A DNA stretch of 64,000 nucleotides from Roseospira goensis (GTDB lineage Bacteria; Pseudomonadota; Alphaproteobacteria; Rhodospirillales; Rhodospirillaceae). Numbering within the stretch: the first letter of the stretch is position 1; each line of letters opens with the position of its first letter. The stretch covers positions 1-64,000 of the forward strand of contig NZ_JACIGI010000004.1 of the NCBI RefSeq assembly GCF_014197795.1. Reading direction: 5' to 3'. The position numbers were made by a program, and so were the translations under genes. Shown piece after piece: positions 1 through 64,000 of this stretch. The notes below the pieces were generated by a model. That model had not been told where the DNA came from. It saw only the letters and a program-made list of their open reading frames with translations, and did no database searches.

Positions 1-93
1 CGATCATCCGTGCCGCGCATGCCATCCTCCCAAACCCGATGGCATAGCGAATCATCCCACAGCCCCAAACGGAAGCCTTTTTCCGCAGCCTGC

Positions 94-157
94 TAGAGCC
101 GATTGTTCGAAATCGGAACCGCAAATGCGGTCCGATTTCGAACATGAATCGGCTCTA
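94..157. repeat. Long interrupted palindrome (hairpin)
   Basis: Positions 94-104 (TAGAGCCGATT) are the exact reverse complement of 147-157, 106-117 of 131-142, and 119-122 plus neighbours of 127-130, leaving a 4-nt loop (AAAT) at 123-126. The stem is near-continuous, with only a small bulge and a short internal loop. It lies beyond the 3' end of the leftward parA-like gene, so it could be a transcription end signal or a mobile palindromic repeat. No transposase is nearby. Its role is not determined. Confidence 0.75.
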
Positions 158-182
158 CATTGTTGATTTTAGAGCAGAGTCA

Positions 183-223
183 CGCGCCAAAATGGGACCG
201 CGGCGCGATTCCATTTTGGCGCG
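183..223. terminator. Inverted repeat just downstream of the parA-like gene
   Basis: A perfect 13-bp inverted repeat (CGCGCCAAAATGG at 183-195, complement at 211-223) is separated by 15 nt. It starts 8 nt after the stop of the leftward parA-like gene at 231, where a terminator is expected. There is no long U-tract on the minus strand, so intrinsic termination is inferred from position and stem strength only. Together with the palindrome at 94-157 it fills the gene-free first 230 bases. Confidence 0.5.
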
Positions 224-230
224 ATCTGCC

Positions 231-860
231 CTAATCCGCCCACCGCTCCAGCAGGTCGAACAAGGGCCGCCAGTCGTCGCGGTGGCTGTGCGCACGCGGG
301 CCGCCGGTCTCGAACAGCGTGACCCCCTCCGCGACGGCATTGGCGTACTGCTGGGTATCGCGCAGCCGGGCGGCCACGGGAAACGCCAGGTCGGCCAGGA
401 ACGCCTCCAGACGGTCGGTCGCCCGGGTGCGGACGCGGGTCCGGTTGGCGACGAAGGCCACATCGCGTCGGTTGTGGCGGATGGTCTTGAGCCGGCCGAG
501 CTGTTTCAGGAAGCGCCGTGTCCCGTCCTCGTCGAAGGCGGACGGCAGCACCGGCACGATCACCGTGTCGGCGCGGCGCACCACGTCCTTGACCGCGTCC
601 TTGGTCATGGCAGCCGGGCAGTCCACGATCAGGCGGTCCAGCTTCTTCGGCAGCTTCCCGTCCTCGATATCGAGGTCGACGGCGGCGATCGGCGGTGCCG
701 TCGCCGGGCGCCGCTCCAGCCAGGCGCGCGCGCTCTGCTGACGGTCGAGGTCGGCCAGCCCCGTGCGAAACCCGCGCCCTGCGAAATGCGCGGCGATGTG
801 GGTGGCGACGGTGGTCTTGCCGCACCCCCCTTTGTTGTTCGCGACGGCCACGATGTACAT
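231..860 (-). CDS. ParA/MinD-family ATPase
   Basis: A 209-residue P-loop ATPase of the ParA/MinD (SIMIBI) class. The deviant Walker A motif KGGCGKTT starts at Lys10, with both the signature lysine (Lys10) and the P-loop lysine (Lys15). A hydrophobic LIVDCPA segment near residue 78 is the Walker B-like strand. The length matches short ParA proteins that lack an N-terminal HTH. No ParB or parS-like partner is next to it, so a plasmid-type partition role is not supported; cargo positioning is an alternative. It is the third gene of a leftward set after the pseudokinase-like and small membrane genes, with a 94-nt gap before it. Family is confident, cargo unknown. Confidence 0.85.
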   Translation of the reverse strand: MYIVAVANNKGGCGKTTVATHIAAHFAGRGFRTGLADLDRQQSARAWLERRPATAPPIAAVDLDIEDGKLPKKLDRLIVDCPAAMTKDAVKDVVRRADTVIVPVLPSAFDEDGTRRFLKQLGRLKTIRHNRRDVAFVANRTRVRTRATDRLEAFLADLAFPVAARLRDTQQYANAVAEGVTLFETGGPRAHSHRDDWRPLFDLLERWAD

Positions 861-954
861 GGCCCGAGCCTAGAGCATCCCGACCGGCGACGATACCACC
901 CTCTCGTCGCCCCCTGTCGTCGCCGCCGCCTGCGACCGTGCGCCCGACCGGGCG

Positions 955-1416
955 TCACTCGCCGTCCTCGCGGGCCACCTCCGGCCCCCATTCGTCGACC
1001 AGGCGCTTCTGGTGGCTCTTGAGCGTCGTGATCCGGCGTGTCGAGGTCATTTGCATGAAGGCGCCGATGATCTCCGGTGTCGTCATGTACAGCAGCCAGC
1101 CGAACGCGGCCGCCCCGTAGATCATCATCAGCGTGAACACGTTGCCGATGATCGCCGTGGCGTGCTCCAGGGTGTGGGTCTCGAACCACAGCGAGAACAG
1201 ACTGGGGGCCAGGGCCGCAAAGTTCAGCCCGCCCACGCACAGCCAGCCCGTGCGGCTGGCGGAGCGGTCGACGACCAGGGCCACGGCGGTCGGTAGCATC
1301 GCGACGGTCACCAGCAGCACGGTCGGCAGGAACAGGAACAGACCGATCGCAAACAGAAGGACGCCGCCGACCTTGGCTGCCACCCCGATGCCCGCGCTCT
1401 CAGACCTCGCCGCCAT
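955..1416 (-). CDS. Small multi-pass membrane protein, function unknown
   Basis: About 153 residues with at least three hydrophobic stretches: one rich in V/L/F near the N-terminus (VLLFAIGLFLF), a second around LLVTVAMLPTAVALVV, and a third in the LMMIYGAAAFGWLLY region. It ends in a charged cytoplasmic-looking tail. The ATG at 1416 is preferred because a GGAAAGGG ribosome-binding sequence sits 5 nt upstream; an in-frame ATG at 1455 would extend it by 13 residues. It follows the pseudokinase-like gene by about 50 nt on the same strand, which suggests co-transcription. I do not recognise the family. Confidence 0.65.
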   Translation of the reverse strand: MAARSESAGIGVAAKVGGVLLFAIGLFLFLPTVLLVTVAMLPTAVALVVDRSASRTGWLCVGGLNFAALAPSLFSLWFETHTLEHATAIIGNVFTLMMIYGAAAFGWLLYMTTPEIIGAFMQMTSTRRITTLKSHQKRLVDEWGPEVAREDGE

Positions 1417-1468
1417 GCCAGCCCTTTCCCGTTCCGGTGGGGCGCCCGGTCCCACCGTCGCAACGTCG

Positions 1469-3547
1469 TCAGAACATATAGCCCATCAGCACGATCGCAA
1501 CGGTCACGATCGCGATGCCCACCGAGCCGGTCGCCGCCACACGCTGTCCCGTGCGTTCCGCGTTCTCGTCGACCCCGGCCTGGCCGGTCTCCAGGTTGCG
1601 GATCTGCTGCTGGGCCATGGCCCATTCCGCGCGCGCACGCTGAAAGTCGTCGAAGTCCGCCTTCCGCTCGTCCGCGTTGTCGACGTAATTGTACAGTTCC
1701 GGCAGGCTGCCCTTGCGCACCAGCTTGGGAATTTCGCGTTCCAGCCCGCGCCGGCGCTCCCGACTCTGATAGCTGTTGATGATCGGGGCCATCAGGCCGC
1801 CGACCCAGCTGCATAGCCCGTACACCGCCTCCGGTCCCAGCCGCCATTGCAGCACGGCCAGCAGGCTGAGCATGCCGAGGGTGGAGCGCTTGGGGTCGGA
1901 TTCGTTCAGCGCGGCGAGCTGCGGATCAATGTCCTTCGGGAACCGCGCGGCGATGAAGGCGACGACGTGGCGGTCCAGGGGGTTGGTCTTGGCGTCCATC
2001 CGGGCGCCGAGGCGGTCGAGCGCCGGCAGCACCTCCCGGATGTCCATCACCAGGTCCTTGGCGAACAGCGGGCTCAGGCAGTGCTGGCTCTCGTTCATCT
2101 CGTACAGGCAGCGCTCCAGACCGGCCCCGCGGTTGGCGCCGTCCAGCAGGAAGTCGCGCAGTTCCTTGAAGGTGCCGTCGAGCTGCACGTACTCGGGCGA
2201 GAAGTGATCCCGCGCCCCCAGCCACATCTTGGGGACCTCCTTGAGGATCACTTCGGTGACCAGGCGGGTGTCCTGTCCGCGCGCCACGAAGGCCGACAGC
2301 ACGCTGCCGAAGCCGTCCAGATGGGCGCGGAACTCCCGATACCGGATCGGCGCCTGCGGATCGAGTGCGATCAGGACGTTGGCGAGGGCCATGTCGTTGG
2401 TGCCGCGCCGGCTGCGATCGCCGCCGAAGGTGGCATTGCGGATCGCCATCGCGACCTGATCGGCAAGCTGGTTGTCCTCCAGGCCCCGCCGCAACCAGAT
2501 CTCCAGCTTGCCCTCCAGGACGACCGGCGCCGCCTTGTCCCAGTGGGTGGCCATGGCATGGGCCAGGTTGCGGGGTGTGAGAAACTCCTGGTTCAGGAAC
2601 ACGAACGCGCGCTGTGCGCGCCGCATCGGCCGTGCCTGCACCGGCGACATGCGGCGGCCGTTGAACCAGAGATCAAGCTGCTCGAAGTCCCAGCGCTGAT
2701 CCGTGTCGTCGGCCAGAAGCCCCCGCAGAACCTCGATCATGTTGAGCGGCACCCGCTGGTCGCTGACCAGCGTGGCATAGGTGCCGTGGTGCAGCTTGCG
2801 CCGGATCAGGTCGGCGTCGCCCACGCCCGCCACCGGATCGCGCCCGATCAACAGCATCACGGTGCTGACGCCGAGGGCGTAGAAATCGTCGGCCGGGCTG
2901 CCGGGGCCGCGCCCCTCCGGCAGGCACATGCCGGATTCGATGGGCTCGGACACCACCGGCTGGTCGATGGCCGGCGGACTGGTGGCGCAGTCGCCCAGGA
3001 CGATCCGCGTGCCGGCGGCATCCGCGAAGAACAGGTTGGTCGGGCGGATGGCGCGGTGCGTGACACCGTGATTGTTCAACTCGCCCAGCGCCACCGCGAG
3101 TGGCCGCAGGATCGTCTTGACGAACTGCTGATCCGTGATCGGATCAATGGTGTCCGCCATGCGGGTCATGACCCGGCCGCCCAGCGGCTGCTCGTAGACC
3201 AGGGCGAGCCGCACCGCCCCGTCCGGCGTCCAGTCGACCGGCCCCCACTCGACCAGCGCCATCAGGCCCGGCGACCGCAGGCCCTTCAGGTGCTTCATGA
3301 CCTGGATGCGTGGCGGCAAGCCCCCGGTCACGATCAGGGCGAACATGGAACGGCCGCGCTGACGCTTGTCCTCCGCGACGAAGGCGGTGGCGTTGGGGGT
3401 GTCGAGGTCCGGCAGCCGGTTCTGCGGAAAGATCGCGAAGCGGTCCCGCAGCGTCACCGCGGGGCCGCTGCCCGCCGGAGCCGCCGGCGCAGCGGTGGCG
3501 GCGGCGCCGCCTGCGTCTGCTGCTCTGGTCTGGCGTTCGCGCGCCAT
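1469..3547 (-). CDS. Membrane-anchored protein kinase-like protein (probable pseudokinase)
   Basis: A 692-residue protein. The first ~250 residues resemble a Ser/Thr kinase fold: the catalytic-loop region reads HRAIRPTN (164-171), where HRD-x-K-x-x-N is expected, so the catalytic Asp is Ala166. The DFG motif is DCA (186-188), keeping only the Asp. An APE-like segment and DFYALGVST (F-helix) follow. Residues ~300-620 are a mainly helical region I cannot assign. The last ~20 residues form a single transmembrane helix, making it tail-anchored. The missing HRD Asp predicts a non-catalytic, scaffold-like role. It is first of a leftward set with a small membrane protein and a ParA ATPase. Confidence 0.75.
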   Translation of the reverse strand: MARERQTRAADAGGAAATAAPAAPAGSGPAVTLRDRFAIFPQNRLPDLDTPNATAFVAEDKRQRGRSMFALIVTGGLPPRIQVMKHLKGLRSPGLMALVEWGPVDWTPDGAVRLALVYEQPLGGRVMTRMADTIDPITDQQFVKTILRPLAVALGELNNHGVTHRAIRPTNLFFADAAGTRIVLGDCATSPPAIDQPVVSEPIESGMCLPEGRGPGSPADDFYALGVSTVMLLIGRDPVAGVGDADLIRRKLHHGTYATLVSDQRVPLNMIEVLRGLLADDTDQRWDFEQLDLWFNGRRMSPVQARPMRRAQRAFVFLNQEFLTPRNLAHAMATHWDKAAPVVLEGKLEIWLRRGLEDNQLADQVAMAIRNATFGGDRSRRGTNDMALANVLIALDPQAPIRYREFRAHLDGFGSVLSAFVARGQDTRLVTEVILKEVPKMWLGARDHFSPEYVQLDGTFKELRDFLLDGANRGAGLERCLYEMNESQHCLSPLFAKDLVMDIREVLPALDRLGARMDAKTNPLDRHVVAFIAARFPKDIDPQLAALNESDPKRSTLGMLSLLAVLQWRLGPEAVYGLCSWVGGLMAPIINSYQSRERRRGLEREIPKLVRKGSLPELYNYVDNADERKADFDDFQRARAEWAMAQQQIRNLETGQAGVDENAERTGQRVAATGSVGIAIVTVAIVLMGYMF

Positions 3548-3737
3548 GGGACCGCCGTTCCTCTCCGAGAGTGGATCGCCCCCCGTTGGACTTGCCCGTC
3601 AACGCCCGTCCGCAACGCCCGTCCGCGGCCCTCCCGGCCCGATGGATCACGCGCCGCCGGCACACCGGGACCGCGTTACCATAAGGCCAGCGCCCCCGGT
3701 CGACAATCTACCCAAAGTCGATAGTCGCCCCGCGCCG

Positions 3738-5027
3738 TCAATCCGCGAAGGGATCGTGAACGAGAATCGTCTCCTCGCGATCCGGGCCGGTCGAGAGGAT
3801 CGCCACCGGGGCCTCGATCAGCTCCTCGATGCGTCGGATGTACTTGACCGCCGTCGCCGGCAGGTCGGCCCAGGTGCGGGCGCCGCGCGTACTCTCGGAC
3901 CAGCCCTGCAGGGTCTCGTAGACGGGCTGGACGCGCGCCTGCGCCGCCATGCCGGCGGGGAAATGGTCGAGGCGCTCGCCGTCCAGATCGTAGCCGACAC
4001 AGACCTTGAGTTCCTCCATCTGATCGAGCACGTCGAGCTTGGTCAGCACGATGCCGTCCACGCCGCCGACCTTCAGCGCCTGGCGCACCATCACGGCGTC
4101 GAACCAGCCGCAGCGGCGCCGGCGGCCGGTGACCGTGCCGAACTCGTTGCCGCGCTCGCCCAGGCGCTGGCCGGTCTCGTCGTGCAACTCTGTGGGGAAC
4201 GGGCCGCTGCCCACCCGGGTGGTATAGGCCTTGGTGATCCCGAGCACGTAGGCCACCGCGCCCGGCCCCATGCCGGAGCCCGCCGCGGCCTGTCCCGACA
4301 CGGTGTTGGAGGAGGTCACGAACGGGTAGGTGCCGTGCTCCACATCGAGCATGGCGCCCTGGGCGCCCTCGAACAGGATACGCTTGCCGGCCCGGCGGGC
4401 CTCGTCCAGCACCCGCCACACGGGGGCCACGTAGGGCGCGAACCGCGGGGCCAGCGCCAGCAGATCCTCAAGCAGCGCATCCCCGTCCAGCGGCTTAGCG
4501 CCCAGCCCCTTGCGCAGGGCATTATGGTGAGTGAGCAGCCGCTCCAGCTTGAAGCGCAGGGTGTCCGGCTCCGCCAGGTCGCAGACCCGCACGGCCCGGC
4601 GCGCCACCTTGTCCTCGTAGGCCGGACCGATGCCCCGCCCCGTGGTGCCGATGCGGCCGCCGCCGGCCGCTTCCTCGCGCGCCCGGTCCAGTTCGCCGTG
4701 GATCGGCAGGATCAGACAGGCGTTGTCGGCGATGCGCAGCACGTCCGGACCGATCTCGATCCCCTGCCCCTTGAGGCGCTCCACCTCGTCGAACAGCGCC
4801 CAGGGGTCGATGACGACGCCGTTTCCGATCACCGACAGCTTGCCCCGGACCACGCCGGACGGCAGCAGGCTGAGCTTGTAGACCGCATTGTCGACAACCA
4901 AAGTGTGTCCGGCGTTGTGCCCGCCCTGGAACCGCACCACGACATCGGCCCGTTCCGAGAGCCAATCCACCACCTTGCCTTTGCCTTCGTCTCCCCACTG
5001 GGCGCCGACCACGGCCACGTTGGTCAT
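3738..5027 (-). CDS. purA: Adenylosuccinate synthetase
   Basis: Converts IMP plus aspartate and GTP to adenylosuccinate, the first committed step of AMP synthesis. The protein has 429 residues, the usual bacterial length. The N-terminus [18 protein letters not shown] carries the GDEGKGK P-loop with its catalytic Asp, followed by [10 protein letters not shown] with the catalytic His. [13 protein letters not shown] and the GTP-binding LSTGP near the C-terminus are also present. The ATG at 5027 is chosen because purA proteins begin immediately before the WGDEGKGK motif; an upstream in-frame ATG at 5093 would add 22 unconserved residues. It lies 93 nt downstream of the DHH phosphoesterase gene on the same strand. 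Confidence 0.97.
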
Positions 5028-5120
5028 CGAATACTCCGACTCTGGTCCTTGGGTTCCGGGAAGGGTTCGTTGTGCGCACGGACGCCGCGCCATCGGGCGA
5101 CGCGGCGGGCGCCGTCAGGC

Positions 5121-6062
5121 TTAATCCGCCTTGATGCGGGCGCTCAGCGCCGCCACGGTCTCGTCGACCGCGGCATCGGGCACTTGGCAGGTGCCGGCCG
5201 TCGCATGGCCACCGCCTCCGTACTCCAGCAGCAGATGCCCAAGATCGGCGCGCGAAGCGCGATTGAGGATCGAGCGGCCGAGCGCGATCTCCGTCAGACC
5301 GGGATGCGAGCCCGGCATCAGGTACATCGAGACCGTGGCATCCGGAAACAGGGCGTAGACCATGAACCGGTTGCTGGCATACAGCGTTGGCTCGGCCCGG
5401 AAGTCCACGACGACCAGCGGCCCGTCGCGCCGGGCGTGGCGGCGCGTCTGATGCTCGGCCCGCTCCTTGTGTTCCAGGTAGAGATGGACGCGCTCCTCGA
5501 CGTCTGGGATGCGCATGATCTCCTCGATCGGATGGCGCCGGCAATAGATGCTCAGGTCGCGCATCAACTGCTCGTTCGAGATCGCGAAGTCGCGGAAGCG
5601 GCTCAGGCCGGTCCGCGGATCAACGATGAAGTTCAGCATGGTCCAGCGATCGGGCGCCAGGATGTCCATCTCGCTGTAGTCCGCCGAATCGGCCTGATCG
5701 ACCGCCGCCATCATCTCCGGGTTGATGTCCGGGAACCCCGTCGCGCCGCCGTAGTGATCGTAGATGACGCGGGCCGCCGAGGGCGCCGCGCCGTCGATCA
5801 CGAGGTTCGGGCGCGGTCCCACGCGCGTGATCTCGGAGGCATGATGGTCGAACGCCAGATGCACCCCGTCCACGTAGGGCAGATTGGAGGTGATGTCGCG
5901 GTCGCTGACCGGCACCCGTCCGGCCTGCATGTCGTTCGGCTTCACGAACACGATATCGTCGATCAGATCCCGTTCGCGCAGCAGTACCGCCGACACGATC
6001 CCGTCGAAATCGGGGCGGGTAATCAGGCGGAAGGTCCGCCCCGTCGCCTCACCGTCCTGCAT
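5121..6062 (-). CDS. DHH-family phosphoesterase (exopolyphosphatase-like)
   Basis: A 313-residue protein of the DHH/DHHA1 superfamily of Mn-dependent phosphodiesterases or pyrophosphatases. Visible motifs are DFDG (18-21), the signature DHH at 72-74, a central ADSADYSE region, and the C-terminal DHHA1 glycine-rich GGGGH that binds substrate phosphate. Members include RecJ, NrnA (nanoRNase/pAp phosphatase), exopolyphosphatases and c-di-AMP phosphodiesterases; this one has no CBS, GGDEF or membrane parts. Sequence alone does not settle the substrate. It sits between the MBL hydrolase and purA, all leftward. Confidence 0.85.
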   Translation of the reverse strand: MQDGEATGRTFRLITRPDFDGIVSAVLLRERDLIDDIVFVKPNDMQAGRVPVSDRDITSNLPYVDGVHLAFDHHASEITRVGPRPNLVIDGAAPSAARVIYDHYGGATGFPDINPEMMAAVDQADSADYSEMDILAPDRWTMLNFIVDPRTGLSRFRDFAISNEQLMRDLSIYCRRHPIEEIMRIPDVEERVHLYLEHKERAEHQTRRHARRDGPLVVVDFRAEPTLYASNRFMVYALFPDATVSMYLMPGSHPGLTEIALGRSILNRASRADLGHLLLEYGGGGHATAGTCQVPDAAVDETVAALSARIKAD

Positions 6063-6154
6063 CTCGTCGCCCTATCTCCCCAGAGGGTGCTCCGCTCCCC
6101 GCAGGACAATACCCGGCTTACCGCGCCGGGCCAACGGCCCGCAGCGGCGACCGC

Positions 6155-7231
6155 TCACACGGCCGAGAACCGTTCCGCGCCATCGCCGCCGACGACGCGC
6201 TGTAGGCGCCCCACGCGCTCCAGATGGTGCAGGTGGGCGAGGGTCTCGCCGATCGCGAAAAAGCGCTGATGATCGTCCAGCTCACGCCGGAACAAGGCCG
6301 GAACGAGATCCATCGCGCTGCGCGGCTGCGCCTGGCACAGCGCCGCCGTCTCGTCCAGGCGGCCGTCGTGATGGTGCAGCAGGACCCCGAGACGGGCGTG
6401 CAGACCCCGGAACGGCAGACCGTGCGACGGCAGCACCAGCACGTCGTCGTCCACGGTCGCCCGCCAGTGATGCAGGCTGGCCAGGAACAGCGACAGCGGA
6501 TCCTCGTCCGGCTCCGTCGGCCACACACTGACGTTCGGACTGATCCGCGGCAGCACCTGGTCGCCGGAAATCAGCACGCGCAGGTGCGGACACCACAACC
6601 CGGCATGCTCCGGGGAATGGCCGTGACCGATGACCACGCGCCAGTCGTGCGCCCCGATGCGAATGTCCTGTCCCGCCATGATGCGGCGCACCGCCGGCGG
6701 ATGGGGGACGACACGCGCCCGGTACGGATTGCCGCGCTGGTCGACCCGAGCCAGCATCTCCGGGCCGCATCCGGCGCGCTCGTAGAACCGACGCGCCAGC
6801 GCCGCGAACTCGCCATCCGCCATCGCGGCCAGCTGGCGGCCGAAGGCCCATTCGGCCAGCGGCGCCCACAGCGGCGCGTCCAGGCGGTCGGTCAGCCAAC
6901 CGGAGAGCCCCATGTGGTCGGGGTGGAAATGCGTGCAGATTAGCCGGCGCACCGGACGGTCGGCCAGCGCTCCGGCGAGCAGCGCGTCCCACAGCATCTG
7001 TGTTTCGCTGGTCGCGATGCCGGTGTCGACGAGGGTCCAGCCGTCGCCGTCCTCCAGGACCCACAGATTGATGTGATCGAGCGCGAACGGCAGCGGCATC
7101 CGCACCCACAGGACGCCGGGCGCGACGGGGATCACCGTCCCGGGCTCGGGCGGCGTGGTGTGGGGAAAGCGCAGACCGTTGGCGCCGGTCTGGGCAGGAC
7201 CGGCGGAACCGGCGGCGAAGGACGTGCTCAT
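6155..7231 (-). CDS. Metallo-beta-lactamase-fold hydrolase
   Basis: A 358-residue MBL-fold protein. The zinc motif HxHxDH is seen as THFHPDHMG, with further ligands likely in GHGHSPEH and in the final LPSHGLPF segment. The C-terminal ~70 residues are a helical domain (LDETAALCQ ... LAHLHHLERVGRL) like the winged-helix tail of LACTB2-type proteins. LACTB2-like members act on RNA or thioesters; the substrate here is unknown. The ATG at 7231 is chosen; an in-frame ATG at 7435 would run across the divergent mak promoter and start. It is divergent from mak with about 125 nt between starts. Confidence 0.85.
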   Translation of the reverse strand: MSTSFAAGSAGPAQTGANGLRFPHTTPPEPGTVIPVAPGVLWVRMPLPFALDHINLWVLEDGDGWTLVDTGIATSETQMLWDALLAGALADRPVRRLICTHFHPDHMGLSGWLTDRLDAPLWAPLAEWAFGRQLAAMADGEFAALARRFYERAGCGPEMLARVDQRGNPYRARVVPHPPAVRRIMAGQDIRIGAHDWRVVIGHGHSPEHAGLWCPHLRVLISGDQVLPRISPNVSVWPTEPDEDPLSLFLASLHHWRATVDDDVLVLPSHGLPFRGLHARLGVLLHHHDGRLDETAALCQAQPRSAMDLVPALFRRELDDHQRFFAIGETLAHLHHLERVGRLQRVVGGDGAERFSAV

Positions 7232-7355
7232 GGCGGGGGTGGTAGCGCGCTTTCCGGCCCGGCGCAAGCCGGCCCGCGCCGGGGACCGGCGGCCGGGCAG
7301 CGGCGATGGACGATCGCGGTGGCGGCCCCGCCCAGGCCCGGGTAGGCTGCCGCCC

Positions 7356-8309
7356 ATGAGCCACAGCCGCGCGCCAGCCTCCGCCCACCCCCTGCGCCTT
7401 GGCGTCGACCTGGGCGGCACCAAGATCGAAGGCATCGCCCTCGACGCCGGGGGCGCCCCCCGCGCCCGCCGGCGTGTGCCCTCCCCGCGCGGCGACTACC
7501 CGGGAACCCTCGCCGCCATCCGCGATCTGGTCGCCGCCCTGGAGCAGCAGGCCGGCGGCCGCGGCTCGGTCGGCGTGGGCATCCCGGGCACACTGTCGCC
7601 CGCGACGGGCCTGGTGAAGAACGCCAACTCCACGTGGCTGATCGGCCGGCCGCTGGATCATGACCTGCACGACGTGCTGGGCCGGCCGGTGCGGATCGCC
7701 AACGACGCCGACTGCTTCGCGCTGTCGGAGGCCACCGACGGGGCCGGGGCCGGGGCGCGATCGGTGTTCGGCATCATCCTCGGTACCGGGGTGGGCAGCG
7801 GCCTCGTCGTCGACGGCCGTATCGTGTCGGGTCCGAACGCCATCGGTGGCGAATGGGGCCACAACCCCCTGCCCTGGCCCACCGACGATGAACGGCCCGG
7901 CCCACCCTGCTACTGCGGTCTCGCCGGCTGCATCGAGACCTTCCTGAGCGGCCCCGGCCTGGCCGCGGACCATGCCCGGACGACCGGCCAGAGCCTGACC
8001 GCCGAGATCCTGGCGGCGCGCGCCGACACCGGGGATCCCGCCGCCCGCGCCAGCCTGGACCGCTATGCCGAGCGTCTGGCGCGGGCCACGGCGACCGTGC
8101 TGAACATCCTCGACCCGGCGGTCGTGGTCCTGGGGGGCGGCCTGTCCAACATCGGCCGCCTCTATGCGCGCGTACCCGAACTGTGGCCCCGGTTCGTGTT
8201 CTCGGACACCGTGGCGACCGCCCTACGCCCGCCGGTCCATGGCGATTCCAGCGGCGTGCGCGGCGCCGCGTGGCTGTGGCCGGCGGAGGGCCTCACGCCC
8301 GCGCCCTGA
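7356..8309 (+). CDS. mak: Fructokinase of the ROK family (Mak-like)
   Basis: A 317-residue ROK-family sugar kinase phosphorylating fructose (possibly mannose or glucose) with ATP. It has the N-terminal ATP motif GVDLGGTKIE, the substrate-loop NDADCFALSE, the catalytic GGEWGHNPLPW segment, and the ROK zinc motif CYCGLAGCIE. The C-terminal HGDSSGVRGAAWLWP closely matches my recollection of E. coli Mak. The ATG at 7356 places the ATP motif about 15 residues from the N-terminus, as is usual. Its last 17 bp overlap convergently with the end of the HPt/receiver gene on the opposite strand. Confidence 0.9.
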   Translation: MSHSRAPASAHPLRLGVDLGGTKIEGIALDAGGAPRARRRVPSPRGDYPGTLAAIRDLVAALEQQAGGRGSVGVGIPGTLSPATGLVKNANSTWLIGRPLDHDLHDVLGRPVRIANDADCFALSEATDGAGAGARSVFGIILGTGVGSGLVVDGRIVSGPNAIGGEWGHNPLPWPTDDERPGPPCYCGLAGCIETFLSGPGLAADHARTTGQSLTAEILAARADTGDPAARASLDRYAERLARATATVLNILDPAVVVLGGGLSNIGRLYARVPELWPRFVFSDTVATALRPPVHGDSSGVRGAAWLWPAEGLTPAP

Positions 8310-9924
8310 AGCGCGCCCGGGCGATCAGGCCGGCCGCTGTCTCGTCGGCCGGCGCGTCGGGGTCGGTCAGGCCAGCCCACCCCACCGCCAGCGGCGTGTC
8401 GGGGACCAGTCCGGCGAACGCGTCACGCACCGTCGCCAGCAGCGTCGCCGCGTCGGCGTCCGTCACCGCGGGCAGCCCGACCACCAGCCCGTCGCCCGGT
8501 CCGCGTCCGAGCAGATCGTTGGGGCGCACCCGTTCGCGCAGGAGACGGGCGAGGCCACGGTCGGCGGCGGCCCAGTCCTCCACAGCGCCGCCGGCCTCGG
8601 TGTCGCCCGGTCCGAGCCAGCCCACGCTCAGGGGCATGTCGAGCGCCCGCGCCCGCCCCATCCGATACGCCAGCCGCCGCTCCAGTGTTCCCCGCAGCAG
8701 CACCGGCCCGCCGCCCTCGCGCCCCGCCCGCCGACGCGCGGCCTGGGCGCGCGCGGCCTGCCCCAGGACGGTGGCGGCCAGCAGGTCGGGCTCCACCGGT
8801 GCGGTCATCACGGCATCGCCGCCGCGGGCCAGCGTCGACGCCACCGGCCCCAGATCCGGTGACGGCACCAGCAGGACCAAGCCGACCGCCGCCAGGCCCG
8901 GATCCCGCCGCAGGGCCATCGCGAGAGTCGCAGCCCCGTCCGACGCGTCGGGCGCCGCCAGCAGGACGGCATCCCAGATCCCCTCGTCCGGATCATCGCT
9001 GCCGCCGAACGGCACCGCGTCGGGTCCGTCGACGACGTCGACCAGGGCGCCCGCGCCTTCCAGGATCCACCGCCACAGGTTGGCCAGGGTGGGCTCGCCT
9101 TCCAGGACCAGCACGCGGACCGCCTCCTCATGCCCACCCTCCCGCAGATCGGCATGCCGATCGACCACGGCGTCGGCGGTGAGTGGCACGGACAGCAGGC
9201 CGGCAGCCCCGGCCGCCACCACCCGCATCCGCAAGGCGGCGGAGGGCTGCGCGGCGGCACCGCACCAGGGGACGCCGGACCACGGTCCGTCCGGACCCGT
9301 CAGCCGCGTTAGCGTCGCCACACCCTCCGGCAGGGCATCCAGATCCACGACAACCAGGTCGGGCTTCACGCCGGTTTGCGCGGTCAACCCCTCGTCGGCG
9401 GTGGTCGTATCCGCGACCAAGCGCACCTTCCAGCCGTACAGCGCCAGGCGTTCGGCCACCGACGACCCGGCCTCGACGGTGCCGGTTCCACCCCAGGCGA
9501 CAAGGACGCGCGCCCCCGGGAGACCCGGCGCCAGCGGGGCCGGTGGCGGTGCGGGACCGGGGCCGGTCACCAAGCTTGAATCGTCGACAGACAGCGCCTC
9601 GACCCGACCGACCACCCGGTGTGCCAGGACGCGGATCTGCGCCCACACCCGGCGGGACGGGCCGTGGGTCGACGCCCCCTCCAAAAGGATCTCCAAGGCC
9701 GCGGCCAGGCGCCCCAGATCCGGAAAGCCCATCGACCCGGCCGCCCCGGCCAGCGTGTGGGCCAGACCTCGCGCGGCTCCCAAGGCCGCGTCGGCATCCC
9801 CCGGGCCGGCGTCGGCCACCGCGCGCTCCAGCGCCGCCACCTGTCCGCGCGCCTGATCCACGAACAGGGTGACGCTGCGCCGCACGGGCCCGCTATGGCC
9901 CCCATGCCCCGCCGGATCGGTCAT
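8293..9924 (-). CDS. HPt protein with degenerate receiver and GGDEF-like domains
   Basis: A 543-residue signalling protein. An N-terminal HPt domain has the phospho-acceptor His56 in AHTLAGAAGSMG. Two receiver-like modules follow: the first keeps an Asp at VVVDLDALP but lacks the acidic pair; the second reads VLLAAPDASDG, with no phosphorylatable Asp. The C-terminal ~170 residues resemble a GGDEF domain in which the signature is GPGDG, so cyclase activity is unlikely. The ATG at 9924 overlaps the stop of the upstream receiver gene (ATGA), indicating translational coupling. It probably receives phosphate at the HPt from a partner kinase; the rest may be a protein-interaction platform. Confidence 0.7.
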   Translation of the reverse strand: MTDPAGHGGHSGPVRRSVTLFVDQARGQVAALERAVADAGPGDADAALGAARGLAHTLAGAAGSMGFPDLGRLAAALEILLEGASTHGPSRRVWAQIRVLAHRVVGRVEALSVDDSSLVTGPGPAPPPAPLAPGLPGARVLVAWGGTGTVEAGSSVAERLALYGWKVRLVADTTTADEGLTAQTGVKPDLVVVDLDALPEGVATLTRLTGPDGPWSGVPWCGAAAQPSAALRMRVVAAGAAGLLSVPLTADAVVDRHADLREGGHEEAVRVLVLEGEPTLANLWRWILEGAGALVDVVDGPDAVPFGGSDDPDEGIWDAVLLAAPDASDGAATLAMALRRDPGLAAVGLVLLVPSPDLGPVASTLARGGDAVMTAPVEPDLLAATVLGQAARAQAARRRAGREGGGPVLLRGTLERRLAYRMGRARALDMPLSVGWLGPGDTEAGGAVEDWAAADRGLARLLRERVRPNDLLGRGPGDGLVVGLPAVTDADAATLLATVRDAFAGLVPDTPLAVGWAGLTDPDAPADETAAGLIARARFRARA

Positions 9925-10337
9925 GCCCTGGAGTCCCGCCACGCGGTCCAGACCGCCCGCAGGGCATCGGCCAGGGCGAAGACATCGAAGGGTTTGCCCA
10001 ACACCCCGATGATGGCCGCGTCGTCGTGCCGCATCCGCTCGGCCAGATCGGGGCGTCCGGTCAGGAGCACCGTCGGCGTGCCCGCCAGACCGGGCCGCGT
10101 CCGCAGGGCCCCCGCCAAGGCCGCGCCATCCATGTCGGGCAACTGGACGTCGAGCAGGAACAGATCCGGCGCCACATCGGACACCACGGCCAGGGCCTCG
10201 GTGGCGCTGCCGCAGCTCCTCACGTCCAGTCCGCCGATATCGCCCAGCGCCGCCGCCACGAGGCTCCGGACCGCCTCGTCGTCCTCCACGACCAGGACCG
10301 TCCGCAGGTCCTGGACATCCCGGCGTCGATCGGTCAT
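9921..10337 (-). CDS. Single-domain response regulator (CheY-like)
   Basis: A 138-residue receiver domain with nothing else attached. The acidic pair is Asp19/Asp20 (VVEDDE), the phospho-acceptor is Asp63 (LLDVQLPDMDG), the switch Thr is in VLLTGRP, and the conserved Lys is in LGKPFD. All key residues are present, so it should be phosphorylatable. It shares an ATGA overlap with the HPt-containing gene downstream, suggesting they form a phosphorelay pair. It starts 49 nt after the glycosyltransferase gene on the same strand and may be co-transcribed with it. Confidence 0.9.
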   Translation of the reverse strand: MTDRRRDVQDLRTVLVVEDDEAVRSLVAAALGDIGGLDVRSCGSATEALAVVSDVAPDLFLLDVQLPDMDGAALAGALRTRPGLAGTPTVLLTGRPDLAERMRHDDAAIIGVLGKPFDVFALADALRAVWTAWRDSRA

Positions 10338-10386
10338 CGGCCCTGCCCTTCTTCTCCGGTCGGACCACTTCCGTACGGGTCTCGGG

Positions 10387-12513
10387 TCAACTATCCATGC
10401 GGCCGGAGCGAATGCAACCCGCGGCGTGTCGCAGCGATCCTCGCAGGCGCCGCAGCAGGCTCGCGACGGCGCGCGGTGCCGCCGTCAACGCCCAGGACCG
10501 CGAGACCAGAATCTCCCACAGCACCGCGCTGGCCGTGCCGGGCGCCGTCAGCGGCGGCGGCTCCGCCGGCTCCGGCGCCAGTCCGTGCCGACGGCGGCGC
10601 CGGTTGCGCAGCGGCCGGGTCATCCGCCAGGGCCAGGACCGCCATAGCGCCCGCGCCCGCCGCCGGTCGCGCCGGGCGGCAGGCCGCCAGGGATCGGCGG
10701 TTCCGGCGTCGCCGCGCTGCGCGTTCGAGGCAGGGTCCGTCTGGGCGAGGGTGCCGGCCAGGGTCGCGGCCAGCAGATCGGCGTCCCGTGCCGCCGCCGG
10801 CCCCGCCCACAGGCGCGGCGCCCGCGCCAGGGCGGCGCTCGGATCCCGCCATACCGGCGCCCGCGTCAGCACGCTCACCGGCGCGGCCTCGTGCCGCAGG
10901 CCGGCCGCCACACAGAGGGCCACCAGCCCCCACAGGCCGCTGTCCGGGTCCCAGTCGCGCACGGCCACCCGCCGCGCGCGCGGTCCCAGCACCAGGCCGG
11001 GTCCCGCGACCAGGTTGACGGCGCAGGCGCTGGCCGGCACCGAATCCAGGCACAGCCGCAGGCGCGGCGGCGTGCCCTCGTGCCAGCCAGGGGCCAGCAG
11101 GTCGGCACCGGTGCGCACCAGGATAGCGGCCACCGTCGGCAGGGCGTCGGGGTCCAGGTGGTCGGCATCCGTCAACAGGCACACCGGGCCCTCCGTGTCC
11201 TCCACCCGCGCCAGCGCCGCCGCCCAGGCCGCGCAGGCGCGGTTCGCCGGCGCCTGCACGGGGAACAGCGCGGGCGCGTGTGTCTGGGGGCCGTGCAGCG
11301 CCGCCGGCCGCGCGAGCAGTGCCCGATGCCAGGCCCGCCACGCCGCTGCCGCCGCCGCCGCCTCGGCGGCCGGCCGGGCTGGCGCGAAGGGGGTGCCGAG
11401 CACGGCGGACAGGCGCGCCGCCAGCGCGGGCGCCGCATAAGGAACCAGGACCCGGTCGCGGTCCTCCGGCGCGATCAGGTCCGGTATGCCGCCGGTCGCG
11501 CTGGCCAGCACCGGTACCCCCAGGGCGAGGCACTCGTGCAGGGTGAGCGGGCTGTTCTCCATCGGCGCCAGGACCAGCGCGAGGCAGCCCGGCGCCTGGA
11601 GCCGGGTCAGCGCCGCGTCCCGGTCCAGCGTATCGAGCACCGAGACCGGCCAGGGCCAGGCGGCCGCCCGCCGGGCGATGACGCGCCCGGCCGGCTCGCC
11701 GTGGACGGTTGCCGCCCGGCCCAGGAACGTGACTCGGGTCGGGTGCGGCCCCGGAGCCGTGGTCAGCCGGTCGAGCGCGTCGAACAGGACCGGCAGTCCC
11801 TTGCGATCCTCCAGGCGTCCGAACAGGACCAGTTCGGTGACCGGCGTTGCGGGCCGCGACGGGCGTCGTGGTCCGGGATCGGGTACGAGCTGCGGCAGGA
11901 TGCGCACGCCGGGCACCGGTGCCCCCCGTCGCGCCAGCCACCCGGGCATGAACGGCCCGGGCGCCCACACCGCGTCCATGAGCGACGGCGCGGCCCGCTC
12001 CATCTCGATCTGGATCAGCCGGGTGAGGTCGTCGAGCGGGGTGTCGTTACCGATCAGGGTCCAGTCCGAGGCGCCGTGCAGCCCCAGCACCAGCCGCGTC
12101 GTCCCGAGCGCCAGTCCCTGGCGGCGCGCCCGGCCGCACAACAGGGCATCGCCGCCCCAGTCGTTGAAGTGCACCAGATCGAAGCGGCGCGCCGCCAGCC
12201 ATGCCAGCACCGCCCAGCGCCGGGCCAGCGTGCCCCGCACCCAGACCCCGGCCATGACCGGAGCAAGCGGATCCGTGCCCGGGGCCGGCAGGGCTGCCAG
12301 GGTCACACCCCGCCGGCGGTAGTGCGCCACCCAGTCGGCGAAGGTCCCATCCATGGCCCTGGGGCCGTTCACGCACAGGACCGTGACCGCATGGCCCTCC
12401 GCGACCAGCAGGTCGGCCAGCGCCGACAGCATCGTGGCAATGCCCCCGGTCCGGGTCACGCCCAGGATCTCGGTGGTGACCAGACAGATGCGGGCGCCTG
12501 TTTCCTGCGACAC
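10387..12513 (-). CDS. Glycosyltransferase: family-4 module plus C-terminal family-2-like module
   Basis: A roughly 708-residue protein. The N-terminal ~390 residues are a GT-B (GT4) transferase: GGIATMLSALA near the N-terminus, LFGRLEDRKGLPVLFDAL at the start of the donor domain, and the EX7E element in ENSPLTLHE. The following ~150 residues contain LLTDADHLDPDAL, resembling the metal-binding DxD region of GT2 enzymes, but the N-terminal part of a GT2 domain is not obvious. The GTG at 12513 is preferred (AGAGGAT 5 nt upstream); an ATG at 12549 is an alternative. It follows another glycosyltransferase on the same strand. Acceptor unknown; a surface glycan is plausible. Confidence 0.75.
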   Translation of the reverse strand: MSQETGARICLVTTEILGVTRTGGIATMLSALADLLVAEGHAVTVLCVNGPRAMDGTFADWVAHYRRRGVTLAALPAPGTDPLAPVMAGVWVRGTLARRWAVLAWLAARRFDLVHFNDWGGDALLCGRARRQGLALGTTRLVLGLHGASDWTLIGNDTPLDDLTRLIQIEMERAAPSLMDAVWAPGPFMPGWLARRGAPVPGVRILPQLVPDPGPRRPSRPATPVTELVLFGRLEDRKGLPVLFDALDRLTTAPGPHPTRVTFLGRAATVHGEPAGRVIARRAAAWPWPVSVLDTLDRDAALTRLQAPGCLALVLAPMENSPLTLHECLALGVPVLASATGGIPDLIAPEDRDRVLVPYAAPALAARLSAVLGTPFAPARPAAEAAAAAAAWRAWHRALLARPAALHGPQTHAPALFPVQAPANRACAAWAAALARVEDTEGPVCLLTDADHLDPDALPTVAAILVRTGADLLAPGWHEGTPPRLRLCLDSVPASACAVNLVAGPGLVLGPRARRVAVRDWDPDSGLWGLVALCVAAGLRHEAAPVSVLTRAPVWRDPSAALARAPRLWAGPAAARDADLLAATLAGTLAQTDPASNAQRGDAGTADPWRPAARRDRRRARALWRSWPWRMTRPLRNRRRRRHGLAPEPAEPPPLTAPGTASAVLWEILVSRSWALTAAPRAVASLLRRLRGSLRHAAGCIRSGRMDS

Positions 12514-12593
12514 GGATCCTCTTTGGGTGCGGGGTGTCCCGTGCCGCATCCTATCCCGGCGCGACGGCGGCGCACAGCCCACACCGCCGGGCG

Positions 12594-13847
12594 TTACAGT
12601 GGCAGACCCGCGGCGCGCAGGCGGTCGCGCACCCGCTGGTGCGCCCGCGCCCGGTCCATGGTGGCCGACATCGAGTCGGGCGATTGCCGCTTCCACACCA
12701 GCGGCCGCGGGATCACCCGCTGCGGCACGCCGCTAAGCCAGGCCCGCACCAGCAGATCCCAGTCCTCGGCCCCGACGGCCGGATCGGGATCGAAGCCGCC
12801 GAGCCGCATGTACGCGTCGCGGCGGATCAGCAGGTTGGCGTCGCCCAGATCGTTGCCCTCTGCCAACAGCCCCGGCACCGGGCCGAGGGGCATGTACAGC
12901 GGGGCCGTGGCCGGATCGGTCCCGGGCGACGGCGGCTCGCCCGAGAACAGCGCCGCCCAGCAGGTCCAGATGGCGGCGGCCCCGGTGGCGGCCGCGCCGG
13001 CGAAGGTGGCGAGCGCGTCATCCGGTGCGAGGTTGTCGTCGTCCATGAACAGGACCCAGTCCGTCGTCAGCGCGGCGGCCCCCGCGGTCCTGGCCGCGCC
13101 GAGGCTGGCTTGCGCGCATTCGAGCACCCGGGCCGGCGCCACCCCGAAGCCCGCCACCGCCCGCCGCACGGCTGCGCGGGCGGCCGGGTCGGCGCTGGCG
13201 GCGTCGACGACCACCAGATCGTCGGGCGGGCGGGTCTGGCGCGCCAGCGACGCAAGCGCCTGCGCCGCCCACCGAGGCCGGTCCCGATGCACCAGCACCA
13301 CGCCGATCGACACCCGCGCCGCCGCGCCCACCCCGGTCCGCGCCGAACGGCACCGCGACGCCAGCCAGCCCCGCGGGTCGGCGCCCGCCTCTGGCGGCAG
13401 GTCCACGTCCGTGACCGGGCGCACCGGGCCGCTCCAGTCCGCGGCCTCCTGCGTCCGCGCACCCAGCCAGGCCCGCAGCAGCACGGTCCGGCGCGACGGG
13501 TCCGGGGCCGACTCCGGGGTCGGCAACAGGATGCAAAGCGGCGGGTCGGAGTCCGCCACCGCGCAGCGGGCCTGGGCAGCGATGCCGAACCACCACGGCG
13601 GCCCGATCAGGATCAGGCTCGCGGCCGGCGGCAGCCGCGCGAGTCGCGCCGCCACGCGGCGGGCAAAGGCCGCCGGACCGGTCTCGACAGCCCCCGGTGC
13701 CACGCCCGCTCCGCCCTGCGGAACCAAGACGGGCGCCACCGACACCCCGACCTCCCACAAACGGTCGAGAACCGGCATCGGGCCGGGCGCCGGAAGAACC
13801 ACCTGCACGTCGACGCGCCGATCATAGGACGCAAGCAGTGACTTCAT
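12594..13847 (-). CDS. Family-2 glycosyltransferase
   Basis: A 417-residue protein with a C-terminal GT-A (GT2) domain from about residue 185: SIGVVLVHRDRP, then LVVVDAASADP, the metal-binding LFMDDDN and the acceptor-side GAEDWDLLVRAW. The first ~180 residues are a separate domain containing PMPVLDRLWEVGVSV and ILIGPPWWFG, possibly a degenerate GT-B half. It is the first gene of a probable leftward operon running into the GT4/GT2 gene (80 nt spacing), and diverges from the hemerythrin gene with about 110 nt between starts. Sugar and acceptor are not identifiable. Confidence 0.85.
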   Translation of the reverse strand: MKSLLASYDRRVDVQVVLPAPGPMPVLDRLWEVGVSVAPVLVPQGGAGVAPGAVETGPAAFARRVAARLARLPPAASLILIGPPWWFGIAAQARCAVADSDPPLCILLPTPESAPDPSRRTVLLRAWLGARTQEAADWSGPVRPVTDVDLPPEAGADPRGWLASRCRSARTGVGAAARVSIGVVLVHRDRPRWAAQALASLARQTRPPDDLVVVDAASADPAARAAVRRAVAGFGVAPARVLECAQASLGAARTAGAAALTTDWVLFMDDDNLAPDDALATFAGAAATGAAAIWTCWAALFSGEPPSPGTDPATAPLYMPLGPVPGLLAEGNDLGDANLLIRRDAYMRLGGFDPDPAVGAEDWDLLVRAWLSGVPQRVIPRPLVWKRQSPDSMSATMDRARAHQRVRDRLRAAGLPL

Positions 13848-13958
13848 CGTGCTTTCGGGGTGTCAGTCGTGTGACCTCTGTCTACTTTGAGCCCGCAGAA
13901 TCGCCATGCTACTGTACCGGACGCCAGAACGGGAGCGCGGGCAGGGGGTCGCGAGACA

Positions 13959-15173
13959 ATGGGCGAACGCGAATACAGAGATGTCGCCAACGGTGCGATC
14001 GCAGCGGCAGAAGCCGCCGTATCGACCCTCGGCGATCAGCAGGGCAGGCGAGCCGATCAGTTGCAGAAGCTGGCGTCGCTTTTCGTCGTGGTCGAGAAGC
14101 GCTATCAGGCCCTGCAACAGGATCTGCGGGAGCGGGACGCGCAGATCCGCGTTCTGGAGGAGGTGAACGACTCGCTGGTCACGGCCCTGCGCGCCCTCAC
14201 GGCGCGCGTGCAGGACAACGCCGACGCCCTGGCGCTCGACGATACGGCCCTGGCCGACACCATCGGCCGCTCCGAATCCCTGGTCTCGGATGCCTTCGGA
14301 ACCGGCGGCAACGCCAATCCGACGCGGCCTCCGGATGCGGGGCCGACCCCCGAGGAGACCGACCTCGCCGGTGCGATCGTCGGAGAGGACGAGGGACCGC
14401 CGCAGGTGGCCGCGGGCGCCTCGTCGATGCTGGAGACGCTGGACGGCGACGAACTCGTGTTCGAAGAGGCCCCGCCCGAGCCGGCTCTCGGGTTCGAGGC
14501 GGACGAGGCGGTCGACGCCAATACGGTGGCGCTCGATCCCGGACCGGAGGCGGCGGAGGCCGAGGACACGGAGCTGGCCCTGGTGCCGGACCAGGACCTG
14601 AGCACAGACGACGGCAGAGCGCCGGTCGGCGATGCGGAACCCCGGGCGGACATCGACGACGAGGCGAGCGAACCGCTGACCTGGAGCGAGACCTGGACCG
14701 TCGGGGCCGAAGCGATGGACCGCGATCACCGCATCCTGGTCAATCTGGTCAATGCGCTGCCGCAGGCCTTCCGCGCGCCGGACAGCGAGTGGGTGGTCGG
14801 CAGCGTCCTTAACAATCTATGGGATTATACGGCCTTCCATTTCGACCGTGAGGAGACTCTGCTCCGCGCCGCGAATTTTCCAGGGGCCGCGGAGCATGCC
14901 GCGCGTCATGCCACCTTGAAGGAGCAGATCCGCACGTGGCTGGATCGCTATCAGGCGGATCCGGCGGCGGTCGACGCCCGCGAGTTGCTGTCGTTCCTGA
15001 AGGGGTGGCTGATGAACCACATCCTGGGCGAGGACATGCGCTACAAGCCGTACGTAGAGAACAACACGGACGCCCAGGCCATCGCCGCGGCGGTTGTGGC
15101 CGACCCGCACCTGCTCGACAGGCTGGGTAGTACGGCCGAGGCAATCGTGCCGACGGACCCGGACCGGCCCTAG
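13959..15173 (+). CDS. Coiled-coil protein with C-terminal bacteriohemerythrin domain
   Basis: A 404-residue protein. Residues ~10-75 form a helical, probably coiled-coil segment (VVEKRYQALQQDLRERDAQ). Residues ~90-235 are strongly acidic, low-complexity and likely disordered. Residues ~240-375 are a bacteriohemerythrin four-helix domain with the di-iron ligand pattern DRDHR, HFDREE, H-x3-H and the final NHILGEDMRYKPY. Such domains bind O2 or sense oxygen and redox; a coupling to chemotaxis or c-di-GMP signalling is common. The ATG at 13959 is preferred over an in-frame ATG at 13887. It is followed 62 nt later by a receiver-like gene on the same strand. Confidence 0.85.
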   Translation: MGEREYRDVANGAIAAAEAAVSTLGDQQGRRADQLQKLASLFVVVEKRYQALQQDLRERDAQIRVLEEVNDSLVTALRALTARVQDNADALALDDTALADTIGRSESLVSDAFGTGGNANPTRPPDAGPTPEETDLAGAIVGEDEGPPQVAAGASSMLETLDGDELVFEEAPPEPALGFEADEAVDANTVALDPGPEAAEAEDTELALVPDQDLSTDDGRAPVGDAEPRADIDDEASEPLTWSETWTVGAEAMDRDHRILVNLVNALPQAFRAPDSEWVVGSVLNNLWDYTAFHFDREETLLRAANFPGAAEHAARHATLKEQIRTWLDRYQADPAAVDARELLSFLKGWLMNHILGEDMRYKPYVENNTDAQAIAAAVVADPHLLDRLGSTAEAIVPTDPDRP

Positions 15174-15235
15174 CGAACCCCGCGGGTCTCCTCGCGCCAT
15201 TATCTGTCCCTGCCGGACTGGAAGGAGCCGTTGGC

Positions 15236-16024
15236 ATGGGTGCTGCCCGTCAGAACGGAAGCGGCGCCGAGGTCGTGCTGGCCGAAATGCGCCAGGAATT
15301 CCTCGACGAGATTGCCGACTTCGCCCGTGATCTCACCCTCGCCCTGGACACCGCCCGGCGCGATCCGGAGGCCCTGGCGGCCGCGATCCGCCTCGGCCAG
15401 CGGCTTGGCCTGGCCCTCCGGGGCCAGGGCGAGACGCTGGGCCTCAGCCCGTTGACGGCGCTGGGCCTGCGCCTGGGCGACTACCTGTCGGAAACCCGGA
15501 ACGTCGCCCCGTCCCTCATCCTGGGTGACCTGGAGCGGTTCCTGGAGGTCATCGTGGGGGTCAGCGAGGGCCGCATCGCCCCCGACACCGACCAGGGTCC
15601 TCTGGTGCGGCGCCTGCCCGCCAAGCGCGGGTTCGCCCCGGCGGAGATCGAGGTCCGGGACATCGAGGTGATGCTGGTCATGGAGCCCGGCGCCCAGACC
15701 CACTACGTCGAGCGCGAGTTGCAGCAGTGCGGGTACCGCACGGCTCAGATTGGCTCGACGTTCGAGGCGCTGCCGCTCATCGTGCGCACCAATCCCGACA
15801 TGGTGATCGTCTCGGCGGTCATGCCGGGGCTGAGCGGCATCGACCTGGTGATCGGGCTGACGGCGATGCCCCAGACCCGCAACGTGCCGGCGGCCCTCAT
15901 CACCAGCCTCGATCCCGACAGCGACCTTCTGAGCCTGCTGCCTAAACGCGTGCCGATCATCAAGAAGGGGGCGAGCTTCGGGGACGACCTGTTTCGCGCC
16001 CTGGACAGCCTGTTCCTGATCTGA
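15236..16024 (+). CDS. Receiver-domain protein lacking the phospho-Asp
   Basis: A 262-residue protein. The N-terminal ~120 residues are helical with an HPt-like organisation but no clear phospho-His. Residues ~143-262 form a CheY-like receiver: VMLVMEPG is the first strand (acidic pair absent), and VIVSAVMPGLSG (191-202) has Ser193 where the phospho-Asp should be. The Lys pocket is retained as PIIKKGA. It is therefore predicted to be a phosphorylation-independent receiver. A good ribosome-binding sequence (GGAAGGAG) precedes the ATG. It is probably co-transcribed with the hemerythrin gene. Confidence 0.75.
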   Translation: MGAARQNGSGAEVVLAEMRQEFLDEIADFARDLTLALDTARRDPEALAAAIRLGQRLGLALRGQGETLGLSPLTALGLRLGDYLSETRNVAPSLILGDLERFLEVIVGVSEGRIAPDTDQGPLVRRLPAKRGFAPAEIEVRDIEVMLVMEPGAQTHYVERELQQCGYRTAQIGSTFEALPLIVRTNPDMVIVSAVMPGLSGIDLVIGLTAMPQTRNVPAALITSLDPDSDLLSLLPKRVPIIKKGASFGDDLFRALDSLFLI

Positions 16025-16046
16025 TCGGTGCCCCATTCCCGGCGCG

Positions 16047-16553
16047 CTACCGACACGCCGGCATCTCATGCGCCTTCAGGCTGCCGCCGGTCAGTGCCTC
16101 TAGCCGGTAACGCGCCCCCGCCACGTCACGGGCGGCCGCGGCGGCTTCGGCCTCGGCCTCGTGCAGGCGGCTGTAGGCCCGCATCAGGTCGGTGCGCTCG
16201 GCGTCGGTCACGCCGTCGGCCTCGATCGCTGCGATCAGGTCGCGCAGGCGCGCCTGGTAGTCCTGCAACGCCAACAGCCGGCCACAGGCGCCCGACGCCG
16301 GCGCGGCTTCGCCGCCGGAGTCCGGCCCGGCGCCCAGGTCGGTTGTCGCCTCGGTCGCGTCGCGCACCACCGCGCGCCCAGCCGCGCCCTCGCCCACCGC
16401 CCTCCCCTGGCCCGGTTCGGGCAGATGCGCGTACGGGGGATCCGGAGCGCAGGCCGCCACGGCCCCGCCCAGCAGGATGGCAACCGAGACCCCCGCGAGG
16501 CGCACCCCGCGGAGTCGCGCGGGCGAGAGGGGCGAGAGGGGGAACAGGGTCAT
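16047..16553 (-). CDS. Putative lipoprotein
   Basis: A 168-residue protein with a signal sequence and a lipobox-like AVAAC ending at about Cys35, so likely exported and lipidated. After a low-complexity Gly/Ala/Glu linker, residues ~85-160 form a helical region (LQDYQARLRDLIAAIE ... YSRLHEAEAEAAAAARD) that could be a short coiled coil. No catalytic motif is visible and I do not recognise a family. It converges on the receiver-like gene (22 nt between stops) and is divergent from the DapA-family gene. Confidence 0.6.
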   Translation of the reverse strand: MTLFPLSPLSPARLRGVRLAGVSVAILLGGAVAACAPDPPYAHLPEPGQGRAVGEGAAGRAVVRDATEATTDLGAGPDSGGEAAPASGACGRLLALQDYQARLRDLIAAIEADGVTDAERTDLMRAYSRLHEAEAEAAAAARDVAGARYRLEALTGGSLKAHEMPACR

Positions 16554-16717
16554 GGGCGGGCTCTTCCATTGGGCCGCGACGCAGTATTCCCCTCAGCAGA
16601 TGGGCGGCGGCTGGGCCGCCCGCAACCATATGGACCACCTCCGCCCGGACCGCTGGACAGGCCGGCGGGGCCGTCTATCGTGCACCGCCTCCGGTCTTTC
16701 GCCGCCATGAGGTTTCG

Positions 16718-17668
16718 ATGACTCCGACTCCTGCTCCCGCCCCGGCGCCCACCCCGGCGCCCGCCCCGGCGCACGGTCTGTTCGTCCCGGTCCTGACCCC
16801 GTTCCGGGCCGACCTGTCCGTCGACGTGCCGCGCTTCCTCGACCATTGCCGCTGGCTCCTGGCGCACGGCGCCGATGGCCTGGCGGTGTTCGGAACAACC
16901 TCCGAAGCCAACAGCCTGGGGGTTGACGAAAAGCTGGACCTGCTGGCCCGGCTGATCGACGAGGGCGGCATCGCCCCGGATCGGTTGCTGCCGGGCACCG
17001 GCACCTGCGCCCTGCCCGAGACCGTGCGCCTGACCCGGGCCGCCGTCGAGGCCGGCTGCCGGGGGGTCCTGATGCTGCCGCCGTTCTACTACAAAGGGGT
17101 GTCCGATGATGGCCTGTTCGCGAGCTTCGACGCCGTGATCCAGGCGGTCGGCGACCGCCGGCTGCGTGTCTACCTGTACCACTTCCCCCAGCTCAGCCAG
17201 GCGCCGCTGTCCCTCGACCTGGTGGGACGCCTGATTGCGGCCCACCCGGAGACCGTCGCCGGCCTCAAGGACAGCTCCGGGGACTGGGACAACACCCGGG
17301 CGCTGCTGGAGCGGTTCCCCGGATTCGGTGTCTTCCCGGGCTCGGAGGCCCGCCTCCTTGAGGCCCTGAGACTGGGCGCGCCCGGGTGCATCTCGGCTAC
17401 GGCGAACGTCAACCCGGCCGGCATCGCCGCGGTCATCGCCGGCTGGCAGGCGGCCGACGCCACCGAGACCCAGGCGCGGGCCACCCAGGTTCGGGCCGTG
17501 TTCAACGGGCGCCCCCTGATCCCGACCCTCAAGGCGATTCTCGCCGACGCCCTGCAAGACGAGACCTGGCGCCGGCCACGTCCGCCGTTGTGCCCGTTGG
17601 ACGCGGCGGAGGGCGCCCTGTTGCGCGAGACCCTCGCCGGCCTCGGGGTCGACCCCGCGCGGTCGTGA
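16718..17668 (+). CDS. DapA/NanA-family aldolase (dihydrodipicolinate synthase family)
   Basis: A 316-residue class I aldolase-fold protein. After an unusual N-terminal stretch of about 18 Pro/Ala residues, the barrel begins at LFVPVLTPF. The pyruvate-binding loop is GTTSEANSL, the catalytic Tyr is in VYLYHFP, and the Schiff-base Lys is in AGLKDSSGDW. True DapA usually has GTTGE; the GTTSE variant is common in paralogues acting on other 2-oxo acids, so the lysine pathway is not assumed. Nothing metabolic is adjacent to define the substrate. It is followed by a perfect palindromic terminator. Confidence 0.85.
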   Translation: MTPTPAPAPAPTPAPAPAHGLFVPVLTPFRADLSVDVPRFLDHCRWLLAHGADGLAVFGTTSEANSLGVDEKLDLLARLIDEGGIAPDRLLPGTGTCALPETVRLTRAAVEAGCRGVLMLPPFYYKGVSDDGLFASFDAVIQAVGDRRLRVYLYHFPQLSQAPLSLDLVGRLIAAHPETVAGLKDSSGDWDNTRALLERFPGFGVFPGSEARLLEALRLGAPGCISATANVNPAGIAAVIAGWQAADATETQARATQVRAVFNGRPLIPTLKAILADALQDETWRRPRPPLCPLDAAEGALLRETLAGLGVDPARS

Positions 17669-17723
17669 CGGCGGCCGGTGTTCCGGCCCGACCCTGGGGC
17701 ACGTATCCGCCCCCACAACGAAC

Positions 17724-17753
17724 AGCCGCCGCGAGGATGTCCTCGCGGCGGCT
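17724..17753. terminator. Perfect 14-bp palindromic terminator
   Basis: AGCCGCCGCGAGGA at 17724-17737 is the exact reverse complement of 17740-17753, with only two bases between. It lies 55 nt after the DapA-family stop, between that rightward gene and the leftward comF. A T/G-rich run (GGTTGTGTTTGTGT) follows on the plus strand. It probably terminates the rightward transcript and may act from both sides. Confidence 0.7.
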
Positions 17754-17918
17754 CGATCTGCGGCGCGGTTGTGTTTGTGTGGTGGCGCCGCCGGACGGTC
17801 CTCCCTGACCCACTTGCGCGGTCGACGCGATGACACCCCAGCCATGCGTTCCATGCAAGGAAATTCGTTGCTGCGATGCAAAAATCGCATGACGCGGGCG
17901 GTTGTGGGCGTCCGGGGG

Positions 17919-18704
17919 CTACCCGCACTCGTCCCGGATGACCCGGGCCAGGGTCAGCACGTCGACCGAGTCGGCGCCGGCGCGATCGAGGACCCGACAG
18001 CATTCGGCGGCCGTCGCCCCGGTCGTCAGCACGTCGTCCACCAACAGGACCCGCCGCCCGGCAATGCGTTCCGGCCGGGAGACGCGAAACGCACCGCGCA
18101 CGTTGGCGGCCCGGCCCGCGTGCCCGAGTCCGCCCTGCGACGGGGTCGCGCGCCACCGGATCAGGCCCGTGGGTGCCCAGGCGCGCCCGCTCAGGCGCGC
18201 CAGCGCGCCGGCCAGGAGGGCCGACTGGTTGAACCGGCGCCGCCAGAGGCGCCAGCGATACAGAGGGACCGGCACGATCAGATCGGCCGTATCGAGCAAC
18301 GGCCCGGCCGCCCGGCCCATCCAGCCCGCCAGGGCCGGCACCGCATCCGTGCGGTCCCCGTGCTTGAAAGCCAGGATGAGCGGCCGCGCGCCGTCGTCAT
18401 AGACCAATGCCGCCCGCGCCCGGCGCCAGGCCGGGCGGCGCCGGGCGCAGGCACCGCACAGCAGACCGGCGGCCTCCTCCGCCGCCGGCGCGCCCCAGTC
18501 GCCCCCGAACGGGACGCCGCAGCGGTCGCACAGCGGTGGGGTGATGAACGTCGCCTCGGCGAAGCAGTCGGCGCACAGCGCCCCGGTGGCCGCCACCAGC
18601 GCCCCGCAACGCAGGCAGCGCGGCGGCAGCACGAGATCAAGGGCCGGCCGCAGCCGCGCCGCGACCCGGCTCGCGGCCGTCGGGCGGTGTGCGAATCCCG
18701 TCAT
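17919..18704 (-). CDS. comF: ComF family phosphoribosyltransferase-like protein
   Basis: A 261-residue ComF/GntX-type protein. The N-terminal region has a zinc-ribbon of four Cys pairs: CLRCG, CADC, CDRCG and CGAC. The C-terminal half is a type I phosphoribosyltransferase fold with the PRPP-loop VLLVDDVLTTGAT. The conserved FNQSALLA and the GRAANVRGAF segment are typical of ComF. Members are linked to natural competence in some bacteria; the biochemical role is not established. The ATG at 18704 gives the family length. It is divergent from the methyltransferase gene, an arrangement seen in other alphaproteobacteria. Confidence 0.9.
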   Translation of the reverse strand: MTGFAHRPTAASRVAARLRPALDLVLPPRCLRCGALVAATGALCADCFAEATFITPPLCDRCGVPFGGDWGAPAAEEAAGLLCGACARRRPAWRRARAALVYDDGARPLILAFKHGDRTDAVPALAGWMGRAAGPLLDTADLIVPVPLYRWRLWRRRFNQSALLAGALARLSGRAWAPTGLIRWRATPSQGGLGHAGRAANVRGAFRVSRPERIAGRRVLLVDDVLTTGATAAECCRVLDRAGADSVDVLTLARVIRDECG

Positions 18705-18810
18705 GGCACGTCCCGGACAGAGGGTCCTCGGATGAGTATGCGTCCCGACCCGCGCGCGGGCGAGGGCCGTTGCCTTCACAACGCCACGCCCGCGCGCCAT
18801 ATTCCCCGGC

Positions 18811-19743
18811 ATGATGGACAGCCCCGACAGCATGACCGTGTTCGACCGCCGCCTGGTCCGCCACCACCGCGAGCGGGCCGCCGGCGGCTGGGACGGCTTC
18901 GACTTCCTGGTGCGCGAAACCGCCGCGCGACTGGTGGACCGCCTGGACGACATGACCCGCGCCTTCCCGCTGGCGCTCGACCTGGGCTGCCACGGCGGCG
19001 AGGTGGGCCGGGCGTTGGGCGGACGGGGTGGTATCCGGACCCTGATCCAGGCCGACCTCGCCCCCGCGATGGCGCGCCGCGCCGCGGCTCGTGGGGCGGG
19101 GCCGGGGCTGGCCTGTGACGAGGAGGCGCTGCCGTTCGCGCGCGGTAGCCTGGATGCCGTCCTGAGCAATCTGTCCTTGCACTGGGTCAACGACCTGCCC
19201 GGCGCGCTGATCCAGATTCGCCATGCCCTCAAGCCGGATGGCCTGTTCCTGGGCTGCCTGCTGGGGGGCGCCACACTGCGCGAGCTGCGCACCTGCCTGG
19301 CCGACGCCGAGCAGGAGATCACCGGGGGCCTGTCTCCGCGCACCTCGCCGCTGGCCGACGTGCGCGACGCCGGCAACCTGCTGGCGCGCGCCGGGTTCGC
19401 GTTGCCGACGGCGGATTCAGACGTGATTACGGTGCACTACGAGCATCCGTTCAAGCTGTTTCAGGATCTGCGCGGGATGGGCGAGAGCAACGCCGTGTTG
19501 GCCCGGCGCCGGACCCCGACGCGGCGTGACCTCATCCTGCGCGCCGCCCACATGTACCAGGAGCGCCACGCCGGGCCGGACGGACGCGTCGCCGCGACCT
19601 TCGAGGTCATCACGCTGACCGCCTGGGCGCCCGCCCCCGATCAACCGCAACCGCTGGCGCCGGGAAGTGGCCAGACCAGCCTGCGCCAGACCCTGGGCGG
19701 TTCCTTGGACGATCCCCAGGACGATCCAACGGCGGTTCACTGA
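18811..19743 (+). CDS. SAM-dependent methyltransferase (NDUFAF5/BioC-like)
   Basis: A 310-residue class I methyltransferase. The N-terminal [15 protein letters not shown] is characteristic of the NDUFAF5-like subgroup. The SAM-binding motif I is [36 protein letters not shown] contains motifs II and III. NDUFAF5 in mitochondria hydroxylates an arginine of complex I during assembly; whether bacterial relatives do this is not established. BioC is the alternative but there is no biotin cluster here. Start could be 18811 or the next Met (18814). It precedes sfsA by about 55 nt. Confidence 0.85.
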
Positions 19744-19798
19744 CCCTGTTTCCAATCCTGACGCCCGCGCCGCAGCGCGACCGAGGTATGCGACCGCG

Positions 19799-20524
19799 AT
19801 GGACTTTCCCACCCCTCTGATCCGGGGCACGCTGGTGCGCCGCTATCAGCGCTTCATGGCCGACGTCGTGCTCGATGACGGCACGCCCGTCACCGCGCAT
19901 TGCGCCAATTCGGGCTCCATGCTGACCGTCAAGCCGCCCGGCGCCGAGGTCTGGCTGTCGCGGTCGGACAACCCGAAGCGCAAGCTGAAGTACACCTGGG
20001 AGTTGGTGCGGATCGGGGACCACCTGGTCGGTGTCAACACCAATCACCCCAACGCGCTGGTGGCGGACGCGATCACGGACGGCACGATTCCCGAACTGGC
20101 CGGCTACGACCGGCTTCGGCGCGAGGTCAAGTACGGCCGCAACAGCCGCATCGACGTGCTCCTGGAAGGCCGGGACCGCCCGACCTGCTACGTCGAGGTC
20201 AAGAACGTCCACATGAAGCGCGACCCCGCGGAGGGGGGCGCCGCCGAGTTCCCCGACGCCGTGACCGCCCGCGGCGCCAAGCATCTGGATGAACTGGTCG
20301 ATATGGTCGCGTCGGGCTATCGGGCGGTCATGGTGTTCCTGGTCCAGCGCGGCGATTGCGGGCGCTTCCGGATTGCAGGCGATATCGATCCGGCTTATCT
20401 AGAAGCCCTGGACCGCGCCCTGTCGCTCGGTGTCGAGGCGCTCTGCGTGTCCTGTACCGTCACGCCGGAGCGCATTTCTGTGGCCGGCCCCCTTCCCCTG
20501 GACCTGGATTCTCCGCCGCCATGA
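19799..20524 (+). CDS. sfsA: SfsA family protein (sugar fermentation stimulation protein)
   Basis: A 241-residue protein of the SfsA family. It has an N-terminal OB-like part ([12 protein letters not shown], followed by [11 protein letters not shown]) and a C-terminal nuclease-like fold: [17 protein letters not shown] and [10 protein letters not shown], which hold the D/ExK residues of a PD-(D/E)XK-type site. Its molecular function is unresolved; DNA binding has been reported for E. coli SfsA. The ATG at 19799 gives the family length. Its stop overlaps the map start codon (ATGA at 20521-20524), so the two are translationally coupled. Confidence 0.95.
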
Positions 20525-21333
20525 TCGAAGCCGCCGCCCGTTCCGAAAACCAGGTTGTCCTGCATGGCCCGGAAGCCTTCGCCGCCATGCGCCTGGCCGG
20601 CCGTCTGGCCGCCGAGACCCTGGACTTCATCACGCCCCACGTGCAGCCAGGCGTGACGACGGAGGAACTGGACCGGCTGTGCGCGACGTTTATCGCCGAT
20701 CACGGCGCGGTTTCGGCGCCGCTGAACTACAAGGGCTTCCCGAAGAGCATCTGCACGTCGGTCAACCATGTGGTCTGCCATGGCATCCCGGGGCCGAAGA
20801 CCCTCAAGGACGGCGACATCCTCAACATCGACGTCACGCCGATCGTCAACGGCTGGCACGGCGACAGCAGCCGCATGTTCTACGTCGGCACGGTGGGCGT
20901 GAAGGCGCGGCGGCTGTGCGAGATCACTTACGACTGCCTGATGCGCGGCCTGGAGGTGATCCGCCCCGGCGCCACCCTGGGCGACATCGGCCACGCCATC
21001 CAGTCCTACGCCGAGGCCCAGCGCTATTCGGTGGTGCGTGACTTCTGCGGTCACGGCGTCGGCCGGGTGTTCCACACCGCGCCCAGCGTGATGCACTTCG
21101 GTCAGCCGGGGACCGGCATGACGTTGCAGGAAGGCATGATCTTTACCGTCGAGCCGATGATCAACGCCGGGCGCTGGGAGACCAAGATCCTTGGGGACGG
21201 CTGGACCGCCGTGACCAAGGACCGGTCCCTGTCGGCCCAGTTCGAACACACCATCGGCGTGACCGCGGACGGCTGCGAGATTTTCACGCTGTCGCCGAAG
21301 GGCTGGCACTGCCCGCCGTACGAGGGCGCCTGA
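20521..21333 (+). CDS. map: Methionine aminopeptidase, type I
   Basis: A 270-residue enzyme removing N-terminal Met from nascent proteins. The five metal ligands of the pita-bread fold are visible: the two Asp in [16 protein letters not shown], His in [10 protein letters not shown], Glu in TVEPMI and Glu in QFEHTI. The catalytic His is in CHGIPG. Type I is indicated by the absence of the ~60-residue insert of type II. It overlaps sfsA by 4 nt. The first copy of a 93-bp dispersed repeat begins at its stop codon. Confidence 0.97.
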
Positions 21334-21425
21334 TCGCGTGACGCCGCGCTAACTATATGATTCTCAGCCGATTTTTGCGACAAACCGAAATCGCGGCGCG
21401 AATCCGGTGTGTCGCGATCGGCGGT
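21333..21425. repeat. Dispersed 93-bp repeat, copy 1
   Basis: This segment matches 55781-55873 in the same orientation with 12 substitutions and no gaps over 93 bp (about 87%). It contains a conserved inner inverted repeat (CGATTT at 21369-21374 with AAATCG at 21388-21393) and a wider one (GCGACA with TGTCGC). Both copies lie between converging genes: here map on the left and pap on the right. It could be a bidirectional terminator or a REP-like mobile palindrome. Confidence 0.75.
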
Positions 21426-21447
21426 CATCGCGCCGGCCTCCGTCCGC

Positions 21448-22983
21448 TCACGTCTTCCCGGCCCCGTCTGCCAACGCCGCTTCGAGGGCATCGGCGACCG
21501 TCCGGACGACCTTGACGCGCGCGTGGCGCTTGTCGTTGGCTTCCACCAGGGTCCAGGGTGCGAAGTGGGTGCTGGTGCGTTCCACCATCTCGTTGACGGC
21601 CAGCGTATACGCGTGCCAGTTCTCGCGGTTGCGCCAATCCTCGTCGGTCAGCTTCCAGCGCTTGTAGGGAATCTCCTCGCGCCGGCGGAACCGGTCCAGT
21701 TGCTCGTCCTTGGTGATGTGAAGCCAGAACTTGCACAGCACGATGCCGTGCTGCACAAGCTGGTCCTCGAAGTCACGGATCTCGGCATAGGCCCGGCGCC
21801 ATTCGGTATCGGCCGCGAATCCCTCGACGCGTTCGACCAGAACCCGGCCGTACCACGATCGGTCGTATACCAGCACCCGGCCCGCGCGACCGAGCTGGCG
21901 CCAGAAGCGCCAAAGGTAGTGCTGGGCTTGTTCCTCGTCGGTGGGTGCGGCCACTGGAATGACGGTCACCTGACGGGCGTCCAGGGCTCGGGTCAGGCGG
22001 CGGATCGAGCCTCCCTTGCCGGCGGCGTCCCAGCCCTCGAACACCAGCACGGTCGAGATCCCGCGCGCCCGGGCCTTGCGTTGCAGCACCGCGACCCGCC
22101 CCTGCTGGCGGGCCAAATCCTTGCGATAGTCGCCCTTGGACAGCGTGGCGGACATATCCAGCGCGTCCAGCACCGTCGGCAGGCCATCGGTGACGGGCGG
22201 GGCGGCGGTGGCCACGCCACCGCCCCCGCCCCCCAGGATGGCCGGGGGCAGGTCGGCCCGGGCCAGCGTGCGGCGTCGGTCGAGATGGTGCTTGAGCGCA
22301 TCCCGCAGCGTGTACAGCACCGTCAGCGACCGGTACGGATGGTCCTCGCCCTCCACGATGCTCCAACGCGCATCGGCCACCGATGTGCGGGCGATCAGGT
22401 GCTCGGCGGCGAACATGAAGGAGTCGTACATCTCCCAATGCCGCCAGTCCTGCTTGGTCACGCGCCAGCTCTGGTTCGGATCTTTTTCCAGGGCCTTCAG
22501 CCGTTTCTTCTGGGCATTCTTGCTCAAGTGCATCCAGAACTTGAGGATAAGAGCGCCATCATCGGCCAGCGTCTTCTCGAAGGTGATCACCCGCGCCATG
22601 TACTCGTCGAACGTCGCCACGTCGATGGCGCCGTTGACGAGGTCCATGAACGGTCGCGAGTACCAGCACGACAGGAATTGGCCGATCCGCCCCTTCGGCG
22701 GCAGGTCGCGCCAGAAGCGCCAGTACTCGGGCCGCTCGCGCTCTTCGTCCGAGGCCGGCCCATAAGCGCGGGTCAGGATCCAGCGCGGGTCCAGCCACTC
22801 GTTGAGCAGGTTCATGCTCTCGCTCTTGCCGGCGCCGTCGACGCCGGCGAACACCAGGATCACGGGGAAATCGGCTTGGCGCAGGGCCTGTTGCAGGTCC
22901 ACCAGCTCGATGCGCAGGTCGGGGGCCTGGCGCTCGAACTCCTCCTTGCTGACCTTGCGTCCCAGTTCGGCGGTGCGGAACAT
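21448..22983 (-). CDS. pap: Polyphosphate:AMP phosphotransferase (two-domain PPK2)
   Basis: A 511-residue protein with two tandem PPK2 domains, the layout of class II PPK2 (PAP), which makes ADP from AMP and polyphosphate. The N-terminal domain has Walker A GVDGAGKS (47-54) and a degenerate lid region; the C-terminal domain has GWDAAGKGG followed by the lid-loop YDRSWYGRVLVERVEG. The N-terminal domain is generally thought to be inactive or structural in PAP. The ATG at 22983 is chosen over 23130, whose extra 49 residues are low-complexity. It converges on map across the dispersed repeat. Confidence 0.92.
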   Translation of the reverse strand: MFRTAELGRKVSKEEFERQAPDLRIELVDLQQALRQADFPVILVFAGVDGAGKSESMNLLNEWLDPRWILTRAYGPASDEERERPEYWRFWRDLPPKGRIGQFLSCWYSRPFMDLVNGAIDVATFDEYMARVITFEKTLADDGALILKFWMHLSKNAQKKRLKALEKDPNQSWRVTKQDWRHWEMYDSFMFAAEHLIARTSVADARWSIVEGEDHPYRSLTVLYTLRDALKHHLDRRRTLARADLPPAILGGGGGGVATAAPPVTDGLPTVLDALDMSATLSKGDYRKDLARQQGRVAVLQRKARARGISTVLVFEGWDAAGKGGSIRRLTRALDARQVTVIPVAAPTDEEQAQHYLWRFWRQLGRAGRVLVYDRSWYGRVLVERVEGFAADTEWRRAYAEIRDFEDQLVQHGIVLCKFWLHITKDEQLDRFRRREEIPYKRWKLTDEDWRNRENWHAYTLAVNEMVERTSTHFAPWTLVEANDKRHARVKVVRTVADALEAALADGAGKT

Positions 22984-23374
22984 GGCTGCCTCCCCCTGGC
23001 CCTGCGGCGCCCGCCCCCCCGGAGACGACGCCCTCGGCCCCACCCTACCGCCCCAGCGGCGGCGAGGCCAAGGTTCGGCGGGCGCCGGACGCGGGCGCCA
23101 AAACCGCGCGAGACGGGTCCCGCGGCACACGCTTGACCAAGGGGGTGTGAAAATGCGGGACCCTCTGCTAGGGTGTCGCCATCCTGGAGGGCAGGCCTCC
23201 CGGGTGCCGGTCGTGTCGGGCGCTCGCCCCGGCAGGCCGCGTCACCGAACGCGGGACAGGGGCTTTGGCGGCACCGCGGCCGCCGATGCGCTGTCCCTTG
23301 CGCGGATGCCTCCTCTCAATCGCATGCCTTCACAAGACCATGCCTTGGTCCGTGACCCGGAGGAGGAACTCTGA
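22984..23374 (+). promoter_or_regulatory. Gene-free leader between pap and gap
   Basis: About 390 bases lie between the divergent starts of pap and gap, with no credible ORF. Toward gap there is a short inverted repeat ACCCT-CTGCT-AGGGT around 23160-23174 that could be an operator, and a strong ribosome-binding sequence AGGAGG at 23361-23366, 8 nt before the gap ATG. I see no convincing -35/-10 pair; the TTGACC at 23133-23138 has no properly spaced -10. Confidence 0.4.
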
Positions 23375-24382
23375 ATGGCTGTTCGTGTTGCGATCAACGG
23401 TTTCGGCCGTATCGGGCGTCTGACCCTGCGCTCCCTGCTGGAGACGGGGCGAACCGACGTCGAGGTGGTGGCCGTCAACGACCTGGGGTCGGCCGCCGCC
23501 AACGCCCACCTGCTGAAGTATGACACCGTCCACGGCACCTTGCCGAAGGCGGTCACCGCGACCGACGACAGCATCGTCATCGACGGCAAGCCGATCAAGG
23601 TTCTGGCCGAACGCGATCCGGCCAAGCTGCCCTGGGGCGACCTGGGCATCGACATCGTCATGGAATGCACCGGCATCTTCACCGACCGTGACAAGGCGGC
23701 CCTGCACCTGACCGCGGGCGCGAAGCGCGTGCTGGTCTCGGCCCCGGCCGGCGGCGCCGACCTGACCGTGGTCTACGGCGTCAACAACAACAAGCTGACG
23801 GCCGAGCATCTGGTGGTCTCCAACGCCTCGTGCACCACCAACTGCCTGGCGCCGGTCGCCAAGGTCCTGAACGACTCGTTCGGCCTGAAGCGCGGCTTCA
23901 TGACCACCATCCACAGCTACACCGGCGACCAGCGGACCGTCGACACGCTGCACAAGGACCTGCGCCGCGCCCGCGGGGCCGCGGACAACATGATCCCGAC
24001 CTCCACCGGCGCCGCCAAGGCGGTCGGCCTGGTGCTGCCCGAGCTGGCCGGCAAGCTGGACGGCGTGGCCATCCGCGTGCCGACCCCGAACGTCTCGCTG
24101 GTGGACCTGAAGGCCGAACTGAACCAGGCGACCGACGCCGACGCCATCAACGCGGCCATGACCGCCGCCGCCCAGGGCGAGCTGAAGGGCGTGCTCGACG
24201 TCAACACGGCGCCGTTGGTCTCCAGCGACTTCAATCACAACCCCTTCAGCTCCGTGTTCGACGCCACCGGCACCAAGGTGATCGATGGCAATTTCGTCCG
24301 GGTCATGAGCTGGTACGACAACGAGTGGGGGTTCTCGACCCGCATGGCCGACGTGGCCGTGGAGATGGCGAAGACCCTGTAA
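23375..24382 (+). CDS. gap: Glyceraldehyde-3-phosphate dehydrogenase, type I
   Basis: A 335-residue glycolytic or gluconeogenic enzyme. It has the Rossmann motif INGFGRIGR, the catalytic Cys in [12 protein letters not shown], the catalytic His in [10 protein letters not shown], the phosphate-binding STGAAKAV and the C-terminal [10 protein letters not shown]. The Asp after the second NAD strand suggests NAD rather than NADP preference, though this is weak evidence. It is followed by a hairpin and then pgk, the classic gap-pgk order. Confidence 0.97.
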
Positions 24383-24396
24383 CCTGCGCGGGGCGG

Positions 24397-24430
24397 CGCG
24401 CCGGCCCGAACCCGGGTGCCGGCCGGCGCG
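24397..24430 (+). terminator. Hairpin in the gap-pgk intergenic space
   Basis: A perfect 10-bp inverted repeat (CGCGCCGGCC at 24397-24406, complement at 24421-24430) with a 14-nt loop lies 14 nt after the gap stop. No U-tract follows, so it is more likely a partial terminator or an mRNA-stabilising processing hairpin that sets different gap and pgk levels than a full stop. Confidence 0.5.
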
Positions 24431-24557
24431 ACCTCCGGTTCACCGTGGGGCCCCGCCGTGCGATGTGGCCGGCCAGAGGACTGCCGGCTCGCATCGCGCG
24501 ACCAGGGCCGCCGGGACGGGTGAACCGGACTCTGCCCCCTGATTCGGAGAGGCCACC

Positions 24558-25754
24558 ATGCCCGAGTTCAAGACCATCGACGACCTGGACGTCAACGGCA
24601 AGCGCGTGCTCGTGCGCGCCGATCTCAACGTACCGATTCGCGACGGTGTGGTGACCGATACCACCCGCATCGACCGCTCCGCCGAGACCATCAAGGACCT
24701 GATGGCCAAGGGCGCGTGCGTCGTCGTGATGTCCCACTTCGGCCGCCCCAAGGGCGAGCGTGTGCCGGAAATGTCGCTGCGCCCGATCGTGGAGCCGCTG
24801 TCCAAGGCTCTCGGCGGCGTGCCGGTGGCCTTCGCCGACGACTGCATCGGCCCCGGGGCCGAGACGCTGGTCAACGGCCTCGCCCCGGGCGACGTGGCGC
24901 TCCTGGAGAACGTGCGCTACCACGCCGGTGAGGAGAAGAACGACCCGGCGCTGGCCCGCCAGCTCGCCGAACTGGGCGACATCTACGTCAACGATGCCTT
25001 CTCGTCGGCGCACCGCGCCCATGCCTCGACCGAATACATCGCCCAGCTCCTGCCCTCGGCGGCCGGGCGCCTGATGCAGGCGGAACTGGAGGCGCTGGGC
25101 AAGGCGCTGGAGAACCCGGCCCGGCCGGTGGCGGCCATCGTCGGTGGCGCCAAGGTCTCCACCAAGCTGGACCTTCTCGGCAACATGGTCGCCAAGGTCG
25201 ACAAGATCATCATCGGCGGCGGCATGGCCAACACCTTCCTCTACGCCAAGGGCGTCGAGGTCGGCGCCAGCCTGTGCGAAAAGGACATGGCCGACACCGC
25301 CCGCGCCATCCTGGAGAAGGCCAAGGCCGAAGGCTGCGAGATCGTGCTCCCGGTGGACGCGGTGGTGGCCGCCGAGTTCAAGGAAGGGGCCGAGAACAGC
25401 ACCGTCGCCATCGACGCCGTGCCCGCCGACCGCATGATCCTGGACGTCGGCTCGACGTCGGCGCAGATGGTCATCGACAAGCTGGGGGCCTGCAAGACGC
25501 TGGTCTGGAACGGGCCGCTCGGCGCCTTCGAGATCAAGCCGTTCGACGCCGCCACCAACACCGTCGCCCAGGCGGCCGCGCGCCTGACCGCCGAGGGCAA
25601 GCTGCTCACCGTCGCCGGCGGCGGCGATACCGTCTCGGCCCTGAGCAACGCCGGCGTGGAGGGCCAGTTCTCCTACGTGTCAACCGCCGGCGGCGCCTTC
25701 CTGGAGTGGCTGGAAGGCAAGACGCTGCCGGGCGTGGCCGCGTTGCGCGACTAG
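24558..25754 (+). CDS. pgk: Phosphoglycerate kinase
   Basis: A 398-residue two-lobe enzyme interconverting 1,3-bisphosphoglycerate + ADP and 3-phosphoglycerate + ATP. It shows the N-lobe signature [30 protein letters not shown], the hinge [11 protein letters not shown], and the nucleotide-binding [10 protein letters not shown] and GGGDTVSAL. Length is standard. It lies 175 nt after gap on the same strand and ends at a strong terminator. No fba or tpi gene follows. Confidence 0.97.
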
Positions 25755-25766
25755 GACGGATCGCGT

Positions 25767-25797
25767 CCCTTGTGACCCACAAAACGGGTCACAGGGG
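25767..25797 (+). terminator. Terminator hairpin after pgk
   Basis: CCCTTGTGACCC at 25767-25778 pairs with GGGTCACAGGGG at 25786-25797 (one G-T wobble) around a 7-nt loop rich in A. It starts 12 nt after the pgk stop. It probably ends the gap-pgk transcript; no strong U-tract follows. Confidence 0.65.
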
Positions 25798-26008
25798 ATC
25801 CGTGACTCGATTCTCCCCCTTTGATTTAGGGCCGATTGACGCGACGATACCGAAGCACCTTGGCGGTTTCCTATCGTCATGATCGGCTCTCGCCAAGCAG
25901 CGGCGCGCCGACCGCATCATGGCCGTGGCGACCGGCCGGAGAGTCTCGCGCGGCGGGACCGGCCGGCCGCTCCCGATCGCATGGGTTCCGAAACGGAGGA
26001 GAACCCGT

Positions 26009-26029
26009 TTGAAGGTGTTGGTCCTGTGA
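26009..26029 (+). other. Six-codon mini-ORF (MKVLVL) created by a 17-bp tandem duplication
   Basis: The 16 bases GAAGGTGTTGGTCCTG occur at 26011-26026 and again at 26028-26043, a 17-nt tandem repeat. A ribosome-binding sequence GGAGGAG at 25995-26001 is ideally spaced for a TTG at 26009. From there the frame reads Met-Lys-Val-Leu-Val-Leu and stops at TGA 26027-26029. That stop overlaps the GTG (26026) which begins dadA with the same residues. So a mini-ORF copying the dadA N-terminus is followed by a GTGA reinitiation overlap. Confidence 0.5.
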
Positions 26030-27306
26030 AGGTGTTGGTCCTGGGGGCCGGTGTCATCGGCACCACCACCGCCTGCCTGCTGGCCCGGGACGGCCATGCC
26101 GTCACCGTGGTCGACCGCCAGCCCGGCCCCGCGCTGGAAACCAGTTTCGCCAACGGTGGTCAGATCGCCGCCAGCCACGCCGAGCCGTGGGCCAGTCCGC
26201 GAACCCTGGTCAAGCTGGCACAGTGGATCGGTCGGGCCGACGCCCCGCTTCAGGTCCGTTGGTTGCGATGGGATCCGGCCCTGTGGTCCTGGGGCCTGAG
26301 GTTTCTGTACAACTGCCGGCCGGGGGCGCAGGCGCGCAACCTGGAGCGGGCCGTGCGTCTGGCCCTGTACAGCCGCCAGCGTCTGCGCCTGATGCGCGAG
26401 CAGGTGGCCCCCGAATACGACGGCCGCTCAAGCGGCATCCTTCACATCTACCGCGACCGGCGCAGCCTGCCGCAGGCGACGGCGGCGGCCGAACTGATGA
26501 CCGCCGCCGGCCTGGACCGCCACCCCGTGAGCATCGACGAGGCGGTGGCCCTGGAACCCGCGTTGGCGGACGTGGCGCCACACCTCGCCGGCGCCTTCTA
26601 CAGCCCGGACGACGAAAGCGGCGACGCCCACCTGTTCAGCCGCGCCATGGCCACCGAGGCCGAACGGCGCGGTGCGACGTTTCTCTACGACACCAAGGTG
26701 CATGGCCTGCTGCGCGCGTTGCGAGTGCCGCGTCGCGTAATGGGCGCCACCACCAGCCGCGGTCCCCTCACCGCCGACGCGGTGGTGCTGTGCCTGGGCA
26801 GCTATGCGCCGCGGGTCATGCGCACCATCGGCCTGTCGCTGCCGATCTACCCGGCCAAGGGCTATTCGATCACCCTGGACACGCGCGGCGCGCCCGCGGC
26901 CCCCACGGTCAGCGTGACCGACGACGAGCACCGCATGGTGTTCTCGCGCCTGGGCGACCGGTTGCGCTGCGCCGGCACCGCCGCCTTCGAGGGCTGGAAC
27001 ACCACGCTGAACCCGCGCCGGGTGGCGGTGACGATCCGGCATGCCCGATCGCTGTTCCCGCGCGGCGGCGACTACGACGACCCGCAGCCGTGGTGTGGCC
27101 TGCGGCCGGCGACACCGGATTCTGTCCCGATTCTCGGGGCTTATCCGAACATCGAAAACCTGTTTCTCAATACCGGGCATGGCACCATGGGGTGGACCAT
27201 GGCGGCGGGCTCGGCCCAGGTCACGGCGGATCTCATCACCGGCCGGACCCCGGGTCTGGACCTCAAGGGCCTGACCGCCCACCGGTTCCTGCGCTGGGAG
27301 CCGTAG
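26026..27306 (+). CDS. dadA: D-amino acid dehydrogenase (DadA-like FAD oxidoreductase)
   Basis: A ~426-residue FAD-dependent enzyme of the DAO family oxidising D-amino acids and passing electrons to the respiratory chain. The dinucleotide motif is VLGAGVIGTTTACLLARDG near the N-terminus, followed by SFANGGQIAASHAEPWASP, typical of DadA. The C-terminal FAD contact is NTGHGTMGWTMAAGSA. The GTG at 26026 puts the Rossmann strand at residue 2, as in the family; an in-frame ATG at 25981 would add 15 residues. The start is altered by a 17-bp tandem duplication that generates an overlapping mini-ORF. No alanine racemase lies nearby. Confidence 0.9.
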   Translation: MKVLVLGAGVIGTTTACLLARDGHAVTVVDRQPGPALETSFANGGQIAASHAEPWASPRTLVKLAQWIGRADAPLQVRWLRWDPALWSWGLRFLYNCRPGAQARNLERAVRLALYSRQRLRLMREQVAPEYDGRSSGILHIYRDRRSLPQATAAAELMTAAGLDRHPVSIDEAVALEPALADVAPHLAGAFYSPDDESGDAHLFSRAMATEAERRGATFLYDTKVHGLLRALRVPRRVMGATTSRGPLTADAVVLCLGSYAPRVMRTIGLSLPIYPAKGYSITLDTRGAPAAPTVSVTDDEHRMVFSRLGDRLRCAGTAAFEGWNTTLNPRRVAVTIRHARSLFPRGGDYDDPQPWCGLRPATPDSVPILGAYPNIENLFLNTGHGTMGWTMAAGSAQVTADLITGRTPGLDLKGLTAHRFLRWEP

Positions 27307-27475
27307 CGGGCCGCCCCTCCAGGCCGTCCGCCCCGGTGGTCCTGGACGGCCCTGGACGAGACCGGCGGGGATGCCAATGTGTACGGGACCGCCCCGCCGA
27401 CACCGGCTACCGTGCCGGTCCCTCCCCGGTCCCGACCCCCGACCCCCGACCTCTTGTCTCCGGGAGCGTAGTGTT

Positions 27476-28879
27476 GTGAGTGAAACGTCCTTCGACATCG
27501 TGGTCGTCGGCGGCGGCCCCGGTGGCTACGTCGCCGCCATCCGGGCGGCCCAGCTCGGCCTTCGAGCCGCCGTGGTGGAGCGCGAGCATCTGGGCGGCAT
27601 CTGCCTGAACTGGGGCTGCATCCCGACCAAGGCCCTGCTGCGCACGGCCGAGGTCTACCGCACCCTGCGCCATGCCAGCGACTTCGGCCTGGAGGCCGAC
27701 GGCGTGCGCTTCGACCTGGGCAAGGTGGTCAAACGGTCGCGGACGGTCGCCGGCCAACTGGCGCGCGGCGTCGGGCACCTGCTGAAGAAGAACAAGGTGA
27801 CGGTGATCGACGGCCATGGCGTGCTGAAGGGCGGCGGTCGGCTGGCCGTGCACAAGGACGGCGCGACGGTCTCGGAGCTGTCGGCCCGCCACATCATCCT
27901 GGCCACCGGCGCCCGTGCCCGGGTGCTGCCGGGGCTGGAGCCGGACGGCCGCCTGGTGTGGACCTACAAGGAGGCCATGGTCCCGGAGGCCATGCCCCAG
28001 TCCCTGCTGGTGATCGGGTCCGGGGCCATCGGGATCGAATTCGCCAGCTTTTTCCACGAGATGGGCGCCGAGACCACCGTGGTCGAGGTGATGGACCGGA
28101 TCGTGCCGGCCGAGGACCCGGAGATCTCCGCCTTCGCCCGTAAGCGGTTCGAGAAGGACGGCCTGACCATCCACACCGAGACCCAGGTCAAGGCGCTGAC
28201 CCGCCACGACAACGCCGTCACCTGTACCCTTGCCGGCAAGGACGGCGCCACCCGCGAGATCACGGTGGATCGCGTCATCCTGGCCGTGGGCATTGTCGGT
28301 AACGTCGAGGACATCGGCCTGGAGCAGACCAAGGTCGAGGTCGAGCGCGGCCACGTGGTCACCGACGGCTACGGCCGCACCGCCGAGCCCGGCGTCTATG
28401 CCATCGGCGACCTGACGGGGCCGCCCTGGCTCGCCCACAAGGCCAGCCACGAGGGCGTGGTCTGCGTCGAGGCCATCGCCGGCGTCGAGGGCGTACACCC
28501 GCTCGACCCCCGCCGCATTCCGGGCTGCACCTACTGCCACCCGCAGATCGCCAGCGTCGGCCTGTCGGAAGAGAAGGCCCGCGCCGCCGGCCACGAGGTG
28601 CGCGTCGGCCGCTTCCCGTTCGTCGGCAACGGCAAGGCGCTGGCCCTGGGCGAGCCCGACGGGATGGTCAAGACCGTGTTCGACGCGGGCACCGGGGAGC
28701 TCCTGGGGGCGCACATGATCGGCGCCGAGGTCACCGAGCTGATCCAGGGCTACGCCGTCGCCATGACCCTGGAGAGCACCGAGGCGGAGTTGATGCATAC
28801 CGTCTTCCCCCACCCCACCCTGTCCGAGATGATGCACGAGTCCGTTCTTGACGCCTACGGACGGGCCATCCATTTCTAA
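27476..28879 (+). CDS. lpdA: Dihydrolipoyl dehydrogenase
   Basis: A 467-residue E3 component of 2-oxoacid dehydrogenase complexes, reoxidising dihydrolipoyl groups with NAD. FAD motif [13 protein letters not shown], the redox disulfide in [16 protein letters not shown] motif [15 protein letters not shown], second FAD contact YAIGDL, and the C-terminal active-site HPHPTLSE (read [15 protein letters not shown]) are all present. The GTG at 27476 follows GGGAG by 9 nt. E1 and E2 genes are not adjacent upstream; lipA follows after 4 nt, so lipoate metabolism is the likely link. Confidence 0.95.
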
Positions 28880-28883
28880 GCCC

Positions 28884-29858
28884 ATGAATGACATGCCCAT
28901 GACATCGTCGGAGTCCGAGACGGCCGCGCCGCGGCCGCGCCATCCCGAGAAGGCCCATCGTCCGGACCAGGCGTCGCCGCGCAAGCCGGCCTGGATCCGC
29001 GCCAAGGCCCCGACCTCGCGGGAGGCCGCCGAGGTGCGGCGCCTGATGCGGGACAAGAAGCTGGCCACGGTGTGCGAGGAGGCCGCCTGCCCGAACATCG
29101 GGGAGTGCTGGAAGCGGCGCCACGCCACCTTCATGATCCTGGGCGAGACCTGTACCCGCGCCTGCGCCTTCTGCAACGTGCGCACCGGCCGACCCGATGC
29201 CCTCGATCCCGACGAACCCGACCGGGTGATCGAGTCCGTGGCCGCCATGGCGCTCAAGCACGTGGTCATCACCTCCGTGGACCGTGACGACCTGGCGGAC
29301 GGCGGTGCCCGCCAGTTCCAGCGCTGTGTCGCGGGGATTCACGCCGCCGCGCCGGGCACCACGGTGGAAATCCTGACCCCGGACTTCCGCGACAAGGCCG
29401 GCGCGCTTGAGACGGTGATGGAGACGCCGCCCGAGGTCTTCAATCACAACCTGGAGACCGTGCCGCGCCTATACCCGTCGATCCGCCCGGGCGCGCGCTA
29501 CTTCGCCAGCCTGCGGCTGTTGCAGCGGGCCAAGGAACTGGCCCCCGAGGTGTTCACCAAGTCCGGCATCATGGTCGGCCTGGGCGAGACCCGCGAGGAG
29601 GTGCTCCAGGTCATGGACGACCTGCGCGCCGCCGACGTCGATTTCCTGACCATCGGTCAGTACCTGCAACCGACCCGCAAGCATGCCGCCGTCGACCGCT
29701 ACGTCACGCCGGAGGAGTTCGAGGACTACGCCCGCCTTGCCCGGGCCAAGGGGTTCCTGCTGGTCTCGGCCACGCCGCTGACCCGGTCCTCCTACCATGC
29801 CGACCGCGACTTCGAGGCGCTGCGCGCCGCCCGCTTGGACCGCCTGAGGACCGCCTGA
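28884..29858 (+). CDS. lipA: Lipoyl synthase (radical SAM)
   Basis: A 324-residue enzyme inserting sulfur at C6 and C8 of octanoyl groups on lipoyl domains. The auxiliary cluster is carried by [12 protein letters not shown], the radical-SAM cluster by [10 protein letters not shown], and the conserved C-terminal Ser ligand is in LTRSSYHAD. The ATG at 28884 is 4 nt after lpdA; an in-frame ATG at 28848 would overlap lpdA. Neighbours lpdA (uses lipoyl groups) and the Coq10/RatA-like gene 4 nt downstream suggest one operon. LipB is not in the window. Confidence 0.96.
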
Positions 29859-29862
29859 TCCC

Positions 29863-30348
29863 ATGCCCACACACGCCGAAAAGCGGTTTCTGCCCTACGA
29901 GCCGTGGCAGCTCTATGATCTGGTCGCGGACGTCGAGAAGTATCCCAAGTTCCTGCCGTGGTGCCTGGCGTCGCGCATCAAGAAGCGCGAGGGCAACGTC
30001 TTCTATGCCGACCTGGTGATTGGCTTCAAGATGGTGCGGGAGCGGTTCACATCCCGCGTCACCCTGACCAGCGGCGAACGGATCGACGTGTCCTACACGG
30101 AAGGGCCATTCCAGTATCTCAACAATCACTGGATTTTCGAGCCCACCGAGGGGGGCACCGTCATCGACTTCTATGTCGATTTCGAGTTCCGCTCGGCGTT
30201 CCTGCAGAAGATCATGGGCGCGCTGTTCAACGAGGCGGTCCGGCGCATGGTCGCGGCTTTCGAACGCCGCGCCGAGCAGCTTTACGGGCGCGCACCAGCC
30301 TCACCGGGCCGGCCGCCCAAGCCGCGGCCGAGCCCGTCGACCCTGTAG
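29863..30348 (+). CDS. Coq10/RatA-like START-domain protein
   Basis: A 161-residue member of the polyketide-cyclase/START family, subgroup Coq10/RatA. The family N-terminus HAEKRFLPYEPWQLYDLVADVEKYPKF is intact (only parts quoted), and the LNNHWIFEP segment and FNEAVRRMVAAFERRA helix are typical. Coq10 binds ubiquinone and supports its use in the respiratory chain; the RatA toxin name comes from E. coli. In alphaproteobacteria the gene commonly follows lipA, as here, which supports a respiratory rather than toxin role. A Pro-rich tail ends the protein. Confidence 0.88.
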   Translation: MPTHAEKRFLPYEPWQLYDLVADVEKYPKFLPWCLASRIKKREGNVFYADLVIGFKMVRERFTSRVTLTSGERIDVSYTEGPFQYLNNHWIFEPTEGGTVIDFYVDFEFRSAFLQKIMGALFNEAVRRMVAAFERRAEQLYGRAPASPGRPPKPRPSPSTL

Positions 30349-30361
30349 CCGGTCGACAGGC

Positions 30362-31180
30362 ATGGCGCGGCGGCGCGACACAGACGCGGGACGCGACCGG
30401 GCGGGGACGGGCATGGCCGCGGGCATTGGAGCAGCAAGGGCGATTGTCGGCGGAGCGGTGGTCTGGGCCGCGCTCACGGGCGGAGCCATCGCCCAGATGG
30501 ACGGACGGGCGGACGGCGGGGCGGAGAGCGCCGAGGACGCGGCCGGTCCAACCCTCACGGTCAGCGAGGACGAGGCCCGCGCCTGCGCCGCGCGGCTGGA
30601 GCCGATGGCGGCCAGCTTCCCGGACCCGACCGAGGCCCTCTATCTGCGGCGCCTGGGCGAGACGGCCTTCCAGGTCTGGGCGCCGCGCGGCACCACACCG
30701 GACGCGCCCCTGCAACCCTGGTGCATCACGACCCTGACGGCCATTGCGGAAACGTCCTTTCTAGATGCCACCAACCGCGCCACGGTCATGAAGCTGGTCG
30801 CCGGCGCTGGCCCCGAACCGCCGCCCGCACGCGCGGCGGCCCCCGCACCCGAGGCGACGCCCGCGCCGGCCCCGACGGTCGTCCTGGAAGAGACCGAGGA
30901 GGCCGCGCCGCGCGGCCTGCCCGCGGCGTTCCAGCGCCTTCCACCGCGCGGCGGACGCTCCGCGCCCACGGTCGGCATTCCGGTGGCGGCGGACGGCGGG
31001 GGACTGCCGGACGCGGTGAGCGCCGGCGCGGCCGCCTGCCGCGCCGAGGGTGGCCAGCCCACGGCGGTGTTCACACGCCTGACCGGTGAGGCCCTGGCCG
31101 CCGCCTGCCGGCGACCGGACGGCACCGAGACCCCCTTGCCGGCCCTCGCCGCCCATCTGGGCGCCACGGCGGCGCGCTGA
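30362..31180 (+). CDS. Exported protein of unknown function
   Basis: A 272-residue protein (255 if the in-frame ATG at 30413 is used, which gives a cleaner signal peptide ending GGAIAQ). The mature part has a first domain around residues 65-150 with Cys in RACAARLEP and WCITTLTAIAE, which could form a disulfide. A Pro/Ala-rich linker follows, then a C-terminal region with Cys in AACRAEGG and AAACRRPDG. No recognised family. It lies 13 nt after the Coq10/RatA-like gene and before tRNA-Glu. Confidence 0.6.
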   Translation: MARRRDTDAGRDRAGTGMAAGIGAARAIVGGAVVWAALTGGAIAQMDGRADGGAESAEDAAGPTLTVSEDEARACAARLEPMAASFPDPTEALYLRRLGETAFQVWAPRGTTPDAPLQPWCITTLTAIAETSFLDATNRATVMKLVAGAGPEPPPARAAAPAPEATPAPAPTVVLEETEEAAPRGLPAAFQRLPPRGGRSAPTVGIPVAADGGGLPDAVSAGAAACRAEGGQPTAVFTRLTGEALAAACRRPDGTETPLPALAAHLGATAAR

Positions 31181-31219
31181 CCGGCGGCGCGCGCGCTCCA
31201 CGATCCCCCAACCATGGTG

Positions 31220-31248
31220 TTGACACGGCCCGGCGCTGACCGTAGAAC
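31220..31248 (+). promoter_or_regulatory. Promoter of tRNA-Glu
   Basis: TTGACA at 31220-31225 matches the sigma-70 -35 consensus exactly. After a 17-nt spacer, TAGAAC at 31243-31248 serves as -10. Transcription would start near 31255, about 9 nt before the tRNA at 31264. Confidence 0.8.
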
Positions 31249-31263
31249 AGCCGCCTAAACCGG

Positions 31264-31339
31264 GTCCCCTTCGTCTAGAGGCCTAGGACACCGCCCTTTC
31301 ACGGCGGCAACAGGGGTTCGAATCCCCTAGGGGACGCCA
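31264..31339 (+). tRNA. tRNA-Glu (anticodon TTC)
   Basis: A 76-nt cloverleaf. The acceptor stem pairs GTCCCCT (31264-31270) with AGGGGAC (31329-31335); G36 is the discriminator and CCA (31337-31339) is encoded. The anticodon stem CCGCC/GGCGG (31291-31295, 31303-31307) encloses loop CTTTCAC with anticodon TTC at 31298-31300. The T arm is AGGGG-TTCGAAT-CCCCT. A near-consensus promoter precedes it. Confidence 0.97.
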
Positions 31340-31453
31340 CGTCATTCAGGAGTGCGCGGCTGCCTGTGGGCGGCTGTGGTGGTCACGGCGGCGGGATACT
31401 CGCCTGACCTGTTGGGGCCCGACCTGGACCCGAGACTGCTCCGGACCCCGCCA

Positions 31454-32761
31454 ATGACCCCCGCGCCCGCTCCCGTTTTGTCCCGGCCACTGTCCGTGGC
31501 CGTCCTCGTCACACTGGCGCGCGGTCCCGGCGCCGGGGGACACGTCAAGTGCTGGGAGCGGTTCGCGGAGGCGGCGGCCACCCTGCCCTCCGGCCCGCTC
31601 GACCTGACCATCTACACCATGGCCGACACCGAGGCGGTGGAGCCGCTGGCCCCCCACGTGCGGCATCATGCGCTGCCCCCGGTGCTGGGCACCGCCCGCA
31701 TCCCGTTCCTGGAGCAGGGCGCCGGTCACACCGACCTGGCGCCCCATCACCGCCGCTTGGCCCGCCTGTTGCGGCGGCACGACGTGCTGCACGCCACCGA
31801 CACCTTCACCTTCTCGCGCACCGCCCAGCGGGTTGCCCGCGCCCGGGATGCCGGCCTTGTGGCCTCGGTCCACACCGACCTGCCGGCCTTCACCACCGTC
31901 TATTCCCGCGAGATCCTGGCCCGCCTGACCGGCACCGGCCGGATCGGACGCTGGCTTCTGGACGGGCTCGACCTGCCGGGACGCCTGGGTCGCAACGCCG
32001 GCCGCACGGTCGCCCGCGTCCTGACCGCCTGCGACCGTGTGCTGGTGTCCAAGGACGCCGACCGCGCCCTGGCCACGCGGGCGGTGGGGGCGGACCGGGT
32101 GGCGTGGTTGCGGCGCGGCCTCGACCTGGACCGCTTCCATCCGCGCCACCGCGACCGCGCCCACCTGCGCCTGGACCTGGGCGTGCCGGCAGACCGTCCG
32201 CTGCTGCTGTTCGTGGGCCGCGCCGACGACAGCAAGCGGGTCATGACCCTGGCCCGCGCCGCCCGTCTGCTGCGGGACGCGGGCCATCCGCTGCATGTCC
32301 TGGTCGTCGGGGCCGGCAATCGCCGCGACGACATCCTGGCCCTGCTCGGCCCCGACGACGTCACCGCCCCCGGCACACTGCCGCAGGACGTTCTGCCGGC
32401 ACTCTATGCCAGCGCCGATCTGTTCGTGTTCCCATCGGAGAGCGAGGTCTCGCCCAACGTGGTGCTGGAGGCCCGCGCCAGCGGCCTGCCGGTGGTGCTC
32501 TCGGCCCGCGATGGCGGCGCGCGTTTCGTGCGCGCCCACGGCCTGGACGGGGTCCTGGTGGACGGCCCCGACCCGGCCGCCTGGGCGAGCGCCCTCGCCC
32601 CGCTGCTGGCCGATACAGACACCCGGGCGGCGCTTGGCACCCGGGCGCGCGCCATCGTCGAGCAGACGGTGCCGTCGTGGCGTGACGTTTTAGAGGCCGA
32701 CCTGCTGCCGGTCTGGCGGGCGGCCGCACGCGACCACGGCCGCGCGGAGCCTCGCCTATGA
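31454..32761 (+). CDS. Family-4 glycosyltransferase
   Basis: A 435-residue GT-B enzyme. The donor-domain start is LLLFVGRADDSKRV, and the EX7E region is SESEVSPNVVLEARASGLPVV with SEVSPNVVLE spanning the two Glu. The N-terminal acceptor domain holds HVKCWERFAEAA and HATDTFTFSRTAQ, which bears some similarity to transferases acting on lipid-linked or phosphatidyl acceptors. Its stop overlaps the next start codon (ATGA at 32758-32761), coupling it to a flippase-like membrane protein. A glycolipid or surface polysaccharide role is inferred from that pairing. Confidence 0.88.
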   Translation: MTPAPAPVLSRPLSVAVLVTLARGPGAGGHVKCWERFAEAAATLPSGPLDLTIYTMADTEAVEPLAPHVRHHALPPVLGTARIPFLEQGAGHTDLAPHHRRLARLLRRHDVLHATDTFTFSRTAQRVARARDAGLVASVHTDLPAFTTVYSREILARLTGTGRIGRWLLDGLDLPGRLGRNAGRTVARVLTACDRVLVSKDADRALATRAVGADRVAWLRRGLDLDRFHPRHRDRAHLRLDLGVPADRPLLLFVGRADDSKRVMTLARAARLLRDAGHPLHVLVVGAGNRRDDILALLGPDDVTAPGTLPQDVLPALYASADLFVFPSESEVSPNVVLEARASGLPVVLSARDGGARFVRAHGLDGVLVDGPDPAAWASALAPLLADTDTRAALGTRARAIVEQTVPSWRDVLEADLLPVWRAAARDHGRAEPRL

Positions 32762-33756
32762 GCCCGCGCGCCCTGGTGGTGACGGCGCTCAAGGCGGCGG
32801 TCTCGCTCGGCCTGCTGGCGATCATCCTGGCCGGCGTCGACATCGGCGCCCTGTGGGCGCGCCTGGACGCCGACGTGGCCCTGGCGGCCGCCGCCGCCCT
32901 TGTGCTGCTGCAGGTCCAGGCCGCGGGGGCGGCGGCGCGCTGGCGCCTGGTGCTGGCGGTGCACGACCGGCCCCTGCCCTACCCGGCCGCCTGGCGCAAC
33001 GTGCTGCTGGGGCTGTTCGGCAACCAGGCCATGCCGTCGACCATCGGCGGCGACGCGCTCCGCCTGTGGAACGGCTGGCGCCTGGGCCTGCCGATCGGGC
33101 TGGCGACACGGACGCTGGTGGTGGACCGGGTGTTCAGCTTCCTGGGCCTGATCCTGCTGTGCGTCGCCGGGCTGCCGGTGCTGGCGGCGCGGGCCGAGGA
33201 CCCGCTGGTGGCGCGCGGCCTGCTGATCCTGGTGCTGGGGGGCCTCGCGTGCCTGCTGGTGCTGCTGGCGCTGCGCCTGCTGCCGTCCGGCCTGACGGGG
33301 CGCGCTGCGGTGCGTCCGTTCGTCGCCCTGTCGGACTCGGCGTGGCGGGTTCTGGGGAGCCGGCGGGCGCTGCCGCCGGTTCTCGGCCTGATGCTGCTGC
33401 CGCACCTGCTCGACATCACCGTGGTGTGGCTGTACGCCCTGGCGCTGGGCGTCGCGGCCCCGTGGTGGACCATCGCCCTGGTGTTCCCGCCGGCGATCCT
33501 GACCGCCGCGGTGCCGGTGTCCATCGCCGGCTGGGGCCTGCGCGAGGGCGCGCTGGTGCTGGGCTTCAGCCTGGTCGGTCTGCCGGGGGACGTGGCCTTG
33601 GCGTGCTCCCTGCTGTACGGCGTGTCGGCGGTGGTGACCGGACTGATCGGCGCGGCCATCTGGACCGTCGGCGACCGCGACGGCCTGGCGTCGTTGGGTC
33701 GGGCGCGGCGCGAGGCCGCCACCCTGCCGACCGATACCGAAGAGTCCGCCGACTGA
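32758..33756 (+). CDS. Flippase-like membrane protein (lysylphosphatidylglycerol synthase TM family)
   Basis: A 332-residue inner-membrane protein with about 7-8 hydrophobic segments. The conserved signature of the LPG_synthase_TM/UPF0104 family is seen in NQAMPSTIGGDALRLW near residue 95 and in PVSIAGWGLREGALVLG near residue 250. It has no aminoacyl-transferase domain, so it is not MprF itself; stand-alone members are thought to flip or handle glycolipids. It is translationally coupled to the upstream glycosyltransferase. Confidence 0.88.
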   Translation: MSPRALVVTALKAAVSLGLLAIILAGVDIGALWARLDADVALAAAAALVLLQVQAAGAAARWRLVLAVHDRPLPYPAAWRNVLLGLFGNQAMPSTIGGDALRLWNGWRLGLPIGLATRTLVVDRVFSFLGLILLCVAGLPVLAARAEDPLVARGLLILVLGGLACLLVLLALRLLPSGLTGRAAVRPFVALSDSAWRVLGSRRALPPVLGLMLLPHLLDITVVWLYALALGVAAPWWTIALVFPPAILTAAVPVSIAGWGLREGALVLGFSLVGLPGDVALACSLLYGVSAVVTGLIGAAIWTVGDRDGLASLGRARREAATLPTDTEESAD

Positions 33757-33882
33757 CCATCACGCGACGGGCGCGGCGACGCCCCCCAGGGCTTGTGTTT
33801 CCCGCCCGGGAGACCATCTGCTCTGAGATATTGCCCCCGTATCGCCCACCACACGGCCCCCACACGGCCCTGGGATCGCCGC

Positions 33883-36222
33883 ATGCCGCACCCCCGCCGT
33901 CCCCGCCGTCCCCGCCGATCCCACCTCGGCGCGCGCCTGGCCCGCTGGCCGCTGATTGCGGTGGCCGCCCTGGGCACCGCCGGCTGCGCGCTGGTCACCC
34001 CGCTGCCCGAGCCGACCACGCTGGCGCAGCGCCTGGCCATCTTCCCCACCGACGCCCTGCCGCTGGAACGCCCGGCCACGGTATCCTGGTCCGCGCACCA
34101 GGTGCCGTTCGTGGAGGCCGAGACGGACGCCGACGCCGCCTTCGTGCTGGGGATGGTCCATGCCCACCTGCGCCTAGGGCAACTGGAGACCGCCCGCCGG
34201 CTCAGTCAGGGCCGGGTGGCGGAGATGGCCGGGCCGATCCCGTTCATCCTCGACCTCGACCACGCTTTGCGCGTGCTCGGGTTCGGCCGCGCCGCTCCCG
34301 CCATCCTGGCCGCCATGCCGCCCGAGAGCCGGCGCTGGCTGGAACGGTTCACCGACGGCCTCAACCACTACCTCATGACCGTCGAGGACCTGCCGCACGA
34401 CTTCGCGGTGCTCGGACTGGAGCGCGAGCCCTGGACGCCCGAAGAGGTGCTGACCATCGGTCGGCTCGCCGGCACCGACATCACCTGGCTGATGTGGGTG
34501 CGGCTGTTGGGACAACGCGACCGCCCGGACTTCGCCGCGGTTCTGGCCCGCGAGTTGCAGTACGGCCGCCTCGCCCCCAGCAGCCGGGAGGCGGTGCTGG
34601 CGGAGGCGCCGGTGCGGCCGGGACGCGACCGCGCCCTTGCCCTGCTGACCGAGATCCTGGACGGCTGGGCGCGCGGCTCCAACAGCCTGGCGCTCGCCGG
34701 CACCCGCACCGCCAGCGGCAAGCCCCTGATCGCCAGCGACCCCCACCTTGGCGTGAGCCAGCCCAACCTGTGGCTGATCGCCGGCGTGAAGAGCCCGACG
34801 CTGCACGTGGTCGGCCTGATGCCGGTGGGGCTGCCGCTGTTCGCCCTGGGCCGAACCCCGGATATCGCCTGGGGCGGGACCAATATGCGCGCCGCCTCCA
34901 GTGACCTGGTGGATGTCGGCGGTCTGCCGGCCGCGGCCCTGACCCCCGAGACCCACCGCCTGGGGGTGCGGGCCTGGTTCGACACCACCCGCACCAACCG
35001 GGTCTCGCCATACGGCCCGGTCCTGTCGGACGCCCCGCTGCTGCCGTTCCGCGACGACGAGACGGTGGCCCTGCGCTGGGTCGGCCACACGCCCACGGAC
35101 GAGATCACGGCCCTGCTGAACGCCGCCCGCGCGACGACGTTCGACGCCTTCCGGGCCGCCTTCGCCCCCTTCGGCGTGTCGGCGCAGTCGATGGTCTACG
35201 CCGACCGCCACGGCACCATCGGCCTGGTGGCGGCCACCCAGATCCCGCGCCGCGACGCCGATGCGGCCGACCGTCTGATCCAGGACCCCGACGACGTCCG
35301 CCGCTGGTGGGCCGACCTGGCGACCACGGCCGAGCTGCCGGTGATCGAGAACCCGCCCCAGGGCTTCGTGGCGTCGGCCAACAACCCGCCCGGGCCGGCG
35401 CCGTTTCCGCTCGGCTGGTTCTTCTCCGGGCCCGACCGCATCGACCGCCTGAGCGAGCGGGTGCGCACCAAAGATACCCCCTGGACGGTCGAGGAACTCG
35501 CGCAGTTGCAGACCGACACCTACAGCCTGGGGGCCGTGACCCTGCGCGATCATCTGGTCGCACGGCTGGGCGCGCGCCTCGCCGGGCGTCCGGCCTGGGA
35601 CCTGATCGCCGCCTGGGACGGCCGCTTCGATGGCGACAGCCGCGGGGCGCTGGCGTTCCAGGCCTTCTATGTCCCGTTCGCCGCCGCGGTGTGGCGCGAC
35701 CTCGACAGGCCCGATGACTGGGGCGGGGGCGACGGCAAGTGGCGTGTGTTCGAGGTGGTGCGCGCGCTGGAGGACCCCGCGCTGTTGGCGGTCGCCGAGG
35801 GCGCGCTGGCGACGGCGGCGGAGACCCTGGAGACCCACCGGGTGTGGGGCGACATCCACCGCATGCCGATGGCGACCGTGCTCGGCAATGTGCCGCTGCT
35901 GGGCGGCCGCTATCGGTTCGGCACCTTTCCGACCGGGGGCAGCCAGGAAACGCTGATGAAGGCCGCCCATCCGGAGACCACGGAGCCCCATACCGTGCGC
36001 TACGGCGCCCAGGCGCGCCACATATCCGACCTGTCCGACCCGGACGACAACCATTTCGTGCTGCTGGGCGGGCAGGACGGCTGGTTCAACAGCGCGACCC
36101 AGCTCGACCAGATCGACCTGTGGCGGGCCGGGCGCCTGATCCGGGTGCCGCTGCGGCCGGAAACCGTGGCGCGCGAGGCCGTGGTGGTGCATCGTCTGAG
36201 TCCCGCCCACGGAGACCGCTGA
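33883..36222 (+). CDS. Penicillin acylase family lipoprotein (peptidase S45)
   Basis: A 779-residue N-terminal-nucleophile hydrolase precursor. After an Arg-rich N-terminus, a signal segment ends in LGTAGC, a likely lipobox (imperfect). The autocatalytic site is in WARGSNSLALAG: cleavage before Ser266 would give the alpha and beta subunits with Ser as the nucleophile. Conserved downstream elements include SDPHLGVSQPNLW and AWGGTNMRAASSD. Family members cleave beta-lactams or acyl-homoserine lactones; the substrate cannot be told here. It is followed after 13 nt by the GH3-family gene, probably one transcript. Confidence 0.88.
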   Translation: MPHPRRPRRPRRSHLGARLARWPLIAVAALGTAGCALVTPLPEPTTLAQRLAIFPTDALPLERPATVSWSAHQVPFVEAETDADAAFVLGMVHAHLRLGQLETARRLSQGRVAEMAGPIPFILDLDHALRVLGFGRAAPAILAAMPPESRRWLERFTDGLNHYLMTVEDLPHDFAVLGLEREPWTPEEVLTIGRLAGTDITWLMWVRLLGQRDRPDFAAVLARELQYGRLAPSSREAVLAEAPVRPGRDRALALLTEILDGWARGSNSLALAGTRTASGKPLIASDPHLGVSQPNLWLIAGVKSPTLHVVGLMPVGLPLFALGRTPDIAWGGTNMRAASSDLVDVGGLPAAALTPETHRLGVRAWFDTTRTNRVSPYGPVLSDAPLLPFRDDETVALRWVGHTPTDEITALLNAARATTFDAFRAAFAPFGVSAQSMVYADRHGTIGLVAATQIPRRDADAADRLIQDPDDVRRWWADLATTAELPVIENPPQGFVASANNPPGPAPFPLGWFFSGPDRIDRLSERVRTKDTPWTVEELAQLQTDTYSLGAVTLRDHLVARLGARLAGRPAWDLIAAWDGRFDGDSRGALAFQAFYVPFAAAVWRDLDRPDDWGGGDGKWRVFEVVRALEDPALLAVAEGALATAAETLETHRVWGDIHRMPMATVLGNVPLLGGRYRFGTFPTGGSQETLMKAAHPETTEPHTVRYGAQARHISDLSDPDDNHFVLLGGQDGWFNSATQLDQIDLWRAGRLIRVPLRPETVAREAVVVHRLSPAHGDR

Positions 36223-36235
36223 GACGACGGCGCTC

Positions 36236-37753
36236 ATGCTCGACGTCACCCCGCTGCTGCGCCTGTGGTGTCACCGGCGTGCCCGACGGCTGGCCCGCCA
36301 GAATGCCGTGGCGGTCCAGGCCCGCACCTTGTCCAACCTTGTCCGGCATGCCCAGGATACCGCGTTCGGGCGCGATCACGCCTTCCACCGGATCCGCTCG
36401 GTGGCCGACTTCCAGGCCCGGGTCCCGCTGCGGACCTGGGAGGACATGTGGGCGCGCTACTGGCAGGCGCCGTTCCCGGTGTTGGAGAACGTGACCTGGC
36501 CGGGACGGGTGCCGTACTTCGCCGTCACCAGCGGCACCACCACCGGCCGCACCAAGCACATCCCGGTGACGCGGCCGATGCTGGCCGGCAACCGCGCCGC
36601 CGCCCTCGATCTGCTGACCTTTCATCTCCAGCGCCGTCCGGACAGTCGGGTCTGGGGGGGCCCGAACGTTATGCTGGGCGGCTCCACGGACCTGGAGCGG
36701 CTGGCCCCGGAGGTGCGCGTCGGCGACATGTCCGGCATCGCGGCCGCGGAGATCCCGTGGTTCGCGCGGCCCCTGAACTACCCGCCCCGGGATATCGCGC
36801 TGATCCCGGACTGGCCAGCCAAGCTGGACCGCCTGACCGCCGACCTGCCGGGGCGGGATGTGCGTCTTCTCTCCGGCACACCCTCGTGGGTGCTGGTGCT
36901 GGCCGAGCGGCTGCGGACCGCCACCGGGGCCGACACCCTGGGCGCCCTGTTCCCCAACCTGGAGCTGTTCGTGCACGGCGGGGTCGCCTTCGCCCCCTAC
37001 CGCCATCGCTTCGAGGCCCTGCTGGCCGGCAGCCGCGCGGAATGCGCCGAGGTCTACCCGGCCTCCGAAGGGTTCATCGCGGTGCAGGACCGGGGTCCGG
37101 ACGAGGGTCTGCGGATGATGGTGGACACCGGCCTGTTCTACGAGTTCGTGCCGGTCGAGGACCTGGACCGGGAGGCGCCCCGGCGCCATTGGCTGGCGGA
37201 CGCTGAGATCGGCCGGGAGTATGCGTTGGTCCTGAGCACCTGCGCGGGCCAGTGGGCCTATGTCCTGGGCGACACCGTGCGGCTGGTGGAGCACGCCCCG
37301 CCGCGGCTGCTGGTCACCGGGCGGACCCGCTGGAGCCTGTCGGTGTTCGGCGAGCACCTGATCGCCAGCGAGGTCGAAACCGCCGTGGCACGGGCGGCCG
37401 GCGCCGCCGGCCTGGAGGTGACGGACTGGACCATGGGCGCCGTGGTGCCCGACCGTCCCGGCCAGACCGGTCGCCACCGCCTGCTGATCGAGTTCGCCGC
37501 TCCACCACCCGATGAGTCCGCGAATGCGGCGTTCGCGGCGGCCCTGGACCAGGCGCTGGCGGCGGAGAACGAGGACTTCGAGGCCCATCGTGGCGAGGGC
37601 CTGGACCCGCCGGCGGTCACGGTGCTGCCGCCGGGCCGGTTCGCGGCCTGGATGGCGGCCCGAGGTCAGGCCGGCGGCCAACACAAGGTGCCGCGCCTGG
37701 TGGCCGATCCGGCCCGGTTCGCGGCGATGGCGGACGCCCTCACCGGCCGGTGA
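36236..37753 (+). CDS. GH3-family acyl-acid amido synthetase-like protein
   Basis: A 505-residue protein of the GH3 family, an adenylate-forming fold best known from plants, where it conjugates auxin or jasmonate to amino acids. The P-loop-like ATP motif is FAVTSGTTTGRTKHIPV, followed by the family features GDMSGIAAAEIPWF, EVYPASEGFIAVQ and LVLSTCAGQWAYVLGD (motif 3 region). Bacterial members are widespread but mostly uncharacterised. It follows the penicillin-acylase-family gene by 13 nt; an amidase beside an amide-forming enzyme suggests a shared acyl-amide substrate, as inference. Confidence 0.88.
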   Translation: MLDVTPLLRLWCHRRARRLARQNAVAVQARTLSNLVRHAQDTAFGRDHAFHRIRSVADFQARVPLRTWEDMWARYWQAPFPVLENVTWPGRVPYFAVTSGTTTGRTKHIPVTRPMLAGNRAAALDLLTFHLQRRPDSRVWGGPNVMLGGSTDLERLAPEVRVGDMSGIAAAEIPWFARPLNYPPRDIALIPDWPAKLDRLTADLPGRDVRLLSGTPSWVLVLAERLRTATGADTLGALFPNLELFVHGGVAFAPYRHRFEALLAGSRAECAEVYPASEGFIAVQDRGPDEGLRMMVDTGLFYEFVPVEDLDREAPRRHWLADAEIGREYALVLSTCAGQWAYVLGDTVRLVEHAPPRLLVTGRTRWSLSVFGEHLIASEVETAVARAAGAAGLEVTDWTMGAVVPDRPGQTGRHRLLIEFAAPPPDESANAAFAAALDQALAAENEDFEAHRGEGLDPPAVTVLPPGRFAAWMAARGQAGGQHKVPRLVADPARFAAMADALTGR

Positions 37754-37881
37754 CGGGCGGGCGCTCCGACCGTCGCGTCACTGGTCAGACCGTCTTGTCG
37801 TCTGGCCGGCGATGCTCTCGTCGCTTATCAGGAAACGCCCGCAAAGCATTGATATAGAAAGGCTGTGGCATACTCTCGTCC

Positions 37882-37912
37882 GGCATCGGAGCCCGAGAGC
37901 GGGTCCGATGCC
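37882..37912. terminator. Bidirectional terminator hairpin between the GH3-family gene and tolC
   Basis: GGCATCGGA at 37882-37890 pairs with 37904-37912, and CCCG with CGGG continues the stem to an AGAG loop, with one bulged G. It lies between two converging genes (stops at 37753 and 37975), so it can terminate both. Confidence 0.65.
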
Positions 37913-37974
37913 ATACGATGATCCGGCCGTCGGGACGCCACGCGGCGCCCCGTCCGCTCTCCACCCTGGCGCGC

Positions 37975-39612
37975 CTATTGCTGACCGCGGGCCGCGGCCA
38001 GGCTGCGGGCGTTCAGGGACGCCGTCGTGTTGTCGCCGCCCGACACGCGGATCACGGGCGCAGCGGCCTGCGGGGACGGCGCCGGCGGTGCGTAGGCCAA
38101 CGACGGATCGGAGACCGGGGCCGGGACCGCCGGCGCGGACAGATGCTGCCCCGACGACGGGGCCGGCCGCGCCGCCATCGGTGCGGCGGGCTGCGCCGGA
38201 GCGGTCGACGACGTCATGGTGGGCTGATCCGGCGCCGGCCGGTTGGCGTCGGCCGGGCTGCGGTTGCCGAAACTGTAGTCCGGCACGACCTCGGCCCCGG
38301 CCCGCGCCGTCGCCACGGCCTCCGCCGGGTCCCCGATGCCCAGGGTCGAGGACAGCGCCCCCATGACGGCGAGGATGCGGTACGCGGCGAACTCCGTCAC
38401 GTACTGGGCGCTGACCAGGGCGCTGCGGGCGAGGAAGAGTTCGTTCTCGCTGTCCAGCAGATCGAGAAGGTCGCGTTGGCCGATGAGGAATTCCTGGCGG
38501 TAGGTCGCGACGACCTCGGTATTGGAGGACACCTGCTCGCGCAGGATGCCGACCCGGGTACGCGCGGCGTCCAGGGCATTCCAGGAGATCTTGGTCTCCT
38601 CGGCGATGGCGCGTTCGACATTCATGGTCTCGGCGCGCTGTTCGCCGACCCGGTGGGCCAGTTCCGAGCGCCGCGCGGTGTCGATGCCGCCGTTGAACAG
38701 GTTCCAGTTCAGGCGCAGCAGGGCGCTGGCGTCATTGTTGGCACCGTTGGCGCCGTCGACGTTGTAATTGCGGCTGTGCTGGAGTTCGAGATTGATGGTG
38801 GGGTAGTAGCGCGCCGCCGCCTCCCGGTGCACGGCGGCGGCCTCGTCGATCTCCGCCGCCCGCGCGCGCAGCGTCGGGCTGTTGTTGATGGCGTAGGCGA
38901 CCGCCTCGTCCAGGCGTCCGGGCAACGAGCCGGCGACCGACGGGGCCTGATTCAGGCCCTCGGCCTCAGCGCCCACCACCCGCATGAAGCGGGCACGCGC
39001 ATCACGCAGATCCTGCTCCGAACTGACCACGGTCTCGCGCGCAGCCGCCAGCCGGCTCTCGGTCTGCTGCAGGTCGCCGACGCCGGATTCGCCGCCTTCC
39101 ACGCGCTGGCGCACCTGGGCCAGGATGCTCTCGTGCACGGCGACGTTCTCGCGCGCGATCCCCAGCAGGTCCTGGAAGCGCAACACGTCCAGATAAACCT
39201 CGGATGCATCCAGCGACAGGGTCTCGACCCGCTCCTCGACCCGGTACGAGGCCCCGTCGAGGCGCGAGGCCCGCTGCTCGATCAGCGCCTCGCGGCTGAA
39301 ACCGTCGAACAGCAATTGGGTCAGGCGGAGCTGGGAATCGTAGCGCAGCAGGGTCTTGTCCGGGTCGATGGCGCGCGTCTGCGTCCACTCGGGCCCGACA
39401 TCCGCGCTCAGGTCGAGGCGCGGAAAGTACAGACCGCGGCCCTGCTCCAGTTCGTAGACCTGGGCGCGCCGGTTCTCCTTGGCGGCCTCGATCTGCGGGT
39501 TGGTGGTCACCGCCCGAGACGCGGCCTCTTGAAGCGACATGGCAGACGCCGAGGCGCCGCCGAGGAGTGTCAACGCGCTGGTGGCCAGAAGCAGGGGCCG
39601 AAAAAGACGCAT
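37975..39612 (-). CDS. tolC: TolC-family outer-membrane channel of type I secretion
   Basis: A 545-residue outer-membrane efflux protein. The signal peptide ends ASASA near residue 24, and two repeats of the TolC fold follow: SLQEAASRAVTTNPQI starts the first and LDEAVAYAINNSPTL the second. LFDGFSRE and LFNGGIDTARRSEL are the paired channel-strand segments. A C-terminal Pro/Ala-rich tail of about 120 residues follows the second repeat, longer than in E. coli TolC. With the ABC transporter and HlyD-type adaptor encoded 5-10 kb away it can complete a type I secretion system (LapE-like). It is transcribed alone and leftward. Confidence 0.92.
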   Translation of the reverse strand: MRLFRPLLLATSALTLLGGASASAMSLQEAASRAVTTNPQIEAAKENRRAQVYELEQGRGLYFPRLDLSADVGPEWTQTRAIDPDKTLLRYDSQLRLTQLLFDGFSREALIEQRASRLDGASYRVEERVETLSLDASEVYLDVLRFQDLLGIARENVAVHESILAQVRQRVEGGESGVGDLQQTESRLAAARETVVSSEQDLRDARARFMRVVGAEAEGLNQAPSVAGSLPGRLDEAVAYAINNSPTLRARAAEIDEAAAVHREAAARYYPTINLELQHSRNYNVDGANGANNDASALLRLNWNLFNGGIDTARRSELAHRVGEQRAETMNVERAIAEETKISWNALDAARTRVGILREQVSSNTEVVATYRQEFLIGQRDLLDLLDSENELFLARSALVSAQYVTEFAAYRILAVMGALSSTLGIGDPAEAVATARAGAEVVPDYSFGNRSPADANRPAPDQPTMTSSTAPAQPAAPMAARPAPSSGQHLSAPAVPAPVSDPSLAYAPPAPSPQAAAPVIRVSGGDNTTASLNARSLAAARGQQ

Positions 39613-39882
39613 GTTTCCCTCCGTTGGGGCAAGCCTGACAGCACACCGACGCGTGGCAGTCTCCAGGATGACGGGCCAGGTATTGTTACGAGTCTTGTAT
39701 AACGGTTAGAGCACCTTACATGATGTTGTCAATCGAGGGCTAGCCCTATTGTTTCGCGTTCGCGCCCTATCCCTGTTCAGTCTGTTCGACGCCCGGAAAG
39801 CGACCGGCGGCACCTGATCGAACCGGAGTCGGCGTCGCGCGCGCCGGCGCGGCTCCGGCGGAAGCGGGCCGGACGCCGCCCC
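39613..39882 (-). promoter_or_regulatory. tolC upstream region with a -35-like TTGACA
   Basis: This 270-base gap between the tolC start and the HD-GYP-like gene's stop has an AT-rich stretch at 39680-39760. On the minus strand, TTGACA lies at 39732-39727, but the hexamer at 17-nt spacing (CTAACC) is poor; GTTATAC lies further down. A perfect palindrome GGGCTAGCCC just upstream of the TTGACA (about 39738-39747) could be an operator. Nothing else is seen. Confidence 0.4.
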
Positions 39883-42021
39883 CTAGCCGCCGCCATCATC
39901 CTCGCCCACCCGGCGCCAGCGCTCCGCGCCGCCCCGATTCTCAAGGTAGTTGAGCAGGGCCGCCACCGGGCGCCGGTCGAAGCGGGCGCCGGCGTCCTTC
40001 AGCAATTCGGCGCTGGCGGTGTCGACCGGCAGCGCCCCACGGAAGGCGCGCGGGCTGACCATGCCCACGAAGGCATTGGCCACCATCACGATGCGGGCGG
40101 ACAGCAGGATGGCGTCTCCGGCCAGGCCATCCGGGTACCCGTGCCCATCCCACCGCTCCTGAAGCTGGCGCAGGGTCTCCGCCACAGGCAGGTCGAACGA
40201 GACCGCGCCGAGCAGATCCGCGGTCTGCACCATCGCGTCCCGGACCACCGTCATCTCGTCCTCGGTCAGCGGCCCCGTCTTGGTGAGGATCTCCTCCGGA
40301 ACCAAGATCTTGCCCACGTTCATGAGATTGCCGGCGATGTCCACGGTGCGACACATCTCCTCCGGCTCGCCCATTTCCTCCGCGATGTCGCGGGCCAGTT
40401 CGGCCACCAGGGCCGAGTGGTTGGCCGAGAACGGATCGCGCCGATCCACCAGACTGACCAGGGTGCCCACGAGCTGGCGCATGATGGCCTCGCGACGGGC
40501 GCGCTCGGCCATCAACTCGGTCACGTCCTCCAGGACCATGAGCACAGAGCGCGGGTGGTCGCGATCAGCGGCCAGCGGAATGTGGTCGGACTTGATCATC
40601 CGCTCGTGGCCGTCGCGCTCCAGCGCGCGCACCTCTGAGACCGGGCTGCCGGTCCGGAAGGCCTGGTCGTTCAACTCCTGGAACTGACGGGCGGTGTGCG
40701 GCCCCATGACCTCGGACATGGTCTTGCCGACGATCTGGTCCGGCGTCAGGCCCGATCCCCAAGTGGCGCCGATGTTCGCGAAGGTGTAGCGCCCGCCCTC
40801 GTCCACGGCGGCGATGGCCGTCGGCTGGCCATCGGTGACCACCCGCACGAACTTCATGTAGTTGCGCAGCCGATCGGCGGCGATGCGGTGCCGGGTCGCC
40901 ACCTCGGCCAGCCGCACCGATGTGCCATGACGCCACAGGGCCAGCGCCCCCACCAGGACAAAGACGATCAGCAGCACGAACACGATCAGCGTCGTCCGCA
41001 GCCGCGATTCGGAGGCGGCCAGGGCCTCGGCCTCGTGGATGGCGTGAACCAGCACCCAGTCGGTGCGCGGGATGACGCGGCTGGTGAACAGCACGTCGTC
41101 GCCCGCATGATTGCGGCCGAAGCCGAACAGGCCGGGATCGTCGATGGCCCGGGCGGCGGCCAGTTCCGGCGTGTCCAGGGACAAGCTCTTGCCCATCGGC
41201 GGCGTGCCGTCCGCCAGCGGCGTGACGTACTGCACGGAGCGATCGCGCTGCCGCACCAGGTAGGTCTCGGCGGTCTCCCAGGCGTTGCCCGGCTGCTCCA
41301 GCAGATCGAACACCGTGCGGTCGAACGGCCGCAGCCCGACGATGTAGCCGATCTCGTTGCCGCTGCCGGCCTCCTGCTGCACGGCGTACAGCGGCACGGC
41401 GAACCCCAGCAGGGGCTCGCCGGTGGGGCCGTCCTGCGGCCCGTACACCGCCGGCTTGCCGTCGGACGCAGCGGCCAGGATGGGGCCGAAGCCGTCCGGC
41501 AGCCCCGGCATGAACTCGCTGGCCACGATCAGGCCGCCCCCGGGATTGACGATCGCCAGCCCGGCGGTGACCGGCGCACTGACGTTCGCATCGACCCGGC
41601 TCGCCCGGCGGCTCGGCACGAACCCGGTCTGGTCGGCGGTCGCGTTCAGGAAGTTGCGGATGAAATTGCCCTCGACCTGGTCGATGTCGTCGCCGATCCC
41701 GGAGGCCAGGTCCATGGCATAGAGCTGCAGGTTGGCGTTGGTGGACAGGTGGCTGAGCACGCCAACCTGCTCGCTGAGCCACTGCGCCAGGGCGCCGGCG
41801 CGGCCGTCGGCCACGATGCCGAGCCGCACCTGCCAGTTCTGCACCTCGCGCTCGCGCTCGGCCTGCACGAACGAGACCACCAGGCCGATGCCGACCACGG
41901 TCACCACCGCGAGGGTGATCATCACCACCAGCATGCCGCGCCGGGCCCGCCGGCCGCCGGTCTGGTCCACGTCGTTCGAACCCGCGTTGGGACCCGCGTT
42001 CGGACCCGCGTCCTCGTCCAT
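39883..42021 (-). CDS. Membrane sensor with PAS and degenerate HD-GYP domain
   Basis: A 712-residue inner-membrane protein. It has a TM helix near residues 27-50, a periplasmic Cache-like sensor region of about 290 residues, a second TM helix before WRHGTSVRLAEV, a PAS domain (IAAVDEGGRYTFANI), and a C-terminal HD-GYP-like domain. In the last, the first His survives (ANHS), but the HD pair reads MN (NLMNVGKI), the KRHP His and the HHxERW His pair are lost, and only ERWDGHGYPDG keeps the GYP. Phosphodiesterase activity is therefore unlikely; a c-di-GMP receptor or scaffold role is inferred. AGGAGG precedes the ATG at 42021. Confidence 0.8.
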   Translation of the reverse strand: MDEDAGPNAGPNAGSNDVDQTGGRRARRGMLVVMITLAVVTVVGIGLVVSFVQAEREREVQNWQVRLGIVADGRAGALAQWLSEQVGVLSHLSTNANLQLYAMDLASGIGDDIDQVEGNFIRNFLNATADQTGFVPSRRASRVDANVSAPVTAGLAIVNPGGGLIVASEFMPGLPDGFGPILAAASDGKPAVYGPQDGPTGEPLLGFAVPLYAVQQEAGSGNEIGYIVGLRPFDRTVFDLLEQPGNAWETAETYLVRQRDRSVQYVTPLADGTPPMGKSLSLDTPELAAARAIDDPGLFGFGRNHAGDDVLFTSRVIPRTDWVLVHAIHEAEALAASESRLRTTLIVFVLLIVFVLVGALALWRHGTSVRLAEVATRHRIAADRLRNYMKFVRVVTDGQPTAIAAVDEGGRYTFANIGATWGSGLTPDQIVGKTMSEVMGPHTARQFQELNDQAFRTGSPVSEVRALERDGHERMIKSDHIPLAADRDHPRSVLMVLEDVTELMAERARREAIMRQLVGTLVSLVDRRDPFSANHSALVAELARDIAEEMGEPEEMCRTVDIAGNLMNVGKILVPEEILTKTGPLTEDEMTVVRDAMVQTADLLGAVSFDLPVAETLRQLQERWDGHGYPDGLAGDAILLSARIVMVANAFVGMVSPRAFRGALPVDTASAELLKDAGARFDRRPVAALLNYLENRGGAERWRRVGEDDGGG

Positions 42022-42298
42022 CGGCTTCGCCTCCTGCCGTCGCCCCGCGATCACGCCCCGCACGGCATGGTGCCATGCCGCCCCGGTGCCGGCAATTCGG
42101 CTGCGCGGCCGGGGGTGAAACCGGCGGCACGGGCGCCATGTCGAAAAACAATAACGCCGGACTGTGTAAAAATGTTAACTGTTTGGGTGGAGTGTTGTTG
42201 GGTCGGCTGCGCGTGTGGGGGGCATCCCCAACGGCAAGGACTGTCGTACCAACCCGCGCCGCTACATTCGGTGGTCTTGGACAAGAAAGCCTGACCCC

Positions 42299-43303
42299 AT
42301 GTTGCAAGCCCAGAAAGAACCGCCCGCCCTGGTCTGCGTTCCTCTGGCGGGCGACCCCGCCCCGGTTCTGAACGCCCTGCGGGACGCCGGCCTGCGTCAC
42401 CGCATTCTGGAGCACCGCGAGCACTTGGCCCGCATGGGGGCGGTTCCTGTGCTGGTCCTGCTGGACGAGACCGACGCCGAGGCGATCGCCGCCTTGCGCG
42501 GCCGGACGGCGGACACGACCGTCGTGGTCCGCGGCCTGACCGCGGCCGGCGAGGAGGCCCTGGTCCGGGCCGGGGCCGACGAGGTTCTGGACCTTGCTGA
42601 CGTAACGCCGGCGCGACTGACTCGGGCGCTGCACCGGGCGCGCCTGCGGCGGACTCTCTCGGACGACGCCGAGAGGGCCCGCACCGTCGCCTACGACATG
42701 CTGGACCGGCTCCCGCTCGCACTGGTTCTGGTCCGACCCGACGGCCGCGTGGTTCATGCCAACACCCATGCCAAGCGGCTGCTGGAGACCGGCACCGCCC
42801 TGGGTCGCAACCGCGGCGGTTACCTGGTGGCCGCGCATGCCGACGAGACCAGTCGGTTGCGCAGCACGATCGAGGCCGTGGCCGAGGGCGGCGCGCTCCC
42901 GGATGGAACGATGCCGGAGGGCGCCATCGCCGTGCGGCCGCGTGACGGCGGCACCCCCTATGCCGTGATCGTCGTGCCGGCCGGCCCCGCCAATCCGGGC
43001 GCGGCCCTGTTCATCGCGGACCCCGAGGCCACCTTCACCATCAGCGACGCCCGTCTTTCGGCCCTGTACGGCCTGACGCGCTCCGAGGCCCAGATCGTCG
43101 CCCGCCTGGCCCGTGGCCAGACCCTGGACCAGATCGCCGCCGACCGCGGCCAGCAACTGGCGACCCTGCGCAGCCAGCTCAAATCGGTGTTCCGCAAGAC
43201 CAGCACCCAGCGCCAGGCCGACGTCATCAAGATGGTGCTGTCCGGCCCCGCGGTCATTGCCGCATCGGCGGCCGACTCCGAGGCCTCGCCGGATCCGGCG
43301 TGA
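42299..43303 (+). CDS. PAS/LuxR-type transcriptional regulator with receiver-like N-terminus
   Basis: A 334-residue protein. The N-terminal ~110 residues have a receiver-like alternation (VLVLLDETDAEAIAAL) without a clear phospho-Asp context. Residues ~125-235 look like a PAS domain (LALVLVRPDGRVVHANTHAKRLLE). The C-terminal ~65 residues form a LuxR/GerE HTH: LTRSEAQIVARLARGQTLDQIA and the recognition helix region TLRSQLKSVFRKTSTQRQADVI. It sits divergently from the degenerate HD-GYP sensor and is a candidate regulator of the secretion locus. Its 3' end overlaps the lapG-like gene by 50 bp on the opposite strand. Confidence 0.8.
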   Translation: MLQAQKEPPALVCVPLAGDPAPVLNALRDAGLRHRILEHREHLARMGAVPVLVLLDETDAEAIAALRGRTADTTVVVRGLTAAGEEALVRAGADEVLDLADVTPARLTRALHRARLRRTLSDDAERARTVAYDMLDRLPLALVLVRPDGRVVHANTHAKRLLETGTALGRNRGGYLVAAHADETSRLRSTIEAVAEGGALPDGTMPEGAIAVRPRDGGTPYAVIVVPAGPANPGAALFIADPEATFTISDARLSALYGLTRSEAQIVARLARGQTLDQIAADRGQQLATLRSQLKSVFRKTSTQRQADVIKMVLSGPAVIAASAADSEASPDPA

Positions 43304-43958
43304 TGTGGCGCCACCAGCGCCCCTCGCCGAGCGAGTAGATCGGGCGATAGTGGGAGATCCGGTCATCGGTGACCGGACGGTCGATCTGGTTGTCGAGGAT
43401 GTAGCGCCGGCCGGCATGCCGTGCCTCCAGCACCGCGTGCCGGATGCCGAGGTTGAGGTCGGACACGATCACGACGCGCAACGCCGAGGCCGGCCACCCC
43501 AGCGCCCGCAGCGCCATGTACTTGGCGATGGCGAAGTCCTCGCAATCGCCGCCGCGGGCGAGGAACTGCGCCGGCGTGGCCCAGTGATCGGACCGCCCCC
43601 AGTTGGTCGAGTCGGACACGTAGTCCTGTTGGTCCAGCACGGCGTCGATCCGCTGCAGCTGCGCCATCGGCTCAAGGCCGCGGGCCGTCCCGATGATCGC
43701 GGCCCAGGGGTCGCTCTGGCACGCCGCGCTCCGCGCCGCCCCGCAGTCCGCCGCCACCGCCGGCCGGCGGGCCTGGGCGCTGTCGCGCAGGACCGCCGCC
43801 CAGCGTGGGAACGCCGTCATGTCGACACGCTCGTGTTCGATGCTGCCGAACACGCCGGTCGTGGGCTCGGCCGCCACGGCCGTGGCCAGCCCGACCGACA
43901 GCGCCGCGGCCAGCAGAGGGGCCACGGCCCGGCGGACGCGCAGCGGACGGCCCTTCAT
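43254..43958 (-). CDS. lapG: LapG-like periplasmic cysteine protease (BTLCP family)
   Basis: A 234-residue bacterial transglutaminase-like cysteine proteinase. An N-terminal signal peptide ends AVAA near residue 30. The catalytic triad is intact: Cys139 in GGDCEDF, His174 in GIRHAVLE and Asp189 in YILDN. LapG cleaves the N-terminus of the giant adhesin LapA when c-di-GMP is low, releasing biofilm cells; no LapA is visible in this window. A palindromic AT-rich element lies between this gene and the divergent type I transporter, suggesting common control. ATG 43958 is chosen so the signal peptide starts with MKGRPLRVRR. Confidence 0.85.
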   Translation of the reverse strand: MKGRPLRVRRAVAPLLAAALSVGLATAVAAEPTTGVFGSIEHERVDMTAFPRWAAVLRDSAQARRPAVAADCGAARSAACQSDPWAAIIGTARGLEPMAQLQRIDAVLDQQDYVSDSTNWGRSDHWATPAQFLARGGDCEDFAIAKYMALRALGWPASALRVVIVSDLNLGIRHAVLEARHAGRRYILDNQIDRPVTDDRISHYRPIYSLGEGRWWRHITPDPARPRSRPPMRQ

Positions 43959-44409
43959 GCGGTCTCGGTCCCAGGAAGGCACGGGCTGATCGCCGTCGCA
44001 GAGAGCGCCAGCCAGCCCTGACGTCCGACTCACTGGAGCAGTCCCCTGTGGCCCGCGCAGTGATTGACGTCACACCTTCGAAGGCCGCGTTATCATCTTG
44101 ATAAGACATAAATTTTATATATGTGAGAGGGACACCGGCGGGAGTCGGCACAAGAGCGGCCACGGCGGGTCGTGGACCGCAACGAGACCGATCCCGGCGC
44201 ATCCGCGACGGCGGCCATCGGAGTCGGCGGCGCGCCGCTGGATGTCACGAGCGAGAAAAAGTGTCTGACTTCAACGGATAACAGGAGACTGCTGCGAAAC
44301 TGGTGGGGGAGGGCACCCCGGATTCGGCGCTTGCTCTCTGTCAAGAACAGGACTATCCTTCAGAAGTGGGTCGAACCTAAGGCTCTACCTGCTTGTAAAA
44401 AAACGAATT
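43959..44409. promoter_or_regulatory. Divergent control region of lapG-like gene and type I transporter
   Basis: About 450 bases without a convincing gene. The stretch 44085-44130 is markedly AT-rich in a 70% G+C genome and holds TTATAT/TATATA-like -10 material. TTGACG at 44064-44069 and TTGATA at 44098-44103 are -35-like, but neither pairs well. No strong ribosome-binding sequence precedes either possible transporter start (ATG 44410 or 44425). Confidence 0.5.
44090..44104. promoter_or_regulatory. Perfect palindrome TTATCATCTTGATAA (candidate operator)
   Basis: TTATCA at 44090-44095 is the reverse complement of TGATAA at 44099-44104, separated by TCT. It is centred in the AT-rich part of the divergent region between the lapG-like gene and the ABC transporter, where an operator would be expected. 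The regulator is unknown. Confidence 0.5.
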
Positions 44410-47400
44410 ATGGTGGTTCGCCACATGGTCGGCAAGGACACCAGGTCAGACGACTCCTGGTTCTCGGCGCCTCCGGACAGTTCCCGGGGCGGCGCGGGGA
44501 GCGAGGAGTCGCGCGGCTGGGATCTGCGTCCGACCGACCTCAAGCCGGAGAGTGCGGATCCGCTGCTGGGCGCCCTGCTGGCGCTATGCCGGCTGCACGG
44601 CCGGCCCCGGTCCGCCGCCTCGCTCACCGCCGGCCTGCCGCTGGAGAACAACCGCCTGACGCCGCACCTGTTCCCGGTCGCGGCCGAGCGTGCCCGCCTG
44701 AGTGCCCGGCTGGTGCGGCGCCCCTTCGCCGACATCCCGCATCATCTCTATCCGGTCGTGCTGCTGATGAAGGGGCGCACGACCTACGTCGTTCTGCGCG
44801 AGGTGCGCCGCGACCAGTTCGAGGTTCTGCTGCCGGAGACCGGGACCGGGACCGAGATCCTGTCGCGGGCCGCCATTGAGGCCCGCTACGAGGGGTACGC
44901 GATCCTGGCGCGCCCCGAGGTGACGTATCGCGGCCAATCCGACGATCGGGTCGAACCGCCCAAGGGCGACTGGTTCTGGTCGACCCTGCGCCGTATGGGC
45001 CGAGTCTACGCCTACGTCATCCTGGCGGCGATCATGGTCAACCTGTTCGCCCTCGCCGGCCCGCTGTTCACCATGAACGTCTACGACCGCGTGGTGCCCA
45101 ATCAGGCGCTGGAGACGCTGTGGGTGCTGGCGAGCGGCGTGGTCATCGTCTACGCCTTCGACTTCGTGCTGCGCCTGATCCGCGCCTACCTGATCGACCA
45201 CACCGGCAAGCGCGCCGACGTGGTGATGTCGTCGATCATCTTCGGCCACGCGCTCAACGTCCGCATGGGCGCGCGGCCCGCCTCCTCGGGCGCCTTCGCC
45301 AACAAGCTGAAGGAGTTCGAGGCCGTGCGCGACTTCTTCGCCTCGGCCACGGTGGTCGCGCTCGTCGACATTCCCTTCATCTTCCTGTTCATCGCGGTGA
45401 TCTACTGGATCGCCGGACCCGCGGCCTATGTGCCGTTGCTGGCGGTCCCGGTGGTCATCATCGGCGGGTTGCTGCTGCAGGCGCCGCTGCGCCGGGCCGT
45501 GCAACGCACCAACGAGCGCAACTCGCAGAAGCACGGGATCCTGGTCGAGGTCATCTCGTCCCTGGAGACGATCAAGAGCCTGGGCGCCGAAGGGCGCATG
45601 CAGCGCGACTGGGAAGCCTTCACCGGCGAGTCCGCGAGCCTCGGGGCGCGGGTCAAGTTCCTGTCCGGTCTGGGCGTCCACTTCGCCGACTTCGTGCGCC
45701 ACATCGTCACGGTCTCGGTGATTATCATCGGCGTCTATCAGATCTCGAACAACGCGATGACGATGGGCGCCCTGATCGCCGCGACCATCCTGACCGGGCG
45801 TATCATGGCGCCGCTCGGCCAGGTGGCCGGTCTGGTCGCCCGCCTGCATCACGCCTTTTCGGCGCGCAAGTCGATCGACGAGATCATGGCCTTGCCGGTG
45901 GACCGTCCCGCCGGCAAGCAGTTCCTCAGCCGCCCCGCCCTCGCCGGCCGCATCGACTTCCGCAACGTCACCTTCTTTTATCCGAACACCCAGACGCCGG
46001 CCCTCAAGGACGTCACCTTCACCGTGGGCCCGGGCGAGCGCGTCGCCATCATGGGGCCGATCGGATCCGGGAAGTCGACGGTCGCCCGCCTGCTCACCCG
46101 TCTGTACGACCCCGGCGAGGGCTCGATCCAGATCGACGGCGCCGACATCCAGCAGATCGACCCGGCCGACATCCGCCGCACGGCGGGTGTGGTGCTCCAG
46201 GACGTCGTCCTGTTCACCGGCACCGTGCGCGACAACATCGCCATGGGCGCCCCGGAGGCCGACGATCAGATGATCCTGCGCGCTGCCGAACTGTCCGGCG
46301 CCCACGAGTTTATCAGCCGCCACCCGCTGGGCTACGACATGCCGGTGGGCGAACGCGGCTCGCTGCTGTCCGGCGGGCAGCGCCAGGCGGTCGCCCTGGC
46401 ACGGGCCCTGCTGCCGGATCCGCCGATCCTGGTCCTCGACGAACCCACCAGCATGATGGACATCCCGACAGAGGAGGCCTTCGTGGAACGACTCGGCACC
46501 GCCCTGAAGGAAAAGGCGCTGATCATCATCACCCACCGGCCCTCCCTGCTGAGCATCGCCGACCGGCTGTTGGTGCTGCGGAAGGGCGAGGCGATCGCCG
46601 ACGGTCCGGTCAACGAGGTGCTGCCCAAGCTGCTGCCCAAGGGGGCCGTCAGCGGCCGCGGGCTGCCGCCGGCCCGGACCCTCAAGGCGCATATCGAGCG
46701 CGGCGATCTGGCCGCGGCGGGCAAGACGAAGTCCGGTGAGGCAAAGGCCGGCGACACCAGGACGGACGACGCCAAGGCGGCGGACAGCGCCGGCAAGACG
46801 GTGAAGACGGCAAAGAGTGCGAAGACGGCGAAGAAGGCGAAGACGGACAGCGACACGGCCGAGAAAGCGGCCAGGCCGTCGCGGCCGCCGGCGCCCCCTC
46901 GCCCGGAGAAGCCGGCGGCCCAAAGCGCGACCCATCGGGTGCGCGCCGCCAACGATGGCCACGACGCCGGTCCACGGCCCGGCTCCGCCCCAATGGTGCC
47001 CCCGGCACAGACGCCGGAGCCTCCGGCCGCGGCCGCGCCGCCCCGGGCCGTGGAGCGGACGCCCGAACCTGCGACCACCGAGGCCCCAGCCCCCGCGGCC
47101 ACCGCCGGTGCCGCGACAGGCGAGACACCGCCGAAGTCGATCCGGCGCCCCCTCACCGTTCCCCTGCGGGCGGGGCGCCAGCCCGCCGACGAGCCGCCCC
47201 CGGCGCCCGTGGACGCGCCCGCCGCGTCGGCCGAGGAAAGGCCGGATCCGACGGCTCCGGCCGCACTCACCGCCCACGGCGACGCCAAGTCCGAGCGCCC
47301 GGTGCTCCGGACACCGCCGGCGGCGGCCGGACCGGCACCGACACGGCCGGTGAGCGCGCCCGGCCTGCGCACTGCGCCGCCGCGCCCCACCCTCGTCCGG

Positions 47401-48096
47401 ACTCCGGCGCCACCCGCGCCGCCCGTTGACAGGGCACCCGCCGCGGTGCTTCAAGAAGACGGGGACCGTGCGAACACGCGCGGGGGACCCGCCGACGCCC
47501 CGACGGCGACCACACCGTCGAGCACGGGGCCGACCGCCGCCCCCACCGCAGTGCCCGAGACGGCGCCTGAGGCGACGCCCGAACCGGCGTCCGAGAGGTC
47601 TGCGGTCCGCGCCACGGCCAGAGCGGCCGCCGAGCGCAGACCCGAGCCGGCGGCCCGGCAACCGGAGACCGCGGCGCGGACGGCGCCGTCCGCCGGGACC
47701 CGTCCCGCGTCCCGCCTCGAGGATCCGCAGCGGCTGTCGTCGCGGGTCACCGCACCGCCGGACTCCCTGGCCTGGCGCACCGCCGCGCCGCCCAAGCCGC
47801 CGGCCGCGGCGCCGTCCAACGGCAAGACCCGGCCCCGCAAGGCGGCGATGGTGGCCATGCGCCGGCGACCCGGCGAAGTCCTGGCGCCGTCCGCCCCGCC
47901 CCGGCCGAAGCTCGCCGTCGCGGCCAACCTGCCGGCATCGGCCGAGGAGACCACCCGGCCCAAGGCTGAGGGCGGTCGCCCCGGGCGGGCCAGCGGCCTA
48001 CGACCGATCCCGGCCCAGGGCCGACGGCCGGACGCCGGGCCCGACTCCTCGGGTCCGACCGCTTCGTACGGACGTAACCGCGGAGGATCGCGATGA
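44410..48096 (+). CDS. Type I secretion ABC transporter (LapB-like) with long disordered tail
   Basis: A 1228-residue protein. Residues ~1-150 are a C39-like domain without the catalytic Cys (DPLLGALLALCRLHGR), as in LapB/HlyB-type exporters. Six TM helices follow (about 195-490), starting VYAYVILAAIMVNLFAL. The nucleotide-binding domain has Walker A GPIGSGKST (549-557), LSGGQ (653-657) and Walker B ILVLDEP, all intact. The domain ends near residue 735; the last ~480 residues are Lys/Ala- then Pro/Ala-rich, repetitive and without a fold, which is far longer than usual. It is coupled to the HlyD-type gene by an ATGA overlap. Confidence 0.9.
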   Translation: MVVRHMVGKDTRSDDSWFSAPPDSSRGGAGSEESRGWDLRPTDLKPESADPLLGALLALCRLHGRPRSAASLTAGLPLENNRLTPHLFPVAAERARLSARLVRRPFADIPHHLYPVVLLMKGRTTYVVLREVRRDQFEVLLPETGTGTEILSRAAIEARYEGYAILARPEVTYRGQSDDRVEPPKGDWFWSTLRRMGRVYAYVILAAIMVNLFALAGPLFTMNVYDRVVPNQALETLWVLASGVVIVYAFDFVLRLIRAYLIDHTGKRADVVMSSIIFGHALNVRMGARPASSGAFANKLKEFEAVRDFFASATVVALVDIPFIFLFIAVIYWIAGPAAYVPLLAVPVVIIGGLLLQAPLRRAVQRTNERNSQKHGILVEVISSLETIKSLGAEGRMQRDWEAFTGESASLGARVKFLSGLGVHFADFVRHIVTVSVIIIGVYQISNNAMTMGALIAATILTGRIMAPLGQVAGLVARLHHAFSARKSIDEIMALPVDRPAGKQFLSRPALAGRIDFRNVTFFYPNTQTPALKDVTFTVGPGERVAIMGPIGSGKSTVARLLTRLYDPGEGSIQIDGADIQQIDPADIRRTAGVVLQDVVLFTGTVRDNIAMGAPEADDQMILRAAELSGAHEFISRHPLGYDMPVGERGSLLSGGQRQAVALARALLPDPPILVLDEPTSMMDIPTEEAFVERLGTALKEKALIIITHRPSLLSIADRLLVLRKGEAIADGPVNEVLPKLLPKGAVSGRGLPPARTLKAHIERGDLAAAGKTKSGEAKAGDTRTDDAKAADSAGKTVKTAKSAKTAKKAKTDSDTAEKAARPSRPPAPPRPEKPAAQSATHRVRAANDGHDAGPRPGSAPMVPPAQTPEPPAAAAPPRAVERTPEPATTEAPAPAATAGAATGETPPKSIRRPLTVPLRAGRQPADEPPPAPVDAPAASAEERPDPTAPAALTAHGDAKSERPVLRTPPAAAGPAPTRPVSAPGLRTAPPRPTLVRTPAPPAPPVDRAPAAVLQEDGDRANTRGGPADAPTATTPSSTGPTAAPTAVPETAPEATPEPASERSAVRATARAAAERRPEPAARQPETAARTAPSAGTRPASRLEDPQRLSSRVTAPPDSLAWRTAAPPKPPAAAPSNGKTRPRKAAMVAMRRRPGEVLAPSAPPRPKLAVAANLPASAEETTRPKAEGGRPGRASGLRPIPAQGRRPDAGPDSSGPTASYGRNRGGSR

Positions 48097-49415
48097 CGGT
48101 ATCCTGGGACGACGTGCGCTTTGCCCAGCATCGGGTTCAGGCCGAGGTCATCGGCCCCAGCCGCGTGGCGTACATCGTCCTGATGGTGATCGTCGTGTTC
48201 TTCGTGCTCGCCTTCCTGTGGGCGAAGTACACCGTCATCGACGAGGTGACGCGCGCCCAGGGCCGCGTCATCCCCTCCTCCAAGATCCAGGTCGTGCAGA
48301 ACCTGGAAGGCGGCATCGTCGAGGAGATCCTGGTCCAGCCCGGCAAACTGGTCAGCCAGGGCGAGGTTCTCATGCGCCTGGACAACGTGGGCTTCGGCTC
48401 CGACCTGGGCGAACTGGAGGCCCGCCGCACGACGCTGATCGCCCGGATCGCGCGCCTCAAGGCCGAGGTGGAGGGCACACCGCTCCAGCTTCCGGCCGAT
48501 TTCGTCGCGCGCGCGCCGGGCGTGGCCCAGTCCGAGCGCGAACTGATGCGCACCCGGCGCGAGAACCTGGAGGTGCAGATCAGCATCCTGGAAGGGCAGG
48601 TCTCGCAACGGCGCCAGGAGTTGCTGGAACTCGAAAACCGGGTCGAGCAGGCCCGCGACAGCCTGGGCCTGATCTACGAGGAGATCTCGATCACCCGCCC
48701 GCTGGTGGCCAACGGCGTGGTGCCGCGCATCAATCTGCTGCGCCTGCGGCGCGAGGCCAACGACCTGCAAGGCGAGATCGAAGCGGCCGAACTGGCGCTG
48801 CCCCGAGCGGAGTCCGCCCTCCAGGAGGCGAGCGAACGGATCGAGGAGAAGTACCTGACCTTCCGCACGGAGGCACAGGCCGCGCTGCTGGAGGCTCGCA
48901 GCGAACTGGCCGGGATCGCGGAACGGCTGACCGCCGCCCAGGACCGGGTGAAGCGCACCGAGATCCGCTCGCCCGTGCACGGCGTGGTCAAGACCCTGAC
49001 CGTCCGCACGATCGGGGGCGTGATCCAACCGGGCATGGACATCATGGAAATCGTCCCCGTCGACGACACCCTGCTGGTGGAGGCCCAGATCCGGCCCGCG
49101 GACGTCGGGTTCCTGCGGCCGGGGCTGGAGGCCATGATCAAGTTCACGGCCTATGACTTCAGCATCTACGGCGGCCTCAAGGGCACCCTCGAGTCGATCA
49201 GCGCCGACACCATCGTCGACGAGATCACCAACGACAGCTACTACCTCATCACGCTGCGCACCAACGAAAACACCCTGAACCGCAACGGCGAGACCCTGCC
49301 GCTGATGCCCGGTATGATCGCCACGGTGGACATCCTGACCGGCAAGCGGTCCATCCTGGACTACCTGCTGAAGCCGATCCTGAAGACGCAGTCCCGCGCC
49401 CTGACGGAGCGTTGA
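48093..49415 (+). CDS. HlyD-family membrane fusion protein of type I secretion (LapC-like)
   Basis: A 440-residue periplasmic adaptor. One TM helix (YIVLMVIVVFFVLAFLWA, ~26-45) anchors it; residues ~60-100 are the lipoyl-like half (QNLEGGIVEEILVQPGKLV), ~120-290 a long coiled-coil hairpin, then the second lipoyl half (TEIRSPVHGVVKTL) and a beta-barrel ending with PLMPGMIATVDILTGKRSILDYLLKP, where only PGM and GKRSILDYLLKP are quoted as the family hallmark. It links the ABC transporter to the TolC channel. It overlaps the transporter stop by 4 nt and is followed within 3 nt by the pseudo-LapG gene. Confidence 0.93.
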   Translation: MTVSWDDVRFAQHRVQAEVIGPSRVAYIVLMVIVVFFVLAFLWAKYTVIDEVTRAQGRVIPSSKIQVVQNLEGGIVEEILVQPGKLVSQGEVLMRLDNVGFGSDLGELEARRTTLIARIARLKAEVEGTPLQLPADFVARAPGVAQSERELMRTRRENLEVQISILEGQVSQRRQELLELENRVEQARDSLGLIYEEISITRPLVANGVVPRINLLRLRREANDLQGEIEAAELALPRAESALQEASERIEEKYLTFRTEAQAALLEARSELAGIAERLTAAQDRVKRTEIRSPVHGVVKTLTVRTIGGVIQPGMDIMEIVPVDDTLLVEAQIRPADVGFLRPGLEAMIKFTAYDFSIYGGLKGTLESISADTIVDEITNDSYYLITLRTNENTLNRNGETLPLMPGMIATVDILTGKRSILDYLLKPILKTQSRALTER

Positions 49416-49417
49416 CC

Positions 49418-50164
49418 ATGGCCGCCTGCGCCGGTCCCCCCCCTGCCCGCCCCCGACGCCCCGGGGTGCTGCTCGCCGGCCTGATCGGGCTGGCGGCCCT
49501 GGTCGCGTCGCTGCCGGGCCGGGCCGCCGAGCGTGACCCGCTCGAGTCTATGCGCCTGGACATCATGGGCACCGTGTCGGTGCACGCGCCGGACCTGTCG
49601 GCGTTTCCGCGCTGGCGGGCCGCCCTCGCCGAGGTCGAACCCTGGCTGGCGCGCATGGCGGCCTGCGCCGAGCGGCCCTGTCCCGACCTCAGCCTGCCGG
49701 AGAAGGTGTGGCTCAACCGCATCCAGGGACTGTCCCGGCTGCCGCCGGACCGGTTGGCGCGGGCCGTCGCGACATTCCTGGACGACCTGTTGGCGCTCAG
49801 CCCGGAGGCGATCGCCGCCGAGCATGTCGGCCCCTGGCCGACCATGCAGAACCTCCTCGCCGGAGACGGGCGGGACGGCCTGGGCCGGGCCCTGGCCCGC
49901 TACTATACGCTGCGGGCCGCGGGTCTCGACCCGGATCATGTCCGCCTGATCGTCGCCCGCGACACGCTGACCCTGGAGACCACCCACGTGGTGCTGGTCG
50001 AGACCCCGCAGGTTCAGATCGCCATGACCCGCTACGGCGTGCACAGACCCGACTCCGGCCGGGAGCATGCCTTCGTGCCGGTCTACGCCTTCGACCACAG
50101 CGGTCGGTGGCTGTATTTTCCCGAGACGGTGCTGGACGAGGCGGCACCGGCACCATCGGACTGA
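49418..50164 (+). CDS. Catalytically degenerate LapG-like protein (pseudo-protease)
   Basis: A 248-residue exported protein whose N-terminal hydrophobic segment (VLLAGLIGLAALVA) is a signal peptide or anchor. It aligns with the LapG-like protein encoded at 43254-43958: DLSAFPRWRAAL matches DMTAFPRWAAVL, and LARYYTLRAAGLDPDHVRLIV matches IAKYMALRALGWPASALRVVIV. Where LapG has Cys139-Glu-Asp this protein has Asp/Gly-Leu-Gly, so the nucleophile is gone; the His is kept (TTHVVLV, His190), while the Asp region reads MTRY. It is predicted to bind but not cleave. A TTG at 49412 is an alternative start. Confidence 0.75.
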   Translation: MAACAGPPPARPRRPGVLLAGLIGLAALVASLPGRAAERDPLESMRLDIMGTVSVHAPDLSAFPRWRAALAEVEPWLARMAACAERPCPDLSLPEKVWLNRIQGLSRLPPDRLARAVATFLDDLLALSPEAIAAEHVGPWPTMQNLLAGDGRDGLGRALARYYTLRAAGLDPDHVRLIVARDTLTLETTHVVLVETPQVQIAMTRYGVHRPDSGREHAFVPVYAFDHSGRWLYFPETVLDEAAPAPSD

Positions 50165-50225
50165 CGGCCGCGCCCCGCGCCGGGAGGACCCGGACCGCGA
50201 CCGCCATGACGGGAGACGACAGAAG

Positions 50226-52175
50226 GTGAAGACCGTCGTGCATCCAGACGCCCCCCTCCCCGCGCCCCTGCCCGTCGCGGATACGGCCGCCCAGGCCGCC
50301 GGCGCGCCGGCCCCCGAGCCGGCATATGGCGCCGGCCGGTCCGAGAAGCGCACCGCGCTGTGGATCGCCGCCGCCGCCGGGGGACTGGTTCTGCTTGGGG
50401 GCATCGGCCTGACCCACCTGTACGCCGAAGGCGAGCGCGCCGAGGAACGCGCGGCGGCCGAGGTGCGGGCGGCGGCGGTGCTGACGACGCGCCTCGACCG
50501 CATCGAGACCTGGCTGGACAGCCGCCGCCAGAGCCTGCGCGCCCTGGCGGGCGGCGAGGCGCTGCGCATCCTGGCCACGGAACTGGCCGCCGCCCAGGCC
50601 AGCGGGCGCCAGACATCGGTGACCCCGGAACTGATCTTTCTGCGCGGCGCCCTGGAGCGGCAGGCCATGGCGTTCGGGGCCAGCGGCCTGACGCTGCTGC
50701 GCCCGGACGGCGAGGCCTGGATGGTCGTGGGCGACGCCGGGCCCGACCTGGCGCGGATGCCGCCGGCGCGCCTGAGCACCATCATGGAGACGGGCACGCC
50801 GGTCACGGCGGATGCCGGCACCGCCGAGACGCGCGCTGTCGACCTGGTGGTGCCCGTGCGCTCGCTGCAGGACGCCGGCGAGACCGTGGCGGCGCTGGCG
50901 GCCCGGTTCCCGGCGGGGCCGCTGATGGCGGCGATCGAAGCCCCGGACGCACTCGCCACGGCGGGCGAGTCGATCGAGGTCACGGCGACGTCCGCACCGA
51001 CCCCGCGAACGGACGGTCTGCTGGTCGCCACGCGCCAGCCGGAGGGCTTGCCCTGGAGCCTCCACTACACTCGGCCGTGGGATGCCATCCTCGCCGACAG
51101 CCGGGGACCGCTCGTCGCGGGCTACCTGGTGTCGGGCGCGGCGGCCCTGGCCGTGATCACCCTCATTCTCGGGCTCTCCTGGCGCCACGGCACCGCCACC
51201 AACCGCAAGCTCGCCGACCAGTACCAGCGCTTCGCGACGCGGATGGAGTCGGAACGCCACCTGCTCGACACCGTCATCGACGGGATCACGGAATACCTGT
51301 TCGTGGTCGACAGCCGGGGGCGGCTGCGCCATGCCAACGCCGCCGCCTGCGCGCTGGTGGGGGAGCCGCGCGCCGCCATGATCGGGCGCCCCCTGGCCGA
51401 CGTTCTGGACGACACCGAGACGGCGACCCGGCTCCTGACCCTGGGCCAGGAAGGCCGCCTGTCCTGGCCCACCGAATGTCCTCTGGGCGGACAATCGCGC
51501 TGGGTGATGGTCCTGCGCAATCCCCTGCGCGGCGAAGGCCATGACCACGAAGACGGCTGGGTGGTGCTGGTCCAGGACATCACCGATCTGGTCCAGGAGC
51601 GGATCCGCACCGAGAGCCTGCAACGTGCCGTGGTCCGGGCGCTGGGGCGCACCGCCGGGGCCGCCGACCCCTATCTCGCCGACCAGGCCTCCCGCATGGA
51701 GCGCATCGCCCTGCTGATCGCCGACGAGATGGGCCTGGACCACGACGACCGCCTGACCCTGGAGTTTACGGCACAGGTCTCGCAGATCGGCAAGCTGTTC
51801 GTGCCCCGCGATTTGCTCACCAAGACCGAGCGCCTGACCCCGGAAGAACGCGAGGTCATCAAGGCCCACATCGGCCATGCCTGCGCCCTGCTCGACGATC
51901 TCGATCCGAGCCTGCCGATCACGCATACCCTGACGGAGATCACGGAACGCCTGGACGGCTCCGGCTACCCCAACGGGCTGTCGGGCGACGAGATCAGTCT
52001 GCCCGGCCGGATTTTGGCGGTCGCCGACGTGTTCGCCGCGCGGACGGCCGAACGATCCTACCGGCACGCGGCGTCGCCGGAGGATATTCTGGACATCCTC
52101 AAAAAGCTGCCGGATCGCTATGACGCGGAGGTGGTCGCGGTGCTGGCCGGACTCGTGGAGTCCGGGCGCTACTGA
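50226..52175 (+). CDS. Second membrane sensor with PAS and degenerate HD-GYP domain
   Basis: A 649-residue protein with the same plan as the one encoded at 39883-42021. TM1 lies near residues 38-58 (LWIAAAAGGLVLLGGIG), then a ~240-residue periplasmic sensor, TM2 (AGYLVSGAAALAVITLILGLSW), a PAS domain (YLFVVDSRGRLRHANAAA) and an HD-GYP-like domain. Here the first His is lost (ADQ), the HD pair reads SQ (QVSQIGKL) and the HHxERW His pair is lost (EITERLDGSGYPNG); GYP and VADVF are retained. The GTG at 50226 follows GGGAG. It is last of the lapB-lapC-pseudo-lapG set. Confidence 0.8.
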   Translation: MKTVVHPDAPLPAPLPVADTAAQAAGAPAPEPAYGAGRSEKRTALWIAAAAGGLVLLGGIGLTHLYAEGERAEERAAAEVRAAAVLTTRLDRIETWLDSRRQSLRALAGGEALRILATELAAAQASGRQTSVTPELIFLRGALERQAMAFGASGLTLLRPDGEAWMVVGDAGPDLARMPPARLSTIMETGTPVTADAGTAETRAVDLVVPVRSLQDAGETVAALAARFPAGPLMAAIEAPDALATAGESIEVTATSAPTPRTDGLLVATRQPEGLPWSLHYTRPWDAILADSRGPLVAGYLVSGAAALAVITLILGLSWRHGTATNRKLADQYQRFATRMESERHLLDTVIDGITEYLFVVDSRGRLRHANAAACALVGEPRAAMIGRPLADVLDDTETATRLLTLGQEGRLSWPTECPLGGQSRWVMVLRNPLRGEGHDHEDGWVVLVQDITDLVQERIRTESLQRAVVRALGRTAGAADPYLADQASRMERIALLIADEMGLDHDDRLTLEFTAQVSQIGKLFVPRDLLTKTERLTPEEREVIKAHIGHACALLDDLDPSLPITHTLTEITERLDGSGYPNGLSGDEISLPGRILAVADVFAARTAERSYRHAASPEDILDILKKLPDRYDAEVVAVLAGLVESGRY

Positions 52176-52458
52176 GACATGGCGTAAGCGGCCTGTGGCG
52201 GCTCTCCCGATCGGCACGGGGTCGCGTCAAACGCACCCCAGGAGTAGGGCCATGAAGGGGGAGCCGCCATGGGCCAGGATGTCGGTTTGGATGAACCGCC
52301 CCGCCGGGGCGCCCCGGGGACCGGCCTTGGCATGGTGTTGTTGTGACGGTAACCTTCGCCCGCTTGGCCGCCCACGCGAACGGCTTGGTCCGCGCTTCTG
52401 AGTGGACGGGTGAGTGGACGGCGCAAGCGTTCATTCCCACCGTCGCCGGAAAAGGCCG
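52176..52458 (+). other. Non-coding gap before the helicase gene
   Basis: About 280 bases between the HD-GYP-like stop and the helicase start. No repeat, tRNA-like structure or clear promoter was found; small ORFs here show no recognisable sequence. GGAAAAGG at 52448-52455 is the probable ribosome-binding sequence for the helicase ATG at 52459. Confidence 0.4.
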
Positions 52459-55359
52459 ATGCGCGTTCTTGTCTACAACGAATTGATCCCCGAGCAGATT
52501 CCCAATTTCGACAAGGTCGTCCACGCCCTGGGCGAGCGCGACTTCGCCCGCGCCGACGTCCGCAAGCTGACGGACACGCTCTATCGCGCCCGCCTGAACA
52601 AAAGCGACCGGCTGCTGTTCTCGCTGTACCGGGCGCGCGGCGAGACCTGCTGCCTGATCCTGGAGCACATCCGCAATCACGCCTACGAGAAATCCCGCTT
52701 TCTCAGCCGCGGCGCCGAGATCGACGAGGACAAGATCCCGGTGATCGAGGCCGACGCGGCCACGCCGGCCGGTGACCTGCCGCTGCTGGACCCGGACAAG
52801 CCGCGCTTCAACATCCTCGACAAGATCCTGACCTTCGACGACGAGCAGGAGGCCATTCACGGGCTGTCGCCGCCCGTCATCATCATCGGCTCGGCGGGCA
52901 GCGGCAAGACCGCGCTGACCCTGGAGAAGATGAAGCAGATGGTCGGCGACATGCTGTATGTCAGCCTGTCGCCATACTTGGTCCGGAATGCGCGCGATCT
53001 GTACTACGCCCGGAACTACACCAACGACGATCAGGAGATCGACTTCCTGTCGTTCCAGGAATTCCTGGAGAGCATCCGCGTGCCCGAGGGCCGCGAGGTC
53101 ACGCCCCGCGACTTCCAGGCGTGGTTCGTCCGTCAGCCGGCGGCGCGCCGCTTGCGTGACGCTCACAAGGTGTTCGAGGAAATCCGGGGCGTCATCACCG
53201 GCCCGGTCGGCGACGAGGGCTGGCTGAGCCGCGAGGACTATCTCGACCTGGGGGTCAAGCAATCGATCTTCAGCGAGGAGGACCGGCCGGCGGTCTATGA
53301 TCTTTTCGAGAAGTACAGGGTTTTTCTGCGTGACTCAAATCTGTACGATTCCAATATCGTCAGCCACGAGTACGTGGGGGCGGTGGTACCACGTTATGAT
53401 TTCCTGGTGGTGGACGAGGTTCAGGACATCACCAACATCCAGCTTTATCTGATCCTGAAGTCACTCCGCACCGCCGGCGAGTTCATCCTGACCGGCGATT
53501 CCAACCAGATTGTGCACCCGAACTTTTTCTCCTGGGCGCACATCAAGTCGCTGTTCTTTGAGGCGCGCGGGCTTTCGGGGGCACACGACGGCGAGATCGT
53601 GCGGATTCTGCGCACCAACTATCGCAACACCGCGACCGTCACCGAGGTGGCCAACCGAATCCTGAAGCTCAAGCACGCTCGCTTCGGGTCCGTTGACCGG
53701 GAAAGCAACTATCTGGTCCGCAGCGTGGCGCGCGAGCCGGGCCGGCTGCAGTTGCTGCCCCAGACCCCGGAAGTCTTGGGTGATCTGGACGACCGCACCC
53801 GGCGCTCCACGCGGGTCGCGGTGCTGGTGCTGCACCCGGACCAGAAGGACGAGGCCCGGCGCTGGTTCAATACCCCGCTGGTGTTCTCCGTCCAGGAAGC
53901 CAAGGGTCTGGAATACGACAGCATCATCCTGTTCAACGTGGTCAGCGACGAAGCCAAGGCTTTCCGCGAGGTGACCCGGGACGTCGATCCGGCGGCCCTC
54001 GAGACCGACACGCTGACCTATGCGCGTGCCCGCGACAAGCGCGACAAGTCGCTGGAAGTCTACAAGTTCTACATCAACGCCCTGTTCGTCGCCATCACCC
54101 GTGCCGTGCGCAACCTGTACTGGGTCGAATCCGACCACGGCCATCCGCTCATCGATGTGTTGCAGATGGCCCGGTTCTCGGAGGTCACCGTCTCGGCCGA
54201 GCGGGAGGACTCCAGCCTGGAGCAGTGGCAGCGCGAGGCCAGCCGCCTGGAGATGCAGGGCAAGACGGAACAGGCCCAGGACATCCGCGACCGCGTCCTG
54301 CAGCAGAAGCCGGTACCGTGGAGCGTGGTGGACCGGGCCACCTTCGATGCGCAAAGCGAGGCCGCGTTTGCGTCCGGTGCCCGCAAGCAGCTTCTGCCGG
54401 TGTTCGAACATGCCCTGCTGCACTGGTACCGACCGATCCTCAACCGGCTGACCCTGGACGGCTTCAAGCCCGCCCTGGACCCCGAGGACAAGGCGGTCAC
54501 CCTGATGCACCGGAAGCACTTCGAGGCCTACGCGTTCAAGAACCCGGGCACGGTGCTGCGGGATGTGGAGCGCTATGGCATCGACCACCGCACTCCCTTC
54601 AACCTGACCCCGGTGATGGTGGCGGCCCGCGTCGGCAATATCCCGGTGGCGAAGACGCTGATCGAGCGTGGGGCCGACCCCACCCTGACCGCCAACCACG
54701 GCTTCACCGCCGTGGACTTCGCCCTGGAACGCGGCCTGACGGATGAACGCTTTGCCCGCCAGAAGCTGCCCGAGCTGTTCGACCTTCTGGCGCCCCCAAG
54801 CATCGACGTCCAGGCCCGGGGTCGGCTGATCAAACTCGACCGTCACCTGATGGAATACGTCCTGCTGCGCATCATGGGGGCGTTGTTCTATCGCCGCCTG
54901 GGTCCCTGGATCGCGACGCGATACGGGCACAACGAGGGCTTCACGGCAAAGGCCCTGGCCGAGGTCGTCACCATCCTGCCCGAGGAAGTGCTTCCGGACC
55001 GGCGCAAGAAGCGGACCTACATCTCAAGCATCCTGTCCAAGAACGAGGTCGATGGCACGTCGCCGTACAATCGGTTCCTGTTCCGGCGCTTCCGGCACGG
55101 GCACTACATCGTCGACCCCGATCTCAAGATCCGCGTCGGCACCGCGTGGGTCCCCTATTACCAGGTGTTCCGGCCGGAGGCCTGGGGACCTGACCACCCG
55201 CCGGACTATTACGCGCGCTCCGGACTGTACAGCGAGGCAGACATCAAGGCCATGCAAACCAGGGAGATCGACAGGGGGATGCAGAAGCTGGCTGCCTTTC
55301 GGGCCGACGTGCTCGGCCTCGAAACGGATGGCAATAGCCTTGGCCCCCGCTCGCCGTGA
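52459..55359 (+). CDS. SF1 (UvrD-like) helicase fused to RelE/ParE-like and ankyrin-like domains
   Basis: A 966-residue protein. Residues ~1-100 resemble a RelE/ParE toxin fold (VRKLTDTLYRARLNKSDRLLF, then HIRNHAYEKSRFL). Residues ~125-600 are a superfamily 1 helicase: Q-motif-like FDDEQEAI, Walker A GSAGSGKT (144-151), motif II VVDEVQDI, motif III LTGDSNQI, motif IV RTNYRNTATV, motif V VQEAKGLEYDS and motif VI VAITRAVRNL. Residues ~712-765 are ankyrin-like (TPVMVAARVGNIPVAKTLIERGADP). The C-terminal ~150 residues are unassigned. The ATG at 52459 is preferred over 52414. Neighbouring transposase remains suggest an accessory origin; defence or RNA/DNA repair are possibilities. Confidence 0.8.
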   Translation: MRVLVYNELIPEQIPNFDKVVHALGERDFARADVRKLTDTLYRARLNKSDRLLFSLYRARGETCCLILEHIRNHAYEKSRFLSRGAEIDEDKIPVIEADAATPAGDLPLLDPDKPRFNILDKILTFDDEQEAIHGLSPPVIIIGSAGSGKTALTLEKMKQMVGDMLYVSLSPYLVRNARDLYYARNYTNDDQEIDFLSFQEFLESIRVPEGREVTPRDFQAWFVRQPAARRLRDAHKVFEEIRGVITGPVGDEGWLSREDYLDLGVKQSIFSEEDRPAVYDLFEKYRVFLRDSNLYDSNIVSHEYVGAVVPRYDFLVVDEVQDITNIQLYLILKSLRTAGEFILTGDSNQIVHPNFFSWAHIKSLFFEARGLSGAHDGEIVRILRTNYRNTATVTEVANRILKLKHARFGSVDRESNYLVRSVAREPGRLQLLPQTPEVLGDLDDRTRRSTRVAVLVLHPDQKDEARRWFNTPLVFSVQEAKGLEYDSIILFNVVSDEAKAFREVTRDVDPAALETDTLTYARARDKRDKSLEVYKFYINALFVAITRAVRNLYWVESDHGHPLIDVLQMARFSEVTVSAEREDSSLEQWQREASRLEMQGKTEQAQDIRDRVLQQKPVPWSVVDRATFDAQSEAAFASGARKQLLPVFEHALLHWYRPILNRLTLDGFKPALDPEDKAVTLMHRKHFEAYAFKNPGTVLRDVERYGIDHRTPFNLTPVMVAARVGNIPVAKTLIERGADPTLTANHGFTAVDFALERGLTDERFARQKLPELFDLLAPPSIDVQARGRLIKLDRHLMEYVLLRIMGALFYRRLGPWIATRYGHNEGFTAKALAEVVTILPEEVLPDRRKKRTYISSILSKNEVDGTSPYNRFLFRRFRHGHYIVDPDLKIRVGTAWVPYYQVFRPEAWGPDHPPDYYARSGLYSEADIKAMQTREIDRGMQKLAAFRADVLGLETDGNSLGPRSP

Positions 55360-55459
55360 AACGGGGGACGCCCCTTGAGAGCCTGATCGGAAAAGAGGTG
55401 AGTGATTTCAGTCAGTTGGCATTCCATGCTCGGTGTCTGGACAGCCAAGGAAGCGCACC

Positions 55460-55789
55460 ATGTGGACTGACATCACTCGCCCCCAGGATGAGCGGACGGG
55501 CCGGCCTCGGACGACGGACCTGCGGGACGTGTTCGACGCGATCCTGCACATGGCCGCCACCGGGTGCCAATGGCGCCTCCTGCCGAACGACGTTCCGCCG
55601 GTGTCCACGGTGCGGGGCGACTTCAACGACTGGCGCGACAATGGCCTGCTGCGGACGGACAACCATCGTCTCGTCATGGCGGCGCGGGAGGCGGCCGGGC
55701 GCACGTCGAGCCCGACGGCCGGCGTGATCGACGGCCAGCGCGGATCGCGACCAATCGGACCCACGACGGGGTTCGGATGGACCGCGTGA
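55460..55789 (+). pseudogene. Truncated IS5-family (IS402-type) transposase
   Basis: A 109-codon remnant. MWTDITRPQ is the usual start, then RPRTTDLRDVFDAILHMAATGCQWRLLP and DFNDWRDNGL match the DUF4096-type N-terminal region of IS402-like transposases (partly quoted). About 20 residues that normally separate these two parts are missing. After SPTAGVIDGQ, where the catalytic DDE domain should begin, the frame runs into unrelated residues and stops. No catalytic residues remain. The remnant abuts the second copy of the 93-bp repeat. Confidence 0.8.
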
Positions 55790-55873
55790 CTCCGCGCTAA
55801 CGATATGGCTCTCAGCCGATTTTTGCGACAGACCAAAATCGCGCCGCGAGTCCGGTGTGTCGCTACCGGCTGT
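55781..55873. repeat. Dispersed 93-bp repeat, copy 2
   Basis: This copy matches 21333-21425 with 12 substitutions and no gaps. It again sits between converging reading frames (transposase remnant and aguB), and the aguB stop codon at 55863-55865 lies inside it. The inner inverted repeat CGATTT/AAATCG is retained despite a substitution next to it. Confidence 0.75.
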
Positions 55874-56783
55874 AGGGCCGAGCCCGGTCCGCGCCGTCCA
55901 GGCCCAACAGCGCCCCGTACAGATCGGGCCGGCGGTCGCGGAACACGCCCCAGGCGCGGCGATGCCGGGCGGCCGCCTCCAGGTCCACGGTGGCCGTGAG
56001 CACCGTCTCGTCGTCGCGGTCGGCCTCGGCCACCACGGCCCCGGTGTGATCGGCGATGAAGGAGGACCCATAGAACGTCACCACGCAGCGCCGGCCCTCC
56101 TCGCGGCCGATACGGTTCGACGCCACCACAGGCACAAGGTTGGCCCCGGCATGGCCCTGCATCACCCGGCGCCAATGCCCGGCGGTGTCCAGGTCCGGCG
56201 CGTCCGGCTCGGATCCGATGGCGGTAGGATAGAGCAGCACCTCGGCGCCCATCAGGGCCATGGCCCGCGCGGCCTCCGGGAACCACTGGTCCCAGCAGAT
56301 GCCCACCCCGAGCGTGGCGTAGTGGGTGTGCCAGACGCGGAAGCCGGTATCGCCGGGGCTGAAGTAGAACTTCTCCTCGTAGCCCGGCCCCTGCGGGATG
56401 TGGCTCTTGCGGTAGACGCCCATCACCGTGCCGTCGGCGTCGATCATGGCCAGGCTGTTGAACTGGGTCTGGCCGGCGCATTCGAAAAAGCTGACCGGCA
56501 AGACGACGTCCAGCTCGCGCGCCAGTCGCGCGAATCGCGCCAACACGGGATGCCCGGCACCGGGCCGCGCCCAGGCGAAGTGGTCCGGATCCTCGTCCTT
56601 GCAGAAGTACGGCGTTTCGAACAGCTCCTGAAGCAGGATCACCCGGGCGCCGGCATCCGCCGCGCGCCGCACCAGCGCCTCGGCACGGTCCAGGTTGGCG
56701 GCGGTGTCCCAGGAACACGCCATCTGCGTGGCGGCCAGGGTGATGCTGCGCGGCGGGGCCATTCGCGACGGTGCAAGGGGCAT
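55863..56783 (-). CDS. aguB: N-carbamoylputrescine amidase
   Basis: A ~306-residue carbon-nitrogen hydrolase (nitrilase superfamily) releasing putrescine, CO2 and ammonia from N-carbamoylputrescine. The catalytic triad is visible: Glu in LLQELFETPYF, Lys in YRKSHIP, and Cys in GICWDQWFPE. The FETPYFCKDED segment is typical of AguB. It starts 17 nt after aguA on the same strand, so the two form an agmatine-to-putrescine operon. Start uncertain: 56783 or 56762. The stop falls in the 93-bp repeat. Confidence 0.93.
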   Translation of the reverse strand: MPLAPSRMAPPRSITLAATQMACSWDTAANLDRAEALVRRAADAGARVILLQELFETPYFCKDEDPDHFAWARPGAGHPVLARFARLARELDVVLPVSFFECAGQTQFNSLAMIDADGTVMGVYRKSHIPQGPGYEEKFYFSPGDTGFRVWHTHYATLGVGICWDQWFPEAARAMALMGAEVLLYPTAIGSEPDAPDLDTAGHWRRVMQGHAGANLVPVVASNRIGREEGRRCVVTFYGSSFIADHTGAVVAEADRDDETVLTATVDLEAAARHRRAWGVFRDRRPDLYGALLGLDGADRARPYSR

Positions 56784-56800
56784 GGACGAGCCGTCCTCGG

Positions 56801-57862
56801 TCAACCCGGGCAGCCCGGCTTGCGCACGGCGGTGGGCTGCGGCTGGGTGATGCAATGGATGTTGCCGCCGCCGTGGGCGATCACGGCGCCCTCCGGCAGC
56901 ATGACGACATCGTGATAGGGAAAGGCGTCGCGCACCGCCTCCAGCGCCTCGGTGTCGGTCTCCAGGCCGAACCCCGGCATCACGATGCCGCCGTCGGCGA
57001 TATAAAAGTTGGCGTAGGACCGTGCCAGGGGGCGGCCGTCCGGCCCCGCGAGTCCGGGGGCGTGCGGCAGCGGGATGATCTCAAGCTGTCGCCCCAGGGC
57101 ATCCGTTGCCGCCATCAGCACGCGTTGGTTTTCGCTCAGACGCGCATGATCCGGATGATCCGGGTCGCGCGGCGGCGCCACCATCATGACCACCCCGGGC
57201 CGCACGAAGCAGGCCACGTTGTCCACATGGCCGTCGGTCTCGGCATCGTCGGCCAAGCCGTACGGCAGCCACAGCACCGTTTCGACCCGCAACAGGGCCA
57301 TCAGGTGGCGTTCGAGGGCGGCGCGGTCGAGCCCCGGGTTGCGGTTGGGGTGGAGCAGGCACTGTTCGGTCACCAGCAGGGTGCCCTCGCCGTCCGAGCA
57401 GATGGATCCGCCTTCCAGGACCAGCGGCGCGCGCACCACGCGGGCACCGGCCCTGATCCCGAGGGCGCTTGCCAGGGCATCGTCGTTCGCCACCGCGGCG
57501 GCCTTGCCCCCCCAGCCATTGAAGACCCAGTCGACGGCAATGGCCCCGCCGGCATCGTCAACCAGGAACGTGGGTCCGCTGTCGCGCGCCCAGGAATCGT
57601 CGATCGGCCGGACCCAGACCTCGATCTCGTCCCCGCAGGCCTCGGCGGCCGCCTCGGCGTCCTCCGGCCGCGCCACCATGGTGACCGGCTCGAACGCGCG
57701 GATGGTGCGCGCAACCGTGGCATATGCCGCGCGCGCGGCCGCCAGGTGTGGCCCCCAAAGCGCGGCATTGGACGGCCAGCACATCCAGCAGCGATCGTGC
57801 GGCTCGAACTCCCCGGGCAGGCGGAAACCCGGCGGCGGCGCGGCGGCGGAGAAGTCGGTCAT
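56801..57862 (-). CDS. aguA: Agmatine deiminase
   Basis: A 353-residue peptidylarginine-deiminase-type enzyme (PPAD_1 family) converting agmatine to N-carbamoylputrescine. The nucleophile Cys is in GGGNIHCITQPQP near the C-terminus; the substrate-binding WPSNAALWG, DDSWARDSGPTF, LEGGSICSDGEGTLL and DGHVDN motifs are all present. It is upstream of aguB on the same strand. The ATG at 57862 is chosen; 57883 is an in-frame alternative. No arginine decarboxylase is present in the window, so agmatine must come from elsewhere. Confidence 0.95.
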   Translation of the reverse strand: MTDFSAAAPPPGFRLPGEFEPHDRCWMCWPSNAALWGPHLAAARAAYATVARTIRAFEPVTMVARPEDAEAAAEACGDEIEVWVRPIDDSWARDSGPTFLVDDAGGAIAVDWVFNGWGGKAAAVANDDALASALGIRAGARVVRAPLVLEGGSICSDGEGTLLVTEQCLLHPNRNPGLDRAALERHLMALLRVETVLWLPYGLADDAETDGHVDNVACFVRPGVVMMVAPPRDPDHPDHARLSENQRVLMAATDALGRQLEIIPLPHAPGLAGPDGRPLARSYANFYIADGGIVMPGFGLETDTEALEAVRDAFPYHDVVMLPEGAVIAHGGGNIHCITQPQPTAVRKPGCPG

Positions 57863-57892
57863 GGCAGCCTCGGCACCGGACACATGCCAACG

Positions 57893-58651
57893 TCACGGAT
57901 GGCGCAGAGTGTACCACCGCTTCCCCAGGCCGTCGCGCCATCGGTTCATGCGCCGCCGCCACAGGGTGACCACGCCGCTCTCGTAGCGGCGGCGCGGATC
58001 GCGCGCGCCGATACAGGAGGGCAGCTCGGTGCCGTGCCGCACCGGCGGCGGCCAGACCACATAGGGGACGATGCCGTTCTCCCAGAAGCGGTCCATCATG
58101 TGGTCCCAAGGCAATACGATCCGGCGGCCGCAGGCGAGCAGGCCGCGCGCGCCCTCGGCCGTGACCACGTATCCCTGGGCGCCCAGAACATGGGTCTTGA
58201 GGCGAAAGAGGCCGCGCCCCTCGGTCAGTGGCAGATCCGGGCGCCGCCCCGCCACGGCCTCGGCCACCTGACGCGGTCGCATCGACGACAGCCGCACCAC
58301 CTGCCACGACGGCGGTCCGCTCAGCAGAACCTCCAGAAGCGGCCTCAGGTCCTCGGACAGCCGAGCGTCGTCCTCCAGGACCAGGGCCACCCGGTGGCAC
58401 CCCTCCAGCATGCGCCGCAGCACCCGCTCGTGACCCAGGTAGCATCCAAGCTCGCCGGGCAGCATGTCGGTGCCATAGCGCACCCGGCAGCGCGGTCCGT
58501 CGTAGCGCGCCCAGTCCGCCGCCGTCAGCGCCTGACCGTCGACCCCCGGCACGAATACGCCTTGCAGGCCGACGCGAGCCAGGTCCGCCTCGACGCGCGC
58601 CCGTCGATCGGTATCGCGCGGCAGGTTCAGCACGAAGACGGGCAGCGGCAC
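57893..58651 (-). CDS. Family-25 glycosyltransferase (LPS-type)
   Basis: A 252-residue GT25 protein. VFVLNLPRDTDRRA near the N-terminus is the family start, GELGCYLGHERVLRRML the middle signature, and VLEDDARLS the metal-binding EDD region. GT25 enzymes in bacteria usually add galactose or glucose to lipooligosaccharide. The C-terminus is short and basic. It lies about 30 nt upstream of aguA on the same strand and may share a transcript, though functionally unrelated. Confidence 0.88.
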   Translation of the reverse strand: MPLPVFVLNLPRDTDRRARVEADLARVGLQGVFVPGVDGQALTAADWARYDGPRCRVRYGTDMLPGELGCYLGHERVLRRMLEGCHRVALVLEDDARLSEDLRPLLEVLLSGPPSWQVVRLSSMRPRQVAEAVAGRRPDLPLTEGRGLFRLKTHVLGAQGYVVTAEGARGLLACGRRIVLPWDHMMDRFWENGIVPYVVWPPPVRHGTELPSCIGARDPRRRYESGVVTLWRRRMNRWRDGLGKRWYTLRHP

Positions 58652-58689
58652 AGGCAGTCCTCCGCGGTGACCGCGGTCCTGTCGCCGCC

Positions 58690-59604
58690 TCAGGCGGCGG
58701 ACACGGAGGCGGCGGCGGTCAGGTCGTGCGGCCGATTGACGGCCCGATCGTAGGCGTCGATGAGCGTGCGCGTCACCTCACCCGGTGTGAACGCCAGATC
58801 CGCGATGCGGCCGACCGGCGTCACCTCGGCGGCCGTGCCGGTCAGGAACACTTCACGCGCCTGTGCCATGTCCTCCGGCATGATGGCGCGCTCGACGACC
58901 TCCAGACCGGCCTCGCGCGCCAGCCCGATCACCGTGCGCCGGGTGATGCCGTCGAGGAAGCAATCGGGCGTCGGCGTGTGCAGCTTGCCGTCCGGCATCA
59001 GAAAGAAGATATTGGCGCCGGTCGCCTCGGCCACCTGGCCGCGCCAGTCCAGCATGAGCGCGTCATGGTATCCCTCCTGCTCCGCCTTGTGCTTGGACAG
59101 GGTGCAGATCATGTACAGGCCCGCGGCCTTGGCCTGCACCGGCGCGCAGCGCGGATCGGGACGACGCCAGTCGGAGATCGCCAGGTGAATCCCCGCCATG
59201 CGGGCCTCCGGCGAGAAGTACGACGGCCACTGCCAGGCCGCGATGGCCAGGTTGATGCGGTTGTTTTGGGCCGACACGCCCATCATCTCGGAGCCGCGCC
59301 ACGCCACCGGGCGGACGTAGCCGTCGGCGATGCCGTTGGCCTTCAGGACGACGTCATGGGCGGCATTGATCTCCTCCACCGAATAGGGGATCTGAAATCC
59401 CATCTGGCGGGCGGACTCGTGCAGACGCTCGGTGTGCTCGGTGAGCTTGAAGACCGTGCCGTTGTAGACCCGTTCGCCCTCGAACACCGACGAGGCATAA
59501 TGCAGACCATGGCTCAACACGTGCAGCTTGGCCTCGCGCCACTCGACCAGCTCACCGTTGTACCAGATGACGCCGTCGCGATCGTCGAAGGGAATCATGG
59601 CCAT
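58690..59604 (-). CDS. ilvE: Branched-chain amino acid aminotransferase
   Basis: A 304-residue fold-type IV PLP enzyme performing the final step of valine, leucine and isoleucine synthesis. IWYNGELVEWREAKLHVLSHGLHY (partly quoted) is the N-terminal signature, then SVFEGERVYNG, RPVAWRGSEMMG, the region around the PLP lysine QAKAAGLYM, and EATGANIFF followed by DGITRRTVIGLA. The ATG at 59604 is used. It is divergent from the MarR-family regulator with a palindrome in between. Confidence 0.95.
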   Translation of the reverse strand: MAMIPFDDRDGVIWYNGELVEWREAKLHVLSHGLHYASSVFEGERVYNGTVFKLTEHTERLHESARQMGFQIPYSVEEINAAHDVVLKANGIADGYVRPVAWRGSEMMGVSAQNNRINLAIAAWQWPSYFSPEARMAGIHLAISDWRRPDPRCAPVQAKAAGLYMICTLSKHKAEQEGYHDALMLDWRGQVAEATGANIFFLMPDGKLHTPTPDCFLDGITRRTVIGLAREAGLEVVERAIMPEDMAQAREVFLTGTAAEVTPVGRIADLAFTPGEVTRTLIDAYDRAVNRPHDLTAAASVSAA

Positions 59605-59659
59605 GGTCTGTCGCCTCCCGGTGATGGAATATGTCCGCAAATGACAGGAACCGGGTAAC

Positions 59660-59673
59660 ATCGTTAGGACGAT
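59660..59673. promoter_or_regulatory. Palindrome in the ilvE-MarR divergent promoter (candidate operator)
   Basis: ATCGT (59660-59664) and ACGAT (59669-59673) form an inverted repeat around TAGG. On the ilvE side a TTGACA lies at 59680-59675 on the minus strand, so the palindrome would fall between -35 and -10, fitting a repressor site. The regulator could be the adjacent MarR-family protein. The -10 is weak. Confidence 0.4.
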
Positions 59674-59758
59674 ATGTCAACAACACTGACTTATTTTCGG
59701 CCCGCATGCCTGCCATCGGACGGCCGCATGCGCGACGCGGTACCGGGGCCCGGCGCCC

Positions 59759-60250
59759 ATGACTGACCTGAAGACGGGTGCCAATCCGTTGTTCCTGCGC
59801 GAGGAGGAACTGCGCCAGGCGATCGAGATGCTGTACTTCGCCTACCGCGACTTCACGTCGGAGGCGGACGCGATGCTCGAAAAGTACGGATTCGGCCGCG
59901 CCCATCACCGCGTGATCTACTTTGTCGGCCGCCATCCCATGATCTCGGTCAGCGACCTGCTCGATATCCTGAAGATCACCAAGCAGAGCCTGTCGCGCGT
60001 CCTGGGGCAGCTCGTGCGCGACGGCTTCATCGTCCAGCACCGCGGCACCGCCGACCGGCGCCAGCGCCTGCTGGAACTGACCGCCAAGGGGGTGGAGATC
60101 GAGCGCCAGTTGACCGAGGCACAGCGCCAGCGCATCGCGAACGCGTACCGCGAGGCCGGCGGCGACGCGGTGCAGGGCTTCCGGGCCGTGCTGCTGGGCA
60201 TCATGGATGCCCCGGAACGCGGCCGCTTCGCACGCCGGGACCAGCCATGA
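59759..60250 (+). CDS. MarR-family transcriptional regulator (PetP-like)
   Basis: A 163-residue winged-helix regulator. The HTH is in SVSDLLDILKITKQSLSRVLGQLV and the wing in HRGTADRRQRLLELT. FAYRDFTSEADAMLEKYGFGRAHHR matches the N-terminal dimer region of MarR proteins found next to OmpR regulators in alphaproteobacteria; in Rhodobacter the pair is called PetP/PetR. The stop overlaps the response regulator start (ATGA at 60247-60250), showing the two are produced together. Confidence 0.9.
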   Translation: MTDLKTGANPLFLREEELRQAIEMLYFAYRDFTSEADAMLEKYGFGRAHHRVIYFVGRHPMISVSDLLDILKITKQSLSRVLGQLVRDGFIVQHRGTADRRQRLLELTAKGVEIERQLTEAQRQRIANAYREAGGDAVQGFRAVLLGIMDAPERGRFARRDQP

Positions 60251-60978
60251 TGACCGCGGCCGACGGCCCGGACATTGCCGCCACACCGCACATCCTGGTG
60301 GTGGACGACGACGAGCGCCTGCGCGCCCTGTTGACCCGCTACCTGTCGGACAACGGGTTCCTGGTGACCGCCGCCGCCGATCCGGAGGAGGCCCGCGCGC
60401 ATCTCGCCGCGCTCGCCTTCGACCTGCTGGTGGTGGACGTCATGATGCCGGGCGAGGACGGCCTGTCGCTGACCCGCGACCTGCGGCGGGGCAGCACCGT
60501 GCCGATCCTGATGCTGACGGCGATGGGGGATCCCGAGGCCCGCATCCGCGGTCTGGAGGCCGGGGCCGACGACTATCTGCCGAAGCCATTCGAGCCGCGC
60601 GAGCTGCTGTTGCGCATCACCGGCATCCTGCGCCGGGTGGCGGAGCGGCCCACCGCGCCGCCCGACGACCCGACCCCGGCGCCGAACCCGTTGCGGTTCG
60701 GCCCGTTGACCCTGGACCTGCGGCGGGAAACCCTGCTGCGCGACGGCGAGCCGCTGCACCTGACCACCACCGAGACGCAGCTCCTGATGGTGCTGGCCGG
60801 CCAACCGGGCGTGGTGTTCTCGCGCGAGGCCCTGGCGGAGGTGACCGGAACCGCCGCCAACCCGCGCGGCGTCGACGTGCAGGTCACCCGGCTGCGCCGC
60901 AAGCTGGAGCCGGACCCGCGCACGCCCCGCTACCTGCATACGGTGCGCGGGCGCGGCTACCTGCTGCGGCCGGACTGA
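60247..60978 (+). CDS. OmpR-family response regulator (PetR-like)
   Basis: A 243-residue regulator: receiver with acidic pair in VVDDDERLRALL, phospho-Asp in LLVVDVMMPGEDG, Thr in LMLTAMGD and Lys in LPKPFEPREL; then a winged-helix OmpR/PhoB DNA-binding domain from about residue 145, with the recognition helix region RGVDVQVTRLRRKLEPD and the wing YLHTVRGRGYLL. All receiver residues are intact. It is coupled to the MarR gene and followed 36 nt later by a histidine kinase. The Rhodobacter homologue affects cytochrome bc1; here this is only inferred. Confidence 0.93.
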   Translation: MMTAADGPDIAATPHILVVDDDERLRALLTRYLSDNGFLVTAAADPEEARAHLAALAFDLLVVDVMMPGEDGLSLTRDLRRGSTVPILMLTAMGDPEARIRGLEAGADDYLPKPFEPRELLLRITGILRRVAERPTAPPDDPTPAPNPLRFGPLTLDLRRETLLRDGEPLHLTTTETQLLMVLAGQPGVVFSREALAEVTGTAANPRGVDVQVTRLRRKLEPDPRTPRYLHTVRGRGYLLRPD

Positions 60979-61014
60979 CGCCATCCCGACCGACACGCCC
61001 GTGCGGAGCCCCCC

Positions 61015-62343
61015 ATGGCCCCTCTCCGCCCCTTCCGCCTGCTGAAGCGCCTGGCGCCCCGGGACCTGATGGCGCGGTCCCTGCTCATCATCGTCATCCC
61101 GCTGGTGCTGTTGCAGATCATCACCGCCTACGTGTTTTTCGACCGGCACTGGGACATCGTCTCGCGCCGCCTCAACACGGCGGTGGCCTCGGAGATCGGC
61201 ATGGTCGTGCGCATCCTGCGCACCTACCCCCGCGAAGACGTGCAGGAGTGGGCCTTCAGCGTCGCGCGCATCACCCAGGGCCTCGTGTTCGACTTCCGGC
61301 CGGGCGCCCGCCTGCCCGAGATCCCGCCCAGCCAGAGCGACCCCATCGAGCGCGCCCTGAGTCGGCGCCTGGGCGGGTACGTGCCGCACCCCTTCGTCAT
61401 CGACGGCCGTCCCGGTGCGGCCAATCTGGTGGTGCACATGCAGACGACCGGCGGGGTGCTGTCGGTCGAGGTCTCGAAGGAACGGCTGTTCACCGAGTCG
61501 ATCTTCCTGTTCGTGTTCTGGATGGCGAGTTCGTCGATCGTCCTGTTCGGCGTCGCGGCGATCTTCATGCGCAACCAGGTGCGGCCGCTGCTGCGGCTGG
61601 CCCGCGCCGCCGACGCCTTCGGCAAGGGCCGTGAGGCCCCGGATCTGAAGGTCGCCGGGGCCACCGAGGTTCGCCAGGCGGCGCGCGCCTTCATCGCCAT
61701 GCGCGACCGCATCCGGCGCCAGATCGACCAGCGCACGGCCATGCTGGCGGGCGTCTCGCACGACCTGCGCACGCCGCTGACGCGCATGAAGCTGCAACTG
61801 GCGCTGCTGGACGGGGTCGACGGGGTGGACGACCTGCGCGCCGACGTGGCCGAGATGGAACGCATGGTGGACGCCTACCTGGACTTCGCCCGCGGCGCCG
61901 GCACCGAGACAGCGGCCGAGACCGAACTGGGCGCCCTGCTGCACGACGTGGTAGAGCGTCACCGCCGGTCCGGCGGCGCCGTCGCACTGACGGTGCCGCG
62001 GCCCATCGTGCTGCCGCTCAAGCGCCAGGCGTTCGAGCGTTGCGTGGGCAACATCATCGGCAATGCGGTGCGGCACGCGACCCGGGTCGAGGTTCACGCC
62101 ACGGCCCGCCCCGACCATGCCCAGATCCTGGTGGACGATGACGGCCCGGGGATCCCGGCCGCCCAGCGCGAGGACGTGTTCAAGGCGTTCCAGCGCCTGG
62201 AGACCTCGCGCAACCTCAAGACCGGCGGTATGGGCCTGGGCCTGACCATCGCCCGCGACCTGGTGCGTGGCATGGGGGGGGAGATCGCGCTCCTGGACAG
62301 CCCTCTGGGCGGGCTGCGGGTGCGCCTGCTGCTGCCGTTGTGA
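61015..62343 (+). CDS. EnvZ-like sensor histidine kinase
   Basis: A 442-residue transmembrane kinase. TM1 is around residues 24-42 (LLIIVIPLVLLQIITAYVFF), a periplasmic domain of about 110 residues follows, TM2 is IFLFVFWMASSSIVLFGVAAIF, then HAMP (RPLLRLARAADAFGKG), the phospho-His in GVSHDLRTPLTRM, N box in CVGNIIGNAVRHA, and G boxes DDDGPGIP and GGMGLGLTIARDL. It should phosphorylate the OmpR-family regulator 36 nt upstream. It converges on the diguanylate cyclase gene. Confidence 0.93.
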   Translation: MAPLRPFRLLKRLAPRDLMARSLLIIVIPLVLLQIITAYVFFDRHWDIVSRRLNTAVASEIGMVVRILRTYPREDVQEWAFSVARITQGLVFDFRPGARLPEIPPSQSDPIERALSRRLGGYVPHPFVIDGRPGAANLVVHMQTTGGVLSVEVSKERLFTESIFLFVFWMASSSIVLFGVAAIFMRNQVRPLLRLARAADAFGKGREAPDLKVAGATEVRQAARAFIAMRDRIRRQIDQRTAMLAGVSHDLRTPLTRMKLQLALLDGVDGVDDLRADVAEMERMVDAYLDFARGAGTETAAETELGALLHDVVERHRRSGGAVALTVPRPIVLPLKRQAFERCVGNIIGNAVRHATRVEVHATARPDHAQILVDDDGPGIPAAQREDVFKAFQRLETSRNLKTGGMGLGLTIARDLVRGMGGEIALLDSPLGGLRVRLLLPL

Positions 62344-62376
62344 GCGACCGGGCGAGCGCGGCCGGTGGCGGCGGTG

Positions 62377-63099
62377 TCAGGGCCGGCGGCGCTCGCTCTT
62401 CTGGCGGTACATGTTGCGGTCGGCGGTCTCCAGCGCCTCCTCCAGCGACAGGCCGGGCCGGAAGGTGCAGATGCCGCAGGAGGCCGACAGGGGCTCCGGG
62501 CCCTCGGGCAGGTCGACGGTGCGCTGGCGGATGGCCGCGCGGATGCGACTGCCGATCTGCTCGGCCCCGGTATGGTCCATGTCCATCAGCACCACGCCGA
62601 ACTCGTCGCCGCCCAGCCGGCCGAGCAGGTCCGACGACCGCGTGCCCTCGATCAGGGCGGCCGCCACCTCCTTGATGGCCGCATCGCCGGCGGCATGGCC
62701 GCCGCGGTCGTTGATGGGCTTGAGACCATCCACGTCCAGCATCAGCAGCGAGATATCGTGGTCGTGTCGCTCGGCGTAGGCGATCATGCGCTCCAGTTCG
62801 CGCACGAAAGACCTGCGGTTGCGCAGGGGCACCAGCGGGTCGATATCGGCCAGCGTCTCGGCCCGGCGCAGCCGCTCGCGCAGGGCCTCCACCTCGTCGT
62901 GGAGCTGGCGCACCTCGCCCAGCAGACGTTCCATGGCGGACAGCACCGCCGGCGTCAGGTCCCCTTCCGGGATGCCCAACACCTGTGCCGTCGGTTTGCC
63001 CCAGTCCACCGGCGCGGTTTCCGGCGTCGCGCCGGTGCGGGTGTACGCCCGCGCCACCTCCGAGACCGGCCGATCGCCGATCCGCATCCGTTCTGACAC
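62377..63099 (-). CDS. Diguanylate cyclase (GGDEF domain)
   Basis: A 240-residue protein. The first ~90 residues have no recognised sensor but include a coiled-coil-like region (LLGEVRQLHDEVEALRERLRRAE). The GGDEF domain starts at IDPLVPLRNRRSF; LLMLDVDGLKPIND holds a metal-binding Asp and GRLGGDEFGVVL the intact active site, so c-di-GMP synthesis is expected. No RxxD inhibitory site is obvious. It has no TM helices. It could supply c-di-GMP to the degenerate HD-GYP receptors in the 38-52 kb locus, but that is speculation. Confidence 0.92.
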   Translation of the reverse strand: MSERMRIGDRPVSEVARAYTRTGATPETAPVDWGKPTAQVLGIPEGDLTPAVLSAMERLLGEVRQLHDEVEALRERLRRAETLADIDPLVPLRNRRSFVRELERMIAYAERHDHDISLLMLDVDGLKPINDRGGHAAGDAAIKEVAAALIEGTRSSDLLGRLGGDEFGVVLMDMDHTGAEQIGSRIRAAIRQRTVDLPEGPEPLSASCGICTFRPGLSLEEALETADRNMYRQKSERRRP

Positions 63100-63199
63100 C
63101 GCCGCTGCCCCCGACCGTGAATGCCCGAGCGAAACCCTAACGCCAACACCTTAATGTGACGTAACCGGTGAAAACAATCCGGCAAACCGCCGGCCTGCC

Positions 63200-64000
63200 T
63201 TAGTGTTCCGGACGAAAGACCCTCCCGATACAGGCCGGCGCATTGAGGCGGATCTTCACCCGGTCGCGGGAGATGAGCACCAGCACGAGGATGGTGGCCA
63301 GGTACGGCAACATCGAGAGGATATGCGACGAGACCTCCAGCCCCATCCCCTGGGCATGGAGCTGCACGATGGTCACGCCCCCGAACAGGTAGGCACCGAG
63401 CAGGACCCGGCCCGGCTTCCAGGTCGCGAACACCACCAGGGCCAGCGCGATCCAGCCGCGTCCGGCGGTCATGTTCTCCACCCACATCGGGGTGTAGGCC
63501 AGCGACAGGTAGGCGCCGGCGAGTCCCGACATGGCGCCGCCGAACAGCACGCAAAGATAGCGGATGCCGATCACCGGGTAGCCGATGGCGTGGGCCGCAT
63601 GGTGGTTCTCGCCCACCGCCCGCACCACCAGGCCGGCCCGCGTGCGGTAGAGCACCCAGCTCACCCCGGCGGCGAGGGCCAGCGAGGCGTAGACCAGCGG
63701 ATCCTGGCCGAACAGCACCGGCCCCACCAGCGGCAGGTCCGACAGACCGGGAATCGACACGCTGCCCAACCCGGCGATGGGGATGCCGATGAAATCCTTG
63801 CCGATAAAGGCCGACAGGCCGACGCCGAAGATGGTCAGCGCCAGGCCGGTGGCGACCTGGTTGGACATCAGCGACAGCGTCAGCACCCCGAACAGCCCCG
63901 CCATCAGCATGGCCGCGATCATCGCCGCCAGCAGCGCCAGAACCAGACTGCCGGTCGCCACCGCGGTGGCGAAGGCGGCCACCGCGCCGACCAGCATCAT
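63200..64000 (-). CDS. ABC transporter permease, nucleoside (BmpA/NupQ) type, partial
   Basis: The window cuts this gene at its 5' side; at least 266 codons are present. The family motif MMLVGAVAAF at the window edge normally lies ~40-50 residues inside the protein, so the true start is outside. At least seven hydrophobic segments occur, and GYPVIGIRYLCVLFGGAMSGLAGAYLSL followed by GRGWIALALVVFATWKP (partly quoted) are typical of BPD_transp_2 permeases of the guanosine/purine-nucleoside importers. The second permease, ATPase and BmpA should lie beyond the edge. Confidence 0.9.
   Translation of the reverse strand: MMLVGAVAAFATAVATGSLVLALLAAMIAAMLMAGLFGVLTLSLMSNQVATGLALTIFGVGLSAFIGKDFIGIPIAGLGSVSIPGLSDLPLVGPVLFGQDPLVYASLALAAGVSWVLYRTRAGLVVRAVGENHHAAHAIGYPVIGIRYLCVLFGGAMSGLAGAYLSLAYTPMWVENMTAGRGWIALALVVFATWKPGRVLLGAYLFGGVTIVQLHAQGMGLEVSSHILSMLPYLATILVLVLISRDRVKIRLNAPACIGRVFRPEH

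Follow-up and report, generated by a model that had tools for sequence, protein, structure and literature searches.

Our analysis of the window (the whole 64,000-nucleotide stretch of Roseospira goensis DNA under study) suggests that eight of its genes encode a Dvh-like system for displaying and releasing an adhesin in this Rhodospirillaceae bacterium, and we put the probability of this reading at roughly 0.7. What is new here is the two-module anatomy of the system across the sampled Alphaproteobacteria, in which a LapG-type protease adjoins one degenerate HD-GYP receptor (module A, LapG and HDGYP1) and a second LapG-type gene, frequently without its catalytic Cys, lies between the exporter genes and another such receptor (module B, ABC-HlyD-LapG-type-HDGYP2). 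The eight genes are as follows.

37975..39612, minus strand: TolC-type outer-membrane channel (TIGR01844, E 1.6e-87, 294 bits)
39883..42021, minus strand: HDGYP1, dCache-like/PAS/degenerate HD-GYP receptor (best PDB match DvhD 9RC0)
42299..43303, plus strand: LuxR-like regulator with a PAS-like part, a weak assignment (GerE, LIC13292)
43254..43958, minus strand: LapG-type protease, predicted live (Peptidase_C93, C139/H174/D189)
44410..48096, plus strand: T1SS ABC exporter of the LssB/LapB type (TIGR03375, 914 bits)
48093..49415, plus strand: HlyD-type adaptor (TIGR01843, 429 bits)
49418..50164, plus strand: LapGx, a LapG paralogue without the catalytic Cys, His and Asp (NCBIfam LapG, 4fgo)
50226..52175, plus strand: HDGYP2, dCache-like/PAS/degenerate HD-GYP receptor (best PDB match DvhD 9RC0)

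Profile searches recovered every gene named in the original prediction in its place, including the TolC channel, the C39-like-domain ABC exporter and the HlyD adaptor (TIGR01844; TIGR03375 and Peptidase_C39; TIGR01843). Within the exporter, the TIGR03375 (LssB) match spans residues 50-741 of 1228, with a C39-like domain at the N-terminus (Pfam Peptidase_C39, E 5.3e-6) and a long C-terminal tail rich in Pro/Ala; its gene shares a 4 nt overlap with that of HlyD. The predicted LuxR-type regulator is present as a gene, but the LuxR label is weak, with GerE at E 0.055 and NCBIfam LIC13292 (E 3.3e-6) matching the HTH part only; this gene adjoins the system in relatives too (loci L063-L065, L067, L068 and L083-L086). 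Because all eight gene types occur together in six further loci from two families (L067, L068, L083-L086), we regard the set as more than a chance assembly. The source bacterium, a Rhodospirillaceae member, is kin to the purple bacterium Rhodospira.

The intact LapG-type protease was originally described with Cys139/His174/Asp189, and this numbering is exact when counted from the ATG at window position 43958. The protein matched Peptidase_C93 (E 8.7e-17), retains the D and E of the Ca site and has a signal-peptide-like N-terminus. The paralogue said to be without the catalytic Cys was borne out as well: LapGx, whose start we take as the ATG at 49418 (a TTG at 49412 being possible), had no match in Pfam even at E 1 and was recognized by the LapG model of NCBIfam (E 8.9e-6) and by LapG of Legionella (4fgo, E 8.6e-5), with the Cys, His and Asp columns of the family alignment reading G, T and T. 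In HvyA of Caulobacter crescentus, an alphaproteobacterial BTLCP as are the LapG-type proteins here, the variants C192S/A, H226Q/A and D241A are non-functional (PMC4241560), and on the strength of this analogy we expect the Cys-less LapGx to be inactive. HvyA differs from the present proteins in belonging to a capsule export locus, with no adhesin or HD-GYP partner described in the available portion of that paper.

The two PAS/HD-GYP proteins had been predicted to lack most metal ligands, and indeed HDGYP1 retains 1/7 and HDGYP2 2/7 of the ligand columns of an active HD-GYP phosphodiesterase. Both have PAS and HD_5 matches plus a dCache_1 match below the Pfam cut-off (the start codon of HDGYP2 being tentative). 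The HD dyad is replaced by MN in HDGYP1 and by SQ in HDGYP2, and is absent from 59/59 receptors of the loci read, both window proteins among them. Short of the dyad and of further metal ligands, neither protein would qualify as an HD-GYP phosphodiesterase; on sequence grounds, they fall into two distinct groups of receptors, and each group has a LapG-type neighbor of its own.

For both receptors, the top PDB matches were chains of DvhD (9RC0/9RBZ), with 9RC0 the best for HDGYP1 (E 1.9e-47) as well as HDGYP2 (E 8.4e-43). According to the available text of a recent paper (PMC13090378, 2026), DvhD of Desulfovibrio is a c-di-GMP receptor of dCache-PAS-HD-GYP architecture that lacks catalysis and controls the LapG-like DvhG, whose catalytic triad is intact and whose activity was demonstrated. 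Since DvhD does the same job as LapD and is the best PDB match of both window receptors, the idea that degenerate HD-GYP proteins stand in LapD's place appears supported, as it also is by the recurrent pairing with LapG and by the search for LapD described below. The principle itself has lost its novelty, its core having been published for DvhD; the class name Alphaproteobacteria is absent from the available text of that paper, leaving aside figure 9b, which gives the class distribution. Among the titles and abstract openings listed, with subscription papers largely outside this coverage, we found no paper that deals with a pseudoprotease of the LapG type or with LapG/HD-GYP pairs of Alphaproteobacteria; a survey of c-di-GMP genes in five alphaproteobacterial orders (PMC9756655) does not use the word "degenerate" in its main text.

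One could argue that the HD-GYP proteins serve some other output, such as exporter control or other signaling, with adjacency to LapG reflecting shared regulation only. In keeping with this, the DvhD c-di-GMP contacts K582, E668 and R569 are not retained in the window receptors, M646 is lost in HDGYP2, Y621 is retained in only 8/31 HDGYP1 proteins, and those contacts that are retained are mostly present in an ordinary phosphodiesterase as well. However, their kin DvhD works with a protease of the LapG type, and adjacency to LapG-type genes is seen repeatedly, even without T1SS genes, making this alternative improbable in our estimation. We surmise instead that each receptor binds c-di-GMP and pairs with its neighboring LapG-type protein, with HDGYP1 as the inner-membrane receptor that would restrain LapG in LapD's stead.

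A canonical LapD encoded elsewhere might also control LapG, given that the genome (G000) is a draft in 81 contigs, 98.64% complete, with nine EAL matches. The original prediction had noted no LapD in the window, and the search of the whole genome for a LapD receptor (LapD_MoxY_N, HAMP, degenerate GGDEF-EAL) or a canonical LapD operon found none: 1) the best LapD_MoxY_N match, at E 0.47, fell below the cut-off; 2) none of the nine EAL matches was recognized as LapD in a domain scan that covered all but L247; 3) six of the nine score >225 bits, with DDFG motifs present, and the degenerate match carrying GGDEF has an EAL-CBS-GGDEF architecture. A hidden LapD thus seems very unlikely, and a degenerate HD-GYP receptor remains the favored controller of LapG.

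The likeness to the Dvh system of Desulfovibrio vulgaris Hildenborough (DvhA, T1SS, DvhG, DvhD) extends over the following: 1) a receptor with a periplasmic dCache (sub-threshold for dCache_1 here), a PAS and an HD-GYP domain without the catalytic HD, SQ in its place being common to DvhD and HDGYP2; 2) a LapG-type protease encoded with a receptor, the 43254-43958 copy with its intact triad being predicted active, and T1SS genes followed by G and then D; 3) a T1SS adhesin with a retention domain and [TAP]AAG, for which we have a candidate on contig C1 as presumed cargo. In contrast to Dvh, the operonic LapG-type copy is dead here whereas DvhG is active, a second, live LapG comes with its own receptor group, and the candidate adhesin is encoded on a different contig. 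A Desulfovibrio locus tried as a DvhG comparison (L164) was rejected: its exporter-like genes have a gene for an SQ-type receptor downstream, but no LapG-type gene was found in the 21 kb covered. With the Lap system of Pseudomonas fluorescens (LapA, LapBCE, LapG, LapD), the locus shares an LssB/LapB-type exporter with a C39-like domain, a LapG-type protease that has both the triad and the Ca-site residues, and a retention domain with a cut motif; it differs by the HD-GYP-type receptors where no LapD was found and by the additional dead LapG.

The substrate adhesin had been placed outside the window, and a genome-wide search led to an adhesin-like protein on C1, where a retention-domain match (112724-113152, E 8.3e-16) is followed by an in-register PAAG. 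This was the single match to profile A4 in the genome. Retention domain and PAAG were also found in 6/6 adhesins adjoining the system in relatives, and [TAP]AAG stands at that place in 24/30 retention-domain matches examined, own genome's included, an argument resting on a fixed alignment position in Ala-rich proteins. Weak matches to NF033682 (LapA retention module) on C4 and C22 were set aside as presumed FecR-like, as were RTX-search proteins on C3, C8, C16, C24 and C54, in which no retention domain was recognized. The cargo of the exporter could still be one of these RTX paralogues (e.g. C8, C16, C24, C54), with the LapG system acting elsewhere, and the C1 gene is unlinked to the exporter. 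However, the paralogues did not match A4, and the PAAG adhesin adjoins the T1SS operon in four of the six relatives and LapG/HDGYP1 in the other two; we consider RTX cargo to be improbable, and the C1 protein the presumptive cargo.

Pairing of LapG with an adjoining degenerate HD-GYP gene recurs in many sampled Alphaproteobacteria. The LapG of module A has its catalytic Cys in 28/28 loci, while Cys is lost in 16/27 HDGYP2-linked copies. The Cys-less paralogue is no local oddity, this being the state of most T1SS-linked copies read. HDGYP1 is encoded in each of the 15 genomes whose T1SS-linked copy is dead (in one as a fragment), compared with 2/10 genomes with live copies only. By family, the association is only 3/3 dead vs. 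1/6 live (p about 0.05), the mixed family f174 being left out of the live families (7 to 6). Exceptions are G444 and G621, in which HDGYP1 occurs together with an operonic LapG that is live, and G475, with a dead copy and no HDGYP1. Module B is absent from 3/6 same-genus genomes, and LapG with adjoining HDGYP1 occurs without it in three (L080, L120, L121). The position of the live LapG is not orthologous, the gene lying elsewhere in G130 and G155. In Rhodospira trueperi, the contig that carries the operon has no LapG adjoining HDGYP1, and LapG is encoded on a different contig.

Taken together, we think it most likely that module A cuts the adhesin and that the dead LapG with its receptor is a non-cutting, c-di-GMP-gated holder or guard. 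The TolC-ABC-HlyD exporter would display a giant adhesin but leave its N-terminal retention domain in the periplasm, and live LapG would free the adhesin by cutting at the PAAG after this domain. In the second pair, within the T1SS operon, LapGx would have lost its catalytic Cys and remained with HDGYP2. We tentatively propose that LapGx, controlled by c-di-GMP, does not cut but either binds the retention domain or competes with LapG, and we give this somewhat less than even odds; slightly more speculative is its specific form, a second-messenger-gated pseudoprotease held by HDGYP2 at the exporter, which would bind the retention domain and shield it from, or hand it to, HDGYP1-controlled LapG.

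Alternatively, LapGx and HDGYP2 may be leftovers, slowly decaying in the T1SS operon once LapG/HDGYP1 took over cutting. LapGx is strongly diverged within the bacterium's own family, with long branches and loss of the His, Asp and Ca-site residues, and both LapGx and HDGYP2 evolve faster than HDGYP1. Against decay, 15 dead copies linked to a T1SS, spread over three families, retain open frames, divergence in LapGx is 0.45-0.54 at codon position 3 vs. 0.27-0.34 at positions 1 and 2 (similar in HDGYP2), and the partner receptor HDGYP2 has been kept alongside LapGx. We view decay as unlikely, though the most serious of the competing explanations, and prefer a retained, non-cutting role.

If this is true, two degenerate HD-GYP receptors would separately set the holding and the release of one adhesin. 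The findings indicate that the substitution of a dead HD-GYP receptor for LapD extends to the Alphaproteobacteria, and the release protease appears to have an inactive paralogue that has long persisted in linkage with the exporter. Such a protein would be a natural pseudoenzyme in a well-understood pathway of c-di-GMP-controlled proteolysis, for which live and dead orthologues and adhesin substrates may be compared.

The gene list given for this locus in the original prediction, which had proposed degenerate HD-GYP proteins as stand-ins for LapD (the usual c-di-GMP receptor in Lap systems), was borne out by gene reading together with domain and family profile matches in the window (C4:1-64000 of the Roseospira goensis genome; 4.18 Mb, 81 contigs, 98.64% complete), and the same locus is present in a same-genus genome, G155 (L064, L161). 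Besides a TolC channel, the ABC exporter, an HlyD adaptor and a weakly LuxR-like gene, the list comprises:

39883..42021, minus strand: HDGYP1, a dCache-like/PAS/degenerate HD-GYP receptor
43254..43958, minus strand: live LapG-type protease
49418..50164, plus strand: LapGx, a LapG paralogue without catalytic Cys, His and Asp, between the HlyD adaptor and HDGYP2
50226..52175, plus strand: HDGYP2, a second dCache-like/PAS/degenerate HD-GYP receptor, of a separate group

There is a 4-nt overlap between the genes for exporter and adaptor, and one of equal length between those for adaptor and LapGx if LapGx starts from the TTG at 49412. The live protease carries the triad C139/H174/D189, numbered from the ATG at 43958, and matched both solved LapG structures among those listed (4fgo, 1.7e-16; 4u65, 4.8e-16); LapGx is weakly recognisable as LapG in profile and structure-sequence matches. 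Past its ATPase domain, the exporter has a Pro/Ala-rich C-terminal tail of ~480 residues (46645-48096), and its frames are shorter in two same-genus relatives (1051 aa in L063, 895 aa in L064).

In a profile search, LapD_MoxY_N remained below cut-off in the R. goensis genome and exceeded it in 5 of 298 genomes of the order, in frames of 423-506 aa. There are nine EAL matches in R. goensis, six of them above 225 bits with DDFG motifs; two degenerate EAL proteins were domain-scanned, L247 being left out of the scan, and proved to be EAL-CBS-GGDEF and EAL only. For both HD-GYP proteins of the window, the top PDB chain was 9RC0 (8.4e-43 for HDGYP2, 1.9e-47 for HDGYP1), one of three entries (9RBZ, 9RC0, 9RC2) for DvhD, the receptor of the Desulfovibrio vulgaris (Dvh) adhesin system. 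As described in PMC13090378, DvhD is a dCache-PAS-HD-GYP membrane protein in which SQ replaces HD and Met/Asn replace the double His; its HD-GYP dimer binds three c-di-GMP without hydrolysis, and the protease DvhG is under DvhD control in a reconstituted system. Comparing 31 HDGYP1 and 28 HDGYP2 proteins of the loci read in DvhD numbering, a sample biased toward degenerate proteins by receptor-calling models built on degenerate rows, we found the HD dyad lost in 31/31 and 28/28, respectively. R650 is kept in 58/59 and L577 in 56/59, with K582 and E668 mostly lost; since the kept positions are mostly also present in an ordinary phosphodiesterase, they constitute weak evidence for c-di-GMP binding. 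Y621 is kept in 26/28 HDGYP2 vs. 8/31 HDGYP1. This GYP tyrosine being absent or altered in 23 of the 31 HDGYP1 proteins, the residue pattern raises the question of whether HDGYP1 would bind c-di-GMP at all.

A candidate substrate emerged from six relatives with a large acidic protein within the same stretch, adjoining either the pair of LapG divergent from HDGYP1, termed module A (G123, G149), or the T1SS operon (G065, G585, G493, G662). The six N-termini can be aligned as a single domain, with PAAG after it in 6/6, and PMC13090378 gives the cut consensus as a DP motif, then [T/A/P]AAG; VWA and RTX matches were found in the G149 adhesin. Profile A4 hit 33 places in 21 of 26 genomes, with [TAP]AAG at the expected spot in 24 of 30 places examined (three more had no locus); the motif is missing at six places, all of them weakly matched (E no better than 1.5e-9). 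The single A4 match in R. goensis (C1:112724-113152, E 8.3e-16) reads DLAPAAGAP and is followed in the C1 protein (L153:8117-14306) by Asp-Ala repeats, a 93-base N run inside the repeat, and >1000 more residues of Asp-Ala and SDGDHD-type repeats with an acidic end. From the relatives, we infer that the C1 protein is the cargo of the window exporter. Four RTX-type proteins on other R. goensis contigs (C54, C16, C8, C24; L027, L028, L030, L032) share an N-terminal stretch, LxALxxxMFNAAPGA, and appear by this motif to be a family of secreted paralogues.

Among the 298 order genomes, 48 were matched by profile P0007 and 72 by the HDGYP2 profile A2 (E <= 1e-60), the latter with a clear gap between 11 genomes at <= 4.0e-249 and the next match, an HDGYP1, at 4.2e-96; profile A1 matched 92 of 385 class genomes (E <= 1e-6). 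We read 60 stretches (three sets of 20) plus the window and L029, chosen mainly among better-scoring matches, so that counts from them are not class frequencies. Their annotation yielded module A and a module B of ABC-HlyD-LapG-type-HDGYP2. All eight window gene types recur in six other loci (L067 and L068 of the same family; L083-L086 of family f72). Module B is present in three of the six same-genus genomes sampled (R. goensis, G130, G155); it was not found in the other three (G143, G228, G249), where LapG occurs solely next to HDGYP1. R. goensis has another intact LapG-type gene (L001/L029; contig C12, ~28.6-29.2 kb) that adjoins a histidine-kinase-like frame, with HDGYP1, HDGYP2 and T1SS genes absent from the 20 kb read, and L100 (G375) holds a tandem pair of intact LapG-type genes with no receptor of either group within 17 kb.

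The catalytic Cys is present in 28/28 module-A proteins and 13/14 solo LapG-type proteins (the remaining one is a fragment that lacks this part), as well as in 11/27 HDGYP2-linked proteins, the 16 lost positions reading S (8), G (4), T, L, A and D (1 each). Exporter and adaptor genes of this type are missing from the stretch read at three HDGYP2-linked loci (L087, L088, L089); without these loci, 15/24 copies are dead. His and Asp are retained in families f9 and f72 and mostly lost in the R. goensis family. C192S/A variants of Caulobacter HvyA are non-functional, according to PMC4241560. In a tree of 68 proteins, the 15 T1SS-linked dead copies are set apart from the other 53 (branch support 100/96), so that a single ancient loss plus L089 would suffice (2 changes), a reading that is not firm given the long branches and unsettled bootstrap. 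Of the pair of HDGYP2-linked LapG-type genes in G475 (L089, L090), one is live and the other has Asp in place of Cys, apparently an independent loss.

HDGYP1 occurs in 15/15 genomes that carry a dead T1SS-linked copy (in G114 only as a contig-edge fragment) and in 2/10 with only live HDGYP2-linked copies (G444, G621). The Fisher p is 4e-5 by genome, but the genomes are related, and by family (3/3 vs. 1/6) it is about 0.05; G475, which lacks HDGYP1 and has both a live and a dead copy, was left out of both counts. A separate second BTLCP, the protease family of LapG, accompanies the dead copy in 12/15 genomes; in G089 it is only a short frame containing a stop, while G034 and G114 yielded none. 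Its Cys is present in 9/9 genomes read of these 12 (the G155, G098 and G065 copies left out). We consider it unlikely that the dead LapGx/HDGYP2 pair is a leftover. Compared with G130, LapGx of the window differs by 0.29/0.29/0.45 at codon positions 1/2/3, HDGYP2 by 0.26/0.22/0.49 and HDGYP1 by 0.17/0.15/0.44, which argues that LapGx is maintained as a protein and changes at about the rate of its neighbour HDGYP2; LapGx also has some signs of relaxation. A role for the dead pair is put forward as a proposal.

As far as tested, the locus works like the Dvh system, sharing its receptor type, gene order and substrate. What sets it apart, and makes it a variant of that system, is that the operonic protease is dead and that a second pair of LapG and receptor is present.
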